Assembly: GCA_019638285.1 (NCBI GenBank)
Contig: JAHBUB010000010.1
Location: 1-64,000 of the forward strand
DNA: 64,000 nt
Reading direction: 5' to 3'
DNA from: Cyclobacteriaceae bacterium
GTDB lineage: Bacteria > Bacteroidota > Bacteroidia > Cytophagales > Cyclobacteriaceae
Under the pieces are notes generated by a model. That model saw nothing but the letters and a program-made list of their open reading frames with translations. It was not told where the DNA came from and made no database searches. Below are positions 1 through 64,000 of the stretch, piece by piece (within the stretch, counting starts at the first letter, position 1; each line of letters opens with the position of its first letter). A program made the position numbers and the translations under genes.

Positions 1-2
1 GA

Positions 3-1523
3 TTGGAATACAGCTTCAATGAAGCACTGGGAGGACAAGATGGGGAGGCATTGTTTCAAAAAATTGCTGGAAGCACATGGAAGCCTGTATATGATGTAAA
101 CAATATCAAATCTAAGGATGGAATGGATATTCAAACCACCATTGATATTAACCTTCAGGATGTAGCCGAAACTGCTTTGCATCAGGCCATGGAACAGCAC
201 GAGGCGGATGCAGGAACTGTGGTGGTGATGGAAGTGAGCACGGGTCACATCAAGGCAATATCTAACCTAACGAGAGAGGGAAATAGATACGATGAAATAT
301 TTAATCATGCAGTAGGAGGTCTATTTGAGCCTGGCTCCACTTTCAAGTTAGTGACGATGATGGCACTTTTAGAGGAATCCAATATCAAACTGACCGATAG
401 TATTGATACAGGTAAGGGAGAATTTACATTTTATAAGAATACAGTAAGAGATCATCAAGAGGGAGGTTACGGAACGATAACAGTTCGTAGAGCATTTGAA
501 GTCTCCTCCAATGTGGCGATGGCCAAATTGCTAGATCATAATTTTGGTTTAAAGCCAGATAAATTTATTGATTACATAGATAAGCTCAAACTCTCCAAAC
601 CACTCGGTCTTCAAATAAAAGGAGAGGGCTATCCAAAAATATTTCGCCCTGGATCTAAAGGATGGAGTGGAATTACTTTGCCCTGGATGGCATATGGATA
701 TGGTCTTGAAATTACACCCATGCATACCTTGATGTTGTACAATGCAATTGCTAACAATGGAAAGATGATCAAGCCCATTTTTGTCACGGCAATTTCTAAG
801 GCAGATCAAGCAAAGAAGGAATTCAAGACAGAAGTCTTAAATAATAGAATTTGTTCCAGCGGCACGCTGAGCAAGCTTAGACTGTTACTGGAAGAAGTGG
901 TGGAAGAGGGAACCGCTAGTAATCTGAGGAATGCTCACTATAAAATTGCAGGAAAAACAGGTACTGCTCAGATTCTTGAGAATGGAAAATACACTAAAAA
1001 ATACATTACCTCATTTGTTGGATATTTTCCAGCGCATGATCCTAAGTATACCGCCATCGTGCTAATTAAAAACCCAAAAGGTTGGAGACAATACGGTAAT
1101 AATGTGGCGGGGCCTGTCTTTAAAGAAATTGCTGATAATATCTATTCGAGAGATATTAATCTGCACATGGCCATGGAGAAAAAGAAGGTATTAGAGGCTG
1201 GTGTTTTTCCGGTAATACAAGCAGGTAAACAGGATGAGCTCACCCTATTGTGCAATGAATTGGGTGTGTCCAATCATACTAAAACAGATGAAGACTGGAT
1301 AAGGGCTGTACGAAATGGCAATTCGGTTTTATGGGATAATAATACTGCGGCAAAAGATCAAGTGCCTGATGTAAAAGGCATGACTTTCCGAGATGCAATT
1401 TTTTTGCTGGAGCAATCAGGGTTGCAAGTAGAGCATGATGGAAAGGGGAGAGTAACAAAACAATCGTTGCAGCCTGGTACCAAAATAAATAAAGGGAAAA
1501 GAATACATATCAGTTTGAGTTGA
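3..1523 (+). CDS. ftsI: FtsI/PBP2-type peptidoglycan transpeptidase, 5'-truncated by window edge
   Basis: Septal class B penicillin-binding protein, which cross-links peptidoglycan in the periplasm during division. The visible 506 residues start in mid-protein: the frame is open to the window edge, and the N-terminal membrane anchor and most of the dimerisation domain are missing, so no start is assigned. The transpeptidase domain shows all three active-site motifs: STFK (about residue 112, nucleophilic Ser), SSN (168-170) and KTG (318-320, in AGKTGTAQ). A single PASTA domain follows at about 450-506, starting VPDVKGM. The family is usually 650-700 residues in Bacteroidota. It is the first visible gene of the dcw cluster. 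Its TGA stop shares one base with the murE ATG (TGATG), which suggests translational coupling. Identification is firm from motifs and context. Confidence 0.95.
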   Translation: MEYSFNEALGGQDGEALFQKIAGSTWKPVYDVNNIKSKDGMDIQTTIDINLQDVAETALHQAMEQHEADAGTVVVMEVSTGHIKAISNLTREGNRYDEIFNHAVGGLFEPGSTFKLVTMMALLEESNIKLTDSIDTGKGEFTFYKNTVRDHQEGGYGTITVRRAFEVSSNVAMAKLLDHNFGLKPDKFIDYIDKLKLSKPLGLQIKGEGYPKIFRPGSKGWSGITLPWMAYGYGLEITPMHTLMLYNAIANNGKMIKPIFVTAISKADQAKKEFKTEVLNNRICSSGTLSKLRLLLEEVVEEGTASNLRNAHYKIAGKTGTAQILENGKYTKKYITSFVGYFPAHDPKYTAIVLIKNPKGWRQYGNNVAGPVFKEIADNIYSRDINLHMAMEKKKVLEAGVFPVIQAGKQDELTLLCNELGVSNHTKTDEDWIRAVRNGNSVLWDNNTAAKDQVPDVKGMTFRDAIFLLEQSGLQVEHDGKGRVTKQSLQPGTKINKGKRIHISLS

Positions 1524-2986
1524 TGCGTGAATTAAAGGACATATTGTATAAAGTCAACATTACCTCTGCATCCGGTGATATGGGTATTTCCATTAATGGA
1601 ATAGCTTTTGATTCCCGAAAGGTAAAAGAAGGGTTTCTTTTTGTAGCCGTGAAGGGTACGCTATCTGATGGACACGATTTTATAAAAAGTGCTGTTCAAA
1701 AAGGTGCCAAAGCAATAGTTTCAGAAAAACTACCAGAAACACTTTCTCCTCATGTTACCTATGTCACTGTAAAAGACAGCGCCAAAGCCTTGGGTACCAT
1801 TGCAGCCAATTTTTACGACAATCCTTCTTCCAAACTGAAACTTGTAGGAGTGACAGGCACTAATGGAAAAACCACTGTGGTAACCCTGTTGTATAAATTA
1901 TTTACATCCCTGGGGTATTCCACTGGATTATTATCTACCGTAGAAAATAAAGTAAATAACGAAGTTATTCAAGCCACACACACTACACCAGATCCTATTC
2001 AAATCAATGAGTTGCTCGTTAAAATGTTGACAGCAGGATGCACGCATTGTTTTATGGAAGTGAGTTCACATGCAGTAGTGCAGGGTAGAGTGGAGGGGCT
2101 CACTTTTACGGGAGGCGTGTTCACCAATATTTCACATGATCACCTTGACTATCACCGAACCTTCGAAAGCTACATCAGAGCGAAAAAAGGATTTTTTGAT
2201 GAGTTGCCATCCGATGCGTTTGCGCTCGTAAATCTTGATGATAAGAGAGGAATGGTGATGTTGCAAAACACAAAAGCCGCCAAGAGGACTTATGCCTTGA
2301 AAAAGATGGCCGATTTTAAGGCAAAAGTGATGACTAATTCACTGGAAGGCCTTGAACTTGAAATAGAGAATAGAAATGTCTGGTTTAAGCTGATTGGTGA
2401 TTTCAATGCCTACAACTTACTTTCTGTATATGCCGCTGCAGTGCTGTTGGGTGAAGATTCAGAGAGTGTGCTAATGAGACTTTCTGCATTGACTGGAGCA
2501 GCGGGTCGATTCGAGTTAGTACTTCCGGGTTCAAAATTTACAGCTATTGTTGATTATTCACACACACCCGATGCGTTGAAAAATGTACTGGAAACCATTA
2601 CACAATTTAGAACTGGCCAGGAACAAGTGATTTCTATTGTGGGATGTGGCGGAGATAGGGATAAAATGAAAAGACCATTAATGGCTGCCATTGCTTGTAA
2701 ATATAGCAACAAGACCATTTTCACTTCAGACAACCCGCGCAGTGAAGACCCTATGGAAATCATTAAGGACATGCAAAAAGGTGTAGGGGTGACAGATGCG
2801 AAGAAGACATTGGTGATTGTAGACAGGGAGGAAGCCATAAAAACTGCGTGTATGATGGCAAAGGAAAAGGATATTATCCTGGTTGCAGGTAAAGGTCATG
2901 AGACTTATCAGGAGATAAATGGAGTGAAGTATCCATTTGATGATAAAGAAGTTTTGGAACGAATGTTAAAAATGTTTTCTAATTAG
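1523..2986 (+). CDS. murE: UDP-MurNAc-L-Ala-D-Glu:meso-diaminopimelate ligase MurE
   Basis: Cytoplasmic Mur ligase that adds the third stem-peptide residue to UDP-MurNAc-dipeptide using ATP. Length is 487 residues, normal for the family. The ATP-binding loop TGTNGKTT lies at about 111-118. The motif DNPR at about 403-406 marks specificity for meso-diaminopimelate rather than lysine, so this organism has DAP-type peptidoglycan (family knowledge applied to a visible motif). A C-terminal GKGHE is also present. I chose the ATG at 1523, which overlaps the ftsI stop, over a TTG one codon upstream. The next gene, mraY, begins 3 bases after the stop. Confidence 0.97.
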   Translation: MRELKDILYKVNITSASGDMGISINGIAFDSRKVKEGFLFVAVKGTLSDGHDFIKSAVQKGAKAIVSEKLPETLSPHVTYVTVKDSAKALGTIAANFYDNPSSKLKLVGVTGTNGKTTVVTLLYKLFTSLGYSTGLLSTVENKVNNEVIQATHTTPDPIQINELLVKMLTAGCTHCFMEVSSHAVVQGRVEGLTFTGGVFTNISHDHLDYHRTFESYIRAKKGFFDELPSDAFALVNLDDKRGMVMLQNTKAAKRTYALKKMADFKAKVMTNSLEGLELEIENRNVWFKLIGDFNAYNLLSVYAAAVLLGEDSESVLMRLSALTGAAGRFELVLPGSKFTAIVDYSHTPDALKNVLETITQFRTGQEQVISIVGCGGDRDKMKRPLMAAIACKYSNKTIFTSDNPRSEDPMEIIKDMQKGVGVTDAKKTLVIVDREEAIKTACMMAKEKDIILVAGKGHETYQEINGVKYPFDDKEVLERMLKMFSN

Positions 2987-2989
2987 AAA

Positions 2990-4207
2990 ATGCTGTATTA
3001 CTTATTCGATTATTTAGATAAGCATTACGACCTCATGGGAACAGGTGTATTTCAATACATTTCTTTTCGTGCAGGTGCGGCCGCAGTATTATCATTGGTG
3101 ATTACTATTACCCTAGGAAAAAATCTAATTAATTTTTTAAGAAGGAAACAGGTAGGAGAGGATATTCGCGACTTAGGACTGGAAGGACAAATTCAAAAAA
3201 AAGGAACCCCAACAATGGGTGGCCTTATTATTATTGGAGCAATCTTAATTCCAACAATTCTCTTTGCCCGCATTGATAATATTTATGTTATTCTTTTACT
3301 CATCACTACAGTTTGGTTGGGGGCAATTGGTTTGCTAGATGATTACATTAAGGTTTTTAAGAAATACAAGGGAGGCCTGGCAGGAAAGTTTAAAATTATC
3401 GGACAGGTGGGATTGGGTTTGATCGTGGGACTTGTACTTTATTTTCACAAGGATGTGGTGATAAGGCAAATGAAGCCGATGCAGGGTGTGGTAATTGCAT
3501 CCAATGAAGTGATGCCCACTCCTTATGAAGACGTGAAGTCTACCAAAACAACGGTGCCATTTTTAAAGAACAATGAATTGGATTATTCCAGCATTATCCC
3601 CTTTATTCCTAAAAATTATACATGGGTAATTTATGTATTGATGGTAGTGTTGGTGGTTACAACAATATCAAATGGCGCCAATATTACTGATGGCATTGAT
3701 GGATTAGCTGCTGGAACCTCAGCCATTATTGGGCTAACACTGGCAATTTTTGCTTACCTATCCGGTCGTGTTGACTTTAGTAATTATCTCAATATTATGT
3801 ACATCCCTAATCTGGGAGAATTGGTAATTTTTTGCACTGCATTTGTAGGGGCTTGCCTAGGCTTTCTTTGGTACAATGCTTATCCGGCACAGGTGTTTAT
3901 GGGAGACACAGGCAGCCTTGCATTGGGAGGAATTATTGCAGTGCTGGCGTTAGCGGTACGAAAAGAAATTATGATTCCTGTGTTGTGCGGTATTTTTATT
4001 ATTGAGAATATTTCAGTGATACTGCAGGTTTCCTATTTTAAGTACACAAGAAGGAAATATGGAGAGGGGCGGAGAATTTTCCTAATGGCACCCATTCATC
4101 ACCACTATCAAAAGGTGGGTATACATGAATCAAAAATAGTAACGCGCTTTTGGATTGTTGGAATTTTGCTGGCAATACTAAGTCTTGCAACATTGAAATT
4201 GAGATAA
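2990..4207 (+). CDS. mraY: phospho-N-acetylmuramoyl-pentapeptide transferase MraY
   Basis: Integral membrane enzyme that transfers phospho-MurNAc-pentapeptide from UDP to undecaprenyl phosphate, giving lipid I. It has 405 residues with about ten hydrophobic segments. Family motifs are LLDDYIKV (catalytic Asp pair, about residue 117), [23 protein letters not shown] and MAPIHHHY near the C-terminus. It is about 45 residues longer than the E. coli enzyme. The extra length is a soluble insertion at roughly 155-205, which I believe is common in Bacteroidota MraY but could not check. The TAA stop overlaps the murD ATG (TAATG). ATG start, no clear Shine-Dalgarno. Confidence 0.97.
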
Positions 4208-5568
4208 TGAACAGAGTAGTGATCATAGGAGCAGGTGAAAGTGGAACAGGAGCGGCCTTGTTGGCAAAAGCCAAAGGGTATGATGTTTTTCTGTCCGAGA
4301 TATTCAACATAAGAGAAAGCTTCAAAGCAGAAATGAAGGAGGCCGATATTGAGTTTGAAGAAGGGGCACACTCTCTTGATAAAATCTTGAATGCTGATCT
4401 TGTGATCAAAAGCCCAGGCATACCTTACAAAGAGGACATTATTCAACAAATAATAAAAAATGGAATTGAGGTTATTGATGAGATAGAATTTGGATTTCGT
4501 TTCCTCAAAGGTAAAGTGATTGCCATTTCAGGCACAAATGGTAAAACTACTACCACATTGCTTACCTATCATATCTTAAAAGAAGCAGGACTGGATGTGG
4601 CGCTTGCGGGAAATGTAGGAGAGAGCCTTGCGCGTAAACTGGTAACCAGGGATTACGATTGGTACGTAATTGAAGTGAGCAGTTATCAGTTGGATGGCAC
4701 GACCACTTTCAAACCCGATATAGCAGTATTGCTCAACATTACGCCCGATCATCTGGATCGTTATGATTATAAGTTTGAACTCTACATCGATTCGAAGTTT
4801 AGATTGTTAACGAATATGGAGCCTGCAGGGCAATATATTTATTATGAGGAGGATCCAATCCTTAGCAAGGAAACACCGACCAGGCATATTGCGTCAACGA
4901 TCAATACTATTTCTTTAAGGGGAAATAAAGTTTCTCAGGCCTATTTTGACGGCATGGAAATGAATTTTCATATAGGAACAAAATCTTTTTCAATAAAACA
5001 GGAAGACACTACACTTAAAGGGCCCCATAACTTAATTAATACCATGGCGGCAGTCTCTTCGGCATGTTATGCAGGAGTGAGTGTGGAAGCAATTAGGGCT
5101 GGACTTAGAACTTTTAAAAATGCACCTCACCGACTAGAATCAATTGCAGAAATCAACAATGTAGAATTCATCAACGACTCCAAGGCCACCAATGTTGACT
5201 CAGTGATCTATGCGCTCGGAAGTTATTCAAACCCTCTGATCTGGATTGTTGGTGGAGTGGATAAGGGAAATGATTACGATTTGATAAAAGAGCAAGTAAA
5301 GGAAAAAGTGAAGGCATTGATTTGCCTGGGTGTTGATAATAAAAAACTGAAAGACTACTTCTCAGGAATTGTGCCCGTCATTATGGAAACACAAAGTGTA
5401 AAGGAATTAGTAAGAATGGCCTTAAAAGCGTCTGAAGAAGGTGATGTGGTTTTGCTATCACCTGCCTGTGCAAGCTTTGATTTATTCAAGAATTACATCG
5501 ACCGTGGGAATCAGTTTAGAGAGGCCGTGCTGGAATTGAAAAGTGAAACAGAAAATAAAGCATCATGA
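4207..5568 (+). CDS. murD: UDP-N-acetylmuramoylalanine:D-glutamate ligase MurD
   Basis: Cytoplasmic Mur ligase that adds D-glutamate to UDP-MurNAc-L-alanine. Length is 453 residues from the ATG at 4207, which overlaps the mraY stop by one base. The open frame extends 19 codons further upstream into mraY, but that extension (start MDCWNF) is not MurD-like, so I set it aside. Visible features are the N-terminal nucleotide-fold glycine pattern IIGAGESGTG, the ATP loop SGTNGKTTT, the Mur-ligase motif NDSKATN at about 320 and LSPACASFD near the C-terminus. ftsW starts inside its stop (ATGA overlap). The identification is secure. Confidence 0.97.
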   Translation: MNRVVIIGAGESGTGAALLAKAKGYDVFLSEIFNIRESFKAEMKEADIEFEEGAHSLDKILNADLVIKSPGIPYKEDIIQQIIKNGIEVIDEIEFGFRFLKGKVIAISGTNGKTTTTLLTYHILKEAGLDVALAGNVGESLARKLVTRDYDWYVIEVSSYQLDGTTTFKPDIAVLLNITPDHLDRYDYKFELYIDSKFRLLTNMEPAGQYIYYEEDPILSKETPTRHIASTINTISLRGNKVSQAYFDGMEMNFHIGTKSFSIKQEDTTLKGPHNLINTMAAVSSACYAGVSVEAIRAGLRTFKNAPHRLESIAEINNVEFINDSKATNVDSVIYALGSYSNPLIWIVGGVDKGNDYDLIKEQVKEKVKALICLGVDNKKLKDYFSGIVPVIMETQSVKELVRMALKASEEGDVVLLSPACASFDLFKNYIDRGNQFREAVLELKSETENKAS

Positions 5569-6728
5569 ACAAGGTAAAAGAATGGGCTGATAAAAATTTG
5601 CAAGGGGATCCTGTGATTTGGGCAGTTGTATTTGCCTTATCTGTCATCAGCATCCTGCTAGTGTACAGTTCTATTGGAACCTTAGCGTATAAGCGCACGG
5701 TGAGCCCAGAAATGTATTTGATTAAGCACACATTCATGGTCTTTCTTGGATTGGGCGCCATGTGGGTTGCACATAAAATTGATTATAGATATTATTCAAA
5801 AATATCCCGATTGGCACTGTGGGTAAGTGTTCCGCTGCTGATTTATACTTTTACCAACGGGACTACGCTCAATGACGCGGCACGGTGGATTACGCTACCA
5901 ATTATCAATACATCCTTTCAGCCTTCAGATTTTGCAAGCCTTGCTTTGATTATTAATCTGGCAAGTATGCTTTCCAAGAAACAACAAAACATTGATGATA
6001 TAAAAGATTCACTCATCCCTATTTTGATTTGGGTAGGGGTGATCTGCGGATTGATTGCATTAACAAACCTGTCTACTGCCGTCCTATTGTTTGCCACCTC
6101 TATGCTGATCATGTTCATTGGACGTGTACCTGTAAAATATTTGACCATGTTGGTCTTGGTGGGCGCATTAGCAGGTGCTATCGCTTTCAAATTTGGTGTG
6201 AGGGGCGAGACCGCAAAGAATCGCATCACTAGTTTTGTAAACGGAACTGAACTTCCTTTCCAGGCGAAGCATGCGCGCATTGCTGTGGCAACGGGGGGAA
6301 TTACAGGAAAGGGTCCTGGAAACAGTGATCAACGAAATATTCTTCCTCATCCTTATTCAGATTTTATCTATGCTATTCTCATTGAAGAGTATGGCATGAT
6401 TGGAGGCGTGGTGTTATTGGGGTTGTATTTACTTCTTCTTCATCGCGGGATGAAGGCGGCCTATAATAGTGAACGGGCTTTTGGTGGACTGCTGTCAGCG
6501 GGACTCAGTTTCGATCTGGTTTGTCAGGCGATGGTAAACATGGGTGTAGTAGTAGGCCTTGGTCCTATCACGGGGCAACCGCTGCCATTGATAAGCATGG
6601 GAGGCACCGCCATGATTTTTACAGGATTGTCTGTGGGAATAATATTAAGTGTAAGCAGAGGAGAGCGGGATGAGCAATGGCAACAAAATATGAATACGGA
6701 GTCTAAACATGTAGCAAAAGCAGCTTGA
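5565..6728 (+). CDS. ftsW: FtsW, SEDS-family septal peptidoglycan glycosyltransferase
   Basis: Polytopic membrane protein of the SEDS family, which polymerises lipid II at the septum together with the class B PBP encoded by ftsI. It has 387 residues and about ten hydrophobic segments. Typical motifs are ARWITLP followed by FQPSDFASL, the loop GPGNSDQRNILPHPYSDFI, and QPLPLISMGGT near the end. RodA is the main alternative, but the position between murD and murG argues for FtsW. The start ATG overlaps the murD stop by four bases, and its TGA is overlapped by the TTG start of murG. Confidence 0.95.
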   Translation: MNKVKEWADKNLQGDPVIWAVVFALSVISILLVYSSIGTLAYKRTVSPEMYLIKHTFMVFLGLGAMWVAHKIDYRYYSKISRLALWVSVPLLIYTFTNGTTLNDAARWITLPIINTSFQPSDFASLALIINLASMLSKKQQNIDDIKDSLIPILIWVGVICGLIALTNLSTAVLLFATSMLIMFIGRVPVKYLTMLVLVGALAGAIAFKFGVRGETAKNRITSFVNGTELPFQAKHARIAVATGGITGKGPGNSDQRNILPHPYSDFIYAILIEEYGMIGGVVLLGLYLLLLHRGMKAAYNSERAFGGLLSAGLSFDLVCQAMVNMGVVVGLGPITGQPLPLISMGGTAMIFTGLSVGIILSVSRGERDEQWQQNMNTESKHVAKAA

Positions 6729-7840
6729 AAGAAAATCAACCATATCGCCTAATCATAAGTGGAGGTGGAACAGGGGGTCATGTATTCCCTGCCATCGCGA
6801 TAGCTTCTGCATTTAAGTCTCGCTTCCCGAATTCGGATATTTTATTTGTGGGTGCAGAGGGGAGAATGGAAATGACACGTGTGCCTGAGGCGGGATATAG
6901 AATTATCGGATTGTGGATCAGTGGTCTGCAGAGAAAAATAACATTCTCCAATCTAATGTTTCCTTTCAAGTTGCTCTCAAGTTACCTAAAGGCAAAAGCC
7001 ATTGTTGCAGAATTCAAACCGCACGCAGTGATTGGAACTGGCGGATATGCCAGTGGTCCTATAATGCTGGCTGCAAGTCGACTCAAAATCCCTTCGCTTG
7101 TTCAGGAGCAGAATTCTTATGCTGGGTTAACTAACAAAAGATTGGCACGACATGCCACAAAAATTTGTGTGGCCTATCCGAATATGGATAAGTATTTCCC
7201 CGCAAGCAAACTTGTGGTAACAGGTAACCCTGTAAGAAGTGATCTCCTCGATTTAAAAACCAAGAGAAATGAAGCGTTAAAATATTTTGTGTTCAGTGAA
7301 AAAGAGAGAACACTTTTAATAATTGGAGGTAGCCTTGGAGCAAAGACAATAAATGAGAGTATACTTTCCGGCTTGGACAAACTTATTGATGCGCGCGTAC
7401 AGGTAGTGTGGCAAACAGGAAAGATTTATTACGATACCATAAAATTAAAAACAGCGGATAAAGATTTGAGAAGAATTCGCATTTATGATTTTATAAAACA
7501 AATGGATTTGGCTTATGCAGTCAGTGACGCAGTGATTTCAAGGTCGGGCGCGCTGGCCATTTCGGAGTTATGCATAGCAGGTAAGCCTGCCATTTTTGTG
7601 CCTTCTCCCAATGTAGCGGAAGATCATCAGACAAAGAATGCAATGGCATTAGTGAACGAGGGGGCTGCCATTATGATAAGAAATAGCGAAGCGAGGAGGC
7701 AATTGGTAGATGAGGCTTTGAAATTGATATATGATCAACAGCAAAGTGATCGGTTGTCTAAAAACATACACGCCTTGGGGAAACCCAATGCAGCAGAAGA
7801 TATTGTTAATGAAATTGAAAAATTAGTCGCGTGCAATTAA
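6725..7840 (+). CDS. murG: UDP-GlcNAc:lipid I N-acetylglucosaminyltransferase MurG
   Basis: Peripheral membrane GT28 enzyme that converts lipid I to lipid II on the inner face of the cytoplasmic membrane. It has 371 residues. The N-terminal SGGGTGGHVFPA motif sits at about residues 12-23, with EQNSYAG and, in the donor-binding half, SRSGALAISEL followed by PSPNVAEDHQTKNA. The only in-frame start that keeps the first beta strand is a TTG at 6725, which overlaps the ftsW stop by four bases, so initiation probably depends on coupling. The murC GTG start lies 10 bases inside its 3' end. Confidence 0.96.
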   Translation: MKENQPYRLIISGGGTGGHVFPAIAIASAFKSRFPNSDILFVGAEGRMEMTRVPEAGYRIIGLWISGLQRKITFSNLMFPFKLLSSYLKAKAIVAEFKPHAVIGTGGYASGPIMLAASRLKIPSLVQEQNSYAGLTNKRLARHATKICVAYPNMDKYFPASKLVVTGNPVRSDLLDLKTKRNEALKYFVFSEKERTLLIIGGSLGAKTINESILSGLDKLIDARVQVVWQTGKIYYDTIKLKTADKDLRRIRIYDFIKQMDLAYAVSDAVISRSGALAISELCIAGKPAIFVPSPNVAEDHQTKNAMALVNEGAAIMIRNSEARRQLVDEALKLIYDQQQSDRLSKNIHALGKPNAAEDIVNEIEKLVACN

Positions 7841-9231
7841 ATCAATACGATACGGTTTACTTTCTGGGTGTAGGTGGCATCGGAATGAGCGCTTTGGCAC
7901 GATGGTTCAACAGGCAGGGTATGTTTGTGGCTGGATATGATCGGACATCCACTCCTTTGACGAAAGAATTGGAAAAGGAGGGAGTAAAAATCCACTTTGA
8001 GGATGATGTTGCATTGATTCCTTCACAAGTGGATAATGACAAAACCTTATTTGTCTATACACCGGCTATTCCAAAAGATCATAAAGAATATAATTACTTA
8101 AAAGGAAAGGGTTATACAATTTTAAAGAGGTCTGAGGTTTTAGGGCTTATCACAAAGTCACACAAAACAATAGCGGTCGCAGGCACACATGGTAAAACCA
8201 CCACTTCTTCGCTAATCACCCACATTTTAAAGGTGGCAGGCGTAAATATGGTTGCCTTTTTGGGAGGAGTGATAACCAATTATGCATCCAATCTGGTTTC
8301 TGAAGGAGAAGCAGGGGAAAATACTGTTGTTGTGGTAGAAGCGGATGAGTTTGATAGATCATTTTTGAGGTTATTTCCTGATATTGCTGTCATTACTTCT
8401 GTGGATGCAGATCATCTGGATATCTATGGGAATCATCAGGAATTGATCAAGTCATTCACTGACTTTACTAAACAGATCAATAAAGGGGGATTGCTCGTAA
8501 AGCATGAATCAATTCGCGTCATCGACAATGAGTTGGATGGAGTGGAGGTTAATACTTATGGCATGAACCGGGGACAATTTTTTGCCAGTCGAATAATTCC
8601 GCTTGGGCGGGATGGATTTTTTGAATTCAATCTCATTGGCTTTGCCTCAGAGATAGAAAAAATTAAACTTGGCGTCCCTGGTTTTCATAATATGGAAAAT
8701 GCAATCGCTGCTGTCATTGTAGCGAAGCATTTAGGAGTAAATGATGCATCCATTAAGGAGGCATTGAATTCTTTTACAGGCGTGAAAAGACGCTTTGAAT
8801 TTATTATTAAGCGTGACGATCTCATCTATGTGGATGACTATGCGCATCACCCAACAGAAATAACAGCATTTCTGTCTTCTTTACGAGCCATGTATCCTGA
8901 AAAGAAGATCACAGCGATATTTCAACCGCATTTATATTCTCGCACGCGGGATTTTGCGGATGAGTTTTCAAGGAGTTTGAGTATTGCAGATGAGGTGTTG
9001 CTCATGGATTTGTACCCTGCCCGAGAGCAACCAATCCCTGGAGTTTCATCAGATATGCTTTTTGGTGCTATTTCAAGTGCTGTTAAAGTAAGGTGTACAA
9101 AAAAGGACGTAGTGCAAAAGTTGGAAGACATGGATGTGGAGGTGATTGCCACGATCGGGGCAGGAGACATTGATACTTGTGTGGGGCCAATTAAAGAATT
9201 GTTGGAAAATAAATATCAAAGACAATCATGA
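7831..9231 (+). CDS. murC: UDP-N-acetylmuramate:L-alanine ligase MurC
   Basis: Cytoplasmic Mur ligase that adds the first amino acid, L-alanine, to UDP-MurNAc. It has 466 residues. Motifs: FLGVGGIGMSALA at the N-terminus, the ATP loop AGTHGKTTTSS, VEADEFDRSF, DDYAHHPTEI and FQPHLYSRT, all characteristic of MurC. The start is a GTG that overlaps murG by 10 bases. No D-Ala-D-Ala ligase follows, unlike in many Proteobacteria; ftsQ comes directly, with a four-base overlap. Confidence 0.97.
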   Translation: MQLNQYDTVYFLGVGGIGMSALARWFNRQGMFVAGYDRTSTPLTKELEKEGVKIHFEDDVALIPSQVDNDKTLFVYTPAIPKDHKEYNYLKGKGYTILKRSEVLGLITKSHKTIAVAGTHGKTTTSSLITHILKVAGVNMVAFLGGVITNYASNLVSEGEAGENTVVVVEADEFDRSFLRLFPDIAVITSVDADHLDIYGNHQELIKSFTDFTKQINKGGLLVKHESIRVIDNELDGVEVNTYGMNRGQFFASRIIPLGRDGFFEFNLIGFASEIEKIKLGVPGFHNMENAIAAVIVAKHLGVNDASIKEALNSFTGVKRRFEFIIKRDDLIYVDDYAHHPTEITAFLSSLRAMYPEKKITAIFQPHLYSRTRDFADEFSRSLSIADEVLLMDLYPAREQPIPGVSSDMLFGAISSAVKVRCTKKDVVQKLEDMDVEVIATIGAGDIDTCVGPIKELLENKYQRQS

Positions 9232-9992
9232 AGCTTAAGTGGAACATGCGTACTGAGGCGAAAATAACGATTGCTATAGCTGGGTTATTCCTATTGATTG
9301 CATTCGGTGAACGCAAGCAAAGTGGAACAGTATGCAAGGACATTGTGGTGGATATGGAAAATACGAATGAAAACCACTTTCTGGAGGAAGCTGATATATT
9401 GGAGATAATCGATAACAGTGGTCAAACCATTATTGGAAAAAATATTGAGGAAATTAATTTACGTGCACTGGAAAATAAGCTGGAGATGGATAGGCACATC
9501 AGCAGAGCCGAAATATTTGGTGATGTAAAGGGTAACCTAACGGTGAATGTGACATTGAGAAGACCCATAGCCCGGTTGGTGAGAACGGATGGTCCCGATG
9601 CCTACGTGGCAGAAGATGGTAAGGTGATGGAGACCTCCGAGAAATACTCAGCACGCATTATTCTGGTAAGTGGCGATATCGTCAAAAAACTTATTAACAC
9701 GGGTGATTTGAATGCTTTGCCCGAAGGATTGGAGTTAATGGCAATGATTGAATTTGTAAATAAGGACAAGTTCTGGAAAGCACAGGTAGCTCAATTGGAT
9801 TTTAATAAATCAGGTAAGGTATTTATCTACCCTCAGGTAACAGGTCAGATAGTTGAGTTTGGATTGCCAGAAAACATTGAAGAGAAATTCAGAAAACTTA
9901 TGATTTTCTATAAAGAGATATTACCGCAGATGGGTTGGACAAAGTATGATAGAGTAAATATAGAATATGAAGGACAAGTAATCGCTGAGTAG
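9228..9992 (+). CDS. ftsQ: FtsQ/DivIB-type cell division protein
   Basis: Bitopic divisome protein linking the early cytoplasmic ring to the septal synthases. It has 254 residues: a short cytoplasmic tail, one hydrophobic segment at about 13-27, then a periplasmic POTRA-like region at about 40-110 (ending near LRRPIARLV) and a FtsQ beta domain. Sequence identity in this family is low. The call rests on topology, size and position between murC and ftsA. The ATG overlaps the murC stop. The 105 bases downstream are AT-rich and contain short repeats, so this is the first sizeable gap in the cluster. Confidence 0.9.
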   Translation: MKLKWNMRTEAKITIAIAGLFLLIAFGERKQSGTVCKDIVVDMENTNENHFLEEADILEIIDNSGQTIIGKNIEEINLRALENKLEMDRHISRAEIFGDVKGNLTVNVTLRRPIARLVRTDGPDAYVAEDGKVMETSEKYSARIILVSGDIVKKLINTGDLNALPEGLELMAMIEFVNKDKFWKAQVAQLDFNKSGKVFIYPQVTGQIVEFGLPENIEEKFRKLMIFYKEILPQMGWTKYDRVNIEYEGQVIAE

Positions 9993-10001
9993 TAAATAGT
10001 A

Positions 10002-10075
10002 GTTAGTCTTGAGTATGCTACCGACTAAATATTAAATACTAGGGACTAAAAACTAAGGACTAAAAATAACAACCA
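10002..10075. repeat. AT-rich short repeats between ftsQ and ftsA
   Basis: The heptamer GACTAAA occurs at 10023-10029, 10044-10050 and 10058-10064, and an inverted relative (TTAGTC) lies near 10011. The segment may fold into weak AT-rich hairpins. It is the only gap longer than about 35 bases in the dcw cluster, so it could hold a promoter or a processing site for ftsA-ftsZ. I see no TAnnTTTG box in it. No function is assigned. Confidence 0.5.
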
Positions 10076-10097
10076 CTAATAATAAACGATTGCAACC

Positions 10098-11393
10098 ATG
10101 GAAAAGGAGAAAATAGTAGTAGGACTCGACATTGGCACAACCAAGATTTGTGCAATTGTGGGGCGCAAAAATGACTTTGGTAAACTTGAAGTGCTAGGCA
10201 TGGGTAAGGCAGAATCTGAGGGTGTAATAAAAGGCATTGTTACCAATATTGACAAAACAGTATTTGCCATTGAAAAGGCAATTAAGGAAGCCAGTGATAT
10301 GGCTGGCATAGATGTAGGGGTAGTAAATGTGGGTATTGCAGGGCAGCACATTCGCAGTTCCATTCACCATGGCGGCATCACGCGTACCACAAAGGATGAT
10401 GAAATCAGCATCGAAGATGTGAATCGCCTTACCGAAGACATGTATCGCATAGTTATTCCACCAGGCAGCGAGATTATCCATGTAATGCCTCAAGATTACA
10501 TGGTGGATTACGAGGAAGATATAAAAGATCCAGTAGGCATGTCGGGTGTAAAGTTGGAGGCAGATTTTCATATCATCACTGCTCAAACAAGTGCGATCAA
10601 TAATATCAATAAATGCGTGCGCAGAGGAAATCTTGAAATTGAAGATTTAATATTAGAACCTTTGGCATCAAGCTTGGCAGTGCTCAGCGAGGAAGAAAAA
10701 GAAGCAGGTGTATGTTTGATTGATATTGGTGGCGGTACTACCGATGTCGCTATTTTTTATGATAGCATCATTCGCCATACGGCAGTTATTCCTTTCGGAG
10801 GAAATATTCTTACTACCGATATTCAGCATGGTCTAATGGTAATGGCCAAACAGGCAGAACAATTAAAAACACGTTTTGGAAAAGCCATTGCAGAAGAGGC
10901 AAGCCCAAATGAAATTGTTTCTATCCCAGGTATACGCAACAGAACTGCCAAAGAGATTTCTGTTAAAAACCTATCGCACATTATCCAAGCGCGTATGGAA
11001 GAGGTCATTGAGATGGCACACGGTGAAATAATAAACTCTGGTTTTGAAAACCGACTGGCAGGAGGTATTGTCATTACCGGTGGAGGTGCTCAGTTGAGTT
11101 GCCTGAAGCAACTGGTAGAATATATGACAGGTATGGATACACGCATTGGATATCCAAACGAACACCTGGGCAAGAGCAAGATTGAGGCAGTAAAGAGCCC
11201 TATGTACGCTACCGCAGTTGGCCTGGTACTATCAGGATTTCGCTCTCTGGATGAGCGGGATGAGCGCTACAAGGAAGCCAGGGTTGTCAAAGGAAAAGCA
11301 AAGAAAGTTACTTCATCAGATTTTTTCACCAACATTCTTAATAAAACAAAGGGATTGTTGATTGATGATCTGGATGGTAAAAATGAATACTAA
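10098..11393 (+). CDS. ftsA: cell division protein FtsA
   Basis: Actin-like ATPase that tethers FtsZ to the membrane and recruits later divisome proteins. It has 431 residues. The N-terminal phosphate-1 motif is GLDIGTTKICAIVG, phosphate-2 is LIDIGGGTTDVAIF at about 208-221, and the adenosine motif is IVITGGGAQLSCL at about 325. The SHS2/1C insertion lies between about 85 and 165. The C-terminus contains FFTNILNKTKGLLID, which fits the amphipathic membrane-targeting helix. ATG start. The ftsZ start follows 30 bases after the stop, consistent with co-transcription. Confidence 0.97.
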   Translation: MEKEKIVVGLDIGTTKICAIVGRKNDFGKLEVLGMGKAESEGVIKGIVTNIDKTVFAIEKAIKEASDMAGIDVGVVNVGIAGQHIRSSIHHGGITRTTKDDEISIEDVNRLTEDMYRIVIPPGSEIIHVMPQDYMVDYEEDIKDPVGMSGVKLEADFHIITAQTSAINNINKCVRRGNLEIEDLILEPLASSLAVLSEEEKEAGVCLIDIGGGTTDVAIFYDSIIRHTAVIPFGGNILTTDIQHGLMVMAKQAEQLKTRFGKAIAEEASPNEIVSIPGIRNRTAKEISVKNLSHIIQARMEEVIEMAHGEIINSGFENRLAGGIVITGGGAQLSCLKQLVEYMTGMDTRIGYPNEHLGKSKIEAVKSPMYATAVGLVLSGFRSLDERDERYKEARVVKGKAKKVTSSDFFTNILNKTKGLLIDDLDGKNEY

Positions 11394-11423
11394 AAAAGAA
11401 CTAACCACTAAACAATTATCGTC

Positions 11424-13055
11424 ATGTCTGGAATAGCTTACAAATTCGAGCTCCCCAAACACCACCAATCTATTATTAAGGTAATAGGCATTGGGGGTGG
11501 GGGAAGTAATGCGGTCAACCACATGTTTAGACAAGGCATCAAAGATGTCGAGTTTGTCGTGTGCAATACCGATGCGCAAGCACTTAACAGTAGCCCAATA
11601 CCTTATAAACTTCAAATTGGTGCAAACCTGACCGAAGGGTTAGGATGCGGTGCCAACCCTGAGGTAGGTCGCGCGGCTGCAGTAGAAAGCAAAGATCAAA
11701 TCCGTGAAATGCTGGCAGGCACCAAAATGGTATTTGTCACCGCAGGAATGGGTGGAGGTACAGGTACCGGAGCAGCTCCTGTATTGGCAAAAATTGCCAA
11801 GGACATGGATATCCTTACAGTGGGTATTGTAACAGTTCCGTTTCTTTTTGAAGGCAAGAAAAAACTAGCCCAGGCACAAATAGGAATTGAAGCACTTCGT
11901 GCCAGTTGTGATACAGTGTTGGTAATACTCAATGACAAGCTGAGAGAGATTTATGGCAACCTCTCTATCGGTCAGGCTTTTGCGCAAGCAGATAATGTAT
12001 TGACGACAGCGGCAAAAGGAATAGCTGAGATCATTACGTTGACAGGATATGTTAACGTTGACTTCCAGGATGTGCGCACTGTCATGCACAACGCGGGTGC
12101 TGCTGTAATGGGTTCTGCTGAAACACGGGGAGAAAACAGAGCCAAGCTTGCGGCAGAACAATCATTGGCTTCGCCTTTGTTGGATAACCGAGACATTATG
12201 GGCGCAAAGAGAATATTGCTTTCCATTATTTCCGGAGAGGAAGCAGAACTTCAAATGGATGAACTGAGTGAGATCACAGAGTACATTCAGGAGCAGGCAG
12301 GTGATGAAGCTGAAGTTATCTTTGGTCATGGTGTAGACCCTTCCCTTGGTGATAGAATACGGGTTACGGTTATTGCAACGGACTTTGCGGCAGACACTAT
12401 AATAAACAGAGCGGAAGCGCAAAAGAAAGTACTTGATCTTGACCGGGCACAGAGCAATTTGTTTGAACCAATTGATAATTCTGTTAACCAAAGAGATGAT
12501 GAGGTCGAACTCAAGTCTTCAGAAAAGGTGAGGCCAATGTTGAATATACCCACTGAGAGGCCCCTTGAGAAAATGAAAGAGACTCCTGAAAAGAGGAGAG
12601 AAGAGAACGAGGAAAAAGAAGAGAGGAGCTATACGTTTACACTGTTTGAGAAGAAGGAAGAACCTGTGCAGAATAGAACCTTGTTTGACAGAACAGAAGA
12701 AGAAGACGAAGGAGAGGAGAGCTTGTTCGGTATAGATGAAGATGAGTTTGAACATGGCAATGAAGTTTCATCAGATCAAGTACTCAATGAAGAGGGTATG
12801 ATGGAATATCGAAAAACAAAGGAAAGGCTTCAACAGCAGGCGAAGGACAGAAGAGAAAAGCTGAAAGCATCCAAAAAGCATGAAATGACCAAAGAAGAAT
12901 TTAATGAAAAATGGTCGTTACCAGCTTATCTGCGCAGGGGTGTTAAGATGAGCAATGTGCCTCATTCCTCAGAACCCTACATATCGCGATACAATTTGAA
13001 TGACGAGAACAGCTTGTTAGGCAACAATAAGTTTTTGCATGACAATGTAGATTAG
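11424..13055 (+). CDS. ftsZ: cell division GTPase FtsZ
   Basis: Tubulin-like GTPase that forms the Z ring. It has 543 residues, clearly longer than the 383 of E. coli. The GTPase core (about 15-325) has the tubulin signature GGGTGTG at 110-116 and NTDAQAL at 48-54. A long charged linker (about 330-495, rich in Glu, Lys and Arg) leads to LPAYLRRGVKM at 499-509, matching the conserved C-terminal peptide that binds FtsA. A further 34 residues follow, ending GNNKFLHDNVD, so the FtsA-binding peptide is internal. It is the last gene of the cluster; a terminator lies about 170 bases downstream. Confidence 0.98.
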   Translation: MSGIAYKFELPKHHQSIIKVIGIGGGGSNAVNHMFRQGIKDVEFVVCNTDAQALNSSPIPYKLQIGANLTEGLGCGANPEVGRAAAVESKDQIREMLAGTKMVFVTAGMGGGTGTGAAPVLAKIAKDMDILTVGIVTVPFLFEGKKKLAQAQIGIEALRASCDTVLVILNDKLREIYGNLSIGQAFAQADNVLTTAAKGIAEIITLTGYVNVDFQDVRTVMHNAGAAVMGSAETRGENRAKLAAEQSLASPLLDNRDIMGAKRILLSIISGEEAELQMDELSEITEYIQEQAGDEAEVIFGHGVDPSLGDRIRVTVIATDFAADTIINRAEAQKKVLDLDRAQSNLFEPIDNSVNQRDDEVELKSSEKVRPMLNIPTERPLEKMKETPEKRREENEEKEERSYTFTLFEKKEEPVQNRTLFDRTEEEDEGEESLFGIDEDEFEHGNEVSSDQVLNEEGMMEYRKTKERLQQQAKDRREKLKASKKHEMTKEEFNEKWSLPAYLRRGVKMSNVPHSSEPYISRYNLNDENSLLGNNKFLHDNVD

Positions 13056-13227
13056 TATCAATTCAGACATGACGATTTATTTAGTGGTTAAATGAATCCA
13101 AAGAAATGGCATTCCCGGTCACGACAGGTTTTTACTCCATTCGTAGTGGTTGTTGGTGGTAAATATTTTTTGCCGGTGCCGGGATGCCTTATTTTTTAAA
13201 CTGTAGTAACCCATTTTTTTAAACTTG
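13056..13227 (+). other. structured 3' region after ftsZ, possible RNA element
   Basis: There is no protein-coding frame here. A bulged inverted repeat joins GGCATTCCCGGTCAC near 13107 with GTGCCGGGATGCC near 13175; the left arm has two extra T residues. The right arm is followed by a T-rich run. It could be a first, weaker terminator, a 3' UTR structure, or a small RNA ending at the hairpin at 13228. The evidence does not separate these. Confidence 0.3.
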
Positions 13228-13258
13228 AAACACCCCGACTAGTCGGGGTGTTTTGTTT
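13228..13258 (+). terminator. rho-independent terminator after ftsZ
   Basis: A perfect palindrome at 13228-13253 has arms AAACACCCCGACT and AGTCGGGGTGTTT, so up to 13 base pairs (11 with a CTAG loop), and is followed by a T-rich run (TTTTGTTT). It ends the dcw transcript, and the symmetry would allow it to work in both directions. Confidence 0.85.
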
Positions 13259-13305
13259 AGGTGTAGCAAATGGCTATTTTTTTACCTCAAAATGAAGCAT
13301 TCCAC

Positions 13306-13333
13306 TTGATGTAACAGAATAATCTTAATTTTG
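13306..13333 (+). promoter_or_regulatory. Bacteroidota-type promoter upstream of the 13470 hydrolase gene
   Basis: TTG at 13306-13308, then exactly 17 bases, then TAATTTTG at 13326-13333. This fits the TTG-N17-TAnnTTTG consensus of the Bacteroidota housekeeping sigma factor. The expected start is near 13340, giving a leader of about 130 bases. It lies just after the ftsZ terminator, so the hydrolase gene is a separate transcription unit. Confidence 0.65.
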
Positions 13334-13469
13334 CATACTATGCATGCGAATAGGTTGTAGCTCAAGCCGATCCTTTGTTCTAATCAAGTTGAACTTATGT
13401 CCGTGCATTAGTGAGCTACTAAATGAATAAAACCCATTTCGTTATCTTTACTCATCTAACCTGTGCATC

Positions 13470-14465
13470 ATGTCCAAACGCCAAGTTCTCATTACCTTTC
13501 CTATACTTCTGTTATTAGGAGTTTACTTCCTGGGTCCTGAACCCGAAAAACCTAAATTTGATTTGGTCATGCCTGCGATTCCAACCGATCCTGATCAGTT
13601 AGAATCCTTTGTAACAGAAAATGAAGCAAAGCACAAAGTGAAACCTGATAATGAAGCGAGGATAGTATGGTTAGATAGCAGCCGTCAGAAAACTGAATAT
13701 AGCGTAGTGTATTTACATGGCTTCTCTGCTTCGCAGAAGGAGGGAGATCCTGTGCATAAGGATTTTGCTAAGAAGTTTGGGTGTAACCTGTACCTGCCCC
13801 GGTTGTCAGATCATGGTATAGACACTACGGAACAGCTTTTATATTTTACTGCAGATAGGTTGTGGGAGAGTGCCAAGGAGGCGTTGGCAATAGGTAAAGC
13901 CATTGGCAACAAAGTAATACTTATGAGCACTTCAACAGGAGGCACAATGGCATTGATGCTTGCCGCAGAATACCCGGATGATGTGTATGCCCTTATTAAC
14001 ATGTCGCCCAATATCGAAATCAATGATCCCAGTGCTTTTATGCTGAACAACCCGTGGGGGTTGCAAGTTGCTAGAATGGTGATTGGTAGCGACTATCAGG
14101 AAATCGATTACAAGCCAGAGCGATTGCCCTACTGGAATGCAAAATACAGATTAGAGTCGCTTACCCAATTACAAGAACTGCTGGAAGATAAAATGAATAG
14201 GAAAACTTTTAGTAGGGTAACTCAGCCGTCTCTGACCTTATATTATTATAAAGATGAGCAGCATCAGGACCCTACGGTAAAAGTGAGCGCCATATTAAGA
14301 ATGAATGAAGAATTGGGAACTCCTGCGGCATTGAAGGAAGCTATCGCCATCCCGGATGTAGGTGCCCATGTGATTGGATCTTACCTGGTATCTAAAGACT
14401 TGAAGTCGGTGGAAAAGGCAATCAATGCTTTTGCGGAGCAGAAATTGGGTTTGAAACCACAGTAG
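13470..14465 (+). CDS. membrane-anchored alpha/beta hydrolase, esterase/lipase-like
   Basis: Predicted serine hydrolase of 331 residues. One hydrophobic segment at about 7-22 (ITFPILLLLGVYFLG) is a signal anchor, so the enzyme probably faces the periplasm. The alpha/beta hydrolase pattern is visible: the oxyanion-hole strand VVYLHGFSAS, the nucleophile elbow STSTGG (Ser at about 154), a candidate acid in YKDEQHQDP and a candidate His in DVGAHVIG. The elbow departs from the usual GxSxG because the first Gly is Ser. The overall pattern resembles carboxylesterases and monoacylglycerol lipases; the substrate is unknown. It stands alone, with its own promoter upstream and a palindromic element downstream. 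Confidence 0.75.
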   Translation: MSKRQVLITFPILLLLGVYFLGPEPEKPKFDLVMPAIPTDPDQLESFVTENEAKHKVKPDNEARIVWLDSSRQKTEYSVVYLHGFSASQKEGDPVHKDFAKKFGCNLYLPRLSDHGIDTTEQLLYFTADRLWESAKEALAIGKAIGNKVILMSTSTGGTMALMLAAEYPDDVYALINMSPNIEINDPSAFMLNNPWGLQVARMVIGSDYQEIDYKPERLPYWNAKYRLESLTQLQELLEDKMNRKTFSRVTQPSLTLYYYKDEQHQDPTVKVSAILRMNEELGTPAALKEAIAIPDVGAHVIGSYLVSKDLKSVEKAINAFAEQKLGLKPQ

Positions 14466-14498
14466 TCTGGGAATTTGAATACTTTAGTCAATATCTTT

Positions 14499-14572
14499 TA
14501 ACCACTAAGGACACAAAGGTTCCGCAAAGCTCACAAAGTATTTCTCTGTGTACCTTGTGCTCTTTGTGGTTA
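14499..14572. repeat. imperfect palindromic element between convergent genes
   Basis: The 74-base segment starts TAACCAC and ends GTGGTTA. Its arms pair through AAGGACACAAAGG on the left against CCTTGTGCTCTTTG on the right. It sits between the 3' ends of the hydrolase gene and kdsB, where it could serve as a two-way terminator. A related, longer element with the same AACCAC / ACAAAG / TCTGTGT vocabulary lies at 58491-58634, so this looks like a dispersed family, not a unique hairpin. Confidence 0.7.
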
Positions 14573-14594
14573 GCCTTTTGTTCAAAGTGCGTGA

Positions 14595-15338
14595 TTATGT
14601 TTTAACCCTCAACTTGATTGCCCGTTCCAAATCCTCCGGAGTATCGATGCCCATCGATTCAATATCTGTTTCTGCCACCTTAATGGTAAAGCCATTCTCA
14701 ATCCAGCGAAGTTGTTCTAAGGATTCTGCAAGTTCTAGAGAGGAGGGGGTAAGCTGCGTGATTTTACTGAGAATATCGGACCGGTAGCCATACATCCCAA
14801 TGTGTTTGTAATAAGCATGGTTGTCAAACCAGTCCTCTTTTGGAATGTTCCTCAAATGGGGCAACGGACTTCTGCTAAAGTAAATGGCTTCATTTTTAGC
14901 ATTGCGAATTACCTTTACAATATTGCTGTTGTGGAGTGCGTCAGGATCTGTGATTTTTTTAATGAGTGTTGCCAACTCCGCTTTGCCATCCAGTAACGAA
15001 GCCAACAAATCAATTTGTCGGGGATCAATGAATGGTTCATCACCCTGTATGTTGATCGCATAATCAAATTGTACATTCGATAAAGTCAACGCCTCAGCAC
15101 AACGATCGGTACCGCTCACGTGATACTCGGAAGTCATGCATACTTCACCTCCTTTATTTTTTACATGATCGTAAATTTTCTGGTTGTCAGTAGCCACAAT
15201 TACCCGATCCAGTTGAGTCGATTTTTTGGCCTGGCTGTACACCCATTCAATCATGGTTTGTCCTGCGATATCCGCCAGGGGCTTGGCAGGAAAGCGAGTA
15301 GATGCGTAACGAGCAGGAATTATTCCAACAATTTTCAT
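14595..15338 (-). CDS. kdsB: 3-deoxy-manno-octulosonate cytidylyltransferase KdsB
   Basis: Cytosolic enzyme that activates Kdo as CMP-Kdo for transfer to lipid A. It has 247 residues, normal size. Motifs: IIPARYASTRFPAKPL at the N-terminus (CTP binding), VATDN, SGTDRCAEA, NIQGDEPF and FSRSPLPH. The ATG start overlaps the end of the upstream nfeD-like gene by four bases, so the two are co-transcribed. Together with the lpx genes at 33-37 kb it shows that the organism makes a Kdo-containing LPS core. Confidence 0.97.
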   Translation of the reverse strand: MKIVGIIPARYASTRFPAKPLADIAGQTMIEWVYSQAKKSTQLDRVIVATDNQKIYDHVKNKGGEVCMTSEYHVSGTDRCAEALTLSNVQFDYAINIQGDEPFIDPRQIDLLASLLDGKAELATLIKKITDPDALHNSNIVKVIRNAKNEAIYFSRSPLPHLRNIPKEDWFDNHAYYKHIGMYGYRSDILSKITQLTPSSLELAESLEQLRWIENGFTIKVAETDIESMGIDTPEDLERAIKLRVKT

Positions 15339-16681
15339 GCAGTCACTTTTCTTACCCTCAGCGTAGAGCCTTCAATTTCAAGTACCTTTACCATATCTCC
15401 TTTTTCAATATAGTCACCACGGGAAAAAGCATCATAAATCTGGCCTTCAATCATTATTTTGCCGCTGGGTCGTAATACGGTATATGCGGTACCTGTTTTC
15501 CCTACCAGGTCCATGCCAGTATTAAAATTAGAAGTATATCCTTCAGATTGAGCTTGGGTGTCTGTTAAAGAAATTCTCTTGAAAAAGCTGGAATGGCTTA
15601 AACGCACTCCTCCCACGAATAACAAAACCACTCCGCCAGTAAGCCCGCCAAAGATGGCAAGAGAGGCGATAATGAGGTCATTCACAGGCACCATTTCAAA
15701 ATTGAAAAAATCATTGTTGACCATGATTAACACCATCGAACCAACAGTCATGGCAATACCAGCAATGCCGGCCACGCCAAATCCTGGTATCACGAACACT
15801 TCTAATAGAATTAAGATGATACCAACAAACAAAGCAATGATCTCCCAGTTCTGAGCCAACCCATTAAGGTAATAGGGAACCAGATAAAGTATCAAGGCGG
15901 TGATAGAAGCCAAAATAGGAAATCCTACTCCAGGGGTCTGTAATTCAAAATACAATCCACCCAGAATGACGAGAATGAGAATGCCGCTAATAAAAGGGTT
16001 GAGGAAAAAGGCAATGACTTTCTCCACGCTGCTGATTTCAAACCGTATCAACTCATAGTCGGGCACACCATTTCGTTGAAGTATATCATCGATGGATGAC
16101 ACTTGTGCTTCACAATAGCCATATTTTAAAGCCTCCTTGGTGGTGAAGGTGATTACACTGCCTTCTGTGGTAATGCCGTCAATAGCGATGCGTTCATCTA
16201 CCATTCCTTCTGCGATGCGTGGATCCCTGCCGTTGTGTTCTGCGGTAGATCGCATAATGGATCTCATATAAGATTGATACTTGTCTGGGGCGGCCTCTCC
16301 AGTTCCCCCCTGTACTACTGTGGCTGCCCCGATAGTGGCCCCGGAAGCCATATAAATGCTGTCGCAGGCAATTGAAATAAGGGCTCCGGCAGAGGCGGCA
16401 TCCTTATTAATAAACACCCAAATGGGTACTTTTAAGTCGAGAATACGATCTACAATATCTTTTGAATCGGTGAGTACCCCACCGTAAGTGTCCATTTCTA
16501 CGATTACATAATCCGCTTCTATTTTTTCTGCATTATCCAGAGCCAAATTCACATACCGCGACATTCTGGGGTCTATTTCAGCCTTAATTTCCATTACCAT
16601 CACCTTTGGCTTCGTTTGCCCATAAGACATCAATGGACCAAGGGTCCAAAGCATGGAAAATACGATCATTAATTTCTTCAT
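15335..16681 (-). CDS. NfeD-family membrane-bound serine protease (ClpP-like, long form)
   Basis: The 448-residue protein has a signal peptide (about 1-21), a ClpP-class protease domain (about 25-210), four to five hydrophobic segments (about 225-365) and a C-terminal soluble OB-fold NfeD domain (about 375-448). The likely catalytic Ser is in DAASAGALIS (about residue 96) and the Lys partner in PDKYQSYMRS. The long form with a protease domain is known to cleave stomatin-like proteins; no stomatin gene is visible nearby, unlike the common pairing. The ATG start at 16681 is clear. kdsB follows with a four-base overlap. Confidence 0.9.
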   Translation of the reverse strand: MKKLMIVFSMLWTLGPLMSYGQTKPKVMVMEIKAEIDPRMSRYVNLALDNAEKIEADYVIVEMDTYGGVLTDSKDIVDRILDLKVPIWVFINKDAASAGALISIACDSIYMASGATIGAATVVQGGTGEAAPDKYQSYMRSIMRSTAEHNGRDPRIAEGMVDERIAIDGITTEGSVITFTTKEALKYGYCEAQVSSIDDILQRNGVPDYELIRFEISSVEKVIAFFLNPFISGILILVILGGLYFELQTPGVGFPILASITALILYLVPYYLNGLAQNWEIIALFVGIILILLEVFVIPGFGVAGIAGIAMTVGSMVLIMVNNDFFNFEMVPVNDLIIASLAIFGGLTGGVVLLFVGGVRLSHSSFFKRISLTDTQAQSEGYTSNFNTGMDLVGKTGTAYTVLRPSGKIMIEGQIYDAFSRGDYIEKGDMVKVLEIEGSTLRVRKVTA

Positions 16682-16778
16682 CGTTATTAAGCTGATTAAC
16701 TTGCATAAAGTTACCCAAAACTGGCATGAATTTGTTAGCGGTTATGCGGAATTGGTATTTTTTCAACTTGAATAGATT

Positions 16779-17765
16779 ATGATAAAATTCATTTTTTTGG
16801 TTGCTCACCTGTGGATAACCCCGAATTACTCCTTTCCATCAGACTCTCTTAGATTGGAAACTATCAATGGGAAGCCTTTTGTCATTCACCGTGTGGATGA
16901 GCAGGAGACATTGTATAGCATTTCGAGAAGGTATGGTACATCCATATCACAGATTTTAGAATATAATAAGGAAGCAGATGCAGGTCTTAGTGTGGGACAA
17001 ATTCTAAGGATACCTTATGTGAAACGGGCTGTAGTCGTTCAATCAAGTAAGGATTACCATACGGTAGGTCCGGGGGAAACACTATTTTCTATTTCAAGGC
17101 TTTACAACCTTTCGGTGGATGACCTGAAGTCGATGAATAACCTTTCAGCCAATGCTTTATCAGTAGGGCAACAATTGCGAATTAAAAATAGCAGCTCAAC
17201 CGTTACCGTTCAACCAGAGGTAAGGTCCACCACGGTAATTGGTTACCACAGCGTAGCACCACAGGAAACGCTCTATGCGATTGCCCGCGAGTATGGTGTA
17301 ACCGTGCAGCAATTAAAGGAGTGGAACAAAATGGAAGGAAGCAATCTTGAAATTGGGCAACTGATACGCGTGGCGGCACCGGGGGTGAAGGATATTGTGG
17401 ACACACCGGTGGACAGCACGCCAAAGATTGTAACTCCTGCGGTTGAACAGCCCAGGGAAACGGTTGTAAAAATTTCGGAGAATGTAGCAGGTACTGATGA
17501 AATAAAGGAGTCGGGATTGGCAGAATTAATTGAGGGTACCGATGGAAACAGAAAATATTTGGCACTGCACCGTACCGCCAAGCCAGGTACAATTCTTAAA
17601 GTAAGGAATGAGCTTAATAACCGTGAAGTCTTTGTCAGGGTGGTGGGGCCATTGCCAGCGACTAGTGTAAATGATAAGATTATTATAAAAATCTCGAAAT
17701 CTGCATTTGATCGTTTGGGTGGGATTGACTCCAAATTCAGAGCAGAGGTGACTTACTACAAGTAA
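16779..17765 (+). CDS. secreted triple-LysM peptidoglycan-binding protein with C-terminal barrel-like domain
   Basis: The 328-residue protein has a short N-terminal signal sequence and three LysM repeats: about 36-80 (VDEQETLYSISRRYGTS), 88-132 (GPGETLFSISRLYNLS) and 146-192 (APQETLYAIAREYGVT). LysM binds N-acetylglucosamine in peptidoglycan. A Pro/Thr/Val linker leads to a C-terminal domain at about 245-328 that resembles the double-psi barrel of RlpA-like proteins (ALHRTAKPGTILKVRN, then VVGPLPA). No catalytic residue is obvious, so a structural or scaffold role in the wall is as likely as lytic activity. The downstream gene starts 3 bases after the stop. Confidence 0.85.
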   Translation: MIKFIFLVAHLWITPNYSFPSDSLRLETINGKPFVIHRVDEQETLYSISRRYGTSISQILEYNKEADAGLSVGQILRIPYVKRAVVVQSSKDYHTVGPGETLFSISRLYNLSVDDLKSMNNLSANALSVGQQLRIKNSSSTVTVQPEVRSTTVIGYHSVAPQETLYAIAREYGVTVQQLKEWNKMEGSNLEIGQLIRVAAPGVKDIVDTPVDSTPKIVTPAVEQPRETVVKISENVAGTDEIKESGLAELIEGTDGNRKYLALHRTAKPGTILKVRNELNNREVFVRVVGPLPATSVNDKIIIKISKSAFDRLGGIDSKFRAEVTYYK

Positions 17766-17768
17766 TCG

Positions 17769-18536
17769 GTGAACTTTCAAGAGCTTAAGTCCTTTCTTGA
17801 TGAAAGAGTTGTTATTTATAACCAACTCGACTTTATTGAGAACGACCCAATCTCGATTCCGCATGGTTATTCAAAGAAACAGGATATTGAAATAGCTGGC
17901 TTTTTCGCAGCCACATTGGCCTGGGGCCAGAGAGTGACCATTATTAAAAAGAGCAAGGAATTGTTTGCCTTGATGGACAACGCCCCGCATGACTTTATGA
18001 TGAATCATAATTTGCGAGACTTAAAAGTTTTTGAACAATTTAAGCATCGGACTTTTAACAGTACAGACTGCCTTTATTTCATTCGGTTTTTAAGCGAGCA
18101 CTATAGGAAGAATGACTCTTTGGAATCGGCATTTCCTGTAAGTAAAGAGGATGCAGATGTAGAGCGTGCGCTTATCCACTTTCACAACTATTTCTTTGGT
18201 CTCGAAGACTATCCGCCCCGAACCAAAAAGCACGTGGCCACTCCGACAAGAAAATCTGCTTGTAAACGCATTAATATGTTTCTGCGATGGATGGTGAGAA
18301 AAGATAAAAACGGAGTGGACTTTGGTCTTTGGAATGCGATTACACCTAGTCAACTTATTTGCCCTTGCGACCTTCATGTAGAGCGGGTGGCAAGAAAACT
18401 AAAATTAATAAATCGTAAACCTTTGGATTGGCTTACCGCTGTGGAATTGACAACAGCGCTGAAAAAATTTGATCCGCAGGATCCTGTAAAGTATGACTTT
18501 GCTCTTTTTGGATTGGGAATTGAAGAGCGGTACTAA
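17769..18536 (+). CDS. TIGR02757/DUF2400 family protein
   Basis: 255 residues matching the family I know as DUF2400 (TIGR02757), found mostly in Bacteroidota and of unknown function. Recognisable stretches are IAGFFAATLAWGQR, YPPRTKKHVATP, KRINMFLRWMVR and PCDLHVERVARKL. The family has been noted to resemble helix-hairpin-helix DNA glycosylases, but I see no catalytic signature. The start is a GTG, 3 bases after the LysM gene, so the two are likely co-transcribed. It is convergent with pyrE, with no gap between the stop codons. Confidence 0.85.
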   Translation: MNFQELKSFLDERVVIYNQLDFIENDPISIPHGYSKKQDIEIAGFFAATLAWGQRVTIIKKSKELFALMDNAPHDFMMNHNLRDLKVFEQFKHRTFNSTDCLYFIRFLSEHYRKNDSLESAFPVSKEDADVERALIHFHNYFFGLEDYPPRTKKHVATPTRKSACKRINMFLRWMVRKDKNGVDFGLWNAITPSQLICPCDLHVERVARKLKLINRKPLDWLTAVELTTALKKFDPQDPVKYDFALFGLGIEERY

Positions 18537-19184
18537 TTACTTCCAGTTGGCCGGATCCAATCGCCACGATTTCACATGGATAAGCTGGTCTTCATTTAGA
18601 TACTTCATTTGAACGGCCGCTTTCAGTAGGGCAGTAAAATCACTCAGGCAAATAAGGGGAATCTTCGCCTTGTCAAAATTATCATCTGCTACTTCAAATC
18701 CATAAGTAAATATGGCTACCATGCCAATTACTTTACAACCTGCCTCTTTAAGCGCACTGGCGGCCTTCAGGGAACTGCCTCCTGTAGAAATAAGATCTTC
18801 TACCAGTACGACTTTTTTCCCTTTTTCTATTCTTCCTTCAATTTGGTTGCCCATTCCGTGCTCTTTGGGCTTTGGGCGAACATATACATAAGGCAACCCC
18901 AACAGGTCGGCTACGAGTGCACCTTGTGCTATTCCTGCCGTGGCAACTCCTGCAACATAGTCGGCCTCTCCGAAATTGTTCTTTATCACTTTGGCCAGGG
19001 CCTCTTTGATGTAAGTGCGAATCACTGGGTAGGAAAGGGAAAGCCGATTGTCGCAATATATGGGAGATTTCCATCCAGAGCTCCAGGTAAATGGATTTTT
19101 GTAATTGAGCTTTATGGCCTCAATTTCAAGTAGTTTCTCTGCTACCGAGGTAGCTGTAGGTTGATTTATGGTAATTGACTTCAT
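18537..19184 (-). CDS. pyrE: orotate phosphoribosyltransferase PyrE
   Basis: Pyrimidine biosynthesis enzyme that makes OMP from orotate and PRPP. It has 215 residues from the ATG at 19184. The open frame extends 19 codons upstream (start MPLESIKCK), but the family is about 213 residues, so I prefer the internal ATG. Motifs: the PRPP loop VVLVEDLISTGGSSLKAA, GVATAGIAQGALVAD and RPKPKEHGMGNQIEG with the flexible-loop Lys residues. It appears to be a single-gene unit, convergent with the DUF2400 gene. Confidence 0.96.
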   Translation of the reverse strand: MKSITINQPTATSVAEKLLEIEAIKLNYKNPFTWSSGWKSPIYCDNRLSLSYPVIRTYIKEALAKVIKNNFGEADYVAGVATAGIAQGALVADLLGLPYVYVRPKPKEHGMGNQIEGRIEKGKKVVLVEDLISTGGSSLKAASALKEAGCKVIGMVAIFTYGFEVADDNFDKAKIPLICLSDFTALLKAAVQMKYLNEDQLIHVKSWRLDPANWK

Positions 19185-19403
19185 TTTTAGTTTTGAGGGT
19201 CTATTATGAAGCATTTTACACTTTATGCTTTCGAGTGGCAATTTATTATGAAAGCCCTCCTACTGCAAGAATAAGCAGGTAAAGTGGTGTTATTATTGTG
19301 TTGGACCGGCTTTTCGAAAATAATTGATTAATCATAGGCTCAATGTTTGACACATTGCTTTTTATTTATGTTTTTGCACCTGCGGTAGCATCCTTTTTCT
19401 TTT

Positions 19404-20096
19404 ATGAATCTTTTTGTGAACGATACCCCGGTTAAACTCAGAAAGCCAGAAGTAATCCTTGGAGAAGGGAGTTACAATTATATAATAGATGCCCAAAACG
19501 AAGAAATTACAAAGGCCAGGCTTATTCATCATGTTTGGATAAAAAATGTGACTGTGGAGCATATGCGAGTCATTTTAGAATTGCTTCATTCTAAAGTGCC
19601 CACGAGTCTTTTATCCCTTGAGATTACCACTGATTATTATGATGAAGTGAAACAATTTGTAAGGAAACAATTCAAATTGGTAAGGGCAGCAGGAGGGTTG
19701 ATTCGAAAAAAGGATAAACTTTTAATGATTTATCGTTTGAAAAAATGGGATTTACCGAAAGGAAAAAGAGAAAAAGGCGAAAGTAACCGTGAAACAGCTT
19801 TAAGGGAAGTGGTAGAGGAGTGTAATATCAATGTGAAATTGGGCAAGAAGATATGTACCACATGGCATACTTATACCATGAATAAGAAGAGCATGATCAA
19901 GTGTACGAAATGGTATATGATGGGTGTGATTGATGACAGTAAGATGCAACCATGTGTAGAGGAAGATATTGAAGAGTTGCGCTGGATGACTCAGAAGGAA
20001 GTATATCATGCCCTTCAAAACTCCTATAAATCAATTCAGTTTGTGTTTGAAGAGTATTACAAAAAAACCGAAGACCTGAAATTTGATTTGAATTAA
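19404..20096 (+). CDS. Nudix hydrolase with N-terminal extension
   Basis: The 230-residue protein has a Nudix fold at about 95-225. The Nudix box reads GKREKGE ... ETALREVVEECNI at about 118-140: the Glu residues that bind metal are intact, but the usual Gly near its end is Asn. The first 90 residues are an unrecognised alpha/beta region; they could be a regulatory or dimerisation part. The substrate is unknown (a nucleoside diphosphate derivative). The 3' end overlaps coaD, on the other strand, by four bases. Confidence 0.85.
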   Translation: MNLFVNDTPVKLRKPEVILGEGSYNYIIDAQNEEITKARLIHHVWIKNVTVEHMRVILELLHSKVPTSLLSLEITTDYYDEVKQFVRKQFKLVRAAGGLIRKKDKLLMIYRLKKWDLPKGKREKGESNRETALREVVEECNINVKLGKKICTTWHTYTMNKKSMIKCTKWYMMGVIDDSKMQPCVEEDIEELRWMTQKEVYHALQNSYKSIQFVFEEYYKKTEDLKFDLN

Positions 20097-20548
20097 AGAG
20101 TATAGGGAAGGAATGCGGTAACATCTCCCTTGTAACGGTGCACCTCCCGTATGATGGAAGAACTTATAGCGGCAAACTGGGGGGTTGTGATTAAAAAAAC
20201 AGATTCAAGTTCAGGGTTAAGATGACGGTTTACCTGTGATATGCTGTTTTCGTACTCAAAGTCAGTGGTATTGCGGAGACCTCTTAGTAAATATTTCGCT
20301 TTGTGTTTCTTGGCAAAGGCTGCTGTCAATTCAGCGAAAGTTAAGACGCTAATATTGGGGTAGTCAGCAAAGGTTTCTTCTATTTTCTTTACCATCAACT
20401 CAATCTCGAAGTAGCGATTACTTTTCCCACTGTTGTATCCAATGCCTACAATTATTTCATCAAATAATTTGAGTCCGCGTAATACAATATCCTCGTGTCC
20501 TCTGGTAAAGGGGTCAAATGAGCCTGGAAAAACTGCTATTCTTTTCAT
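20093..20548 (-). CDS. coaD: phosphopantetheine adenylyltransferase CoaD
   Basis: Penultimate step of coenzyme A synthesis: 4'-phosphopantetheine plus ATP gives dephospho-CoA. It has 151 residues, normal length. The nucleotidylyltransferase signature GSFDPFTRGHED lies at about 9-20 (the TxGH motif reads TRGH), with YLLRGLRNTTDFEYE and ISSSIIRE towards the end. It is the last gene of a minus-strand group with the DUF3822 gene and a hypothetical gene upstream; the DUF3822-coaD pairing recurs in Bacteroidota as far as I know. Confidence 0.97.
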   Translation of the reverse strand: MKRIAVFPGSFDPFTRGHEDIVLRGLKLFDEIIVGIGYNSGKSNRYFEIELMVKKIEETFADYPNISVLTFAELTAAFAKKHKAKYLLRGLRNTTDFEYENSISQVNRHLNPELESVFLITTPQFAAISSSIIREVHRYKGDVTAFLPYTL

Positions 20549-20600
20549 TAAAACGGCTATGACTTTCAGTTAAAGATAATAAAATAAGCCATTTCTATTG

Positions 20601-21488
20601 TCAGTTACTTAACAGATGCAATGAGTACAAATCGTAAAAATGATGATCCTGTACTTCGTCAAACAGATAGCCAAACTTGAGGTACTTCGGTCTACCCCCA
20701 AATGTTACATTTTTAATATACCTGGAGAATTCAATAGCATGGGGAGATTTTTTTCCAATATAACCCCACAGCATAATTTTACTGTTTTGAGGATCCATTT
20801 GCATGGTATTAAGCACTAGCATGATATACTTTACATAATCCGAAAATTGCTGAATAGCAAACTGGTTATAGTACATTAAGCGCTCGTCTCTCACCGACAA
20901 AACGTGTAGTTTGAAGCGGTCGATATAGACATAGAGAGGGGGTGGGTTATCTGTAATGATCTCATGAAGCACACCTTCAATTAAACCGGCCGATTGGTGC
21001 ATAAAACTTACCGATGAGTTTACATACAGACTGCGAATCCACTCATGAATCCCTTTATGCAAGGTAAATACGGTGACAATATTACTTTTAATACTCTCAC
21101 AGTGGAGTACCACCTCTTTTTCCAAATCAAACTTCGCATTGAGCTTGAGGTATTCAGGGCCAGCATCTTCAACAAACAACGAGCTGGGTACCTGCACCAG
21201 CTTATTGTTCTTAATGGAAAATTTTACCTTTTTCCAGAAACCGGCCATCAGCAGATGGTGTGCTTCAAATAGTTCTTTGAGCAACACCAACTGATCATCA
21301 CTTGAGTTTAAATTCTGAAAGATAAAATCTTCAAAAAAGACAATCCGACCTTGGTCATCAACAACCCCTATCTGAAGGTCGCGAACGCCTAGATGAATAA
21401 GTAATTCGTACTGATGGAGATGATCTACATCAAATTTTTCGTCTTTGATTACCTTGATCAGCTTATAGCTCTGAGCAGCAGAGGTCAA
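20601..21488 (-). CDS. DUF3822 family protein
   Basis: 295 residues of the Bacteroidota family DUF3822, whose function is not known; an actin/hexokinase-like fold has been proposed from structural work, and the alternating strand pattern (LLIHLGVRDLQIGVVDDQGRIVFFED; split here as the first half LLIHLGVRDLQ and second half IGVVDDQGR) fits that. No clear nucleotide-binding glycine loop is visible. The start is a TTG, six bases after the upstream gene's stop. coaD follows 52 bases downstream, and the constant pairing suggests a link to coenzyme A or RNA metabolism, which is only inference. Confidence 0.75.
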   Translation of the reverse strand: MTSAAQSYKLIKVIKDEKFDVDHLHQYELLIHLGVRDLQIGVVDDQGRIVFFEDFIFQNLNSSDDQLVLLKELFEAHHLLMAGFWKKVKFSIKNNKLVQVPSSLFVEDAGPEYLKLNAKFDLEKEVVLHCESIKSNIVTVFTLHKGIHEWIRSLYVNSSVSFMHQSAGLIEGVLHEIITDNPPPLYVYIDRFKLHVLSVRDERLMYYNQFAIQQFSDYVKYIMLVLNTMQMDPQNSKIMLWGYIGKKSPHAIEFSRYIKNVTFGGRPKYLKFGYLFDEVQDHHFYDLYSLHLLSN

Positions 21489-21494
21489 AGTAGA

Positions 21495-22304
21495 TTAAGA
21501 TTCCCAGTTTCCTGATGTAGAGACGTCAGTCCGTGATCCAAATCGCAATGGTTTGCGGTTTTTGGCTTCATTGGCTTCACTTCTGAAAGGATTATCTGGT
21601 GATGGATCTCTTACTTCGATAACATCCACCATTATTCCACCGCGATCAACTTTTCCTACAAAGATGTCAAACTTGGAGTCTGTACCGGGCTTATTGGCTA
21701 TGCGATTGATATCGACATCGGGGTTGAATTTATAATCCCAAATGGACATAAGAATCTGACCTTTTTTTACTGGATCTCCTACGTTCAAAGGGGCCAAGGA
21801 GCTGATAAAACCATTTTCGATAAATGGAGGCTCGTTGATTTTATCACCCACTTTTAATGAATAACCACGCTGGTTTTTCAGGGCTCTGTCACCAACTTTT
21901 ACTTTATATCCCATGAAAATACCGTTGTCAGGTGCATTCACGCTGAAAGTTTGTTTAAAAATTCGCTCACGAGCAGAGGTAAATCCAAGTGTGTCAATAT
22001 GCACGATAACTTGCTCTCCGCCATATTCCTTCTGAATCAATTCTTCTCTACGCTCAACGATGGCAACCTGGCCATTCTTAATGAAATTAGCCAATGAGTC
22101 CCAGTTGGATGTGTACCTGCCGTTTACTTCTCTAAATACGATTTCGGCTTCGCGGATCATTTTCAATTTTTCAATAACGGCCGCTTCTTTCGTTTCAACC
22201 ATTTTGCGGTCATCCACAGTTTTCTGAACACCACTGTAGAGATAGTAGCCCAGGTAAACGCTGATTCCAATAAGAACGATGGTCAGGATTTTAGTAAGAT
22301 TCAT
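21495..22304 (-). CDS. conserved membrane-anchored hypothetical protein
   Basis: I do not recognise the family with confidence. The 269 residues begin with one hydrophobic segment (about 5-25, ILTIVLIGISVYLGYYLY) followed by a charged helix and the stretch EAEIVFREVNGRYTSNWDS, which resembles the post-helix region of type IV pilin and pseudopilin-like proteins. The rest is soluble, with several short beta-rich segments and no catalytic motif. It probably sits in the cytoplasmic membrane facing the periplasm. It is the first gene of the group with the DUF3822 gene and coaD. A secretion or gliding accessory role is conceivable but unsupported. Confidence 0.6.
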   Translation of the reverse strand: MNLTKILTIVLIGISVYLGYYLYSGVQKTVDDRKMVETKEAAVIEKLKMIREAEIVFREVNGRYTSNWDSLANFIKNGQVAIVERREELIQKEYGGEQVIVHIDTLGFTSARERIFKQTFSVNAPDNGIFMGYKVKVGDRALKNQRGYSLKVGDKINEPPFIENGFISSLAPLNVGDPVKKGQILMSIWDYKFNPDVDINRIANKPGTDSKFDIFVGKVDRGGIMVDVIEVRDPSPDNPFRSEANEAKNRKPLRFGSRTDVSTSGNWES

Positions 22305-22360
22305 TTTTCACAGGTTTAAGCTTGCAATTATAAATATTTTAAGCCGTTTAACACAACCAA

Positions 22361-22837
22361 TCATAATTTAATATAACCCCTCAAATCAAGGATTTTGGCT
22401 GGTTCGGTGGCGTATTTGAATATTCCATGGAGCTGGTTCTTATCGATTTCGGATATTTCATCCCAGGAAAAAAAGCGGACATCGGTAATTATTTGGTCTG
22501 ATGGTTTCATCTCAGGGTCAATCCCTTTTTTTAAAGTGCCGTCCACAAAATCTACGCTGAAAAAAAGCTCAATGGCATGAAGTGGTTCGTTGTAGTATTC
22601 AGTCACAAATAATAAGTCTTGCCCCTTTATTTTCAGATTGGTTTCCTCTTTAAATTCTCTTTCTAATGTTTGATGTGCGGTCTCATTCATCTCAATGCCT
22701 CCTCCGGGAGGGGCCCAAAAATCACTTGCAGTTAAGTTTTTGTGATTTACCATCAAAATTCTATTTTCCACAATACATACCCCACAAGCTCTTATTCTTA
22801 CCCGGTTTCCATATATTTTGTGTAAAGATTTTGTCAT
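22361..22837 (-). CDS. Nudix hydrolase
   Basis: 158 residues from the ATG at 22837; a start seven codons further upstream is possible. The Nudix box reads GGIEMNETAHQTLEREFKEE then TNL at about 47-69. The metal-binding REFKEE is intact and, as in the other Nudix protein of this window, the terminal Gly is replaced by Asn. Preceding WAPPGGG is typical of MutT-like enzymes. The substrate is unknown. It lies 56 bases upstream of the hypothetical-DUF3822-coaD group on the same strand. Confidence 0.85.
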   Translation of the reverse strand: MTKSLHKIYGNRVRIRACGVCIVENRILMVNHKNLTASDFWAPPGGGIEMNETAHQTLEREFKEETNLKIKGQDLLFVTEYYNEPLHAIELFFSVDFVDGTLKKGIDPEMKPSDQIITDVRFFSWDEISEIDKNQLHGIFKYATEPAKILDLRGYIKL

Positions 22838-22917
22838 TGACGCACAAATTTGCAACACAATTCGTTGCTACTCCGTAGTAAGTTTATAAATCCTCAATTT
22901 TGAAAAAAATCACACTT

Positions 22918-23322
22918 ATGAAGCATTTTATTATACTTTTCATCTCCATTTTGATTTTTTCTGCTGGATTTGCACAAAATCAATTATCTCCTACAGCCGA
23001 TGGGCCAACAATAAAATGGGAAAACCCCAATTATGACTTTGGTGATTTAGCGCAGGGAGAAAAGGTAGAAACGACTTTTAAGTTTACCAATGCCGGAACC
23101 GCCCCACTCGTTATTACCAATGTGGAAGTTACTTGCGGATGCACAACTCCAAAAGGATGGCCACGGGACCCCATCCCTCCAGGGGGCACTGGGGAGCTTA
23201 CAGTAGCATTTAACAGTGTAGGGAAGATTGGGAGACAAAATAAGGTGGTAAAGGTAATTTCTAATTCAGTATTGCCACAAAATCAGGTTGTATTTACGGC
23301 CAACGTACTTCCCAAAGAATAG
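22918..23322 (+). CDS. DUF1573 family secreted protein
   Basis: 134 residues with a clear signal peptide (FIILFISILIFSAGFAQ) and one DUF1573 immunoglobulin-like domain: NYDFGDLAQGEKVETTFKF (19 residues shown), VEVTCGCTTP and PPGGTGELTVAFNS. The CGC motif is characteristic. The family is abundant in Bacteroidota envelopes; its function is unknown. I chose the ATG at 22918 because it places the signal peptide at the start; a TTG six codons earlier is less likely. The gene is convergent with the DUF423 gene, 8 bases away. Confidence 0.88.
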   Translation: MKHFIILFISILIFSAGFAQNQLSPTADGPTIKWENPNYDFGDLAQGEKVETTFKFTNAGTAPLVITNVEVTCGCTTPKGWPRDPIPPGGTGELTVAFNSVGKIGRQNKVVKVISNSVLPQNQVVFTANVLPKE

Positions 23323-23330
23323 TGTTCTGA

Positions 23331-23705
23331 CTACTTTTTGACGCTAAGTAAGAGAAGCAACCACCCCCCTATTAGAAGCACGCCACCAATAGGGGTCACT
23401 GCTCCCCATATTGTTTTACCACTGAGGGCCAAAATATAGAGGCTTCCGCTAAAAACAATTGTGCCCGATGTAATGAGTAGGGTTGACCAGGAGGCCTTAT
23501 TCGTATTTAATTTGTCGATAAGAGCAGCCATTATCAATAATGTTAGTGCATGATAGAACTGATATCTCGCTGCGGTTTCATACGTTTCTGCTCTACCATG
23601 CTCAATAAGTATCGGCTTTAAGGCATGGGCACCAAAAGCTCCCAGTGCCACAGAAAGCCCACCCAGTAGTGCTCCAAGTATGATTAATTTTTTCTGAAGG
23701 CTCAT
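23331..23705 (-). CDS. DUF423 family small membrane protein
   Basis: 124 residues with four hydrophobic segments. The signature GALLGGLSVALGAFGAHALK and YQFYHALTLL identify DUF423 (YgdD-like), an inner-membrane family of unknown function widespread in bacteria. The ATG start overlaps the stop of the upstream YggS gene by four bases, so they share a transcript. Confidence 0.9.
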   Translation of the reverse strand: MSLQKKLIILGALLGGLSVALGAFGAHALKPILIEHGRAETYETAARYQFYHALTLLIMAALIDKLNTNKASWSTLLITSGTIVFSGSLYILALSGKTIWGAVTPIGGVLLIGGWLLLLLSVKK

Positions 23706-24373
23706 CCTTTAGTAGTACGTTCACCAAAAATAGAGGTTCCTATACGCACCATCGTGCTACCCAGGTCTACCGCAATGGGGTAATCAGCGCTCATTCCCAT
23801 AGAAAGTTCTTTTATCTCAATGTTCTTGCTGAATTTTTTACTTTTCAATTCATCAAAATATTGTTTGAGTCGTGCAAACTCTTCTCGTATGATGGACGCA
23901 TCATCGGTGAGTGTGGCCATGCCCATAAGCCCAGTAACCTTCACAAATGGATAGTCATTTACAGTCTCCAGTAAAGTCAATAATTCATCATACTTCAATC
24001 CAAACTTACTGTCTTCACGGGCGATATGAATTTGAAGCAGACAAGGGATAACCCGGTTGGCTTTGTTGCCTTGTTTGTTGATTTCTTCCAGCAACTTCTG
24101 ACTGTCTACTGAGTGAATTAATGAGACAAAAGGGGCAATGTACTTTACCTTATTGGTCTGCATGTGACCAATCATATGCCACTCAATATCTTTGGGGAGT
24201 TCGTTCCACTTTTTCTCCAATTCCCTGGCTTTATTCTCACCAAATACACGATGGCCTTCATGATAGGCCTCCATAATCTTTTCTATGGGTTGGTTCTTGC
24301 TCACAGCGATCAGTTTGCACTTCTTTCCACTGAGTTCTTGCTGTAATAAGTTTATGTTATTTTTAATGCTCAT
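23702..24373 (-). CDS. YggS/PLPBP-family pyridoxal phosphate homeostasis protein
   Basis: 223 residues from the ATG at 24373. The frame is open 41 codons further upstream, but that part is hydrophobic and unlike the family. Features: LIAVSKNQP with the PLP-binding Lys at about 26, FGENKARELEKKW, WHMIGHMQTNK, HSVDS and ELSMGMSADYPIA, all typical of the single-domain alanine racemase-like fold. The family buffers free PLP and affects amino-acid pools without known enzyme activity. It is divergent from the GH3 gene, with only about 53 bases between start codons. Confidence 0.93.
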   Translation of the reverse strand: MSIKNNINLLQQELSGKKCKLIAVSKNQPIEKIMEAYHEGHRVFGENKARELEKKWNELPKDIEWHMIGHMQTNKVKYIAPFVSLIHSVDSQKLLEEINKQGNKANRVIPCLLQIHIAREDSKFGLKYDELLTLLETVNDYPFVKVTGLMGMATLTDDASIIREEFARLKQYFDELKSKKFSKNIEIKELSMGMSADYPIAVDLGSTMVRIGTSIFGERTTKG

Positions 24374-24377
24374 TTTA

Positions 24378-24385
24378 TACCTTTG
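24378..24385 (+). promoter_or_regulatory. TAnnTTTG -7 box for the GH3-family gene
   Basis: TACCTTTG matches the Bacteroidota -7 box exactly. No clean TTG lies 17 bases upstream. The predicted transcript start near 24392 lies after the GTG at 24388, which supports translation from the ATG at 24427. Confidence 0.5.
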
Positions 24386-24426
24386 CCGTGCGCTCCACAG
24401 AAACAAGCGAACTCGAATGCAATAAT

Positions 24427-25974
24427 ATGGCGATATTAGGCACGTTACTAAAAAAAGGTATAAAACTTCGTGAAAATCTGGAGCAGGAATACTCATCTCC
24501 GATTGAACTGCAAAAGCAGGAATTGAAGCATCTTCTTATAATGGCCAGCCAGACAGAGTTTGGGAAATATTATAATTTCCAGGAGATTCTTAGCCATTTC
24601 CGAACGGAGAACAAAGAGTTTTACGCTTCCTTCAAGTCGAGGGTACCCATCCACGATTACAATAAAATTCACAAAGACTGGTGGCACCTGTCTCTGAAAG
24701 GAGCCAAAAACATCAGTTGGCCGGGGAGAACAAAGTATTTTGCTTTAAGCTCTGGCACTTCGGAATCTTCTTCTAAGCACATTCCGGTGACTAAGGAGAT
24801 GACCAAAGCAATTCAAAAGACAAGTATTCGCCAGATATTGACTTTGTCAAAGTATGGCTTGCCTGCCAATTTTTTTGGGGCTGGCATCCTGATGTTGGGG
24901 GGAAGCACACACCTCAACCAAAAAGGGAACTATTTTGAGGGTGACCTTAGCGGGATTCAAGCAGCAAGGCTTCCTTTTTGGTTTCAACATTTTTATAAAC
25001 CCGGGAAAAAGATTGCAAAAACAAGGAGCTGGGATGCTAAGCTTGAGGACATTGTAAAGAATGCCAAAAAGTGGGACATAGGAATAATCGTAGGAGTACC
25101 GGCATGGATTCAAATTTTGTTGGAGAAAATTATCGATCATTATAAGGTCGCCCATATCCATGAGATATGGCCCAACCTCTGTGTGTATGTACATGGTGGA
25201 GTTTCTTTTGATCCTTATAAAAAAGGATTTTCCAAGTTGCTTGGCCAGCCGATATACTACATAGAAACCTATCTGGCTTCTGAAGGATTTATCGCTTATC
25301 AGGCTTTACCAGAAAAAAAATCAATGAAGCTTGTGCTGAATAATGGCATTTTTTATGAGTTCGTTCCTTTCGATGATAAAAACTTTAACGCATCAGGTGA
25401 GGTAAGACCAGATGCTGAATCTCTTTTTATTGACCAAGTGAAGGAGGGTAAGGAATACGCTCTACTATTGTCAACTTGTTCGGGTGCGTGGCGTTACCTG
25501 ATTGGGGATACTATCAAATTTACTTCTGTAGAAGAATCTGAAATTATCATCACAGGGCGAACTAAGCATTTCTTGAGTCTCTGTGGCGAGCATCTTTCTG
25601 TGGATAATATGAATAAAGCCATTGAATTGGTTTCTGATGAGATGAATATTGATGTAAAGGAATTTACAGTAGCCGGGGTTCCACACGGCAGTCTCTTTGC
25701 ACATCATTGGTTTTTGGGCACTAATGATGAGGTGGATGCTAAGTCATTGCGTGACAAACTGGACCAACGATTGAAAGATCTAAATGATGACTATGCCGTT
25801 GAACGCAGTGCTGCTCTTAAAGAAGTAATAGTAGATATCTTGCCTGTGAGTCTATTCTACAAATGGATGGAGTCGAAGGGGAAAGCAGGTGGACAGAATA
25901 AGTTTCCGCGCGTGCTCAAAAAGGACCAGCTAGATGAATGGATGGAATTCCTGGAGGACAACAAAACCTCATGA
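24427..25974 (+). CDS. GH3-family acyl-adenylate/amidotransferase-like protein
   Basis: 515 residues of the GH3 family (ANL superfamily), known in plants for joining amino acids to jasmonate and auxin through acyl-adenylates. In Bacteroidota the substrate is unknown. The ATP loop is visible as FALSSGTSESSSKHIPVT, followed by GGVSFDPYK and YIETYLASEGFIAYQ; the C-terminal lid has SGAWRYLIGDTIKF and ITGRTKHFLSLCGEHL. I chose the ATG at 24427 over a GTG at 24388 because a promoter box overlaps the latter. The LysE-type gene starts within its stop (ATGA overlap). Confidence 0.88.
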   Translation: MAILGTLLKKGIKLRENLEQEYSSPIELQKQELKHLLIMASQTEFGKYYNFQEILSHFRTENKEFYASFKSRVPIHDYNKIHKDWWHLSLKGAKNISWPGRTKYFALSSGTSESSSKHIPVTKEMTKAIQKTSIRQILTLSKYGLPANFFGAGILMLGGSTHLNQKGNYFEGDLSGIQAARLPFWFQHFYKPGKKIAKTRSWDAKLEDIVKNAKKWDIGIIVGVPAWIQILLEKIIDHYKVAHIHEIWPNLCVYVHGGVSFDPYKKGFSKLLGQPIYYIETYLASEGFIAYQALPEKKSMKLVLNNGIFYEFVPFDDKNFNASGEVRPDAESLFIDQVKEGKEYALLLSTCSGAWRYLIGDTIKFTSVEESEIIITGRTKHFLSLCGEHLSVDNMNKAIELVSDEMNIDVKEFTVAGVPHGSLFAHHWFLGTNDEVDAKSLRDKLDQRLKDLNDDYAVERSAALKEVIVDILPVSLFYKWMESKGKAGGQNKFPRVLKKDQLDEWMEFLEDNKTS

Positions 25975-26609
25975 TTGTACTAAATGGTATAAAGTTTGGT
26001 TTGATTCTGGCTTTACTCATCGGCCCAGTATTTTTTACACTCATTCAGACCAGTGTAGAGAAGGGATTTTGGAATGGGGTGTTGGTGGCCACAGGTGTAT
26101 CATTAAGTGATATTTTTTATGTAGCCATTTGTTATTTAGGGATGGCGCAGATGCTGGAGAATGGTGCATTTAGAATGTACCTGGCGTATATCGGAGGAAC
26201 AATTTTAATTTTGTTAGGACTTTATCATTTGCTGGTGAAAAGCAGGAGAGGAATACGTAATCAGATTACCACGGGAAACAAAAAAGGTGTTTTTCGATAT
26301 GTCCTTACGGGATTTGTAATCAATGGGCTTAGCCCTATGGTTCCTATTTTTTGGATTGGTGTAATAAGCATTGCTTCTCTTGACCTGGGCTACTCCGGAG
26401 GTTTTACTTTAATTGTTTTTCTTGCCTCGTTGCTGGCTACCGTACTTATTACAGATATAGTTAAGGCCTATTTGGCGGATAAACTTAGAGGTATAATGAC
26501 AGCCCGATTTATGGCTATCATGAACATGACACTGGGTATTTTTCTTATTGTATTTGGAGGGCGCCTCATTATGATTGCCCAAACGTTTACTGGTGAGCTA
26601 GTCCTGTAG
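25971..26609 (+). CDS. LysE/RhtB-family amino-acid exporter
   Basis: 212 residues with about six hydrophobic segments. The N-terminus FGLILALLIGPVFFTLIQTSVEKG is LysE-like (GPVFF, with the loop motif GFWNGVLVATGVSLSD; each quoted in parts under 20 residues in family terms), and GFVINGLSPMVPIFW is the second half-site. The family exports amino acids. The ATG at 25971 overlaps the GH3 stop by four bases, so a GH3 product and an exporter are made together, suggesting export of a conjugate or relief of amino-acid excess (inference). The 3' end overlaps batA, on the opposite strand, by 12 bases. Confidence 0.85.
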   Translation: MIVLNGIKFGLILALLIGPVFFTLIQTSVEKGFWNGVLVATGVSLSDIFYVAICYLGMAQMLENGAFRMYLAYIGGTILILLGLYHLLVKSRRGIRNQITTGNKKGVFRYVLTGFVINGLSPMVPIFWIGVISIASLDLGYSGGFTLIVFLASLLATVLITDIVKAYLADKLRGIMTARFMAIMNMTLGIFLIVFGGRLIMIAQTFTGELVL

Positions 26610-27641
26610 CACGTTACTGAAGAAACTAGATTTTAGCAGCATCCAAAAAAGCAGCAAGATTATTGCCCATCTTAAATAAACAAAATAGAAGTCGGCAGTG
26701 TCTTTGAAGCGCGTCTCTTTGATTTCAGCTTTTTCATACTTATCGATCTTTTCAAATACATTTTTAAGCGCCTCATTATCTGTCACACGAAAAAACTGCC
26801 CGTGGCTGATATCAGCAATTTTGCGCATGGTAGTTTCATCTACCGTATTTTCCACCATATGGGGTCTTCCAAAATAGTCTTTTCCAAATGGTACCAAGCC
26901 TTCTTTCCCTACTACGATGGTATAGGTCTTAATGCCATAGGCGGAGGCAAGTTCAGCTGCGGTAATGGGGTCTATGTTACCGGCAGTATTGTCTCCGTCA
27001 CTTAATAAAATACAAACTTTTGATTTTGAATCAGACTCTCTCATGCGATTGGTTACTACTGCCATTGCACTGCCAATAGCAGTTCCACGGTTTTCAATCA
27101 TGTCAAAACTGATATCATCAAGATATGCATTTAGCAAAGAATAATCGGTGGTAAGTGGAGCAAGCGAAAAGGCGTCTCCGGAAAATACTACAATGCCTAT
27201 GCGATCCTGCACACGCCCTTTAATAAAATCTCTGGCTACATCTTTAGCGGCCTCCAGCCGATTGGGTGTGAAGTCTTCAATTTGCATGGATTGAGATATG
27301 TCTATCGCTATAATAATGTCGATACCCTCCGTCCATTGTTCTACCTTTTCATTTGTTTTCTGTGGCCGGGCAAGTGCAATCAAAATAAGCGATAACACCA
27401 ACGCTAGCAGAAAATCAGGGAATAATCTAATCAGCGTAAGATGCGTTCTCTTAAGATCACTTTTTACAAGCGCTACCGGTAGTTTTTGATTGAAGAAATA
27501 TTTTAAAAGCCACCTTAGAATTAAAAGAACAGGAACGAGCAATATTAGATACAGATACAAAGAGTTTGCCCAAGTAAAACTTTTCAATGTGCTGGGGTAG
27601 AACCAGGAAAATGAATACCAGGCTTCTAATAGTTTATCCAT
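26598..27641 (-). CDS. batA: BatA-like VWA-domain membrane protein
   Basis: 347 residues: two N-terminal hydrophobic segments (about 28-48 and 74-92), a von Willebrand A domain (about 105-300) and a C-terminal membrane segment (about 322-342). The metal site DISQS lies at 114-118 (DxSxS), with a second part in LLTDYS (TTDYS) and SDGDN. This matches BatA of the Bacteroides aerotolerance operon, in which VWA proteins work with MoxR and DUF58 partners; the molecular role is unsettled. Its start overlaps the preceding gene by eight bases. Only one VWA gene is present, with no batB, batC or TPR gene after it. Confidence 0.85.
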   Translation of the reverse strand: MDKLLEAWYSFSWFYPSTLKSFTWANSLYLYLILLVPVLLILRWLLKYFFNQKLPVALVKSDLKRTHLTLIRLFPDFLLALVLSLILIALARPQKTNEKVEQWTEGIDIIIAIDISQSMQIEDFTPNRLEAAKDVARDFIKGRVQDRIGIVVFSGDAFSLAPLTTDYSLLNAYLDDISFDMIENRGTAIGSAMAVVTNRMRESDSKSKVCILLSDGDNTAGNIDPITAAELASAYGIKTYTIVVGKEGLVPFGKDYFGRPHMVENTVDETTMRKIADISHGQFFRVTDNEALKNVFEKIDKYEKAEIKETRFKDTADFYFVYLRWAIILLLFWMLLKSSFFSNVLQD

Positions 27642-28539
27642 TTTTTACCTCCTGCACTTTATCGTGAAACTTTTGCTCGGTGTATTCCTTCAAATCATTC
27701 ATAGGAGTAGACTCAAGGGGTTTCCGACCACTGTATATGGTATGGTCGATTTGTTTTAATGCCGCCCGTAACTTTTCATTTTTCACCATTTGAAAGATTT
27801 CTTTGGTGGTATATTTAGTATACGGACTAGAAAGAAGTTGCTCCATATATCCTTTCCACATGGCTAAGGTAGTTTCCGCTTGTCGGGTTGAATAACTGTT
27901 TTCCAGCTCGTGTACGGCATTTTCGAAATCCTGTTTGAACTTATTATAGCTCTTGCTTAGTTTTCTTAATATGAAATATTGCCGGATACGTTTGCCGAAT
28001 ACGATCCATATAATTATCCCCAATACGATGATCACTCCACCAATGATCAGAAGCAAAGGATAGTTAAGTAGCCAGCTTACTGTCTGGTAAGCGGTGTTGG
28101 TTTTCAATGGCAATTGTTCTACAGAAACTGAATCAGGAACTTCCTTTACCATTTGCTGTAGAAAAACCGAGTCCATTTTCGCAAATACAGCGGTGCAGTC
28201 GGTTCTGTTGACCACAAAAACCGGAAGGCTGATTCGCTGAATGGTATCTATTTCAAAGGAGGTTAAAAAATAGACTACGCTATCGTAACTGAAGCCTTCT
28301 GTTGTTTTGGTGGTAAAATATTTTTTGTGATCGATCTCAAATGGATGAAAGGAATAAGTAGAGTCGGGAAAAACGAGGATCTTATCTTTTGGATAGGTAG
28401 CAGATAATGAATAGGGAAACACTTCACCAATCTTAATACTATCCGTCTGAAATTGCCCATTTACTTTAATTTCCTGTGCGCCAGCAGAAAAAGAAATCAG
28501 GATCAATACAAAAAAAATGAATTTTACCGAATCAAGCAC
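27634..28539 (-). CDS. Bat-operon membrane protein (BatD/DUF4381-like position)
   Basis: 301 residues: a signal peptide (ending near SAGAQ, about 22), an extracytoplasmic beta-rich domain (about 24-140), one membrane helix at about 157-181 (LLLIIGGVIIVLGIIIWIVF) and a helical cytoplasmic tail. There is no enzymatic motif. The layout resembles the membrane proteins that sit between DUF58 and VWA genes in aerotolerance-type operons; I cannot name a family firmly. GTG start; overlaps of eight bases with each neighbour indicate one transcript with the DUF58 and batA genes. Confidence 0.65.
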   Translation of the reverse strand: MLDSVKFIFFVLILISFSAGAQEIKVNGQFQTDSIKIGEVFPYSLSATYPKDKILVFPDSTYSFHPFEIDHKKYFTTKTTEGFSYDSVVYFLTSFEIDTIQRISLPVFVVNRTDCTAVFAKMDSVFLQQMVKEVPDSVSVEQLPLKTNTAYQTVSWLLNYPLLLIIGGVIIVLGIIIWIVFGKRIRQYFILRKLSKSYNKFKQDFENAVHELENSYSTRQAETTLAMWKGYMEQLLSSPYTKYTTKEIFQMVKNEKLRAALKQIDHTIYSGRKPLESTPMNDLKEYTEQKFHDKVQEVKNG

Positions 28540-29413
28540 TTTTCTTCGTTTTGTTTCTGACTTTAAACAATTTCAACAACTGGGGCACGTAGTCCTCATG
28601 GGTATTTATACTCAAAAAATTGATTTGATGCTTCTTACTAAAATTGGAGAGTTGCTCTTTTCTGGTTACGTGATGATTAAATATGCGACTTCTGAAATCA
28701 CCGAAGGAGGTATTTACCCAGAATGTTTTTTTGCTCTCCTTGTCCTGAACCGGAATGATGCCAAGCTTTGGCAAATCAGTTTCTCTATTATCATTTATTT
28801 GTATTAGTACGAGATCATGTTTTTTGGCCAGTGAACGCAAGTTGGGATAGAAGGACTCATCTATGAAATCCGAAATCATAATAATTACGCTTCTCCTTTT
28901 TATTGTATTGAGTGCAAAGGCAATGGCTTTGGTAAGGTCTGTCTTTAATGATTTGGGCACTAGCCTCACTAAGCTGGAAACAATTTCATAAGCTTGTGCC
29001 ATTCCTTTTTTAGGGCGGAGGTATTTTTCTGTTTGGTCAGAGTAGCAAATTAAACCCACTTGGCTCGACTCCTTCACGCCTGACAGCGCAAGAACCCCGC
29101 AGATTTCTCTTCCAATTTCAAATTTGGTTTTACCGGGAGTGCCAATTTCCTGAGAGGCACTTACATCCATGATAAAGAAAATAGTTTGTTCTTTTTCTTC
29201 TTTAAATGTTTTTACAAAAGTGCCATGCCCCTTGGCCGACACATTCCAATCGATGGAGCGAATATCATCCCCATATTGGTAAGGGCGCACATCATCAAAC
29301 TCTAACCCGGAACCCTTAAAGATAGAGCTGAAGTCACCTTGCATCTGGCTATTAATGGCCTTCCTGATTTGAATTTCGTATTTCCTAAGTTTTTTGACTA
29401 GGTCCTTCACCAA
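28532..29413 (-). CDS. DUF58 domain protein (VWA-like, MoxR-associated)
   Basis: 293 residues. The DUF58 signature is clear: GLEFDDVRPYQYGDDIRSID then WNVSAKG, at about 36-62, followed by a VWA-like region with FIMDVSASQE. DUF58 proteins normally accompany a MoxR AAA+ ATPase, thought to act as its substrate or adaptor. Here no moxR gene lies upstream; the strand switches instead. The start is a TTG at 29413 or a GTG one codon later. A TATTTTTG box lies just upstream at 29431-29438, so this is the first gene of the operon. Confidence 0.9.
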   Translation of the reverse strand: MVKDLVKKLRKYEIQIRKAINSQMQGDFSSIFKGSGLEFDDVRPYQYGDDIRSIDWNVSAKGHGTFVKTFKEEKEQTIFFIMDVSASQEIGTPGKTKFEIGREICGVLALSGVKESSQVGLICYSDQTEKYLRPKKGMAQAYEIVSSLVRLVPKSLKTDLTKAIAFALNTIKRRSVIIMISDFIDESFYPNLRSLAKKHDLVLIQINDNRETDLPKLGIIPVQDKESKKTFWVNTSFGDFRSRIFNHHVTRKEQLSNFSKKHQINFLSINTHEDYVPQLLKLFKVRNKTKKSA

Positions 29414-29430
29414 CTTCCAGTTTTGTGGCC

Positions 29431-29438
29431 CAAAAATA
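29431..29438 (-). promoter_or_regulatory. TAnnTTTG -7 box for the Bat-like operon
   Basis: On the minus strand this reads TATTTTTG, an exact -7 box. The predicted transcript start is near 29424, only about 11 bases before the DUF58 start codon. No TTG at the expected -33 distance. Confidence 0.4.
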
Positions 29439-29483
29439 GCCGAAATATGAGTAATTTGGAGCCGTTTTCAGTGTATCCAACGG

Positions 29484-29491
29484 TAAATTTG
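29484..29491 (+). promoter_or_regulatory. TAnnTTTG -7 box for the DUF4296 gene
   Basis: TAAATTTG, exact match. The predicted transcript start is near 29498, just upstream of the ATG at 29510. This argues against the in-frame ATG at 29447 as start and for the lipoprotein start at 29510. It probably also drives mutS2. Confidence 0.5.
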
Positions 29492-29509
29492 ACAAAAGGT
29501 GCTACAGAA

Positions 29510-29860
29510 ATGATGGGATGGGTGAAGTATTTGGGAATTGTGGTTCTTATGACGCTGGTGCAATGCAAGGAAGCGCACAAGCCTGCAGGCCTATTGAATA
29601 AGGATGAAATGGTAAACCAGTTGGTTGAACTCTACCTGGCAGAGGCAAAAGTAGCTGTTACTGCAATTTCGAGAGATTCCGCCAACAAGCTTTTTAGGCC
29701 CTATGATGAATTGTTTGCCGAATCCAAGGGTTTTAAAGATTCTACGCTGAAGGCAAGCTATAACTACTATTTTCAAAGACCTGAAGAATTAGAAAAAATT
29801 CTTGATGCCGTTATTGATACCCTAAACTTGAGAGAGCAGCGTGCCACTGATAAACCCTAA
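29510..29860 (+). CDS. DUF4296 family lipoprotein
   Basis: 116 residues. A hydrophobic leader ends in a lipobox-like LVQC (Cys at about 18), giving an outer-membrane or periplasmic lipoprotein. The body matches DUF4296, a Bacteroidota family of about 100 residues with a conserved helix (MVNQLVELYLAEAKV) and SYNYYFQRPEELEKIL. Function unknown. The start choice follows the lipobox and the promoter box at 29484. mutS2 begins 14 bases after the stop. Confidence 0.8.
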   Translation: MMGWVKYLGIVVLMTLVQCKEAHKPAGLLNKDEMVNQLVELYLAEAKVAVTAISRDSANKLFRPYDELFAESKGFKDSTLKASYNYYFQRPEELEKILDAVIDTLNLREQRATDKP

Positions 29861-29874
29861 ATCATAATTGGGTC

Positions 29875-32232
29875 ATGGTTTATCCCTCTGATTTTGAAGC
29901 GAAGCTTGGGTTTGATCAAATCCGCTTGCGTATAGGCGACTATTGCTTTAACACGCTTGGGCGTAATGCAGTTGACGCAATAAGGTTTTGTACAGAATAC
30001 AAAATAATTAAGGCGCTTCTTGATCAGGGGAGTGAATTCAAAAGAATAAAAGAAAGGGCAATTGCATTTCCGCTTGCTCCTTATCACGACCCCTCAGAAC
30101 AATACCCAATAATTGGGATAGAGGGTAGTTTTATTGAAGCGGAGTCTTTGCAGGAAATTGCCATGTCTGTCCAAGTCATTGAGGATTGTTTAAGCTTCTT
30201 GAAAAATGAACAAGAGACTTATCCAAACCTATTCCAGCTTATGCTATCGGTAACTTTGCCTGACATCATAAAAAAATCTATCAATTCTAAAATTGATGAC
30301 ATGGGCAAGTTAAAGGACAATGCTAGCCATGAGCTCCTTCGAATTCGTAAAAAGTTAAGAGATGAATCTGGGAGGGCCCGCAGATTGGTCGATCAAATGT
30401 TTAGAGACGCGGTTAGTAATGGGATGGTGCCTGAAGGCAGTTCACCGGTGATTCGAGAGGGGCGGGTTGTGATTCCGGTATTGTCGGAGTACAAAAGGAA
30501 AATTAAGGGTGTGATCATGGATGAGTCGGCTACGGGACAGACGGTGTACATGGAGCCTACAGAGGTCATTGAGGCAAACAATGAGATTAGAAACTTGGAG
30601 CTTGAGGAGAGAAGGGAATCGATAAAAATTTTACGCGAACTTACGGCATTGCTTCGTACTCATCTGCCTGCACTTAAGTTGGGTTTTGATTTCCTGGGAC
30701 AATTGGACGCTATTCAGGCAAAAACTCGATTTGCATTTGATATCGAAGCGGCACTTCCTCAATTGGTGGATGGGCCGAAGCTAGATTGGATCAATGCCCG
30801 TCACCCCCTTCTTTTTTTGAATCATAAAGGAAAGATGCCTGTGGTGCCACTCACCATTGATCTTACTACCCACGAACGGTTTTTATTGGTTTCCGGCCCA
30901 AATGCCGGAGGGAAATCAGTTTGTCTAAAGACGGTGGGGCTTATTCAATACATGGTTCAGTGTGGATTGCTTGTGCCTTTGGATGAACAATCTGAAGCAG
31001 GCGTGTTTCATCATATTTTTCTCGATATAGGTGATCAGCAGTCTATTGAAAATGATCTGAGTACTTACAGTTCTCACCTTCGCAATATGCGTCATTTTGT
31101 TGACAGGGCGAATGAGGAAACATTGGTACTGATGGATGAGTTGGGAGCAGGAACGGATCCTAACTTTGGTGGAGGGATTGCAGAGGCTATTTTAAAGAAT
31201 CTGGTGGAGAAGAAGGTATGGGGTGTGGCCACGACTCATTATTACAATTTGAAATTATATGCAGAGCATAGTGAAGGGATACGAAATGCGTCCATGCAAT
31301 TTGACGGCAAAAGGCTGGAGCCGAGATTTATACTGGATATAGGAAAACCAGGAAGTTCCTTTGCTTTGGAAATTGCTCGTAAAATCGGTTTAGGAAAAAT
31401 CATTAAAGAGGCCGAGGATATTATCGGTAAAGACCTTACCGGATTAGAGACGCTTATCAAAAAAGTGAGTGATGAAAAACAGGAACTGGTCAAGAGAGAG
31501 GGGGAGGTAAAGGAAAAGGAGAAGAAGTACAATGAATTGTTAGATAAATACAATCAACTCAACCAAGAATTAGAAACCAGAAAGAAGGAAATCATTAACA
31601 AGGCAAAAGAAGAGGCTGGGCTGCTTATCAAACAAACGAATAAGGAAATTGAAAAAACCATTCGCCATATAAAAGAGAACAGGGCTGAGAAGAAGGAAAC
31701 CAAAAGAGTAAGGCAAACTCTGGAGGGACTGAAGGAAAGTGTAAAGCTCAACGCTGAGCCTAAAACAGCGAGCAATGAAATAATAAGTGAAGGAGATTAT
31801 GTGAGATTAATAGGCCAGGATGTTTCCGGAAAGGTGATCTCACTGAAAGGTAATTCTGCCCTTGTGCAGTTTGGAGACATGCGTTCTTCTGTAAAGATGG
31901 ATAAGCTTGTTAAGAGCAGTGCAAGAGAAGAAAAGGTGTCAACAGCAAGGCGTTCATTTGGTGTTGATTTGCTGGCCAAGCAAACCAATTTTAACCCTAC
32001 CCTGGATGTAAGGGGGATGCGGGTAGAAGAAATTGTTCCGGTTTTAGATCAATTTCTGGATGATGCCGTGTTGCTGGGCCATGGTGGTCTAAGAATTTTG
32101 CACGGAAAGGGAGGAGGCGTGTTGCGGGGTGTAGTACGCGAAAGGCTAAAGCAGAATAAGAATGTGGTGAGTTTTGATCACGAGCATATCGAAAGAGGAG
32201 GGGATGGAATAACTACTGTCGTATTGAAATAG
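29875..32232 (+). CDS. mutS2: MutS2-type ATPase with Smr nuclease domain
   Basis: 785 residues, normal for MutS2. The N-terminal half holds the MutS core and clamp without the mismatch-binding domain. The ATPase has Walker A GPNAGGKS at about 341-348 and Walker B LVLMDELGAGTD at about 415-425. A long charged coiled coil at about 510-625 is followed by a KOW-like segment and a C-terminal Smr domain (about 708-785; LDVRG, LRILHGKGGG). MutS2 is linked to suppression of recombination and, in some bacteria, to rescue of collided ribosomes; which applies here cannot be told from sequence. It follows the DUF4296 gene closely. Confidence 0.96.
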   Translation: MVYPSDFEAKLGFDQIRLRIGDYCFNTLGRNAVDAIRFCTEYKIIKALLDQGSEFKRIKERAIAFPLAPYHDPSEQYPIIGIEGSFIEAESLQEIAMSVQVIEDCLSFLKNEQETYPNLFQLMLSVTLPDIIKKSINSKIDDMGKLKDNASHELLRIRKKLRDESGRARRLVDQMFRDAVSNGMVPEGSSPVIREGRVVIPVLSEYKRKIKGVIMDESATGQTVYMEPTEVIEANNEIRNLELEERRESIKILRELTALLRTHLPALKLGFDFLGQLDAIQAKTRFAFDIEAALPQLVDGPKLDWINARHPLLFLNHKGKMPVVPLTIDLTTHERFLLVSGPNAGGKSVCLKTVGLIQYMVQCGLLVPLDEQSEAGVFHHIFLDIGDQQSIENDLSTYSSHLRNMRHFVDRANEETLVLMDELGAGTDPNFGGGIAEAILKNLVEKKVWGVATTHYYNLKLYAEHSEGIRNASMQFDGKRLEPRFILDIGKPGSSFALEIARKIGLGKIIKEAEDIIGKDLTGLETLIKKVSDEKQELVKREGEVKEKEKKYNELLDKYNQLNQELETRKKEIINKAKEEAGLLIKQTNKEIEKTIRHIKENRAEKKETKRVRQTLEGLKESVKLNAEPKTASNEIISEGDYVRLIGQDVSGKVISLKGNSALVQFGDMRSSVKMDKLVKSSAREEKVSTARRSFGVDLLAKQTNFNPTLDVRGMRVEEIVPVLDQFLDDAVLLGHGGLRILHGKGGGVLRGVVRERLKQNKNVVSFDHEHIERGGDGITTVVLK

Positions 32233-32262
32233 AAAAGGCCCCTGATGGAGCCCTTTCTACTA
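32233..32262 (+). terminator. probable terminator after mutS2
   Basis: The stem AAAAGGCCCC ... GGAGCCCTTT (32233-32256, two mismatches, loop TGAT) starts right after the mutS2 stop. The clean T run is about 13 bases downstream, so efficiency is uncertain. The facing lipoprotein gene ends at 32275. Confidence 0.45.
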
Positions 32263-32274
32263 AGTCTTGTTTTT

Positions 32275-32736
32275 TTATTGGAAAGTAAATACCCACTGAC
32301 CTTTCACGTTAGAAACCCTGCCTTGGTAACCATCTCCTATAAATGTGAAGAGGATCTGTAATTGAGTATCGGTTACAGAGTAGGTCATATCCAATTCATC
32401 CCCTGTATCAGGATCCCTAATAATTTGAGTTTCAGGAATGGCACCAAACTTCCATTGTCCGCTGGAAAGCCATGGACCAAGGGCAGGTCTCCCAGCCACG
32501 GAGTATCCAAAAGAGGTACTTCCGGCAGTTCCTGATAAGGTAAGGGCAAAGTTGTCATAACCTGTTTGGTCTAAATTGTCCAATTTTACAGATGTTACAT
32601 TCCAGGTCTTAGAGAGTTTTTTGAGCTGTACGTCTTCCACAGTTTCCCCTGGGCCAGAATCTTTTTTACATCCTTGGGTTATCAGAAGAATACCAAAAAA
32701 AACTCCCATCGTGATTAGTTTTCCTATTTGTTTCAT
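32275..32736 (-). CDS. lipocalin-like lipoprotein (DUF5004-type)
   Basis: 153 residues from the ATG at 32736; a start seven codons earlier is possible. The signal peptide ends with a lipobox (LLITQGC, then KKD). The beta-rich body begins KLSKTWNVTSVKLDN, typical of the lipocalin-like DUF5004/DUF4923 group of Bacteroidota lipoproteins, whose ligands are unknown. It stands alone between the convergent mutS2 gene and the ABC ATPase gene. Confidence 0.75.
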   Translation of the reverse strand: MKQIGKLITMGVFFGILLITQGCKKDSGPGETVEDVQLKKLSKTWNVTSVKLDNLDQTGYDNFALTLSGTAGSTSFGYSVAGRPALGPWLSSGQWKFGAIPETQIIRDPDTGDELDMTYSVTDTQLQILFTFIGDGYQGRVSNVKGQWVFTFQ

Positions 32737-32852
32737 TCCATGTCTTTTAAAAACCATAATAAACTTAAGAAAATGAGTTCTCTAAAAAAAGAAGCCTAAT
32801 GATCCGTTCTCGTCCACTAACTTTGATGACACATTTAATTGTCTGAACCTAC

Positions 32853-32860
32853 CAAATGTA
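32853..32860 (-). promoter_or_regulatory. TAnnTTTG -7 box upstream of the lipocalin-like lipoprotein
   Basis: The minus strand reads TACATTTG, an exact -7 box, placed just after the stop of the ABC ATPase gene. It would give a leader of about 110 bases. No TTG at 17-base distance (one at 22). Confidence 0.35.
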
Positions 32861-32862
32861 AC

Positions 32863-33480
32863 CTATTTTAAGTGTATTAAATCAATCTTCTGCGCGTTTT
32901 CGGGGTATTCATGTTCGGCATTGGAAGCAATAAGCACTAGTCTCGAGGCACCAAATTCTCTCAGCTTTACCTGATACCACTCAATTGCCCTTTTATCCAG
33001 GTTGGTAGTTGGTTCATCAAGGAATAGGGCAGAGGTGTCAGAAAAGAAGGCCAACCCCAGTTTAAGGCGTTGCTTCATGCCGGAGGAAAAATTAGAAATA
33101 AGTTTGTTTTGTGCGTGACTCAACTCCATTAAATCGGCCAGTTCTTCAATGGGTAGATTTTGAGATACCCCTTTAAATTTAAAATGAAATTTGATCATTT
33201 CGCTTAATGTAAACTCTTCGATCAATTCCATGTAAGGAGTCGCTACGGATACATTTTTATAGGCTTCTTCTTCTGGAATTATGTTTTTGGGATCGGAGTA
33301 CAAAACAGTACCAGTGCTGGCAGGTACCTGACCCCATAGCACCTGCATAAGAGTGGACTTGCCTGATCCGTTTGGCCCTACTATTGCGTAACAGCGGCTC
33401 TGCTCAAAGACAAAGTTAAACTTTTTGAAAATCCACTCGCGATTGAAGCGCTTCCCCAGATTCTCTACAATAATTTTCAT
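32863..33480 (-). CDS. stand-alone ABC transporter ATP-binding protein
   Basis: 205 residues comprising one ABC ATPase domain. Walker A GPNGSGKS at 35-42, signature NFSSGMKQR at about 131-139, Walker B ALFLDEPTTNLD at about 150-161. The His switch region reads SNAEHEY. No membrane-domain gene is adjacent. It resembles CcmA and simple exporter ATPases in size, but nothing points to a substrate. Its start overlaps the lpxA stop by four bases, so it is made with the lipid A genes; a role in envelope transport is inference. Confidence 0.85.
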   Translation of the reverse strand: MKIIVENLGKRFNREWIFKKFNFVFEQSRCYAIVGPNGSGKSTLMQVLWGQVPASTGTVLYSDPKNIIPEEEAYKNVSVATPYMELIEEFTLSEMIKFHFKFKGVSQNLPIEELADLMELSHAQNKLISNFSSGMKQRLKLGLAFFSDTSALFLDEPTTNLDKRAIEWYQVKLREFGASRLVLIASNAEHEYPENAQKIDLIHLK

Positions 33481-34275
33481 TCAAAGTGAGTGGCACTTGT
33501 GGAGAATCCTTTCATGACTCCTCGCTCAGAACTTTTGATGAAATCGATAATATAGTTGCGCTCATCACTAAGAACGATCTCTTTTTCAATCAACTCAATA
33601 GCTTTGGAATTATTGAGTCCCTTTAAAAAAATGATGCGGTAAGTATCCTGGATTTCAGATATTTTTTCAGAGGTAAATCCTCTTCTGCGCAAGCCGATCG
33701 TATTCACGCCACAATAAGTGAGCGGCTCCCTTGCGGCTTTTGTATAGGGCGGTACATCCTTTCTTACCAATGATCCACCAGACACCATCACATGGGCTCC
33801 TACTTTTACAAACTGATGCACAGCGCTTGAGCCTCCTATAATGGCCCAATCTTCTATAATTACGTGGCCAGCTACTTGTACGGCATTCGCGAAAATGCAA
33901 TTATCTCCAATGGTACAATCGTGTGCGATGTGTACATACGCCATAAGCAAACAGTTGCTTCCGATTTCGGTCTTATGCTTATCTGCTGTGCCTCTGCTGA
34001 TGGTAACGAATTCTCTGATCACGGTATTATCACCAATGAAAGTTTCCGTTTTTTCTCCAGCGAATTTTAAATCCTGAGGTACGGACGATACAGAAGCACC
34101 CGGATATACCTTTACATTTTTACCCAAGCGAGCACCTTCCCAAATAATGGCGTTGGGGCCAATCCAGCAACCATCTCCAATGACTACATCGCTTTTGATG
34201 GTAGCGAAGGTTCAGTATCACATCATTGCCGATCTTTGCGTCAGGATGAATGTTGGTTAGGGGGTATTTACTCAT
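33477..34275 (-). pseudogene. lpxA: lpxA, UDP-GlcNAc acyltransferase, frameshifted
   Basis: First enzyme of lipid A synthesis, a left-handed beta-helix trimer in the cytosol. The gene starts with an ATG at 34275 that overlaps the lpxC/fabZ stop (ATGA) and encodes MSKYPLTNIHPDAKIGNDVI, the expected N-terminus. The frame then breaks near 34208-34215 (minus strand ATACTGAACCTTCGC). Translation resumes in another frame with FATIKSDVVIGDGCWIGPNA and continues to a normal C-terminus ending at 33477. The total of 799 bases is one more than a multiple of three, and family alignment by memory suggests two bases are missing (about 266 residues when repaired). LpxA is normally essential, so a sequencing or assembly indel is likely; a true lesion is possible. 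Confidence 0.85.
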
Positions 34276-35669
34276 GCGTCTTTTCTAACAATACTTGCTG
34301 TCATGGTGCCTTCACATACCAAAGTGCTACCCACGTAAGCCCTGCCAGACATTTTTGCGATTCCCCTTTTTATCGGAACCAGCAGATTACATTGAATAAC
34401 TAAAGTATCTCCGGGAAGTACCATTTTTCTAAACCTAAAGGATTCGATCCCAAGGAAATAAGTCCAATAGTTTTCCGGATCAGGTACCGTACTGAGTACA
34501 AATATACCACCTATTTGTGCCATTGTCTCTACCTGGAGTACGGCCGGCATTACCGGATTGCCTGGAAAGTGACCCTGAAAGAAAGGCTCGTTCATGGTTA
34601 CATTTTTCACGCCCGCTACACTTTGGTGATCCAGGTGGATGATTTTGTCAATGAGTAAGAAAGGATATCGATGCCGTAAAATATTAGATATCTGATTGAT
34701 ATCAAGCACAGGTGGTAGGTTGGGGTTGTAGCGAGGTATGCCTTTCTTATCAGCCTCTGCCATCGCTTTTTTAAGCTTTTTAGCGAAAGCCACATTGGCT
34801 GCATGACCAGGTCTGGCAGCCAGAATTTGCGCTTTTAGCGGACGGCCTGCCAACGTAAGATCACCAATAATATCCAGTAGTTTATGTCTTGCGGGTTCGT
34901 TGTTATAACGAAGTTCAATATTGTTTAGAATCCCTTCTTTTTTTACCTCCACCTTTGGCTTACCCAACATTTCGGCAATGTTGTCCAATTCGTGCTCTTG
35001 AACGACACGATCCACGATCACAATTGCATTATTAAGGTCTCCACCTTTTATGAGATTATTTTTGTAAAGCATCTCCAACTCATGCAAAAAGCAAAATGTT
35101 CTGCAAGAGGCTATTTCCTTTTCAAACTGTCTGATATTGGTAATGGAGGCATGTTGACTTCCTAAAACGGGAGAGTTATAATCAATCATCACAGTCACCC
35201 TGTAATCGTCTAATGGCAGTGCAGCGATTTCTACATTGCGGTCTACCTCTCGGTAAAAGATGCCATCCTGGACTTCGAAGAAATCACGAAGGGCATTTTG
35301 TTCTTCTTTTCCGGCTTCGTTCAATACGTTTACGAATTGAATGGAACTACCATCCATAATAGGCGCCTCAGGGCCATCCAACTGAATCAACACATTGTCT
35401 ATCTCAAGACCCGTTAGGGCGGCAAGGGTGTGCTCTATCGTGCTGACACGGGCTCCACTTTGCTCAATGGTTGTGCCTCTGGATACATCCACCACATTGT
35501 CGCAATCAGCATCAATGATGGGAGACCCAGGAAGGTCTATCCTTTGAAATTTAATACCATGGTTGGGCTTTGCTGGCAGAAAGGTCATATTGGTGACGAT
35601 CCCTGTGTGCAATCCTACTCCGGACAAGGTCACGGATTTCTTAATTGTTTGCTGCTTGTGATTTAGCAT
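34272..35669 (-). CDS. lpxC/fabZ: bifunctional UDP-3-O-acyl-GlcNAc deacetylase / 3-hydroxyacyl-ACP dehydratase LpxC-FabZ
   Basis: 465-residue natural fusion typical of Bacteroidota. The N-terminal part (about 1-305) is LpxC, the zinc deacetylase that commits to lipid A: SGVGLHTG, STIEHTLAAL with the first zinc His, DGPEAPIMDGSS, RHKLLDIIGDL with further metal ligands, and GHAANVAFAK. The C-terminal part (about 320-465) is FabZ: HRYPFLLIDKI, then FFQGHFPGNPVMPAV with the catalytic His, and ETMAQIGG. The fusion joins lipid A and fatty-acid elongation, which compete for 3-hydroxyacyl-ACP. The stop overlaps the lpxA start. A gap of 123 bases separates it from lpxD. Confidence 0.97.
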   Translation of the reverse strand: MLNHKQQTIKKSVTLSGVGLHTGIVTNMTFLPAKPNHGIKFQRIDLPGSPIIDADCDNVVDVSRGTTIEQSGARVSTIEHTLAALTGLEIDNVLIQLDGPEAPIMDGSSIQFVNVLNEAGKEEQNALRDFFEVQDGIFYREVDRNVEIAALPLDDYRVTVMIDYNSPVLGSQHASITNIRQFEKEIASCRTFCFLHELEMLYKNNLIKGGDLNNAIVIVDRVVQEHELDNIAEMLGKPKVEVKKEGILNNIELRYNNEPARHKLLDIIGDLTLAGRPLKAQILAARPGHAANVAFAKKLKKAMAEADKKGIPRYNPNLPPVLDINQISNILRHRYPFLLIDKIIHLDHQSVAGVKNVTMNEPFFQGHFPGNPVMPAVLQVETMAQIGGIFVLSTVPDPENYWTYFLGIESFRFRKMVLPGDTLVIQCNLLVPIKRGIAKMSGRAYVGSTLVCEGTMTASIVRKDA

Positions 35670-35685
35670 CTAGTAATAAAAGGGG

Positions 35686-35693
35686 CAAATTTA
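35686..35693 (-). promoter_or_regulatory. TAnnTTTG -7 box upstream of lpxC/fabZ
   Basis: TAAATTTG on the minus strand, 17 bases before the ATG, giving a very short leader. It suggests lpxC/fabZ-lpxA-ABC can be transcribed apart from lpxD. Confidence 0.4.
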
Positions 35694-35792
35694 ACCCGTA
35701 TTCCTCTTATAATCTAAAAAAACGGACCTCCTCTGTGAGAAATGGGGTTAATTTATGATATAAAGTGATATGCTTTAATGGTTTAGGCTAAT

Positions 35793-36851
35793 TCAATCTG
35801 TTTTCACCGTGGATGTTGCTGCGGCCAGCTTTTGTTCAAGTTGCCTGAGTCTAATGTTAATGTCAGGGAGCTGTTTAAATAGAGCATATGAACGGAAGTA
35901 TTCTTTTACATCAATTACTGGGTAGCCAATAAGTTTTTGTCCTTCTTCCTTTATCGACTTTGATATGCCTGCCTGTGCACCTACACTTGTTTGGTTGGCA
36001 ATAATTAAATGGCCGGCAATTCCAACCTGCCCAGCAAAAACACAATTTTCACCAATCTTTGTTGACCCTGCAATGCCAGTCTGGGCCGCGATTACAGTAT
36101 TTTTTCCGATCTCAACATTATGCGCTATTTGAATGAGGTTATCGAGTTTAGCACCTTTCCTTACCACAGTAGAGTCGCCAGATAGCGTTGCGCAATCAAT
36201 AACAGTGTTTGCGCCTATGGTAATGTTATCCTCCAGAATCACATTGCCTAACTGAGGGATTGTTTTGTAAGTCCCATCCTCCTGAGGGGCAAAACCAAAT
36301 CCGTCACTCCCTAGGACCGTACCTGCATGGATAATGCAGTGGTTGCCCAACACAGTTCCAGCATATAGTTTTACGTTCGCATGCAATATAGTATTGTTCC
36401 CGATTACCACATTATCGCCAATATAGGTATGGGGATATATTTTTACGTTGTCTCCTATTTTTACATTATTGCCAATGTAAGAGAAGGCACCTCTATAAAT
36501 CGATCTTCCGGTAGTACAATTGTTGCCAATAAAGCAAGGCTCCTCCACCCCCTCCTTTTGAAAGCTGATCATTTTATGATACTCCTCAAGCAGCACAGTA
36601 AAGCTTGAATAGGGGTCATCCACCATAATGAGGCTGGACTTCACTTCTTTTTTTGGTATGAAATCTTTCCTTACGATTACTGCGCTTGCGCTGGTTTCGT
36701 AAATAAAATGCTCGTATTTGGGATTTGATAAAAAAGCAATCTGTCCAACCCTGGCTTCCTGAATTTTGGCGAGCATATTAATCTTGAGACTGGTGTCCCC
36801 TTTGACAACACCACCTAACATTTCCGCAATCTGCTTAATGGTAAACTCCAT
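35793..36851 (-). CDS. lpxD: UDP-3-O-acylglucosamine N-acyltransferase LpxD
   Basis: Third lipid A step, adding the amide-linked acyl chain. It has 352 residues: an N-terminal substrate-binding domain (about 1-100, with GQIAFLSNPKYE), then left-handed beta-helix hexapeptide repeats (about 105-290, many copies of the form IGxNxxI), including the catalytic region ILEDN and IAHNVEIGKN with His, and a C-terminal helix (about 325-350). ATG start, 23 bases after the stop of the upstream HD gene, so probably co-transcribed with it. Confidence 0.96.
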   Translation of the reverse strand: MEFTIKQIAEMLGGVVKGDTSLKINMLAKIQEARVGQIAFLSNPKYEHFIYETSASAVIVRKDFIPKKEVKSSLIMVDDPYSSFTVLLEEYHKMISFQKEGVEEPCFIGNNCTTGRSIYRGAFSYIGNNVKIGDNVKIYPHTYIGDNVVIGNNTILHANVKLYAGTVLGNHCIIHAGTVLGSDGFGFAPQEDGTYKTIPQLGNVILEDNITIGANTVIDCATLSGDSTVVRKGAKLDNLIQIAHNVEIGKNTVIAAQTGIAGSTKIGENCVFAGQVGIAGHLIIANQTSVGAQAGISKSIKEEGQKLIGYPVIDVKEYFRSYALFKQLPDINIRLRQLEQKLAAATSTVKTD

Positions 36852-36874
36852 TAACTCAATTAATGATTTGATTA

Positions 36875-38146
36875 TTACAACAGGTCAGCACCTCTAAAGG
36901 TACTTCTTTTCAAAGATACATTTTTGGGATAGCATAGATAGTTTTTTTTAACGATTTTACTAAGGGCCTTGATATTAGGCAAATCAGAAGCATCTGCTAT
37001 TTCCTTCAGTTCGCCCCTTTTGGTCAATATATTTATACCCTGCCCTCCGCTTACATAGGCTTCATTAGAAACTACTCCATGTGAAAACAAGAAAGCGGCA
37101 TCCTTTCTTAATATCTGATAACGATCACTAATTTCTGAACGTATGTTTTCAATGGTTGTTTTTTCTATGGGTTCATTGGTCAGTCTGATTTTGAATAAAT
37201 TTCTATGCAGTAGCATGTGACAAAGTGTCGATAATATTTGGTCGGGATGGTTTTGCCAAAGTTTGATGGCCCCCCAAATATCATTATCATCCAATTGACC
37301 AAAATTATTAATTACCTCCTTGCGCTTAAAATCTTCCAGAGTAAAAGAATTACTAAGGAATAACTGAAGTGAAGCCGAGCAGAGAAGCGCTTCTCCTGAC
37401 TGGATCAGGTATTGTGCCCTCCTGATCAGATTTACCAACATGCGCTCGGCACTCACAGCGGTTTTGTGTAAATATACCTGCCAGTACATTAGCCTTCTTG
37501 AGTTTAGGAAATTCTCAATACTATAGATGCCCTTTTCCTCTACTACCAACTGGTCTTGTGAAACGTTGAGCATTACCACAATTCTCTCCACCCCAATGGA
37601 TCCTTCACTTACTCCTGTATAAAAGCAATCCCTTCTTAGGTAATCCAAACGGTCGGTATCAAGTTGGCTGCTTACCAACTGATGAAAGAACTTTCTTTGA
37701 TAGGTGTTTTGAAATATTTGAAGTGCAAGATTCAGTTGATCATTAAAGAGGGAATTGAGTTCTTTCATAAACAGAAAGGAAATGCTTTCATGGTTTATTT
37801 GGGGCAACAGTGTTTCTTCCAGTGCATGTGAAAAAGGGCCATGTCCAATGTCGTGAAGCAGGATTGCAATCTGTGAAGCTTCATACTCCTGTGGTGTGAT
37901 ATCTATTCCTTTTAATCGCAAATTGTCTAAAACCTTCCCCATAAGGTGCATGGCACCTAACGCATGATTAAATCGTGTATGAATCGCCCCTGGATAAATC
38001 AGATCCGTAAGGCCAAGTTGCTTAATGTGTCTTAGTCTTTGAAAAAAGGGATGCTGAATGAGATCGAAAATGAGTTCACCAGGTATGGACACAAACCCAT
38101 AGATAGGATCGTTAATGATTTTCTTTTTATTAATGCTTTGGCCCAA
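36875..38146 (-). CDS. HD-domain phosphohydrolase (dGTPase-like)
   Basis: 423 residues. The N-terminal HD domain has HTRFNHALGAMHL at about 56-68 and the metal site LLHDIGHGPFSHALE at 97-111, as in dNTP triphosphohydrolases and related cytosolic HD enzymes. The C-terminal 200 residues are helical. The substrate is unknown. The first in-frame start is a TTG at 38146, which coincides with a TAATTTTG box (38144-38151, minus strand), so the true start may be slightly downstream. It heads the minus-strand group HD-lpxD and is divergent from porX, about 50 bases away. Confidence 0.85.
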   Translation of the reverse strand: MGQSINKKKIINDPIYGFVSIPGELIFDLIQHPFFQRLRHIKQLGLTDLIYPGAIHTRFNHALGAMHLMGKVLDNLRLKGIDITPQEYEASQIAILLHDIGHGPFSHALEETLLPQINHESISFLFMKELNSLFNDQLNLALQIFQNTYQRKFFHQLVSSQLDTDRLDYLRRDCFYTGVSEGSIGVERIVVMLNVSQDQLVVEEKGIYSIENFLNSRRLMYWQVYLHKTAVSAERMLVNLIRRAQYLIQSGEALLCSASLQLFLSNSFTLEDFKRKEVINNFGQLDDNDIWGAIKLWQNHPDQILSTLCHMLLHRNLFKIRLTNEPIEKTTIENIRSEISDRYQILRKDAAFLFSHGVVSNEAYVSGGQGINILTKRGELKEIADASDLPNIKALSKIVKKNYLCYPKNVSLKRSTFRGADLL

Positions 38147-38196
38147 AATTATCCGTATAACTCGTAAATTAGGCTGAATTTAAATAAAACAGCATA

Positions 38197-39756
38197 GTGC
38201 AAAGGTATAACATTTTGTGGGCAGACGATGAGATTGATCTTTTGAAGCCTCATATCCTTTTTCTTCAACAGCGAGGATATGATATTACCCCGGTGAACAA
38301 TGGGTCAGATGCAGTTGAATTATGTGAATCAAAACATTTTGATGTGGTCTTCCTTGACGAGCACATGCCTGGGATGTCTGGCTTGGAGGCACTTGCGTTG
38401 ATTAAAGCGGATAAGCCAACACTGCCTGTGGTGATGATTACCAAGAATGAGGAAGAGCAAATTATGGAGGAGGCGATTGGCGCTAAGATTGATGACTATT
38501 TGATTAAGCCACTAAACCCAAGTCAGATTTTATTATCAGTAAAGAAAATACTGGATAACAAAAGACTTGTGATTGAGAAGACTAATCTCAATTACCAGCA
38601 GGAGTTTAGAAACATAAGTATGTCATTTCTGGATGACCTGGATCATGAGAAATGGGCAGAAGTTTATAAGAAGTTGGTGTTTTGGGAACTTCAGTTGGAT
38701 GAGGGGGATAACAAAGACATGGCGGAAGTATTTGAGATGCAAAAGGTGGAGGCAAACACCAATTTTTGTCGATTTGTAAAGCGAAATTACGAGTCATGGC
38801 TCAATGATCCCAATTCTTCAAAACCCATCCTTTCTCATCAGGTATTTAAAAAGAAAGTATTTCCTGAATTGGAAAAAGGAACGCCTACTTTTGTTTTTAT
38901 CGTGGATAATCTTCGATACGATCAATGGAAGGTTTTAAAGCCGATCATTGAAGAGTTTTATAATGTAGACAAGGAAGAATCTTACTATTCTATACTCCCC
39001 ACTACTACGGCATATTCCCGCAATTCACTTTTTTCTGGTATGATGCCGTCCGAAATGGCTAAAATTCACCCCGACCTGTGGGTGGGTGATGATGAAGATG
39101 ATGCTAAAAATAATTTTGAAGACGAGTTCTTAACACGACAATTAAGGAGAAATAATCTGGCGGTAAAGCATTCATATACTAAAATTAAGAAAACAGAGGA
39201 AGGACGTGATCTGGTAAACTCAGTAAACAATCTATTTGGTAATGACCTCAATGTTATTGTTTACAATTTTGTAGACATGCTTTCCCATGCCCGTACGGAT
39301 ATGGCAATGATCAAAGAGCTGGCACCCGATGAGTCTGCTTACAGGTCCTTGACGCGATCCTGGTTTATGCATTCACCACTTTTAGACATTCTTAAAAAGA
39401 TTGCAGAAAAGAAAGTGAAGCTCATTATCACAACGGATCATGGAACCATTAGGGTAAAACGGCCTTTTAAAATAATAGGAGACAGAAATGTGAACACCAA
39501 TCTCCGCTATAAGCAGGGAAAAAACCTAAATTATGATGGCAATAAGCTGATGGAATGCCCGAAGCCAGAACGTTTTTTTCTACCGAAATCGAATGTATCC
39601 ACTTCCTATGTCTTTGCACTGGAGGATCAGTTTTTCGCTTACCCCAACAATTATAATTATTACGTTAATTTTTATAAGGACACCTTTCAACACGGAGGAG
39701 TAAGCCTTGAAGAGATGGTCATTCCTTTAATTTTCTTAACTTCGAAGAATGCCTGA
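38197..39756 (+). CDS. porX: PorX, T9SS response regulator with PglZ phosphodiesterase domain
   Basis: 519 residues. An N-terminal receiver domain (about 1-120) has the acidic pair D10/D11, phospho-acceptor Asp at about 54 (VVFLDEHMPG) and a conserved Lys in YLIKPLNP. A helical linker leads to a C-terminal PglZ domain (about 215-515, alkaline phosphatase-like), with VFIVDNLRYDQWK, PTTTAYSRNSLFSGM, NFVDMLSHAR and ITTDHGT as metal and substrate motifs. PorX, with the kinase PorY, controls T9SS genes; its PglZ domain is reported to hydrolyse oligonucleotides. The start is a GTG. tsaE begins eight bases before its stop. No porY is visible in this window. Confidence 0.95.
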   Translation: MQRYNILWADDEIDLLKPHILFLQQRGYDITPVNNGSDAVELCESKHFDVVFLDEHMPGMSGLEALALIKADKPTLPVVMITKNEEEQIMEEAIGAKIDDYLIKPLNPSQILLSVKKILDNKRLVIEKTNLNYQQEFRNISMSFLDDLDHEKWAEVYKKLVFWELQLDEGDNKDMAEVFEMQKVEANTNFCRFVKRNYESWLNDPNSSKPILSHQVFKKKVFPELEKGTPTFVFIVDNLRYDQWKVLKPIIEEFYNVDKEESYYSILPTTTAYSRNSLFSGMMPSEMAKIHPDLWVGDDEDDAKNNFEDEFLTRQLRRNNLAVKHSYTKIKKTEEGRDLVNSVNNLFGNDLNVIVYNFVDMLSHARTDMAMIKELAPDESAYRSLTRSWFMHSPLLDILKKIAEKKVKLIITTDHGTIRVKRPFKIIGDRNVNTNLRYKQGKNLNYDGNKLMECPKPERFFLPKSNVSTSYVFALEDQFFAYPNNYNYYVNFYKDTFQHGGVSLEEMVIPLIFLTSKNA

Positions 39757-40192
39757 AAGGTGGGTGGAGGTTTTGGGAGGTAAGCCAGTATCTCTTGGTG
39801 ATTTAAAAACGGTCGCTGATGAATTAATAAAAGCAGCCGGAACTGTTAAGGTGTGGTGTTTCGATGGAGAAATGGGATCAGGTAAAACAACCTTAATAAA
39901 AGTTATTTGTAAACAGTTGGGTGTAGTGGAGAGTACCAGTAGCCCTACATTTTCAATTATAAATGAATACCAAAACGACAAAGGGGAAACAATCTTCCAC
40001 TTTGATTTTTATAGATTGAAAAAAGAAACGGAAGCATACGACATGGGTGTAGAGGAATACTTTGAGTCAGGGTCATATTGTTTTGTGGAGTGGCCGGAGC
40101 GAATCCCTACATTATATCCAATGCACTATTTCAAAGTAAAAATCTTGGAAGAGATGAACAACACCCGAAGAATTGAATACACCTTGTTATGA
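39749..40192 (+). CDS. tsaE: tRNA threonylcarbamoyladenosine biosynthesis ATPase TsaE
   Basis: 147 residues, normal for TsaE (YjeE), the small ATPase that supports TsaB-TsaD in making t6A on tRNA. Walker A GEMGSGKTT at 40-48, then SSPTFSIINEY and HFDFYRLK, and VEWPERIP near the end. Its ATG overlaps porX by eight bases and its stop overlaps the ald start (ATGA), so porX-tsaE-ald form one unit. Confidence 0.96.
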   Translation: MPERWVEVLGGKPVSLGDLKTVADELIKAAGTVKVWCFDGEMGSGKTTLIKVICKQLGVVESTSSPTFSIINEYQNDKGETIFHFDFYRLKKETEAYDMGVEEYFESGSYCFVEWPERIPTLYPMHYFKVKILEEMNNTRRIEYTLL

Positions 40193-41412
40193 GTGAGAAA
40201 AAGAAATCAGGTTTTGAGGCACTGGCAAAATCCAGCCTGTCTCCGCAAGAGCAATTACTTAAAGTGAAAAAAAAGAAGGGCTCCTTTTGTATAGGGCTCC
40301 CCCGAGAGATTTCACTCCAAGAGAATAGAATAAGTTTAACTCCCGATGCTGTAGCCATTCTCGTGAACAGTGGTCATGATATTTGGGTAGAGCGAAAAGC
40401 GGGTGAAGCCTCTAAATTTTCTGACAAAGCGTACAGTGAGGCAGGGGCAAAAATCATGTATTCCCCTGAAGAGGTTTTTAAGGCGGATATCATCTTAAAG
40501 ATTGAACCACCGACCCTTGAAGAGATAGAATATTTTCAACCCGGGCAAACCCTGATCTCTGCGCTGCAACCAGGACATCTCACCAAGGAATACATACAGG
40601 CATTGCTCAAAAAAAGAATAACTGCACTGGCATGGGAATACATTGAAGATAAGGTGGGGGGCATACCCATTGTAAGGGCAATGAGTGAAATTGCCGGCAG
40701 TGCGGTACTGCTAATTGCTGCGGAATATCTTAGCTCTGCCAATAAAGGCAAGGGGGTTATCTTGGGAGGGATAACTGGGGTGACACCAACTAAGATGGTG
40801 ATTATTGGGGCGGGGACAGTGGCAGAATATTGCGGTAGAGCTGCTCTTAGCTTAGGCGCGGAGATTCAAATTTTTGATAATCATATTTATAAATTGAGGA
40901 GAGTAAAACACATTCTCGGACATCAATTTTATACTTCTACCATAGATACGGCCACGCTTAGCGAGAGCTTGAAAAATGCCGATGTGGTGGTGGGTGCATT
41001 GCGTGCAGAAAAAGGTAGAGTTCGACATGTGGTGTCGGAAGAAATGGTGAGTCAAATGAAACCCGATTCATTAATTATTGATTTGAGTATTGATCAAGGT
41101 GGATGTGTGGCAACTTCTGAAATTACAACACATGCCAAGCCCGTATTTAAAAAATACGATGTAATTCATTACTGCGTGCCCAACGTGGCTTCGCGGGTAG
41201 CCCATACTGCCACTACTGCCCTTAGCAATATATTTACCCCTACTATCTTACGAGCAGAGGAGGAAGGAGGAGTGGAGGAGATGATTTTATCTCATCGATG
41301 GTTTTTAAGAGGTGTTTATTCCTATAAAGGCAATCTCACCAATGAATCCATTGGCAGAAAGTTCAAATTAAAATATAAGAACATCGAATTGTTTATGGCA
41401 GCGCGTGTTTAA
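40189..41412 (+). CDS. ald: alanine dehydrogenase
   Basis: 407 residues of the alanine dehydrogenase / transhydrogenase-alpha family, interconverting L-alanine and pyruvate with NAD. Features: IGLPREISLQENRISLTP, ALAWEYIED, and the NAD loop VIIGAGTVAEYCGRAA at about 205-220. An N-terminal extension of about 35 charged residues precedes the catalytic domain. Length is slightly above the usual 370. The gene overlaps tsaE and is convergent with valS (four-base overlap). Alanine dehydrogenase fits better than transhydrogenase because no beta subunit gene is adjacent. Confidence 0.88.
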   Translation: MSEKKKSGFEALAKSSLSPQEQLLKVKKKKGSFCIGLPREISLQENRISLTPDAVAILVNSGHDIWVERKAGEASKFSDKAYSEAGAKIMYSPEEVFKADIILKIEPPTLEEIEYFQPGQTLISALQPGHLTKEYIQALLKKRITALAWEYIEDKVGGIPIVRAMSEIAGSAVLLIAAEYLSSANKGKGVILGGITGVTPTKMVIIGAGTVAEYCGRAALSLGAEIQIFDNHIYKLRRVKHILGHQFYTSTIDTATLSESLKNADVVVGALRAEKGRVRHVVSEEMVSQMKPDSLIIDLSIDQGGCVATSEITTHAKPVFKKYDVIHYCVPNVASRVAHTATTALSNIFTPTILRAEEEGGVEEMILSHRWFLRGVYSYKGNLTNESIGRKFKLKYKNIELFMAARV

Positions 41413-44093
41413 CCTTGCAATGATTTTAAGTTCTCCTCCAGCGCAGCAATTTTAGATTCAGCATCTGCTTTCTTTTTTTGTTCGGCTTCAATTACAGATG
41501 GAGGTGCTCCTTTAACAAATTTTTCGTTGTTAAGCTTTTTCATTATTGAATCAAGGAATCCTCGGGTATAGTTAAGTTCTTTTTGAATGGACTCCCCTTC
41601 CTTTTCTACATCCACCTTACCCTCCATGGGTATAAAAAATTCAATGGATTGAGAAATGAAACGCGCGCCATTGCCGGGCTTGTCGTTGGCAAACAATAGC
41701 TCTTTTATATTGGATAGCTTTTGGATAATCGAAATAAAGCGAGATGCCTTTTGTTTCCCCGCCTCACTCACGATGAGGTCAATGGATTCTTTTGGTGAAA
41801 TTCCTTTTGTGTTCCTGATATTTCTGATCTGAGTGATCACCTCAAAAGAGAAGGAAGCTTCTTCAATTATACCCGCATCAAAACCTGCAGGTGTTGGATA
41901 GGACGCCACGATAATGCAATCCTTTTCCTCCTTACCATCCAGTGCGTGCCATAGCTCTTCGGTAATAAAGGGCATAAATGGATGAAGTAATTTTAATAGG
42001 GTTTCGAAGAAACCAACCGTTTTGTCATAACTCGCTTTGTCGATAGGTTCTCCAAATGGAGGTTTTATTATTTCCAGATACCATGCACAGAAGTCGTTCC
42101 ATGTTAGTTTATAGACTGTCAAAAGTGCATCGGAAATTCTGAATTTAGAATAATGGTCCTGAAGCTCAGCCATGGATTGATTGAGTCGGGATTCAAACCA
42201 TGTGGCAGCAATTTGATTTTCTGCTGGCACCTCCATTTCTTTTGTATCCCAACCTTTTACCAACCGGAATGCATTCCAGATTTTGTTGGAGAAATTTCTT
42301 CCCTGCTCACAAAGTTTTTCATCAAACAATAAGTCGTTGCCTGCCGGGGAGCTGAAAAGCATCCCTGTTCTTACACCATCAGCTCCGTACTTTCCAATAA
42401 GCTCAAGAGGGTCGGGAGAGTTGCCCAGTGATTTCGACATTTTTCTTCCCTGTTTGTCGCGGACAATTCCTGTCAGATACACATCTTCAAAGGGACGTTC
42501 GTCCATGTACTCATACCCCGCAATGATCATTCGAGCTACCCAGAAAAATAATATCTCAGGAGCAGTGACAAGCACTTGGGTAGGATAGAAGTAATTAAGA
42601 TCAGCATTGGCATTGCGGTCGACTTTACCTTTTTCATGGTCAAAACTCTTATCATCAAAACCATGAAACACTTCGATGGGCCATAGCCAAGAGGAAGCCC
42701 AGGTATCTAATACATCAGGGTCTTGTTGAAGGTCACTTTCTTTGATGGTTCTTCCTGATTTTTGTGTAGCGAGTGTCACTGCTTCTTCGATTGTTTCAGC
42801 AACTACAAAGTCGTCATCACCCTCTCCATAAAAATAGGCCGGAATGCGATGTCCCCACCAAAGTTGACGTGACACACACCAGTCTCTCACGTTTTCCATC
42901 CAATGGCGATAAGTATTTTTGAACTTAGCCGGATGTAATTTGATATCATCTTTCTCTACTGCTTGATAAGCCTGTTGAGAAATTGCTTTCATCTTCACAA
43001 ACCACTGTAAAGAGAGCTTGGGCTCTACCACAGTATTCGTTCTTTCCGAGCGACCGATGCGGGTGATGAATTCCTCTTCTTTGACAAGGTCACCTGATTC
43101 TTTCAGGTCTTTTACTATTTGTTTTCTAACGGCAAATCGATCCTGTCCTACAAATTTAGGAATCTCACATTTTTCGTTGAGGGTTCCATTATCATTAATG
43201 GTATCGATCACAGGCAGGTGGTGCCTTAATCCAATTTCATAGTCATTCACATCATGGGCAGGTGTCACTTTTAAGCAACCTGTTCCAAATTCCTTATCCA
43301 CATAATCATCAGCAATTACTGGGATTTCGCGATGGATGAAAGGCACTACAACTTTTTTGCCGATTAGATTTTTGTACCGTTCATCGGTAGGGTTGACTGC
43401 GATGGCCACATCTCCCATAATGGTTTCGGGGCGTTGCGTGGCAATGATCACCCAGTCGTCTTCGCTGTCCTTCACTTTATACCGCACCGAGTAAAGAATA
43501 GACTTTTCACCATCCTCCTTATAAATTACTTCTTCATTGGATAATGCGGTCTTCGCCTCTACATCCCAATTGATCATTCTTAGTCCACGGTAGATGTATC
43601 CTTTTTTGTGGAGATCTACGAACACCCTGATTACTGCTTTGTAGTAATCTGGATCCATCGTAAAGGAGGTACGCTTCCAGTCACAGGAGGCTCCTAATTT
43701 TTTCAATTGTTCCAGTATAATTCCACCGTATTTTTCTTTCCAGATCCAGGCGTGCTTCAAAAAATCTTCCCGGCTTAAATCAGACTTTTTTATACCTTTT
43801 TCTCGAAGCATTGCTACTACCTTGGCTTCCGTAGCTATAGAAGCATGGTCGGTGCCGGGTACCCAGCAAGCGACTTTGCCCTCCATCCGGGCTTTGCGAA
43901 TAAGTACATCCTGAATTGTATTATTGAGCATGTGCCCCATGTGGAGCACTCCAGTAACATTGGGAGGGGGAATAACTATGGAATAGGGTTCTTTATTGGG
44001 GTCAGGTTGGGCATGGAACAAATCGTTTTCATTCCAATAGGTATACCATTTATCTTCAACTGAGGCGGGGTTGTATTTGGTCGGGAGTGACAT
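41409..44093 (-). CDS. valS: valyl-tRNA synthetase
   Basis: Class I aminoacyl-tRNA synthetase, 894 residues. The HIGH-type motif is HMGH at 51-54, the editing domain (about 200-350) includes TQRPETIMGDVA, and KMSKS lies at 551-555 in GRKMSKSLGNSPDP. A C-terminal coiled coil (about 825-894) is typical of ValRS. ATG start. A TATTTTTG box lies upstream at 44122-44129. Confidence 0.98.
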   Translation of the reverse strand: MSLPTKYNPASVEDKWYTYWNENDLFHAQPDPNKEPYSIVIPPPNVTGVLHMGHMLNNTIQDVLIRKARMEGKVACWVPGTDHASIATEAKVVAMLREKGIKKSDLSREDFLKHAWIWKEKYGGIILEQLKKLGASCDWKRTSFTMDPDYYKAVIRVFVDLHKKGYIYRGLRMINWDVEAKTALSNEEVIYKEDGEKSILYSVRYKVKDSEDDWVIIATQRPETIMGDVAIAVNPTDERYKNLIGKKVVVPFIHREIPVIADDYVDKEFGTGCLKVTPAHDVNDYEIGLRHHLPVIDTINDNGTLNEKCEIPKFVGQDRFAVRKQIVKDLKESGDLVKEEEFITRIGRSERTNTVVEPKLSLQWFVKMKAISQQAYQAVEKDDIKLHPAKFKNTYRHWMENVRDWCVSRQLWWGHRIPAYFYGEGDDDFVVAETIEEAVTLATQKSGRTIKESDLQQDPDVLDTWASSWLWPIEVFHGFDDKSFDHEKGKVDRNANADLNYFYPTQVLVTAPEILFFWVARMIIAGYEYMDERPFEDVYLTGIVRDKQGRKMSKSLGNSPDPLELIGKYGADGVRTGMLFSSPAGNDLLFDEKLCEQGRNFSNKIWNAFRLVKGWDTKEMEVPAENQIAATWFESRLNQSMAELQDHYSKFRISDALLTVYKLTWNDFCAWYLEIIKPPFGEPIDKASYDKTVGFFETLLKLLHPFMPFITEELWHALDGKEEKDCIIVASYPTPAGFDAGIIEEASFSFEVITQIRNIRNTKGISPKESIDLIVSEAGKQKASRFISIIQKLSNIKELLFANDKPGNGARFISQSIEFFIPMEGKVDVEKEGESIQKELNYTRGFLDSIMKKLNNEKFVKGAPPSVIEAEQKKKADAESKIAALEENLKSLQG

Positions 44094-44121
44094 TTAAGGA
44101 AGCGATGGTTAATTTGAGTGG

Positions 44122-44129
44122 CAAAAATA
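44122..44129 (-). promoter_or_regulatory. TAnnTTTG -7 box for valS
   Basis: TATTTTTG on the minus strand, about 29 bases before the valS ATG, expected leader about 22 bases. No TTG at 17-base distance. Confidence 0.45.
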
Positions 44130-44262
44130 GAAAAATTGGCCCTATTGATAGAGTATTCACTGCGAAATCCAAGATATCAGTCAACTGCATATATTAGCAA
44201 ACCAATTCAATTCAAAGTTGTTATCTGAATGAATTTTAGATGTTTTAAATAGAAATAATGGC

Positions 44263-45393
44263 GTGAACGAGGAATTAGCAAAAACTTCTAAGCTCGAAAG
44301 CATACAATGGAAACAATTATGGAGCCTGGCTTCTCTTTATGGTTCAATAATTATTGGGTGGATTGCTTACGAGAATTACCAGCCGAAACTTTTGGCTCAG
44401 TTTCAGTTTACGGATTTTAGTTTTTTATTGTATGTGGTTCAGGGTTTTATACTGTTAGTAACACCTATTTATGCAGGGAAATTAGGGGATAAATTTAGGT
44501 TTAATAATGGCCATCGTCTGCCCATTATTAGCTCAGGGATCAGCTTTGCTGCTATGATTTTTATGGCGCTAGCTTTTACACTTTTTAGCAGCCCGGGGGA
44601 AGTGATTAAATGGATATTGCCAATCCTTATTGTAGCCTGGCTTGTAGCCATGAGTATATTCACGAGTCCTGCACTCTCTACGCTGGAGTTGTTTACTCCT
44701 GTGGAAAAACTACCGAAAGCGATGGCAGTCTTGACCATAGTTGCTAATTTGATTTATTCGCTTGAACCTGTAATTGTTGATATCATAGATTACTTGGGAG
44801 CACCCGTCACATTTATGGCAGGAGGAATCATTACATTTTTAAGCGGCTATGCTTTAAGAAAAAATTCTTTAGGGTTGTTTAAACTTAATGGTGGCAATGA
44901 GGCTAAACCCATGGCATCATTTCAATTGGATTCGCAACGATCTCAATACCGATCTATTTTTTTTATGGGTATTGTGCTAGGGTTGGCCACCACTATTTTA
45001 TTCAACATCTTTCCCGATATTCTTGAGAAAAGCCTTGGGGCATTACTTAATGGGATGGAGGGTAATATTATTCTGGTATTAGTACTCGTGCTGTCTGCCA
45101 TTATCTCCCTTCCTCTAAGTGCTAAGGTGAGTCAATATGGCCTCCAACAGTCCTTCAATGTGAGTGCCGTAATTTCGTTGCTTACAATGACGTTGATCCT
45201 AATCTTTCCTGCTACCTGGATGGTAGCCATAATGATTCTTATTTTTTCATTTTCGTTTACAGTGCTGTCAGTTAGTTCGTTGCCACTGGCTATTCAAAAA
45301 GCGAACTACTATGAAAAGGTATTTTGTGTAGGAATATTTTTTAGTGGTGTGGCCCTGCCAGACGGGATAATAGAAGCCGTGCTGGCTTATTAA
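44263..45393 (+). CDS. MFS transporter (SLC45-like)
   Basis: 376 residues with about eleven hydrophobic segments. The pattern after the second segment, YAGKLGDKFRFNNGHRLP, resembles the loop of the glycoside/sugar-type MFS proteins related to SLC45 (GDRxxxRxGRRxP). It is shorter than the usual 12-helix protein. The substrate is not evident and it has no operon partner. The start is a GTG; an ATG three bases earlier is out of frame. Confidence 0.75.
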   Translation: MNEELAKTSKLESIQWKQLWSLASLYGSIIIGWIAYENYQPKLLAQFQFTDFSFLLYVVQGFILLVTPIYAGKLGDKFRFNNGHRLPIISSGISFAAMIFMALAFTLFSSPGEVIKWILPILIVAWLVAMSIFTSPALSTLELFTPVEKLPKAMAVLTIVANLIYSLEPVIVDIIDYLGAPVTFMAGGIITFLSGYALRKNSLGLFKLNGGNEAKPMASFQLDSQRSQYRSIFFMGIVLGLATTILFNIFPDILEKSLGALLNGMEGNIILVLVLVLSAIISLPLSAKVSQYGLQQSFNVSAVISLLTMTLILIFPATWMVAIMILIFSFSFTVLSVSSLPLAIQKANYYEKVFCVGIFFSGVALPDGIIEAVLAY

Positions 45394-45749
45394 TTGAATT
45401 TCAATTTAATTCTCCAATGGGAAAGTGAGTAATGATTCAATATAATGTATCCGATTCGTTTCCCAGAAGGTCTTTTATTATCTTTTGAGAATCATTAGGT
45501 ACGAATGTCATTTGGGTACTTATCAGGGTAATAAAGGCGTAAATGATTAAATCCAAAATAGGCATAGAAATGCATGTTTCGTTCGTAGGGTTATCATGAA
45601 CAATGGAAAATCACCAACCAGGTTTGTATCTTTGCTATTGGGGATTGATTATCATATATAAATTATGAAATGACATCTTCTTTTATGTAAGTAGAATAGG
45701 GAATCTATCTGGATAGCAAGTTAGGTTTAATAAAAAAAATAAATGTCTG
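45394..45749. other. 356-base intergenic region
   Basis: No open frame of note and no RNA gene recognised. Immediately after the MFS stop is an AT-only inverted repeat (AATTGAA / TTCAATT), too weak to call a terminator. The rest is AT-rich and holds the promoter box at 45627 for fahA. Confidence 0.5.
45627..45634 (+). promoter_or_regulatory. TAnnTTTG -7 box for fahA
   Basis: TATCTTTG, exact match, about 116 bases before the fahA ATG. The -33 position has ATGG instead of TTG. It implies a leader of about 110 bases without obvious structure. Confidence 0.4.
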
Positions 45750-47018
45750 ATGAGTAAAGCGAACAATCCAAAATTAAAGAGTTGGGTCGAAGTACCAGCC
45801 GGTTCGGATTTTCCAATTCAAAACCTACCATTTGGGATATTTAAAACACGGTACCTAACAGCGGTGGCCGGTGTGGCCATTGGCAACTATGTACTCGACT
45901 TGGTGTATCTATACGAAAAAGGATTTTTTGATGGTCTTGGGTTGCCGCCTGGAATCTTTAATCAAGAGTATCTCAATTCATTTATTGAATTGGGAAGAAA
46001 AAAATGTAGCGAAGTAAGAGAACGCATCTCGGAATTACTCCAAATCGATAATGATGAGTTACAGGGTAATATAGCTGCACGTGAGCTCGCTTTGATACCC
46101 ATGGAAGAAGTGGAGATGAAGATGCCTATTAAGATACCGAACTATACAGATTTTTATAGCAGTGAAGAGCATGCTACCAACGTGGGTACCATGTTTCGTG
46201 ATCCTGAGAATGCACTGTTGCCCAACTGGAAACATTTACCAGTTGGCTATCATGGGCGCGCATCCTCCATTGTGATATCAGGCACTTCCATCTATCGTCC
46301 AAAAGGACAAATAAAACCACCAGATGCAGTGTCTCCAGTTTTTAGCCCTTGTATGAAATTAGATTTTGAACTAGAGATGGCGTTTATTACTTGTGCCAAC
46401 ACTGAACTGGGGTCATCCATTACTACCGAGGAGGCAGAGAATAATATTTTTGGTATGGTGCTTTTTAATGATTGGTCAGCGAGGGACATCCAAACGTGGG
46501 AGTATGTTCCGCTTGGCCCATTTCTGGCAAAGAACTTTGCGTCTACCATTTCACCCTGGATTGTTACTATGGATGCATTGGAGCCCTTTAGAGTGGAAGG
46601 CCCCAAACAGTATCCGGAGGTATTGCCTTACCTCGCCTATAAGGGAAAGAAAAATTTTGATATTACTTTGGAGGTAACCCTGGGTGAAGGAAAAGCTAAA
46701 ACGGTAATTTCCCGATCAAATTTTAAATACATGTATTGGAACATGTGTCAGCAATTGGCACATCATACGGTAAATGGGTGCAATATTCAGGTGGGTGATT
46801 TGTACGCGTCAGGGACCATAAGCGGCCCGGACAAAGGATCGTATGGATCTATGTTGGAGATTACCTGGAATGGTAAAAACCCCATTAAACTCAATGATGG
46901 TACTGAAAGAAAATTTATTAATGACGGAGATACAGTCACATTGAGAGGAGTGGCCAAGAAAGATGGAGTAAGAATAGGATTTGGAGATTGCTCAGGAAAA
47001 ATTTTACCAGCAAAATAA
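45750..47018 (+). CDS. fahA: fumarylacetoacetase
   Basis: Last step of tyrosine/homogentisate breakdown: fumarylacetoacetate to fumarate and acetoacetate. It has 422 residues, normal. Features: NLPFGIFKT at the N-terminus, metal-site region NYTDFYSSEEHATNVG (Asp about 134), catalytic His at about 168 in PVGYHGRASS, DFELEMAF and NDWSARDIQ with metal ligands, and GDLYASGTISG. It is followed after 9 bases by a flavin reductase-like gene. The other genes of the pathway are not in the window. Confidence 0.96.
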   Translation: MSKANNPKLKSWVEVPAGSDFPIQNLPFGIFKTRYLTAVAGVAIGNYVLDLVYLYEKGFFDGLGLPPGIFNQEYLNSFIELGRKKCSEVRERISELLQIDNDELQGNIAARELALIPMEEVEMKMPIKIPNYTDFYSSEEHATNVGTMFRDPENALLPNWKHLPVGYHGRASSIVISGTSIYRPKGQIKPPDAVSPVFSPCMKLDFELEMAFITCANTELGSSITTEEAENNIFGMVLFNDWSARDIQTWEYVPLGPFLAKNFASTISPWIVTMDALEPFRVEGPKQYPEVLPYLAYKGKKNFDITLEVTLGEGKAKTVISRSNFKYMYWNMCQQLAHHTVNGCNIQVGDLYASGTISGPDKGSYGSMLEITWNGKNPIKLNDGTERKFINDGDTVTLRGVAKKDGVRIGFGDCSGKILPAK

Positions 47019-47027
47019 CACAGGCGC

Positions 47028-47882
47028 ATGCTAACCATTGACCCGAAAGAAGTACCCGTACCTAAAATACATGGCTATCTGCTCGGAGCAGTAGCACCAA
47101 GACCCATTGCGTTTGCAAGTACGGTTGATAAAGAAGGGAATGTCAATCTAAGTCCTTTTAGCTTCTTTAATGTTTTCAGTGCCAACCCACCCATCATGAT
47201 TTTTTCTCCGGCTCGTAGGGGAAGGGACAACACCACCAAGCATACTTATGAAAATGTGAAAGTCATTCCCGAGGTGGTCATCAACATTGTGAGCTATGCG
47301 ATGATTCAGCAAGCGTCACTAGCAAGTACAGAATATGATCAGGGCGTAAATGAGTTTATAAAGTCTGGATTAACTGCGGTGCCATCACAACGAATAAAGC
47401 CACCAAGAGTAGGAGAGTCACCAGCTTCGTTTGAATGTAAGGTGAATGAAGTCATTGAACTTGGAGAGAATGGGGGGGGCGGTAATTTGATAATTTGTGA
47501 AGTCCTGCTGGCTCATATCAAAGAGGAGATATTGGACAACGAAGGTAAGATTGATCCACAAAAACTTGATGCGGTTGCTAGGATGGGAGGAGACTATTAT
47601 TGTAGGGCACATGGTGAAGCCATTTTTAAAGTACCCAAACCGTTGACGACAAAGGGAATAGGAGTGGATCAAATTCCTGCTCCAATCCGAAATAGTAAAA
47701 TATTGACAGGTAATGACCTTGGTATTCTTGGCAATGTAGAACAGCTGCCTGCCAAAGGTTCTTTGGATGAGGTAATAGAATATGCCAGCACAGATGAAGT
47801 TCATGCACAGGCACAGCAATTGCTACACAAAGGCAAAGTGGAGTCTGCATGGAGACTCTTGCTCACTTACCATTATGGATAA
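47028..47882 (+). CDS. flavin reductase-like (FMN-binding split barrel) protein
   Basis: 284 residues. The N-terminal 190 form a split barrel of the flavin reductase family (GAVAPRPIAFASTVDKEG, NLSPFSFFNVFSANPPIM, HTYENV). The C-terminal 90 residues are an extra helical part. It probably binds FMN. In this position next to fumarylacetoacetase a role in aromatic breakdown is likely but unproven; the family also includes oxygenase partners. Co-transcribed with fahA (9-base gap). Confidence 0.85.
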   Translation: MLTIDPKEVPVPKIHGYLLGAVAPRPIAFASTVDKEGNVNLSPFSFFNVFSANPPIMIFSPARRGRDNTTKHTYENVKVIPEVVINIVSYAMIQQASLASTEYDQGVNEFIKSGLTAVPSQRIKPPRVGESPASFECKVNEVIELGENGGGGNLIICEVLLAHIKEEILDNEGKIDPQKLDAVARMGGDYYCRAHGEAIFKVPKPLTTKGIGVDQIPAPIRNSKILTGNDLGILGNVEQLPAKGSLDEVIEYASTDEVHAQAQQLLHKGKVESAWRLLLTYHYG

Positions 47883-47896
47883 ATAAGGATAAGGTT

Positions 47897-48877
47897 TTAA
47901 TCCCTGTACAAAACAGCTTTCACCGCGCGCACACTTCTCTCCACATTAGGCAGAATGGCTTCAATCAAGGTAGGTGCATAGGGTAGCGGAACATCCAAGC
48001 TATTGATTCTATGGATAGGTGCATCCAGGTAATCAAATGCGTGCTTTTGTATGTGATAAGTAATCTCTGAAGAGATAGCAGCCAAAGGCCATGCCTCTTC
48101 AATAATTACGAGTCTATTCGTTTTCTTTACCGACTCTACCACCGTGGTATAGTCAATAGGGCGAACCGATCTTAGATCGATCACCTCAGCAGAGATACCT
48201 TCCTTTTGCAATTCTTCGGCAGTGCTTAATGCTACCTTCACGAACTTACCAAAAGAGACAATGGTCACGTCTGCTCCTTCCCTCTTGATATCCGCTGAGC
48301 CTATTGGAATAAGATACTCCTCCGCAGGCACAGGGCCCTTATCAGCATACATCAGCTCAGATTCCATAAAAATAACAGGGTCATTATCCCGGATGGCTGT
48401 TTTAAGCAAGCCCTTGGCATCGTATGGATTGGATGGAATTACAACTTTAAGACCAGGACAGTTGGCATACCAGCTTTCAAAATTTTGAGAATGTTGTGAG
48501 CTAAGCATACCTGCATTACCCGTAGGGCCTCTAAACACCATAGGCACATTAAATTGCCCTCCCGACATGGACATCATCTTTGCCGCTGCGTTCACCACTT
48601 GATCAATGGCTACTAATGAGAAGTTAAAAGTCATGAATTCGATAATAGGACGGGTTCCGTTCATGGCTGCCCCTACACCTACACCTGTAAACCCTAATTC
48701 TGAAATAGGGGTGTCAATCACACGCTTAGATCCGAATTCAGCTAACATACCTTGGCTTACTTTGTAGGCCCCGTTGTATTCAGCTACCTCTTCACCCATA
48801 AGGAAGACATTTTCATCTCTTCTCATCTCTTCACTCATTGCTTCGCGCAAGGCTTCTCTAAACTGAATTTCTCTCAT
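47897..48877 (-). CDS. pdhB: pyruvate dehydrogenase E1 component, beta subunit
   Basis: 326 residues of the alpha2beta2-type E1 beta subunit, which decarboxylates pyruvate with thiamine diphosphate and passes acetyl to E2. Features: EALREAMSEEMRRDENVFLM, DTPISELGFTGVGVGAAMNG and FMTFNFSLVAIDQ, and the C-terminal transketolase domain with DLRSVRPID. It is not next to the alpha subunit or E2 genes here, so those lie elsewhere. Branched-chain 2-oxoacid E1 beta is the main alternative. Confidence 0.93.
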   Translation of the reverse strand: MREIQFREALREAMSEEMRRDENVFLMGEEVAEYNGAYKVSQGMLAEFGSKRVIDTPISELGFTGVGVGAAMNGTRPIIEFMTFNFSLVAIDQVVNAAAKMMSMSGGQFNVPMVFRGPTGNAGMLSSQHSQNFESWYANCPGLKVVIPSNPYDAKGLLKTAIRDNDPVIFMESELMYADKGPVPAEEYLIPIGSADIKREGADVTIVSFGKFVKVALSTAEELQKEGISAEVIDLRSVRPIDYTTVVESVKKTNRLVIIEEAWPLAAISSEITYHIQKHAFDYLDAPIHRINSLDVPLPYAPTLIEAILPNVERSVRAVKAVLYRD

Positions 48878-48923
48878 GGTGTTTTAAAAAATAAGTTTAA
48901 TTACCTGCTTTTCTCAGGTCGTG

Positions 48924-48931
48924 CAAAGGTA
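48924..48931 (-). promoter_or_regulatory. TAnnTTTG -7 box for pdhB
   Basis: TACCTTTG on the minus strand, 46 bases before the pdhB ATG. No TTG at 17 bases. Confidence 0.45.
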
Positions 48932-48987
48932 GTCATACTGAGTAATTGGATGAAGTGAATGATCGTTTTTTCCATCAAAGGCTGACA

Positions 48988-49022
48988 ATAAAAAAACCCC
49001 TCCTGCAATGCAGAAGGGGTTT
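48988..49022 (-). terminator. rho-independent terminator after the OmpA/TPR lipoprotein gene
   Basis: On the minus strand the stem AAACCCCTTCTGCA pairs with TGCAGGAGGGGTTT (one G-U pair) and is followed by a run of T residues. It lies about 20 bases after the stop codon at 49042. Confidence 0.88.
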
Positions 49023-49041
49023 CTGTGGAATTATGTACCTG

Positions 49042-50814
49042 TTACTTCAGCGCGTTTCTAAAAGCGTCAGTAGTAGCAAATGCTGCAAATTCAAGGTCTG
49101 TCAATGCTTTGTCTTTCAAGCTTGGATCAATTCTTACTGCACTGGTAAGGCTGGCAGCCACACCATCAGCATTTCCAGAACGAGCCGCTGCAACTGCAGC
49201 ACCGTAGTAGGCAATGGCCATGTTGCTGTTCTTTCTAGATGCTTCTGCAAAAGAGGTAGAAGCATTAGCAAAGTCCTTATTTAGTAACTGAGCAAGACCT
49301 TTATTGAACAGGTTAATATCGGTATCCAAAGCTGAAGATTCAGAGCGTACTGCGTCTGCATACTTAGCCATGTAGATTTCACATGCGCCTTTCACACCGT
49401 TTACACCGCGAGAAACATCTCCACTTGCGCCATTCAATGCTTTTGAAGCGTGACTAGCCGCTTTGTATGGATTGCCTTGCATCAATGAAACAGAAGCAAG
49501 GTTTGCGTGAACTTCAGGTGTTTCTTTTAGTCTGGCTGCAATTTCTAATTGAGCTGCTGCTTTGCTTGTCATATCGGCAAGTTTAGAGTTGTCTGCAATT
49601 GCCATAGCAATGTAAACAGCGCCTAAGTTGTTATGTGCATTCCAGTAGCTGCCTTTCTTAGTGGCTGCAGTGTAGATGGCAGCTTTTTCATCAAGTGATG
49701 GGGTAAGTGTAGCTGCATACATCATTTCTTCGAAAGAAAGTGTGTCAGCCTTCATTTGACCTTGAGTGATTTGCTTGGCCAATACTGAAATCTCAGCATC
49801 TGTCTTCTTTTCTTTGATAGTAAGAATCTCGGTTTTAGCAGTTCTCAAACCTGGATATACATCTTTGAATACCTTACGGTAAGTAGGGAGTTTTCTTAAC
49901 TGTCTCTCCTGATCTACGAAAGTACCTCCGCTATTCACGATGTTAAGATAAGCAGACTTTTCATCAGAAGTGATTCCGTCATAGGATGCCAAAGCTGTTT
50001 TAAACTCAGCCCAGTCTTCAACCACTGGCTTAAGGATAAAATTGATGCCATCGGCCATTCCCTGGTAATCGTATTTTTTCATCTGCGCGCGATAGTATTT
50101 TTCAATAGCAGCGGCACGGTCTTGAGAAAGACGTGTGTTGATGCGCTCAGCACCTTCTGGGGAGTGGGTACCTGTGATGGATACGGTTTTTGTTACGTTT
50201 TTAGAAGCGATAAAAGCATCTAACTGCTTTCCCTTGTCACTTTTAATTTCAGAGGGACGAAGCACTGATCTTCCTTGTTGGAAAATGAAGTCAGGGATGA
50301 TTACAGGAACAATTTCTTCCTGGTTGTTGTACCCATGATTTGCAAATGCAGCATAATAGGAGTTTTGAACCAATTTTGAAGTGGTGATAATGCCTGTAGC
50401 AACAGGCATACGAGGAGTAGTTTTGGTCTTAGCGCCTTTAACGGCTACACCTTCTACTTCTAATGTTCCAGTCTTATAAGCAGGCTGGTAGGGGAAAGAG
50501 AAAGATTTGGTTGCTTTGGGCTCTTCCGTCTTGGCATTTGGATAGTCCTCCGCCTTGAATGTAATAGGATCCATTGCAACTTCACTGTCACCATATTTAT
50601 AGAAGGTGTTCAGGTTATAGGCAGTTCCCTTTTTTAACATTTTGACAGGTAAATTGGCTGCCATTTCAAAGTCAACGGTATCCTTATGAACCTCTAAAGG
50701 GTTCGGAGTGACAGTTAAATTTTGTTTCTTAGACATCTTAATCATGCTAGGAAGCGTACACCCTGTGAAGGATAACGTCCCGATGATCAAGAATGCATAC
50801 ACAAATTTTCTCAT
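49042..50814 (-). CDS. outer-membrane lipoprotein with OmpA-like domain and TPR-type repeats
   Basis: 590 residues from the ATG at 50814 (an upstream extension of 12 codons is not signal-like). Signal peptide with lipobox LSFTGC. A beta-rich N-terminal half (about 25-190) is followed by an OmpA-like segment (about 195-270: FIFQQGRSVLRPSE, then SITGTHSPEGAERINTRLS and RAAAIEKYY), which in OmpA binds peptidoglycan. The C-terminal part (about 360-590) is helical with TPR-like repeats (NAHNNLGAVYIAMA, PEVHANLASVSLMQG, NMAIAYYGAAVAAARSG). The domain set recalls envelope scaffold proteins of Bacteroidota, but it is not clearly PorE or PorW. Single gene with its own promoter and terminator. Confidence 0.78.
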   Translation of the reverse strand: MRKFVYAFLIIGTLSFTGCTLPSMIKMSKKQNLTVTPNPLEVHKDTVDFEMAANLPVKMLKKGTAYNLNTFYKYGDSEVAMDPITFKAEDYPNAKTEEPKATKSFSFPYQPAYKTGTLEVEGVAVKGAKTKTTPRMPVATGIITTSKLVQNSYYAAFANHGYNNQEEIVPVIIPDFIFQQGRSVLRPSEIKSDKGKQLDAFIASKNVTKTVSITGTHSPEGAERINTRLSQDRAAAIEKYYRAQMKKYDYQGMADGINFILKPVVEDWAEFKTALASYDGITSDEKSAYLNIVNSGGTFVDQERQLRKLPTYRKVFKDVYPGLRTAKTEILTIKEKKTDAEISVLAKQITQGQMKADTLSFEEMMYAATLTPSLDEKAAIYTAATKKGSYWNAHNNLGAVYIAMAIADNSKLADMTSKAAAQLEIAARLKETPEVHANLASVSLMQGNPYKAASHASKALNGASGDVSRGVNGVKGACEIYMAKYADAVRSESSALDTDINLFNKGLAQLLNKDFANASTSFAEASRKNSNMAIAYYGAAVAAARSGNADGVAASLTSAVRIDPSLKDKALTDLEFAAFATTDAFRNALK

Positions 50815-50847
50815 GGATTTTTGTTTAAAGTTTCTACAAGCGAGTTG

Positions 50848-50878
50848 CAAAGGTATGTTTATCGATATTTTTTTGCAA
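50848..50878 (-). promoter_or_regulatory. promoter for the OmpA/TPR lipoprotein gene
   Basis: On the minus strand TTG (50876-50878), 20 bases, then TACCTTTG (50848-50855). The -7 box is exact and the spacer a little longer than 17. The expected leader is about 28 bases. Confidence 0.5.
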
Positions 50879-50930
50879 TTATACTCATAAAAATAAGATT
50901 TTGGCCCCTTACAGTAGGGTTTTAACCGCT

Positions 50931-50938
50931 TATATTTG
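50931..50938 (+). promoter_or_regulatory. TAnnTTTG -7 box for the PspC-like gene
   Basis: TATATTTG, exact match, about 76 bases before the start codon. It is divergent from the lipoprotein promoter at 50848. Confidence 0.4.
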
Positions 50939-51013
50939 TGGATTGTTCTTAATGTCGATAAAAGGCCTTTTACTCAGGTAAATGGTTTGGTTTCAAAAAA
51001 AAGGAGGTAATTT

Positions 51014-51244
51014 ATGATGGGCGAATTGGTAAAACGAATCCAACATTTTTTCGAAAAGTATGCTTTTGGAGTATGTACCCGGCTGGGAGAGAAACTCGGC
51101 ATAGCCACCTCAAGCATTCGATTGTTCTTTATCTATGTTTCTTTTCTCACTTTGGGCTCTCCAATAATTATCTATCTCGTGCTGGCTTTTGTGATGAATA
51201 TAAGAAGGCACCTGAGAAGGAGAAGCACTATTTGGGACTATTAG
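51014..51244 (+). CDS. small PspC-like membrane protein
   Basis: 76 residues. FGVCTRLGEKLGIATSSIR followed by a hydrophobic stretch (LFFIYVSFLTLGSPIIIYL) matches the PspC domain, which in other bacteria takes part in envelope stress sensing; here it is a minimal stand-alone form. A strong Shine-Dalgarno (AAGGAGG at 51001-51007) is unusual for this genome and sits 6 bases before the ATG at 51014 and 9 before a second ATG at 51017; either could be used. No operon partner. Confidence 0.8.
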   Translation: MMGELVKRIQHFFEKYAFGVCTRLGEKLGIATSSIRLFFIYVSFLTLGSPIIIYLVLAFVMNIRRHLRRRSTIWDY

Positions 51245-51287
51245 CCCAAACTTTGTAGGAAAAGAACTGTCATTCTCAAATGACGAT

Positions 51288-52313
51288 TTAGGGATTGGTC
51301 CTCAGGTCGCTGAATTTGCGCGTCCTCTTTAAGTGATAGTCAAAGAGGATTGCCCCTGGGTAGATTTGCCTGGCCTTATAAGGGAGCTTGAACGGCCGCT
51401 TGGAAGTGAGGTAGAAAAAGTGAATAAGCACGTATAAGTGGGCTTTGGCCACCGCCAGAAAATCCCTGCCTTGTCCTAAAAATAAAAATTTGATTGCGGC
51501 TACCCAATCCAAACCAATCCGGATTGGCAACCTCACCAGTAACTGACTGGCGCTTAGGTTTTTAATGAGTAGAATAATCCCATTTCTGAAATTGTAATAA
51601 GTTTTTCTCGGGTTAGACTTGTTCAGTGTTGCGCCACCTACATGGTATACCGTAGATTTTCCACAATACATCATCTTATGACCAGCTCTATTCATTCTCC
51701 AGCACAAATCTATTTCTTCCATGTGTGCAAAAAATGTTTCATCCAGGCCGCCCATGGAGTGATATAACCCAGAACGTACCACCATGCAAGCGCCTGAAGT
51801 CCAGAAAACAGGGATGGTATCATCATACTGTCCCAAATCATCTTCTATCGTATCGAAAATACGTCCGCGGCAAAATGGATATCCTAGTAAATCAATAAAT
51901 CCACCTCCGGCCCCCGCATACTCAAATTGCTGTTTGTTGTTATAAGACAAAATCTTTGGTTGTGCGGCACCAATAGAAGGGTCATTGTCCAGTAGGGCAA
52001 TTATAGGCTCCAGCCATTGACTTGTTACCTCTACATCTGAGTTGAGTAGCACATAGTAATCTGCTGTGATCTGTTTAGCTGTGATCTGTTTAAAGGCAAA
52101 GTTATAACCTCCACAGAATCCAAGGTTGGTGGAAATGGGAATTAATAATACCTGAGGAAATGCCTGTTGAAGAAATGCTTGCGAACCGTCTGCTGAGTTA
52201 TTGTCGGCTACTACAATCTGTGCGTCTCCACTAAACTGGAGTACAGCAGGAAGAAACTTTTCAAGAAGCTCTTTGCCATTGTAATTAAGAATGACAACGG
52301 CAACCTTACTCAT
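51288..52313 (-). CDS. family 2 glycosyltransferase (rhamnosyltransferase-like)
   Basis: 341 residues. The GT-A core has VAVVILNYNGKELLEKFLP, VVADNNSADGS, NLGFCGGYNFA and LLNSDVEV (DxD-like NSD), then FAHMEEIDLCWRMNRAG with the likely catalytic acidic residues. The C-terminus has a hydrophobic, membrane-associating part. It resembles dTDP-rhamnosyltransferases that build surface polysaccharide; donor and acceptor are unknown. A 15-base tandem duplication inside the gene gives KQITA twice (52063-52092). The start overlaps the ybaB stop by four bases. Confidence 0.88.
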   Translation of the reverse strand: MSKVAVVILNYNGKELLEKFLPAVLQFSGDAQIVVADNNSADGSQAFLQQAFPQVLLIPISTNLGFCGGYNFAFKQITAKQITADYYVLLNSDVEVTSQWLEPIIALLDNDPSIGAAQPKILSYNNKQQFEYAGAGGGFIDLLGYPFCRGRIFDTIEDDLGQYDDTIPVFWTSGACMVVRSGLYHSMGGLDETFFAHMEEIDLCWRMNRAGHKMMYCGKSTVYHVGGATLNKSNPRKTYYNFRNGIILLIKNLSASQLLVRLPIRIGLDWVAAIKFLFLGQGRDFLAVAKAHLYVLIHFFYLTSKRPFKLPYKARQIYPGAILFDYHLKRTRKFSDLRTNP

Positions 52314-52645
52314 CCCATGAAACTGCTAAGATCCATTCCTGGTATGTTAGGAATTAAGCCTTCTGTACTTTTCTTTATTTCCTCCCTTGCCAGTATTTCG
52401 ACCTCTTCCATGGCTTTGTTAATGGCAGCTATGCAAAGATCCTGTATAAGAATTTTGTCGTCTGCTTTTAAGATGGTGGGGTCGATATCTAATTCGATGA
52501 GTTGCTTTTTCCCGTTCACAGTTGCCTTCACCATCCCGCCTCCAGACTCACCCGTAGCTTTTACATGCACCAGATTGTCCTGGGCTTCCTTCATGCGGGC
52601 TTGCACTTCTTTCATTTTGCCCATCATTTTCATCATGTCCAACAT
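52310..52645 (-). CDS. YbaB/EbfC family nucleoid-associated protein
   Basis: 111 residues. The helical N-terminus MLDMMKMMGKMKEVQARMK and the strand GMVKATVNGKKQLIELDIDP are typical of YbaB/EbfC, a small dimeric DNA-binding protein. In many bacteria it accompanies dnaX and recR; here it is instead co-transcribed with a glycosyltransferase gene. Start ATG; a promoter box lies upstream at 52672. Confidence 0.93.
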   Translation of the reverse strand: MLDMMKMMGKMKEVQARMKEAQDNLVHVKATGESGGGMVKATVNGKKQLIELDIDPTILKADDKILIQDLCIAAINKAMEEVEILAREEIKKSTEGLIPNIPGMDLSSFMG

Positions 52646-52671
52646 CGCTTGTTCTGTTTTGTTTGAAGATG

Positions 52672-52679
52672 CAAATTTA
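52672..52679 (-). promoter_or_regulatory. promoter box for ybaB-glycosyltransferase
   Basis: TAAATTTG on the minus strand, exact -7 box, with CTG in place of TTG exactly 17 bases upstream. The expected leader is about 20 bases. Confidence 0.5.
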
Positions 52680-52747
52680 GGATAATTTTTACTGGCCAGA
52701 GAATATGAATAACAGCGTCTATAAACTCTAGCTTACTGATTACCAAA

Positions 52748-54643
52748 TCACCGATTCCTTCTTAACACCGCTACTGTCCCAGTTTCTTTATAGGTACGTC
52801 CCGCCAAATCTGTTACTTGTGCTGACCACACATAGGCGTCTTCTGCTACGGGTTTCCCATTGAACGTACCATCCCAGGTGTCGTCTTTTTTGTTGCTATT
52901 GAATATGAGTTCGCCCCACCGATTGAAGATGGACAATTCTATTTTTACGATGAACTGGCCTTTTACAAAAAAGAGGTCGTTGAGCTTATCTCCATTGGGA
53001 CTAAAAGCGGTAGGATAGAATATTTTAGAATCTTTAGTAAAGCCAATGGAGTTTGAGACAGAGGCTTTGATGCCACCTTCAATGGCATTGGCTCTAATTC
53101 GATAGTTTAGGTATTGGTGGTTGGGGTCTGCTTCATCATCAATGAAGGTATTGCTGACGCCTACATTAACAGATTTAATCAGCTTGTCCTGTATATCAAA
53201 TTTATCAACAATGTATTCGAGTACCCCATTGTTCCAACCTTCATAGTCCGTCCACTTCAAAGAAATGATGTTGTCATCCATGGTGCCCGTCATGCGTATG
53301 GGATTGATAATAATTCCTTCCGGACTTTTGTTACCGCACTCATCGGTATAGTCGATGCGATAGGTAAAACTGCTTTCTGATAAATAGGCCTTATGGAGAA
53401 ACTTAGTAGTAGTAGAAGTGCCGAAGTTGCCAAAAGTTTGCCCATCATTGGCAATAAGAATGTTGTACTTGGCAGGCGCACTTGCTGGATCCTGTATCCA
53501 TTCTATGTCAAGCCCTTGTGGAGTTACCACACTACTTGCATTGTTGATGGCGGGGGGTGTAGCAACTTTGAACGACTCACCACAAAACTGAAGCGACTCA
53601 CTTGTCACTCCGCCAGCATATCGGTTAATTACTCGGTAGCAATAGTTGGTTTTACACTCAATGTCAATATCGTCAAAGCCGGTAGGTGCGCCTGGTATGA
53701 CCGTGTGGGTGGCGCCATCCCTTTCTACTTCTATATTCTGTATGCCGACATTGGCAGTGGTCCAGCTTAGTTTGTTGACTCCGCTTTGAATGTTTAAATC
53801 AAATTTTGGACTGCAAATCACATTAGAGTAATTATTAAGTCCATTACAAATATCGTAGGCGCCAAGTCGAAAGCAGTAATAGTTTGCTTCCGCGTTTAGG
53901 TTGCTAACCGTAAAAGTGGCAGTATCGTATAGCGTGGCCAATTGTTGAAAAGGCCCTGCGCTATTCACAGCAATTTCCAGACGATACTGAATGTGGGGCT
54001 GCGTGATAAAGTCCAATTTTATCTGCGACTTGTCCAAGGTGGTAAGTTTGTTGATCGTAGGTGCCGGAAGGGATGCGAGTGCATTAAAAGTTTGCACTTT
54101 AGAGTCACAGTTATCAGCAGAATTAAGGTTGAGCCCTCTTACAGAAATGGATTTATTACCGGGAGTGGCATAGTCATGAAATGCGGTAGCATTATTTCCA
54201 CTGGGAATAATTGTTTCCGGGATACCGTCATTGTCAAAGTCAATCACTAATTGCTGATAACTTTTTTCCAGCACTTTAATAGTCACATCCGAGTTGGCGC
54301 AGGAGTAAATCTCAAAGTCAGGTTCGGTATTTTTTACCACGGTAATAGTAATATTATCGGCACCCTGTCCCTGGTATAAAACCTGAAGATTATAAATCCC
54401 AGGGGCAGTGTACTGGAAAGTAAAAAGGTTGAGTGTTTGCTGTCCCTTTCCTTCAAAATCCATAGAACATGGATTGGCACCATTGCAATTGCCTGCAAGC
54501 AGATTGGTTAATGTAACTGTAAAGGGAGCGCAACCTTTGATTTGGTCAACCTGAAATCGTCCTAGTGTACTCGTATAGGGCTGTGCCATTGCAACACTTA
54601 CCCATAAAAGCGCTCCAGCGATCAGTGCAACCCTTATCTTCAC
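52748..54643 (-). CDS. T9SS type B cargo protein with gliding motility-associated C-terminal domain
   Basis: 631-residue secreted protein. Signal peptide (about 1-20, ending AMAQ), a PKD-like domain (about 30-110), several fibronectin III-like beta domains (about 190-540) and a C-terminal CHU_C/gliding-motility domain (about 545-631) with FYPTAFSPNGDKLNDLF, IFNRWGELIF and DAYVWSAQV. This domain directs export through the T9SS and is the type B sorting signal. The function of the mature protein (adhesin or surface structure) is unknown. The GTG start overlaps the hutH stop by four bases, so it is coupled to hisS-hutH. Confidence 0.9.
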   Translation of the reverse strand: MKIRVALIAGALLWVSVAMAQPYTSTLGRFQVDQIKGCAPFTVTLTNLLAGNCNGANPCSMDFEGKGQQTLNLFTFQYTAPGIYNLQVLYQGQGADNITITVVKNTEPDFEIYSCANSDVTIKVLEKSYQQLVIDFDNDGIPETIIPSGNNATAFHDYATPGNKSISVRGLNLNSADNCDSKVQTFNALASLPAPTINKLTTLDKSQIKLDFITQPHIQYRLEIAVNSAGPFQQLATLYDTATFTVSNLNAEANYYCFRLGAYDICNGLNNYSNVICSPKFDLNIQSGVNKLSWTTANVGIQNIEVERDGATHTVIPGAPTGFDDIDIECKTNYCYRVINRYAGGVTSESLQFCGESFKVATPPAINNASSVVTPQGLDIEWIQDPASAPAKYNILIANDGQTFGNFGTSTTTKFLHKAYLSESSFTYRIDYTDECGNKSPEGIIINPIRMTGTMDDNIISLKWTDYEGWNNGVLEYIVDKFDIQDKLIKSVNVGVSNTFIDDEADPNHQYLNYRIRANAIEGGIKASVSNSIGFTKDSKIFYPTAFSPNGDKLNDLFFVKGQFIVKIELSIFNRWGELIFNSNKKDDTWDGTFNGKPVAEDAYVWSAQVTDLAGRTYKETGTVAVLRRNR

Positions 54644-56130
54644 TTGTTGAGGTTAAATTCCTTGAGAAATTTTTCTGCCTTCACCATGTCATCGTGAAGC
54701 AGACGGTCTGTTTCTATAAACGGAACGATGGCCCTGAAAGTATCTACGAATTGTTCCAATGCAGGGGAGGTCTTCAAGGGTCTCCTGAATTCAAGCGCCT
54801 GGGCCGCGGTGATCAATTCAATGGCCAGGATAGAATAAAGATTGTTTACCACCCGATACAATTTAGTAGCGGCATTGGCCCCCATACTTACATGATCCTC
54901 TTGTCCATTGGAAGAGACAATAGAATCTACAGAAGCGGGGGAGCTGAGTTGTTTGTTCTGACTTACTAAAGAGGCTGCAGTATACTGTGGTATCATCAAT
55001 CCCGAATTGATACCTGGATTGGCCACAAGGTAATTGGGCAGGTCGCGTGATCCTGAGATCAGCTGGTAGGTTCTTCTTTCAGAAATACTCCCCAATTCTG
55101 CCAAAGCGATGGATAAAAAATCCATAGCGAGGGCAAGCGGCTGACCATGAAAGTTGCCGGCAGAAATGATCCTGTCTTCTTCAGGGAAGCAGTTGGGATT
55201 ATCTGTGACGCTGTTTATTTCTGTTAAGAATGTTTGTGCGACAAAACCAATCACATCATCCGTTGCACCATGTACCTGGGGGATGCACCGAAAGGAATAG
55301 GGATCTTGTACATGCTTTTTAGGTTGGGAGATAATGCCGCTACCTGTTAATATTCTCTTCACCTCCTGGGCCACGCGTACCTGACCTTTGTGGGGTCGGA
55401 TGGCGTGCACCAGTTCATCAAACGGCTCAATGCGACCATCAAAACTATCGAGTGACAATGCGCCAATAAGGTTGGCCAGACTTAGCAGACGTTGTGCGTG
55501 CAAAGTAGACCACACCCCATAAGCACTCATAAATTGTGTGCCGTTCAATAAGGCCAGCCCTTCCTTGGCTTTGAATGCGATAGGAGACAAGCCCAATTCT
55601 TTTAGCAAGTCACTACCCGAATATCTTTTGTTTTTATAAAGCACCTCGCCATAACCAATCAACGGAAGGGTAAGATGTGCCAAGGGTGCAAGGTCACCGG
55701 AAGCACCCAGCGACCCCATTTCATATACAATGGGCAACGCGTGATGGTTGTATAAGGCAACCAGGTGTTCCACGGTTTCAAGCTGTACACCAGAGTAGCC
55801 ATAGGCCAGCGACTGTACTTTTAGCAAAAGCATGAGGTGAACTATTTCAGAGGGCACTTCTGGGCCAGCACCACATGCATGCGACATGACAAGATTCTTC
55901 TGTAGTTTGCCTAGCTCCTCTGTCGGGATGTTTTTGCTGTAAAGCGATCCAAAGCCTGTGTTGATTCCATACACGGGTGTAGTCGACTCACTTACCTTCT
56001 TATCCAGATAGTTGCGGCAGGTAGTTATTTTTGATACTGCCTCTTCTGATAATTTGATTTGACCATTTAATACCTCGCCTACCTCAGGGAGTGTGAGTGT
56101 TTTTGTAGAGATGGAATGCGTCTTGCTCAA
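54640..56130 (-). CDS. hutH: histidine ammonia-lyase
   Basis: 496 residues. Converts histidine to urocanate with the MIO cofactor made from the ASG triad at 143-145 (GSLGASGDLAPLAH). Other features: YGINTGFGSLYSK, LLNGTQFMSAYG, FHGQPLALAMDF and QEDHVSMGANAA. The start is a TTG one base after the hisS stop, with no alternative ATG nearby, so translation is probably coupled. The other hut genes are not in the window. Confidence 0.95.
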   Translation of the reverse strand: MSKTHSISTKTLTLPEVGEVLNGQIKLSEEAVSKITTCRNYLDKKVSESTTPVYGINTGFGSLYSKNIPTEELGKLQKNLVMSHACGAGPEVPSEIVHLMLLLKVQSLAYGYSGVQLETVEHLVALYNHHALPIVYEMGSLGASGDLAPLAHLTLPLIGYGEVLYKNKRYSGSDLLKELGLSPIAFKAKEGLALLNGTQFMSAYGVWSTLHAQRLLSLANLIGALSLDSFDGRIEPFDELVHAIRPHKGQVRVAQEVKRILTGSGIISQPKKHVQDPYSFRCIPQVHGATDDVIGFVAQTFLTEINSVTDNPNCFPEEDRIISAGNFHGQPLALAMDFLSIALAELGSISERRTYQLISGSRDLPNYLVANPGINSGLMIPQYTAASLVSQNKQLSSPASVDSIVSSNGQEDHVSMGANAATKLYRVVNNLYSILAIELITAAQALEFRRPLKTSPALEQFVDTFRAIVPFIETDRLLHDDMVKAEKFLKEFNLNK

Positions 56131-56131
56131 A

Positions 56132-57493
56132 TCAGAATTGAATTAGGATTTCATCCAGTGTCAAAGGCTGCTGCTCACCGGTTTTCATATTTTTAAAAGT
56201 AAGAACTCCGCTCTTCATTTCATCCGAACCGATAACAATAACATAGGGAATCTTCTTCTTATTGGCATAGTCCAATTGCTTTTTAAGCTTGCTGATGTCA
56301 GGGTAAATCTCTGAAGCTATCCCATCGCTTCTAAGCGCTTTCAGTGCCTTCAATCCATAAAGCATTGCCTTCTCATCAAAATGAGCAATGAGCACCTTCG
56401 ATGATTGCTCGGTGTCCTCAGGGAATAAATTCAGCTCATCCATGGCATCGTAAAGTCTATCTACACCAAAAGAAAACCCTACCCCAGAGACACCTTCCAG
56501 TCCGAATACTCCGGTAAGGTTATCATAGCGACCACCACCACTCACACTGCCAATGCCCACATTATTGATCTTCACTTCAAAGATGGCACCCGTGTAATAG
56601 CTCAGCCCTCTTGCCAATGCAATATCCAATTCAAACGAATCGGCAGCGAGATCAAATTTAGAGAGTAGCTCAATGATGTGTTTAATGTCGTGGACGCCCT
56701 TCGTTCCTTTTTCGGATTGCTCCAACTTGTTTTTAAGTAATTCTATTTTCTCCAGGTTAGACCCCTTGAAATTGAGGATATCAAAGATCCGGTCAATGCT
56801 CCCTTCTTTAAACCCTTTGCTGCTCAGCTCTTCTTTTACCTTTTCCTCACCAATCTTATCCAACTTGTCAATGGCGACAAACAAGGAGGATTCGTTCCCT
56901 TTGGCTTCGGCAATTTCTGCCAAGCCGGTAAGAATACCCCTGTGGTTGATCTTTATAGAGAAATCTTCAATGCCCAACCCTTTGCACACCTCTTTGATCA
57001 TCAGCACTATCTCCGCTTCGCAAAGCAGGGAGTCGGTGCCAATCACATCGGCATCGCATTGGTAAAATTCGCGGTACCTTCCTTTTTGGGGCCGATCGGC
57101 ACGCCATACGGGCTGTATCTGGAAACGTTTGAAGGGAAAGGTGACCTCGTGGCGGTTCATCACCACATAGCGGGCAAAAGGTACGGTGAGATCGTACTTG
57201 AGGCCTTTTTCGGAAATATCGAAGGTGATTCCTTTTGAATCCCGAGCCTTCAACTTGTCCTCATCCGCATTCTTTAGGTAATCACCGGAATTGAGCACTT
57301 TAAATAGGAGTTGATCTCCCTCTTCTCCATATTTCCCCGTAAGGGTGGAAAGGTTTTCCATGGCGGGGGTCTCCAGTTGCTGGAAGCCATACTTCTGAAA
57401 TACCCCTTTAATGGTGCTTAATATAAATTGACGCCTGGCCATGATGACTGGCCCGAAGTCGCGTGTTCCTTTAGGTAGAGTCGGTTTTTCCAT
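56132..57493 (-). CDS. hisS: histidyl-tRNA synthetase
   Basis: Class II aminoacyl-tRNA synthetase, 453 residues. PKGTRDFGP at the N-terminus, motif 2 FQIQPVWRADRPQKGRYREF (about 125-144), the histidine-binding segments ALARGLSYYTG and GGGRYDNLTG, motif 3 GFSFGVDRL, and a C-terminal anticodon-binding domain (about 355-453). ATG start. It heads an operon with hutH and the T9SS type B protein. Confidence 0.97.
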   Translation of the reverse strand: MEKPTLPKGTRDFGPVIMARRQFILSTIKGVFQKYGFQQLETPAMENLSTLTGKYGEEGDQLLFKVLNSGDYLKNADEDKLKARDSKGITFDISEKGLKYDLTVPFARYVVMNRHEVTFPFKRFQIQPVWRADRPQKGRYREFYQCDADVIGTDSLLCEAEIVLMIKEVCKGLGIEDFSIKINHRGILTGLAEIAEAKGNESSLFVAIDKLDKIGEEKVKEELSSKGFKEGSIDRIFDILNFKGSNLEKIELLKNKLEQSEKGTKGVHDIKHIIELLSKFDLAADSFELDIALARGLSYYTGAIFEVKINNVGIGSVSGGGRYDNLTGVFGLEGVSGVGFSFGVDRLYDAMDELNLFPEDTEQSSKVLIAHFDEKAMLYGLKALKALRSDGIASEIYPDISKLKKQLDYANKKKIPYVIVIGSDEMKSGVLTFKNMKTGEQQPLTLDEILIQF

Positions 57494-57503
57494 TGCTATA
57501 AGC

Positions 57504-57511
57504 CAAAACTA
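57504..57511 (-). promoter_or_regulatory. TAnnTTTG -7 box for hisS-hutH
   Basis: TAGTTTTG on the minus strand, 10 bases before the hisS ATG; would give an almost leaderless transcript. No -33 TTG at 17 bases. Confidence 0.35.
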
Positions 57512-57567
57512 ACCATGATCGGGCTGATTTACATGATTTAAAGGCCGGATTAGCTTAAAATTATTTT

Positions 57568-57595
57568 TTAAGATTGATAGTTTCTGCTATTTTTG
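57568..57595 (+). promoter_or_regulatory. promoter for the small basic protein gene
   Basis: TATTTTTG at 57588-57595, exact -7 box, with TTA (one mismatch to TTG) 17 bases upstream at 57568-57570. The expected leader is about 40 bases. Confidence 0.45.
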
Positions 57596-57642
57596 CGACC
57601 TCTTGCATTATAGCAGGGAATCACATTAAAAAAATTACCATC

Positions 57643-57792
57643 ATGTCAATAACCAGATTGAAGAGAAAAGCAAGAAAAGACAAGGCTAAGTCTTCTCGCA
57701 GAAGGACCGAGTTGAAAGTTCAGAATTTTAAGCCTGTGATGAAGTCTATTGATATTGAAAAGATAAAAGAAGAATTCAAGGCGAAGAAGTAA
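57643..57792 (+). CDS. small basic protein, 49 residues, family unknown
   Basis: The ATG at 57643 gives MSITRLKRKARKDKAKSSRR (first 20 residues), very rich in Lys and Arg, followed by a less charged C-terminal helix (KPVMKSIDIEKIKEEFKAKK, 20 residues). The frame extends 23 codons further upstream, but a promoter box lies there, so I take the shorter start. The composition resembles small ribosome- or RNA-binding proteins; I cannot assign a family. It has its own promoter and a strong terminator, suggesting steady, high expression. Confidence 0.65.
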   Translation: MSITRLKRKARKDKAKSSRRRTELKVQNFKPVMKSIDIEKIKEEFKAKK

Positions 57793-57812
57793 TTTGAATT
57801 CAAAGACAATAG

Positions 57813-57845
57813 AAAAAGTCGACCCCACGGTTGACTTTTTTAGTT
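57813..57845. terminator. bidirectional terminator after the small basic protein gene
   Basis: The stem AAAAAGTCGACC pairs with GGTTGACTTTTT (12 pairs, one G-U; loop CCAC), flanked by A and T runs on both sides, so it can serve both the + strand gene ending at 57792 and the minus-strand phosphodiesterase gene ending at 57859. Confidence 0.85.
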
Positions 57846-57858
57846 TTAGGCACTTCCA

Positions 57859-58368
57859 TTAATCTATTATACTCCCTCGCTTTCCCAATTCAATCACCTG
57901 CATGTTTTTAATCTGAGCATCTATCAGCTCAAACCTTACAATCGTTTTTATGTGATGAAACCCATGATTTCCCGCAGCGCCAGGGTTTAGGTAGAGCATA
58001 TTATCAAACTTCGGATCTCGTTGCGCCTTCATGATATGGGAATGGCCACAAATCAAAAGATCAGGAGGGTGACGGAGTAGTTGATTTTTGATTCTGTCAT
58101 TGTAGCGCGGGGGCGTGCCAGCAATGTGGGTAATCCAAACTTCCACTCCTTCACAGGTAAACATCCAGTCTTCAGGAAAGCGATTGTACACGGAGGCACT
58201 GTCGATATTGCCAAACACGGCACGTACCGGTTTGAATTTTTCCAGTGTTTCGATTACAGCGACATCACCAATGTCTCCAGCATGCCATATTTCATCTACT
58301 TCTTTGAAGTACTCAAATACTTTAGGGTCGAGATAACCGTGGGTGTCGGAGAGGAGGCCTATTTTCAT
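57859..58368 (-). CDS. YfcE/MJ0936-type metallophosphoesterase
   Basis: 169 residues. Calcineurin-like phosphoesterase motifs: GLLSDTHGYLDP at the N-terminus (D8, H10), WHAGDIGD, AVFGNIDS (in place of GNCD), THIAGTPP, ICGHSHIMK and NPGAAG. The family has phosphodiesterase activity on model substrates; the natural substrate is unknown. ATG start. A TAGTTTTG box at 58377-58384 would give a nearly leaderless transcript. Confidence 0.92.
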   Translation of the reverse strand: MKIGLLSDTHGYLDPKVFEYFKEVDEIWHAGDIGDVAVIETLEKFKPVRAVFGNIDSASVYNRFPEDWMFTCEGVEVWITHIAGTPPRYNDRIKNQLLRHPPDLLICGHSHIMKAQRDPKFDNMLYLNPGAAGNHGFHHIKTIVRFELIDAQIKNMQVIELGKRGSIID

Positions 58369-58376
58369 GTCTGCGT

Positions 58377-58384
58377 CAAAACTA
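58377..58384 (-). promoter_or_regulatory. TAnnTTTG -7 box for the phosphoesterase gene
   Basis: TAGTTTTG on the minus strand, 8 bases before the ATG. CTT lies at the -33 distance. Confidence 0.35.
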
Positions 58385-58490
58385 CCAAAGTCTTATCTTT
58401 TAAGTGCTAATTAAAATACATGAGCGACTTTTGGCTTTATGATGAAGTTGTAAATGGTAAGTATGAAACTCAGGGTTGGGTAATGATTAA

Positions 58491-58634
58491 CTGGAGTTAC
58501 GCAAAAATGCAATTTAACCACAAAGATCACGGAGGTAGAACACAGAGCTACACAAAGAAAAGCCTCCGTGTTTACTCTGTGTGCACTTTTCTCTGTATAT
58601 TCTCAGTGGTAAAAAATTGTTTTACGCAACTCCA
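58491..58634. mobile_element. MITE-like palindromic element with terminal inverted repeats and target duplication
   Basis: About 143 bases. Left end TGGAGTTACGCAAAAATGCA and right end (reverse complement) TGGAGTTGCGTAAAACAATT form terminal inverted repeats. Inside, AACCACAAAG ... CACGGAGG pairs with CCTCCGTG further on, and TCTGTGTG repeats follow. The element is flanked by the direct repeat AATGATTAA (58482-58490 and 58634-58642; the last base of the element is shared), as expected for a target-site duplication. There is no transposase, so it would be moved in trans. A shorter relative lies at 14499-14572. Confidence 0.7.
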
Positions 58635-58673
58635 ATGATTAATAAGAGTGTGGTAATTTTATGTAGTTAACTA

Positions 58674-60146
58674 CTAATTCTTCACCAAACGAACAGTACG
58701 CAATTGTTGCCCATCAAATATTCGAACTAAGTATATGCCAGAAGGTTGATTGACGAGCGATATCTGTGTGTCGCTACCAGTGTTAATCGTGAATTGTACC
58801 TTTTGCCCTAGATTATTAAATACCTGAACTTGCTCTTCAGTCAGCCGCATTTGAGGGATTGTGAATATTCCTGTAGAAGGATTAGGAAATACCTGTATTG
58901 TTGAGGCGCCCTCATAATGTACAGCTACAATAGGGGAGTAATCCACCTGTCCATCAAAGTCTGTTTGTTTTAAACGATAATAAGAAACCCCCTGAATGGG
59001 CTGGTTGTCGTATCGCAGATATTGAATGGGTTCGTTGGAGTTTCCAGCACCTTTAATCTTATCAATTTCTGTCCAATCTTCAGGACCCGTGGATCGTTGA
59101 ATTTGAAAGAAATCGTTATTGATTTCTGTAGCTGTCTTCCATTCAAGCAGGATTGCATCAGCTTGGGGGGTGGCTTTGAAGGACACCAGTTTTACGGGCA
59201 GTGGACTGCCTAGATTGGTGTTACCCAAAGTGAAACGATCTCCATTTTGAAAGTTAACCCCAGAGAATACCACCTTGTTGTTGGAGTATGAACCTACAAT
59301 TGGCGTCACGTCATTGTCGGCAAATCCATCTCCATCACGATCAATGAGCAACAATAAGTTAGAGCCGAGAAAGGAGCCAGCCAACATACTTACATCGAAC
59401 GAAACGGATACATTTCCCACATCCCCTGTCTCACTCACCGCCCATATTCTGTTGAGCCGCTCTTGTATGATTGTTCCATCCACAGCGGTACCTACTGCAG
59501 TGGTGGAGCTATTGTAGATAGCATTATTATGTCCCCACATCAAGAATTCTCCATCTCCGAGATCCCTTGGGTGCCACATGCGAACTACCCCGGTGCCTTT
59601 TGCATCTCTATGGTAAGACCCATCAGCAGCCTGCCCCACACCGGCTACTTCATGATCGAAGTCTGTACCTGTGTTGTCCATGGTGTACACATCGTTGAGG
59701 GTAAGTGCAAAATTGTATTTGGCGGCCAGGTAATTATTAATGAGTATCACTTGTGCGGCATTGGTTACTTTGCTGTACATGATCACCTCACCAATACGCC
59801 CAAGGAAATAGAAATTGGGGCCTGCTTCATTTTGTCCTGCGCCTACGCGGGTATTCGTTGTGTTGTTGAATACAAATGTTGGTGTTGCTGTTACCGCAGC
59901 TCCATTTTGAATGGAGAGGGATTTGCTATTGGCTGTAGCATCATAGGTAAACGCCTGTGAAGCCCAGGTGCCAGCGGTGCTGCTGGCATTAAGTTGATCC
60001 CATCCGGTTCCCTTTCCATTCCAGAAGGTCCAGGTGTCGCTGTTAGGTATACTGTAGAGCATGTAACCCCCGGTAGGACTTGCTTTTCTGCTAGATATCA
60101 CTGTTTTATAGGCTGTTGAGTGGGTCACATTATTGGCAGAGAACAC
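58674..60146 (-). CDS. C-terminal part of the frameshifted T9SS secreted protein
   Basis: 490 residues from a GTG that is not a likely real start: the homologous reading frame continues upstream of it to the frameshift near 60285, and there is no signal peptide. It holds most of the second LamG-like domain, the second YLAAKYN module, a fibronectin-like domain (LVSFKATPQADAILLEWKT) and the type A sorting domain. It is almost certainly not translated on its own. Confidence 0.6.
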   Translation of the reverse strand: MFSANNVTHSTAYKTVISSRKASPTGGYMLYSIPNSDTWTFWNGKGTGWDQLNASSTAGTWASQAFTYDATANSKSLSIQNGAAVTATPTFVFNNTTNTRVGAGQNEAGPNFYFLGRIGEVIMYSKVTNAAQVILINNYLAAKYNFALTLNDVYTMDNTGTDFDHEVAGVGQAADGSYHRDAKGTGVVRMWHPRDLGDGEFLMWGHNNAIYNSSTTAVGTAVDGTIIQERLNRIWAVSETGDVGNVSVSFDVSMLAGSFLGSNLLLLIDRDGDGFADNDVTPIVGSYSNNKVVFSGVNFQNGDRFTLGNTNLGSPLPVKLVSFKATPQADAILLEWKTATEINNDFFQIQRSTGPEDWTEIDKIKGAGNSNEPIQYLRYDNQPIQGVSYYRLKQTDFDGQVDYSPIVAVHYEGASTIQVFPNPSTGIFTIPQMRLTEEQVQVFNNLGQKVQFTINTGSDTQISLVNQPSGIYLVRIFDGQQLRTVRLVKN

Positions 60147-60232
60147 AGAGAAATTGGCCGGATTTAATGCGGCAGTATAGGCGCGTTGAAAGTAATGAGA
60201 GGTACCATTGAAATCAAGTACTGAGTAGCTAT

Positions 60233-62386
60233 TTACAGCATTGGTTTTGAAGACAGCTCCATTCCCAACTGTAAAATCATAGTGTATCCAGATAGGTCAG
60301 TCCATGAAGTAATGGTGGCATCATTGGCACCGCTTAGTTTTGTAGCATCCAACCACAGTACCAAGGAGGTGGTTCCGTCAGTGGCACCCACTCCTGCTGG
60401 GCCCGTGTTGCCCAAGATCACAGAGCCTGTTCCTATAGTAGGGAATGTTCCAGCGCAGCCTGCTCCTATACAACTGATAGTAAATGATGAACAAACCTGA
60501 TTAATGGTGCCACTGTTTGAAAACGTGATGGTGCTTCCTGCTCCATTTTGCAAAATGGTAGAGCCGGTACCACATAAGGTGGCATCTGTATGATCAATAA
60601 TGATGTCGTCAGATGAAGTAGAGTTGGTGTTGATGATGGTAATGCTATTGCCCGTTAATACAATATCATCCAATGTGCTGAGGATAGAACCTGCCTCTGC
60701 CTCCAGATAGCCTGTATTCACGAGACTCGATCCTGTAGTGAGTGTTCCACCGCTGGCAATCTCTGTATAGCCTCCGATCATCGTTTCTATGCCAGTTATT
60801 GATAGGGTGCCCTCAATGCGAATGTCTCCTGTTTGATAGAACATGGAAATGTTGGAGGCAACGAAAGGGCCAATATTGCTTTTCCCGAGATCATCGGGTT
60901 TCATGCCTGCATAGCCATTGTCTGCTACATTATCTACTGTAATTGTATGTCCTGCATGGATTACCACGTTGTCTCCTCTACCTGGAAACACACCTGCTGG
61001 TAGTGCGCCAGTCGAGCCATCCGAGCTCAGGCTCCAGGAGGTATTGGCTTCCCATGTGCCACTGGCAATAGAGTAGTAGGTGTTGACCACATCGGTGCTC
61101 AGGGTGAAGCGGGTGCCATTGGCTATTTGTGTAACCCCTGCAAACTGATAGATATTTCCGCTCACATGGGTAGCCCCGGCAATGGGTGTTTCGTCAGCAA
61201 ATGAATTGTCATTGTTTGTGTCTACCAGCAGACGAAGGTCTGCAGGGGTAATGGTACCAAATCCCGTAAGGTCAAAACGAATATCTATTGCTCCAACGTC
61301 CACAGCAGTTCCTGAAGCATTCACTTCGTTCACCCGCCATACCCTGGAAAGTCTTGAGACGATTCCGGTAGGAACATCCGTGGTGGTTAATGTGGTTTTT
61401 GGTTGTCCATCGTGCCCCCAAAATAGAAACTTATTATTGGTAAGATTAGTAGGGTTAAGAATACGTACGATGCCGGTTCCCTGTGCATCGTTGTGAAGGT
61501 TGGAGGCATCTATTCTACCAATACTCGCCACATCAAAATCATAATCGCCATTGGCTGGATCGTCCATGGTGTATAAATCATTCGCGCCCAATGTTACATT
61601 GTACTTGGCGGCCAGATAGTTTTGAACAATGATCATCTGTGCATCATTGAGTGCGGTGTAATACACAATCATTTCACCCACATCTGCTGTGGGAAATTCG
61701 CCACCACCGCTATATTTTCCTGAGAAGAAAGTCTGTGTGGGCAGTGCACTATTTGCTGAGTTGCGTTGGGCATTGACACCTCCATTGAGATAGGTCTGCA
61801 TGCCATTGGTCGTGTTTCTTCTATAGCGCGCCCCGCCTATATTATTAGTACTTGCCACAAGGCCACTGGCTACACCTCCTCCTGTGCCTCCGTCACTGGA
61901 AGAAATAAATACCTTAGAAGCGCTCCATGGATAGACAACAAATGTTCCGTCAGAGTTCTGAAACCTGATTAGCGACTGATATTCGGTTCCGTTTGCCACT
62001 ACAAAAAAAGTAATGTTGTCAACACCCGGCCCGGAAAACGAGGAGGTGAAGAATTGTGAACTGGAACCTGTATAACGAATTATTGGTCTACCATTTAATG
62101 CAGCAGAGGTAGCAGTCGTAGGTCTGTTCCCCGCTGTTGCTTGAGAAAGATTATTTCCATATCCGGATTGGTCCCCCCAAGCACTCACCACGCCTCCCGA
62201 GGAAGTTACTCCTGTATCACCTCTCCACCACGCATGCAAAGTGGAAGCGCCATCGGCTGCGCCAACCCCGCCTGGGCCAGTTTGAGAGTAGCCAACCTGG
62301 GGAAATAGGCAGCAAGCCCATGCCAACAGAATTAATTTTAGTGATTTGATGCTTAAGCCCAAATTGGGTAGAGAAGTCATCTTCAT
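60233..62386 (-). CDS. N-terminal part of the frameshifted T9SS secreted protein
   Basis: If the frameshift near 60285 is real, this is the translated product: 717 residues ending in an out-of-frame tail (TMILQLGMELSSKPML). It has the signal peptide, the first LamG-like domain, the first YLAAKYN module and the G8-like region but no sorting domain, so it would be exported to the periplasm yet not handled by the T9SS. Start ATG 62386 or 62380. See the entry for the whole gene. Confidence 0.6.
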   Translation of the reverse strand: MKMTSLPNLGLSIKSLKLILLAWACCLFPQVGYSQTGPGGVGAADGASTLHAWWRGDTGVTSSGGVVSAWGDQSGYGNNLSQATAGNRPTTATSAALNGRPIIRYTGSSSQFFTSSFSGPGVDNITFFVVANGTEYQSLIRFQNSDGTFVVYPWSASKVFISSSDGGTGGGVASGLVASTNNIGGARYRRNTTNGMQTYLNGGVNAQRNSANSALPTQTFFSGKYSGGGEFPTADVGEMIVYYTALNDAQMIIVQNYLAAKYNVTLGANDLYTMDDPANGDYDFDVASIGRIDASNLHNDAQGTGIVRILNPTNLTNNKFLFWGHDGQPKTTLTTTDVPTGIVSRLSRVWRVNEVNASGTAVDVGAIDIRFDLTGFGTITPADLRLLVDTNNDNSFADETPIAGATHVSGNIYQFAGVTQIANGTRFTLSTDVVNTYYSIASGTWEANTSWSLSSDGSTGALPAGVFPGRGDNVVIHAGHTITVDNVADNGYAGMKPDDLGKSNIGPFVASNISMFYQTGDIRIEGTLSITGIETMIGGYTEIASGGTLTTGSSLVNTGYLEAEAGSILSTLDDIVLTGNSITIINTNSTSSDDIIIDHTDATLCGTGSTILQNGAGSTITFSNSGTINQVCSSFTISCIGAGCAGTFPTIGTGSVILGNTGPAGVGATDGTTSLVLWLDATKLSGANDATITSWTDLSGYTMILQLGMELSSKPML

Positions 62387-62435
62387 ACAGCCTGGAATTA
62401 ACAAACAATTTAATCTTTAAAGGTACAGCCTTTTT

Positions 62436-62477
62436 ACTACCATGCGGGTAAGGTAGTTGTACTATTTTTCTGATAGT
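62436..62477. repeat. two short hairpins upstream of the T9SS type A gene
   Basis: ACTACC / GGTAGT (62436-62457, six pairs) and ACTAT / ATAGT (62461-62477). They lie between the gene start at 62386 and the 21-base repeat array. A near-match to the -7 box (TACCTTTA, minus strand, 62418-62425) also lies here. Function unclear. Confidence 0.35.
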
Positions 62478-62496
62478 AGTAATATAACATGGCGCC

Positions 62497-62758
62497 TGAC
62501 TGAGTAAAATGGGGACATAGTACCGCAGATTCAGGGGATGGTAGCGCAGCATCAGGACATGGCACCGTAGGTTCAGCGTCTGACTGCGTAGGTAGAAAAG
62601 ATGACAGCGCATTTTCTGCGACTGACTGCGCACAAACAAAACCTGTCACCGAAACTTCCGCGGATGACACCGTACCTCCAAGACCTGACAGCGTAGCTTC
62701 TGCGTATGACACCGTCAGTTTAGGACCTACCACCGAGGATTTGACACTGATTGACCGG
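62497..62758. repeat. array of 13 degenerate 21-base repeats in strict phase
   Basis: The 10-base core TGACASCGYA (+ strand) occurs at 62497, 62518, 62539, 62560, 62581, 62602, 62623, 62644, 62665, 62686, 62707, 62728 and 62749, always exactly 21 bases apart with no indel. The best copies are TGACACCGTA (62665) and TGACAGCGTA (62686); the outer ones are weaker. The 11 bases between cores are less conserved and tend to end in TTCTGCG or similar. On the minus strand alternate units begin with CGC or TCY, so a 42-base super-period may exist. All frames give seven-residue repeats without stops, but no start, ribosome site or known repeat protein. I do not recognise the family. Confidence 0.8.
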
Positions 62759-63003
62759 TCGTTCTGATGCTTTAAAAAAAAAGTTAAAATATTTTAGAAG
62801 ATTTTTCTGAATTATGAAACCTTTTGATTAAGGAATTCCGTATTAAAAGTATGTATAACAATGTAAACTTTTACAAGTCATGTCACATGTAAAAAACGCA
62901 GACGTCTACTCTAGGTTAGTAGGAACATGCACCGGGCCTGCCTGCGGTAGGCAGGTACGGAGGTAAGTATAACCCCGGTCGCCAGACCCTCCAGCTTAAA
63001 GCA
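62759..63003. other. intergenic region between the repeat array and the 63004 gene
   Basis: AT-rich up to about 62900, with no gene seen. From about 62923 the frame of the following gene is open without a start codon, and the palindrome at 62937-62955 lies within it. Confidence 0.5.
62937..62955. repeat. REP-like palindrome
   Basis: CCTGCCT / AGGCAGG, seven pairs with loop GCGGT. Palindromes built on CCTGCC/GGCAGG are common as dispersed repeats in Bacteroidota genomes. It lies about 50 bases before the 63004 start codon, inside a reading frame that is open from 62923. Confidence 0.6.
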
Positions 63004-63627
63004 ATGAGAGCTTTACTCACAGAAGTACAAAGTTCATTGCAAGATGTTTCACAAAAACGGAATGCCCTGAGTGGTGTTACCAACGAAAGGACAAAGGCGC
63101 ACAAAGACCTTGACCCTCTCATCGGTCGGATCATTGGCACTTTTAAGTCTTCGCAGATTGCTGGCGATACGCTTGCCAATGTTCGCTACTACACCCGTCT
63201 GGTCAACGGGAGAATGAAAGCGGGCAGTAACAGGCCTGCAGTAGCCAGTGAGAACAATGAGGTGGAGTCGTTGATCAAACGCCCGCAGACGCAGCAAAGT
63301 TATGTGGTCAAAGCCTTCAACTTTATGCGGTTGGCGCAGTTGATCGAGAAGGTTCCAGGCTATGCGACTGCTGCTGCGGATCTGCAACCTGCTGCCTTGA
63401 TGAAAGAGGCGGAGAGGCTGATGGCGCTCAATGTGTCTTGGTCCGATGCAAAAGTAGCACTCGTCAATGCACGCATCCAACGCGATACCTTGTTGTACAA
63501 AGGTGTTGATTCGTTGGTTAGCAATGCGATGGCAGTCAAAAACTACTTACGCGTGGAATTTGGACCTCAAAGTCTACAGGCCGCACAACTGTCTGAACTA
63601 AGTTTCACTAAACGTAAAATCAGATGA
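63004..63627 (+). CDS. unrecognised helical protein, possibly 5'-truncated
   Basis: 207 residues, predicted mostly alpha-helical, with no signal peptide, membrane segment or motif I recognise. The coding sequence looks clearly richer in G and C than its neighbours, which suggests transfer. The in-frame sequence before the ATG is open back to a TAG at 62920 and reads YNPGRQTLQLKA just before the Met, which looks like coding sequence; there is no ATG, GTG or TTG in that stretch, and a REP-like palindrome interrupts it. So the gene may have lost its original start. A strong terminator follows. Confidence 0.6.
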   Translation: MRALLTEVQSSLQDVSQKRNALSGVTNERTKAHKDLDPLIGRIIGTFKSSQIAGDTLANVRYYTRLVNGRMKAGSNRPAVASENNEVESLIKRPQTQQSYVVKAFNFMRLAQLIEKVPGYATAAADLQPAALMKEAERLMALNVSWSDAKVALVNARIQRDTLLYKGVDSLVSNAMAVKNYLRVEFGPQSLQAAQLSELSFTKRKIR

Positions 63628-63647
63628 ACACTTTCGTAAACAATTGA

Positions 63648-63685
63648 AAAACCCTTGTATGCATCATACGAGGGTTTTTTGTTTT
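63648..63685. terminator. terminator after the 63004 gene, probably bidirectional
   Basis: AAAACCCTTGTATG pairs with CATACGAGGGTTTT (14 pairs, one G-U; loop CAT), followed by a T run. A residues on the other side allow use by the minus-strand receptor gene ending at 63695. Confidence 0.9.
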
Positions 63686-63694
63686 AGAGAGTCG

Positions 63695-64000
63695 TCACTT
63701 ACTCCGGGAAAGGCTCAAATCAAATTGAATTCCTGCATAGTAATTTCGCCCAGCAGCGGCATTGAAATAACGCCCTCCAAATGCATTTAAGTCATTACCC
63801 AAGCTATAGACTTCGTCTAGTAAATTATCGCCACCTACAAAGAAATTGATTGGCATCCCCGCAATGAAGGACGACTTATATCCCAGTCGGCTTCCAAGCA
63901 ATGTATAGGAATTGGCAAACACACTATTCGCATCATCCAGTGGCATCGAAGAAGTATAGTTTACAGTAAGGTGCCAGTAAAAGCCTTTTTGAAATTCCAT
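63695..64000 (-). CDS. C-terminus of a TonB-dependent outer-membrane receptor, truncated by window edge
   Basis: The last 101 residues of a larger protein whose start lies beyond 64000. FFVGGDNLLDEVYSLGNDLN, then FNAAAGRNYYAGIQFDLSL, matches the final beta strands of TonB-dependent receptors (NLLD.Y ... GR.Y..G), with the usual aromatic-hydrophobic end pattern. Such receptors import siderophores, vitamin B12 or glycans using TonB energy; the substrate cannot be told from this part. Confidence 0.85.
   Translation of the reverse strand: MEFQKGFYWHLTVNYTSSMPLDDANSVFANSYTLLGSRLGYKSSFIAGMPINFFVGGDNLLDEVYSLGNDLNAFGGRYFNAAAGRNYYAGIQFDLSLSRSK

Follow-up and report, generated by a model that had tools for sequence, protein, structure and literature searches.

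Borgs are extrachromosomal elements of archaea. Their tandem direct repeats evolve rapidly, according to the part of the source cited here (PMC9879509). At the type II plasmid centromere parC, every ParR dimer occupies a single iteron, as stated in the cited section of PMC5016525. The minisatellite MITE BrickBuilt of Porphyromonas gingivalis is described, in the cited portion of PMC4596501, as 23-nt intergenic tandem repeats found at 19 loci. Here, we compare with these systems a tandem array in 64,000 nucleotides of a Cyclobacteriaceae bacterium (contig JAHBUB010000010.1; hereafter, the window).

A non-coding array in constant register

The array lies at positions 62497 to 62758 of the forward strand and consists of some 12 to 13 units of 21 bases, of two alternating types (A and B), kept in a constant 21-base register. 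From 62497 onward one unit starts every 21 bases, 12 of them being clear and the final one ragged. Self-match over this region was 0.502 at lag 21, 0.595 at lag 42, and 0.442 at lag 63, against 0.19 and 0.18 at the neighboring lags 20 and 22, showing that the exact phase described in the initial annotation is real. When stretches of 262 bases were compared, this was the strongest periodicity of the whole window; at lags 21 and 42, the best other stretch reached 0.419 and 0.409, respectively, and the maximum for the remaining lags from 5 to 60 in the rest of the window was 0.452. Tandem Repeats Finder detected merely three copies (62513 to 62576). The two alternating unit types imply that the natural unit is of 42 bases, and the 21 bases initially proposed as the unit are thus retained as a register but give way to 42 as the better unit.

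Placed without gaps, the window array showed 55 to 62% identity to its orthologues. With the one in L181 the identity was 62% over 252 bases, and the next best shifts were -42, -84, and -126, ahead of any odd multiple of 21. In a MAFFT alignment with L181 and L182, the array contained one 1-base gap, located in the ragged last unit, whereas several gaps were found in the far better conserved leader (62759 to 62879, forward strand), which lies between the array and the downstream gene and is conserved in both orthologues. The core TGACASCGYA, on which the repeat was first defined, is present in the window array but is limited to it, its orthologues, and one orphan array in genome G040; it is not a general motif. 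When up to 3 mismatches were allowed, a genome-wide search for the core pair returned 8 matches, all within the window array, compared with 1 for the reversed-pattern control.

The initial annotation had also considered a decayed coding repeat. A coding origin, decayed or active, would give seven residues per 21-bp unit, and one frame of the window array is indeed open (a 98-aa ORF at 62437 to 62733). However, both orthologues have stops in that frame, and stops interrupt five of the six frames in the window array and all six in both relatives. The changes between orthologous arrays showed no codon phase, with mismatches by position of 30/31/35 and 40/37/37 (P = 0.80 and 0.92, respectively). 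Furthermore, the arrays of 22, 43, and 44 bases described below cannot encode an in-frame seven-residue unit, which excludes codon phase. As judged from these sequences, a coding repeat is refuted for the window array, and the 22-, 43-, and 44-base periods refute it as a general explanation; we regard it as extremely improbable.

The partner gene encodes an unnamed family of proteins

On one side of the array is a divergent LamG/T9SS-type gene (60233 to 62404, reverse strand), to which the array had first been linked. This gene is a neighbor and not the partner: its copy in G040 has neither array nor partner gene beside it, and the gene conserved as the partner lies on the opposite side. Arrays follow this unnamed family of ~240 aa, and a LamG promoter was rejected as their general link. 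In the window, the LamG/T9SS gene is split into two frames at 60147 to 60232; the matching frame is open over ~1,248 aa in G060 and G040.

The partner gene spans 62880 to 63627 on the forward strand, is interrupted at 62937 to 62955, and is open in the remainder (62956 to 63627). The interruption is a 19-nt palindromic insertion, unassigned to a strand, that shifts the frame and is absent from L181 and L182. Despite its mobile-repeat look, it is present as a single copy genome-wide (up to 1 mismatch).

The arrays of relatives were found by pattern, DNA, and profile searches in G040, G060, G012, G064, G028, G074, and G041, and these searches also retrieved coding periodicity. A 21-base periodicity occurs in coding DNA remote from the partner gene in L027, where it corresponds to an open coiled-coil frame. 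In G060, G028, G041, G074, and the window, the array adjoins one gene family, whose G060 and G028 proteins share 26% identity (E = 1e-11).

We found nothing above the cutoff for this family in Pfam (3, then 16 members) or NCBIfam (2 members). One distant member weakly matched Pfam DUF6261 below the cutoff (E = 0.0025), a match found in none of the 16 members. The sequence search of the PDB gave no match with an E value below 0.4, and Foldseek against the PDB gave none at E ≤ 0.001 (best E = 0.41). The AlphaFold model of the orthologue L182, obtained with 33 further sequences (pLDDT, 87.8; pTM, 0.76), predicts two halves with the same order of helices, the long central ones spanning residues 33 to 84 and 166 to 201. 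A weak second BLAST hit (E = 0.016) connects the halves, whose likeness is one of helix order and BLAST. The proteins are mostly basic (median pI of 9.7, range of 7.7 to 10.2, charge of about +12; n = 82). Of 34 members, 4 gave PADLOC matches to PtuB (best E = 3.3e-4), and a further scan of 10 of these 34, which may not include the 4 matching ones, returned no PtuB. On these comparisons, the gene-array module appears to match no known family tested here (Pfam, NCBIfam, PDB, and Rfam), and the initial remark that no named family fits holds as far as these searches extend. Since the scanned proteins have no annotation above the cutoff in Pfam or NCBIfam, the module is likely missed by current annotation.

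Gene and array form a two-part module

Gene and array co-occur across distant relatives as a two-part module. We analyzed 84 distinct copies of the gene, taken from family profile matches of which part was fetched, after discarding duplicates and copies shorter than 450 bases. They came from the loci of the relatives and from 33 partly overlapping loci of Cyclobacteriaceae, Flammeovirgaceae, and other Cytophagales MAGs. An array (score of at least 0.44) was found within 1.6 kb in 67 of the 84 copies, upstream of the gene in 50 and downstream in 17. The best periods were 21 (37 arrays), 42 (20), 22 (4), 43 (4), and 44 (2), showing that the spacing is not 21 bases in every relative. Both 1-kb flanks were examined in the 73 copies with at least 700 bases on each side: 62 passed 0.45 at lag 21, 22, 42, 43, or 44, these copies being related and thus non-independent, and 11 had no array at the threshold. 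The same criterion was passed by only 1 of 106 segments taken from the same loci at a distance of more than 1.5 kb and by none of 62 window segments. When the five loci of discovery were excluded, 57 of 68 copies passed. With the lag left open between 10 and 47 (score of at least 0.45), the top lag was 21, 22, 42, 43, or 44 in 53 of 57 cases, the remaining 4 being 14 (three times) and 31 (once).

The genome of the window has ten copies, and all ten long copies pass 0.44, with L138 and L141 doing so on 7-bp sub-repeats. Among the loci obtained by searches of the phylum and the order, 17 were examined. Four of these belonged to the 84 copies, and 10 of the 13 new ones had a 21/42 array. Five of these ten array-bearing distant loci belong to other orders of the same class, and L235, also one of these, is a fragment of the gene. 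L213 and L221, which come from a single genome that does not belong to the class, have 8-bp repeats, and the array status of L219 is ambiguous. Among four more loci beyond the 84 (G020 and G050), arrays were present in three, at lag 44 in two of them and at lag 21 in the third, and the other is a partial gene without one.

Some periodicities departed from this pattern. Tandem repeats of 7 or 8 bp replace or subdivide the 21-bp period at L138, L141, L168, L213, and L221. In L150 (G055:C1), a segment ~350 to 600 from the start, nearly 3 kb from the gene copy, has a 21-bp periodicity of 0.786. This lone positive of the 106 controls may be either a coding repeat or a further orphan array. In the window, a 7-bp-based tandem repeat at 10023 to 10066 separates an ORF ending at 9992 from one starting at 10098, both of which look like cell-division genes.

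Distribution, gain and loss, and orphan arrays

The gene was found in 9 of 395 genomes of the phylum and 12 of 390 genomes of the order (E ≤ 1e-8, its own genome counted). In G040, the LamG gene follows the preceding gene, which we take to be M20-peptidase-like, by ~150 to 170 bases, and array and partner gene are both absent. The corresponding site of G060 holds ~1.35 kb of gene plus array. Array and gene are therefore jointly present or absent at this compared site, where no counterpart exists for ~88 bases of the gap in G040, making gain and loss indistinguishable.

Elsewhere, G040 has a related orphan array between convergent genes (L037:1020-1355), with the palindrome TTGGTGAAGAACACCAA on both sides (L037:987-1003 and 1360-1376); this is the one array at which a palindrome was noticed on either side. 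Orphan arrays, without the gene in the fetched stretch, were found in G040 (L101), G012 (L102), and G064 (L106). The 21-bp arrays of L102 (~8110 to 8450) and L106 (~9070 to 9277) are highly uniform, and the gene beside each of them is presumably amidohydrolase-like. In viral contigs, 15 pattern matches yielded 0 confirmed relatives, and plasmids and phages had none (one query each, E of 1e-3). Phage or plasmid cargo was rejected on these searches.

Private sequences with a shared period

The unit sequences of the arrays are private and fast evolving, while their period is nearly fixed. A same-strand array match of at least 0.6 over 63 bases was found in 0.69 of the 16 pairs above 80% protein identity (11/16), in 0.46 of the 26 pairs at 70 to 80%, in 0.17 of the 42 pairs at 60 to 70%, and in less than 1% of the pairs below 50%. 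Each array has its own unit sequence, rarely recognizable below ~60% protein identity, and the 21-22 period is still found in members from other orders of the class. No k-mer or motif common to the arrays was found and unrelated arrays were dissimilar, so a common unit of the MITE/BrickBuilt kind was rejected. A CRISPR array was also discarded, since units are contiguous and similar throughout, with no unique spacers (as judged from the repeats alone).

Constrained spacing and a two-helical-turn arrangement, both put forward initially, are supported by the periods of 21 or 22 bases (or 43, i.e., 21 + 22) across relatives. Among the 67 arrays, with 773 units, an out-of-phase edge unit was seen in 9, and 8 of these were shifted by at most 2 bases (shifts of up to 8 were sought). 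The two-unit match exceeded the one-unit match in 42 of 63 arrays, indicating a super-unit. Gaps were counted in 39 pairs with more than 60% protein identity, of which 9 had no array columns in alignment. The arrays had 0 to 4 gaps, which result partly from changes in unit number and edge effects and so give no clean evidence. Long gap-free stretches were limited to L129/L130 (336 columns) and L158/L210 (141 columns).

These data bear on whether the arrays are a by-product, i.e., minisatellites of selfish or slippage origin that accompany the gene and have an inherited, functionless period. Such an origin would be compatible with the quick turnover of the arrays, the near-identical units of some (L136, L172, and L114), the patchy distribution, the empty site of G040, and the orphan arrays. 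Nevertheless, it is rather unlikely: the period holds despite the replacement of the sequence, other top lags being rare, the association with one protein family is enduring, and orthologous arrays match when placed without gaps, the MAFFT alignment having most of its gaps in the better conserved leader.

Possible action of the array at the DNA or the RNA level

A simple hairpin-plus-T scan identified a gene-sense terminator between the gene and the downstream array in 10 of 17 cases (0.6 expected from shuffles) and between the upstream array and the gene in 2 of 50 (1.7 expected). In the window, the interval between array and gene contains a promoter-like element, GAAAC-N18-CGTA (62816 to 62842), which is also present in the orthologues and, we presume, resembles an ECF sigma promoter. 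When N13-20 was allowed, this element was found upstream of 10 of the 84 copies, 35 to 125 bases before the matched gene start, compared with 2 of 681 background segments. The terminators before downstream arrays and the promoter-like element in the leader suggest that the array is mostly outside the transcript of the gene, which favors a role as DNA.

Alternatively, the module could work at the RNA level, with an independently transcribed array whose 21-22-nt units the protein would bind, count, or cleave, in the way ToxN acts on ToxI RNA. Many repeats adjoin a single gene for a mostly basic protein, as would be expected, and related arrays are alike in the same orientation with respect to the gene, even if orthology would give that anyway. 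Yet terminators between upstream arrays and the gene do not exceed chance, and downstream arrays are often past one. The window array folds no better than shuffles on either strand (z = 0.53 and 0.68; pseudoknot-free model), and no clear strand bias in folding was seen among the 67 arrays (difference of 0.018, standard error of 0.011 kcal/mol per nt). Rfam gave no match at the gathering score in L100, L101, and L104 and nothing inside the window array at E ≤ 1, the one subthreshold hit nearby being outside the array. We thus consider action through RNA unlikely.

Regarding the DNA itself, column conservation concentrates at the harmonics of 21 bp (z = 3.2) and 10.5 bp (z = 2.5), and A/T content is depleted at 10.5 bp (0.051 versus 0.097; z = -3.95), values to be read with caution because ten harmonics were tested in each case. 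The under-representation of A/T at 10.5 bp argues against curved, nucleosome-like wrapping and fits straight DNA; intrinsic curvature was accordingly rejected. A 7-bp sub-period is slight in A/T and G/T content and absent from column conservation.

A candidate DNA-level assembly platform

We propose that the array, as the non-coding part of a gene-array module subject to gain and loss, provides a platform for assembly on the DNA, with a phase of two helical turns and units that are probably read two at a time, a reading that has in our view an even chance of being right. The module consists of the gene for a mostly basic, helical, two-halved protein of ~240 aa and its own array of 21-22-bp units, usually located less than 1 kb from the gene. 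From the sequences, binding of the array by the partner protein is predicted as the most economical reading; whereas the module itself is observed, we infer this contact between protein and array DNA. The protein, or a complex containing it, would assemble on the array as double-stranded DNA, where units two helical turns apart would put the sites on the same face. Its two halves, or paired subunits, may read two units together, giving the super-unit of 42 to 44 bp. Array sequence and protein specificity would drift jointly, and copies within one genome would thereby remain distinct. The likely outcome would be control of the gene itself or anchoring of the DNA concerned, as with iteron-type sites.

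More tentatively, these modules might represent a novel bacterial class of self-paired genes and satellites, in which the protein assembles on a private array and recognizes its spacing, of two helical turns with units taken in pairs, more than any particular sequence. Copies sharing a chromosome would then co-evolve into separate pairs, acting as independent anchors or switches and spreading horizontally across Bacteroidota. Spacing that is kept while the array sequence is replaced offers a direct test of selection on helical phase, and the many natural protein-array pairs make specificity comparable within one genome.

Comparison with known systems

In the literature searched, whose scope left out most subscription papers, we found no description of a module made of a gene and a private array. 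We know of no single partner protein family for the tandem repeats of Borgs. The likeness between these and the arrays described here is that both are rapidly evolving tandem direct repeats, as far as the cited part of the Borg study goes (PMC9879509).

As in parC/ParR, where the cited section places single-locus tandem repeats upstream of an operon with a small protein gene (PMC5016525), repeats adjoin a gene. In contrast, the module has about ten copies in the chromosome studied here, with unit sequences private to each copy, and no recurring second gene was seen between gene and array. As regards a motor ATPase gene such as that of parMRC operons, in the 67 arrays this interval contained no ATG-initiated ORF of at least 110 aa, and the neighbors on the far side (unannotated ORFs) varied in orientation and distance. 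No ParR match was found in sequence (nothing above the Pfam cutoff in the 3 and 16 members) or in fold (the best Foldseek E value being the 0.41 given above).

In type III toxin-antitoxin systems of the ToxIN type, tandem nucleotide repeats also adjoin a single protein gene, according to the cited portion of PMC8860590. Relative to ToxIN as described there, the module lacks the order array-terminator-gene, the ToxIN-type terminator before the gene being at the chance level reported above, has no detected RNA structure, and has arrays downstream of the gene as well. The partner proteins had no matching Pfam or PDB family corresponding to a ToxN-like endoribonuclease.

BrickBuilt resembles the module in being made of short intergenic tandem repeats in a Bacteroidota genome (PMC4596501). 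The cited part of that source describes one common unit sequence, leader and tail segments, and indels of 0 to 6%, and names no partner gene, whereas the module combines private array sequences with a conserved partner gene.
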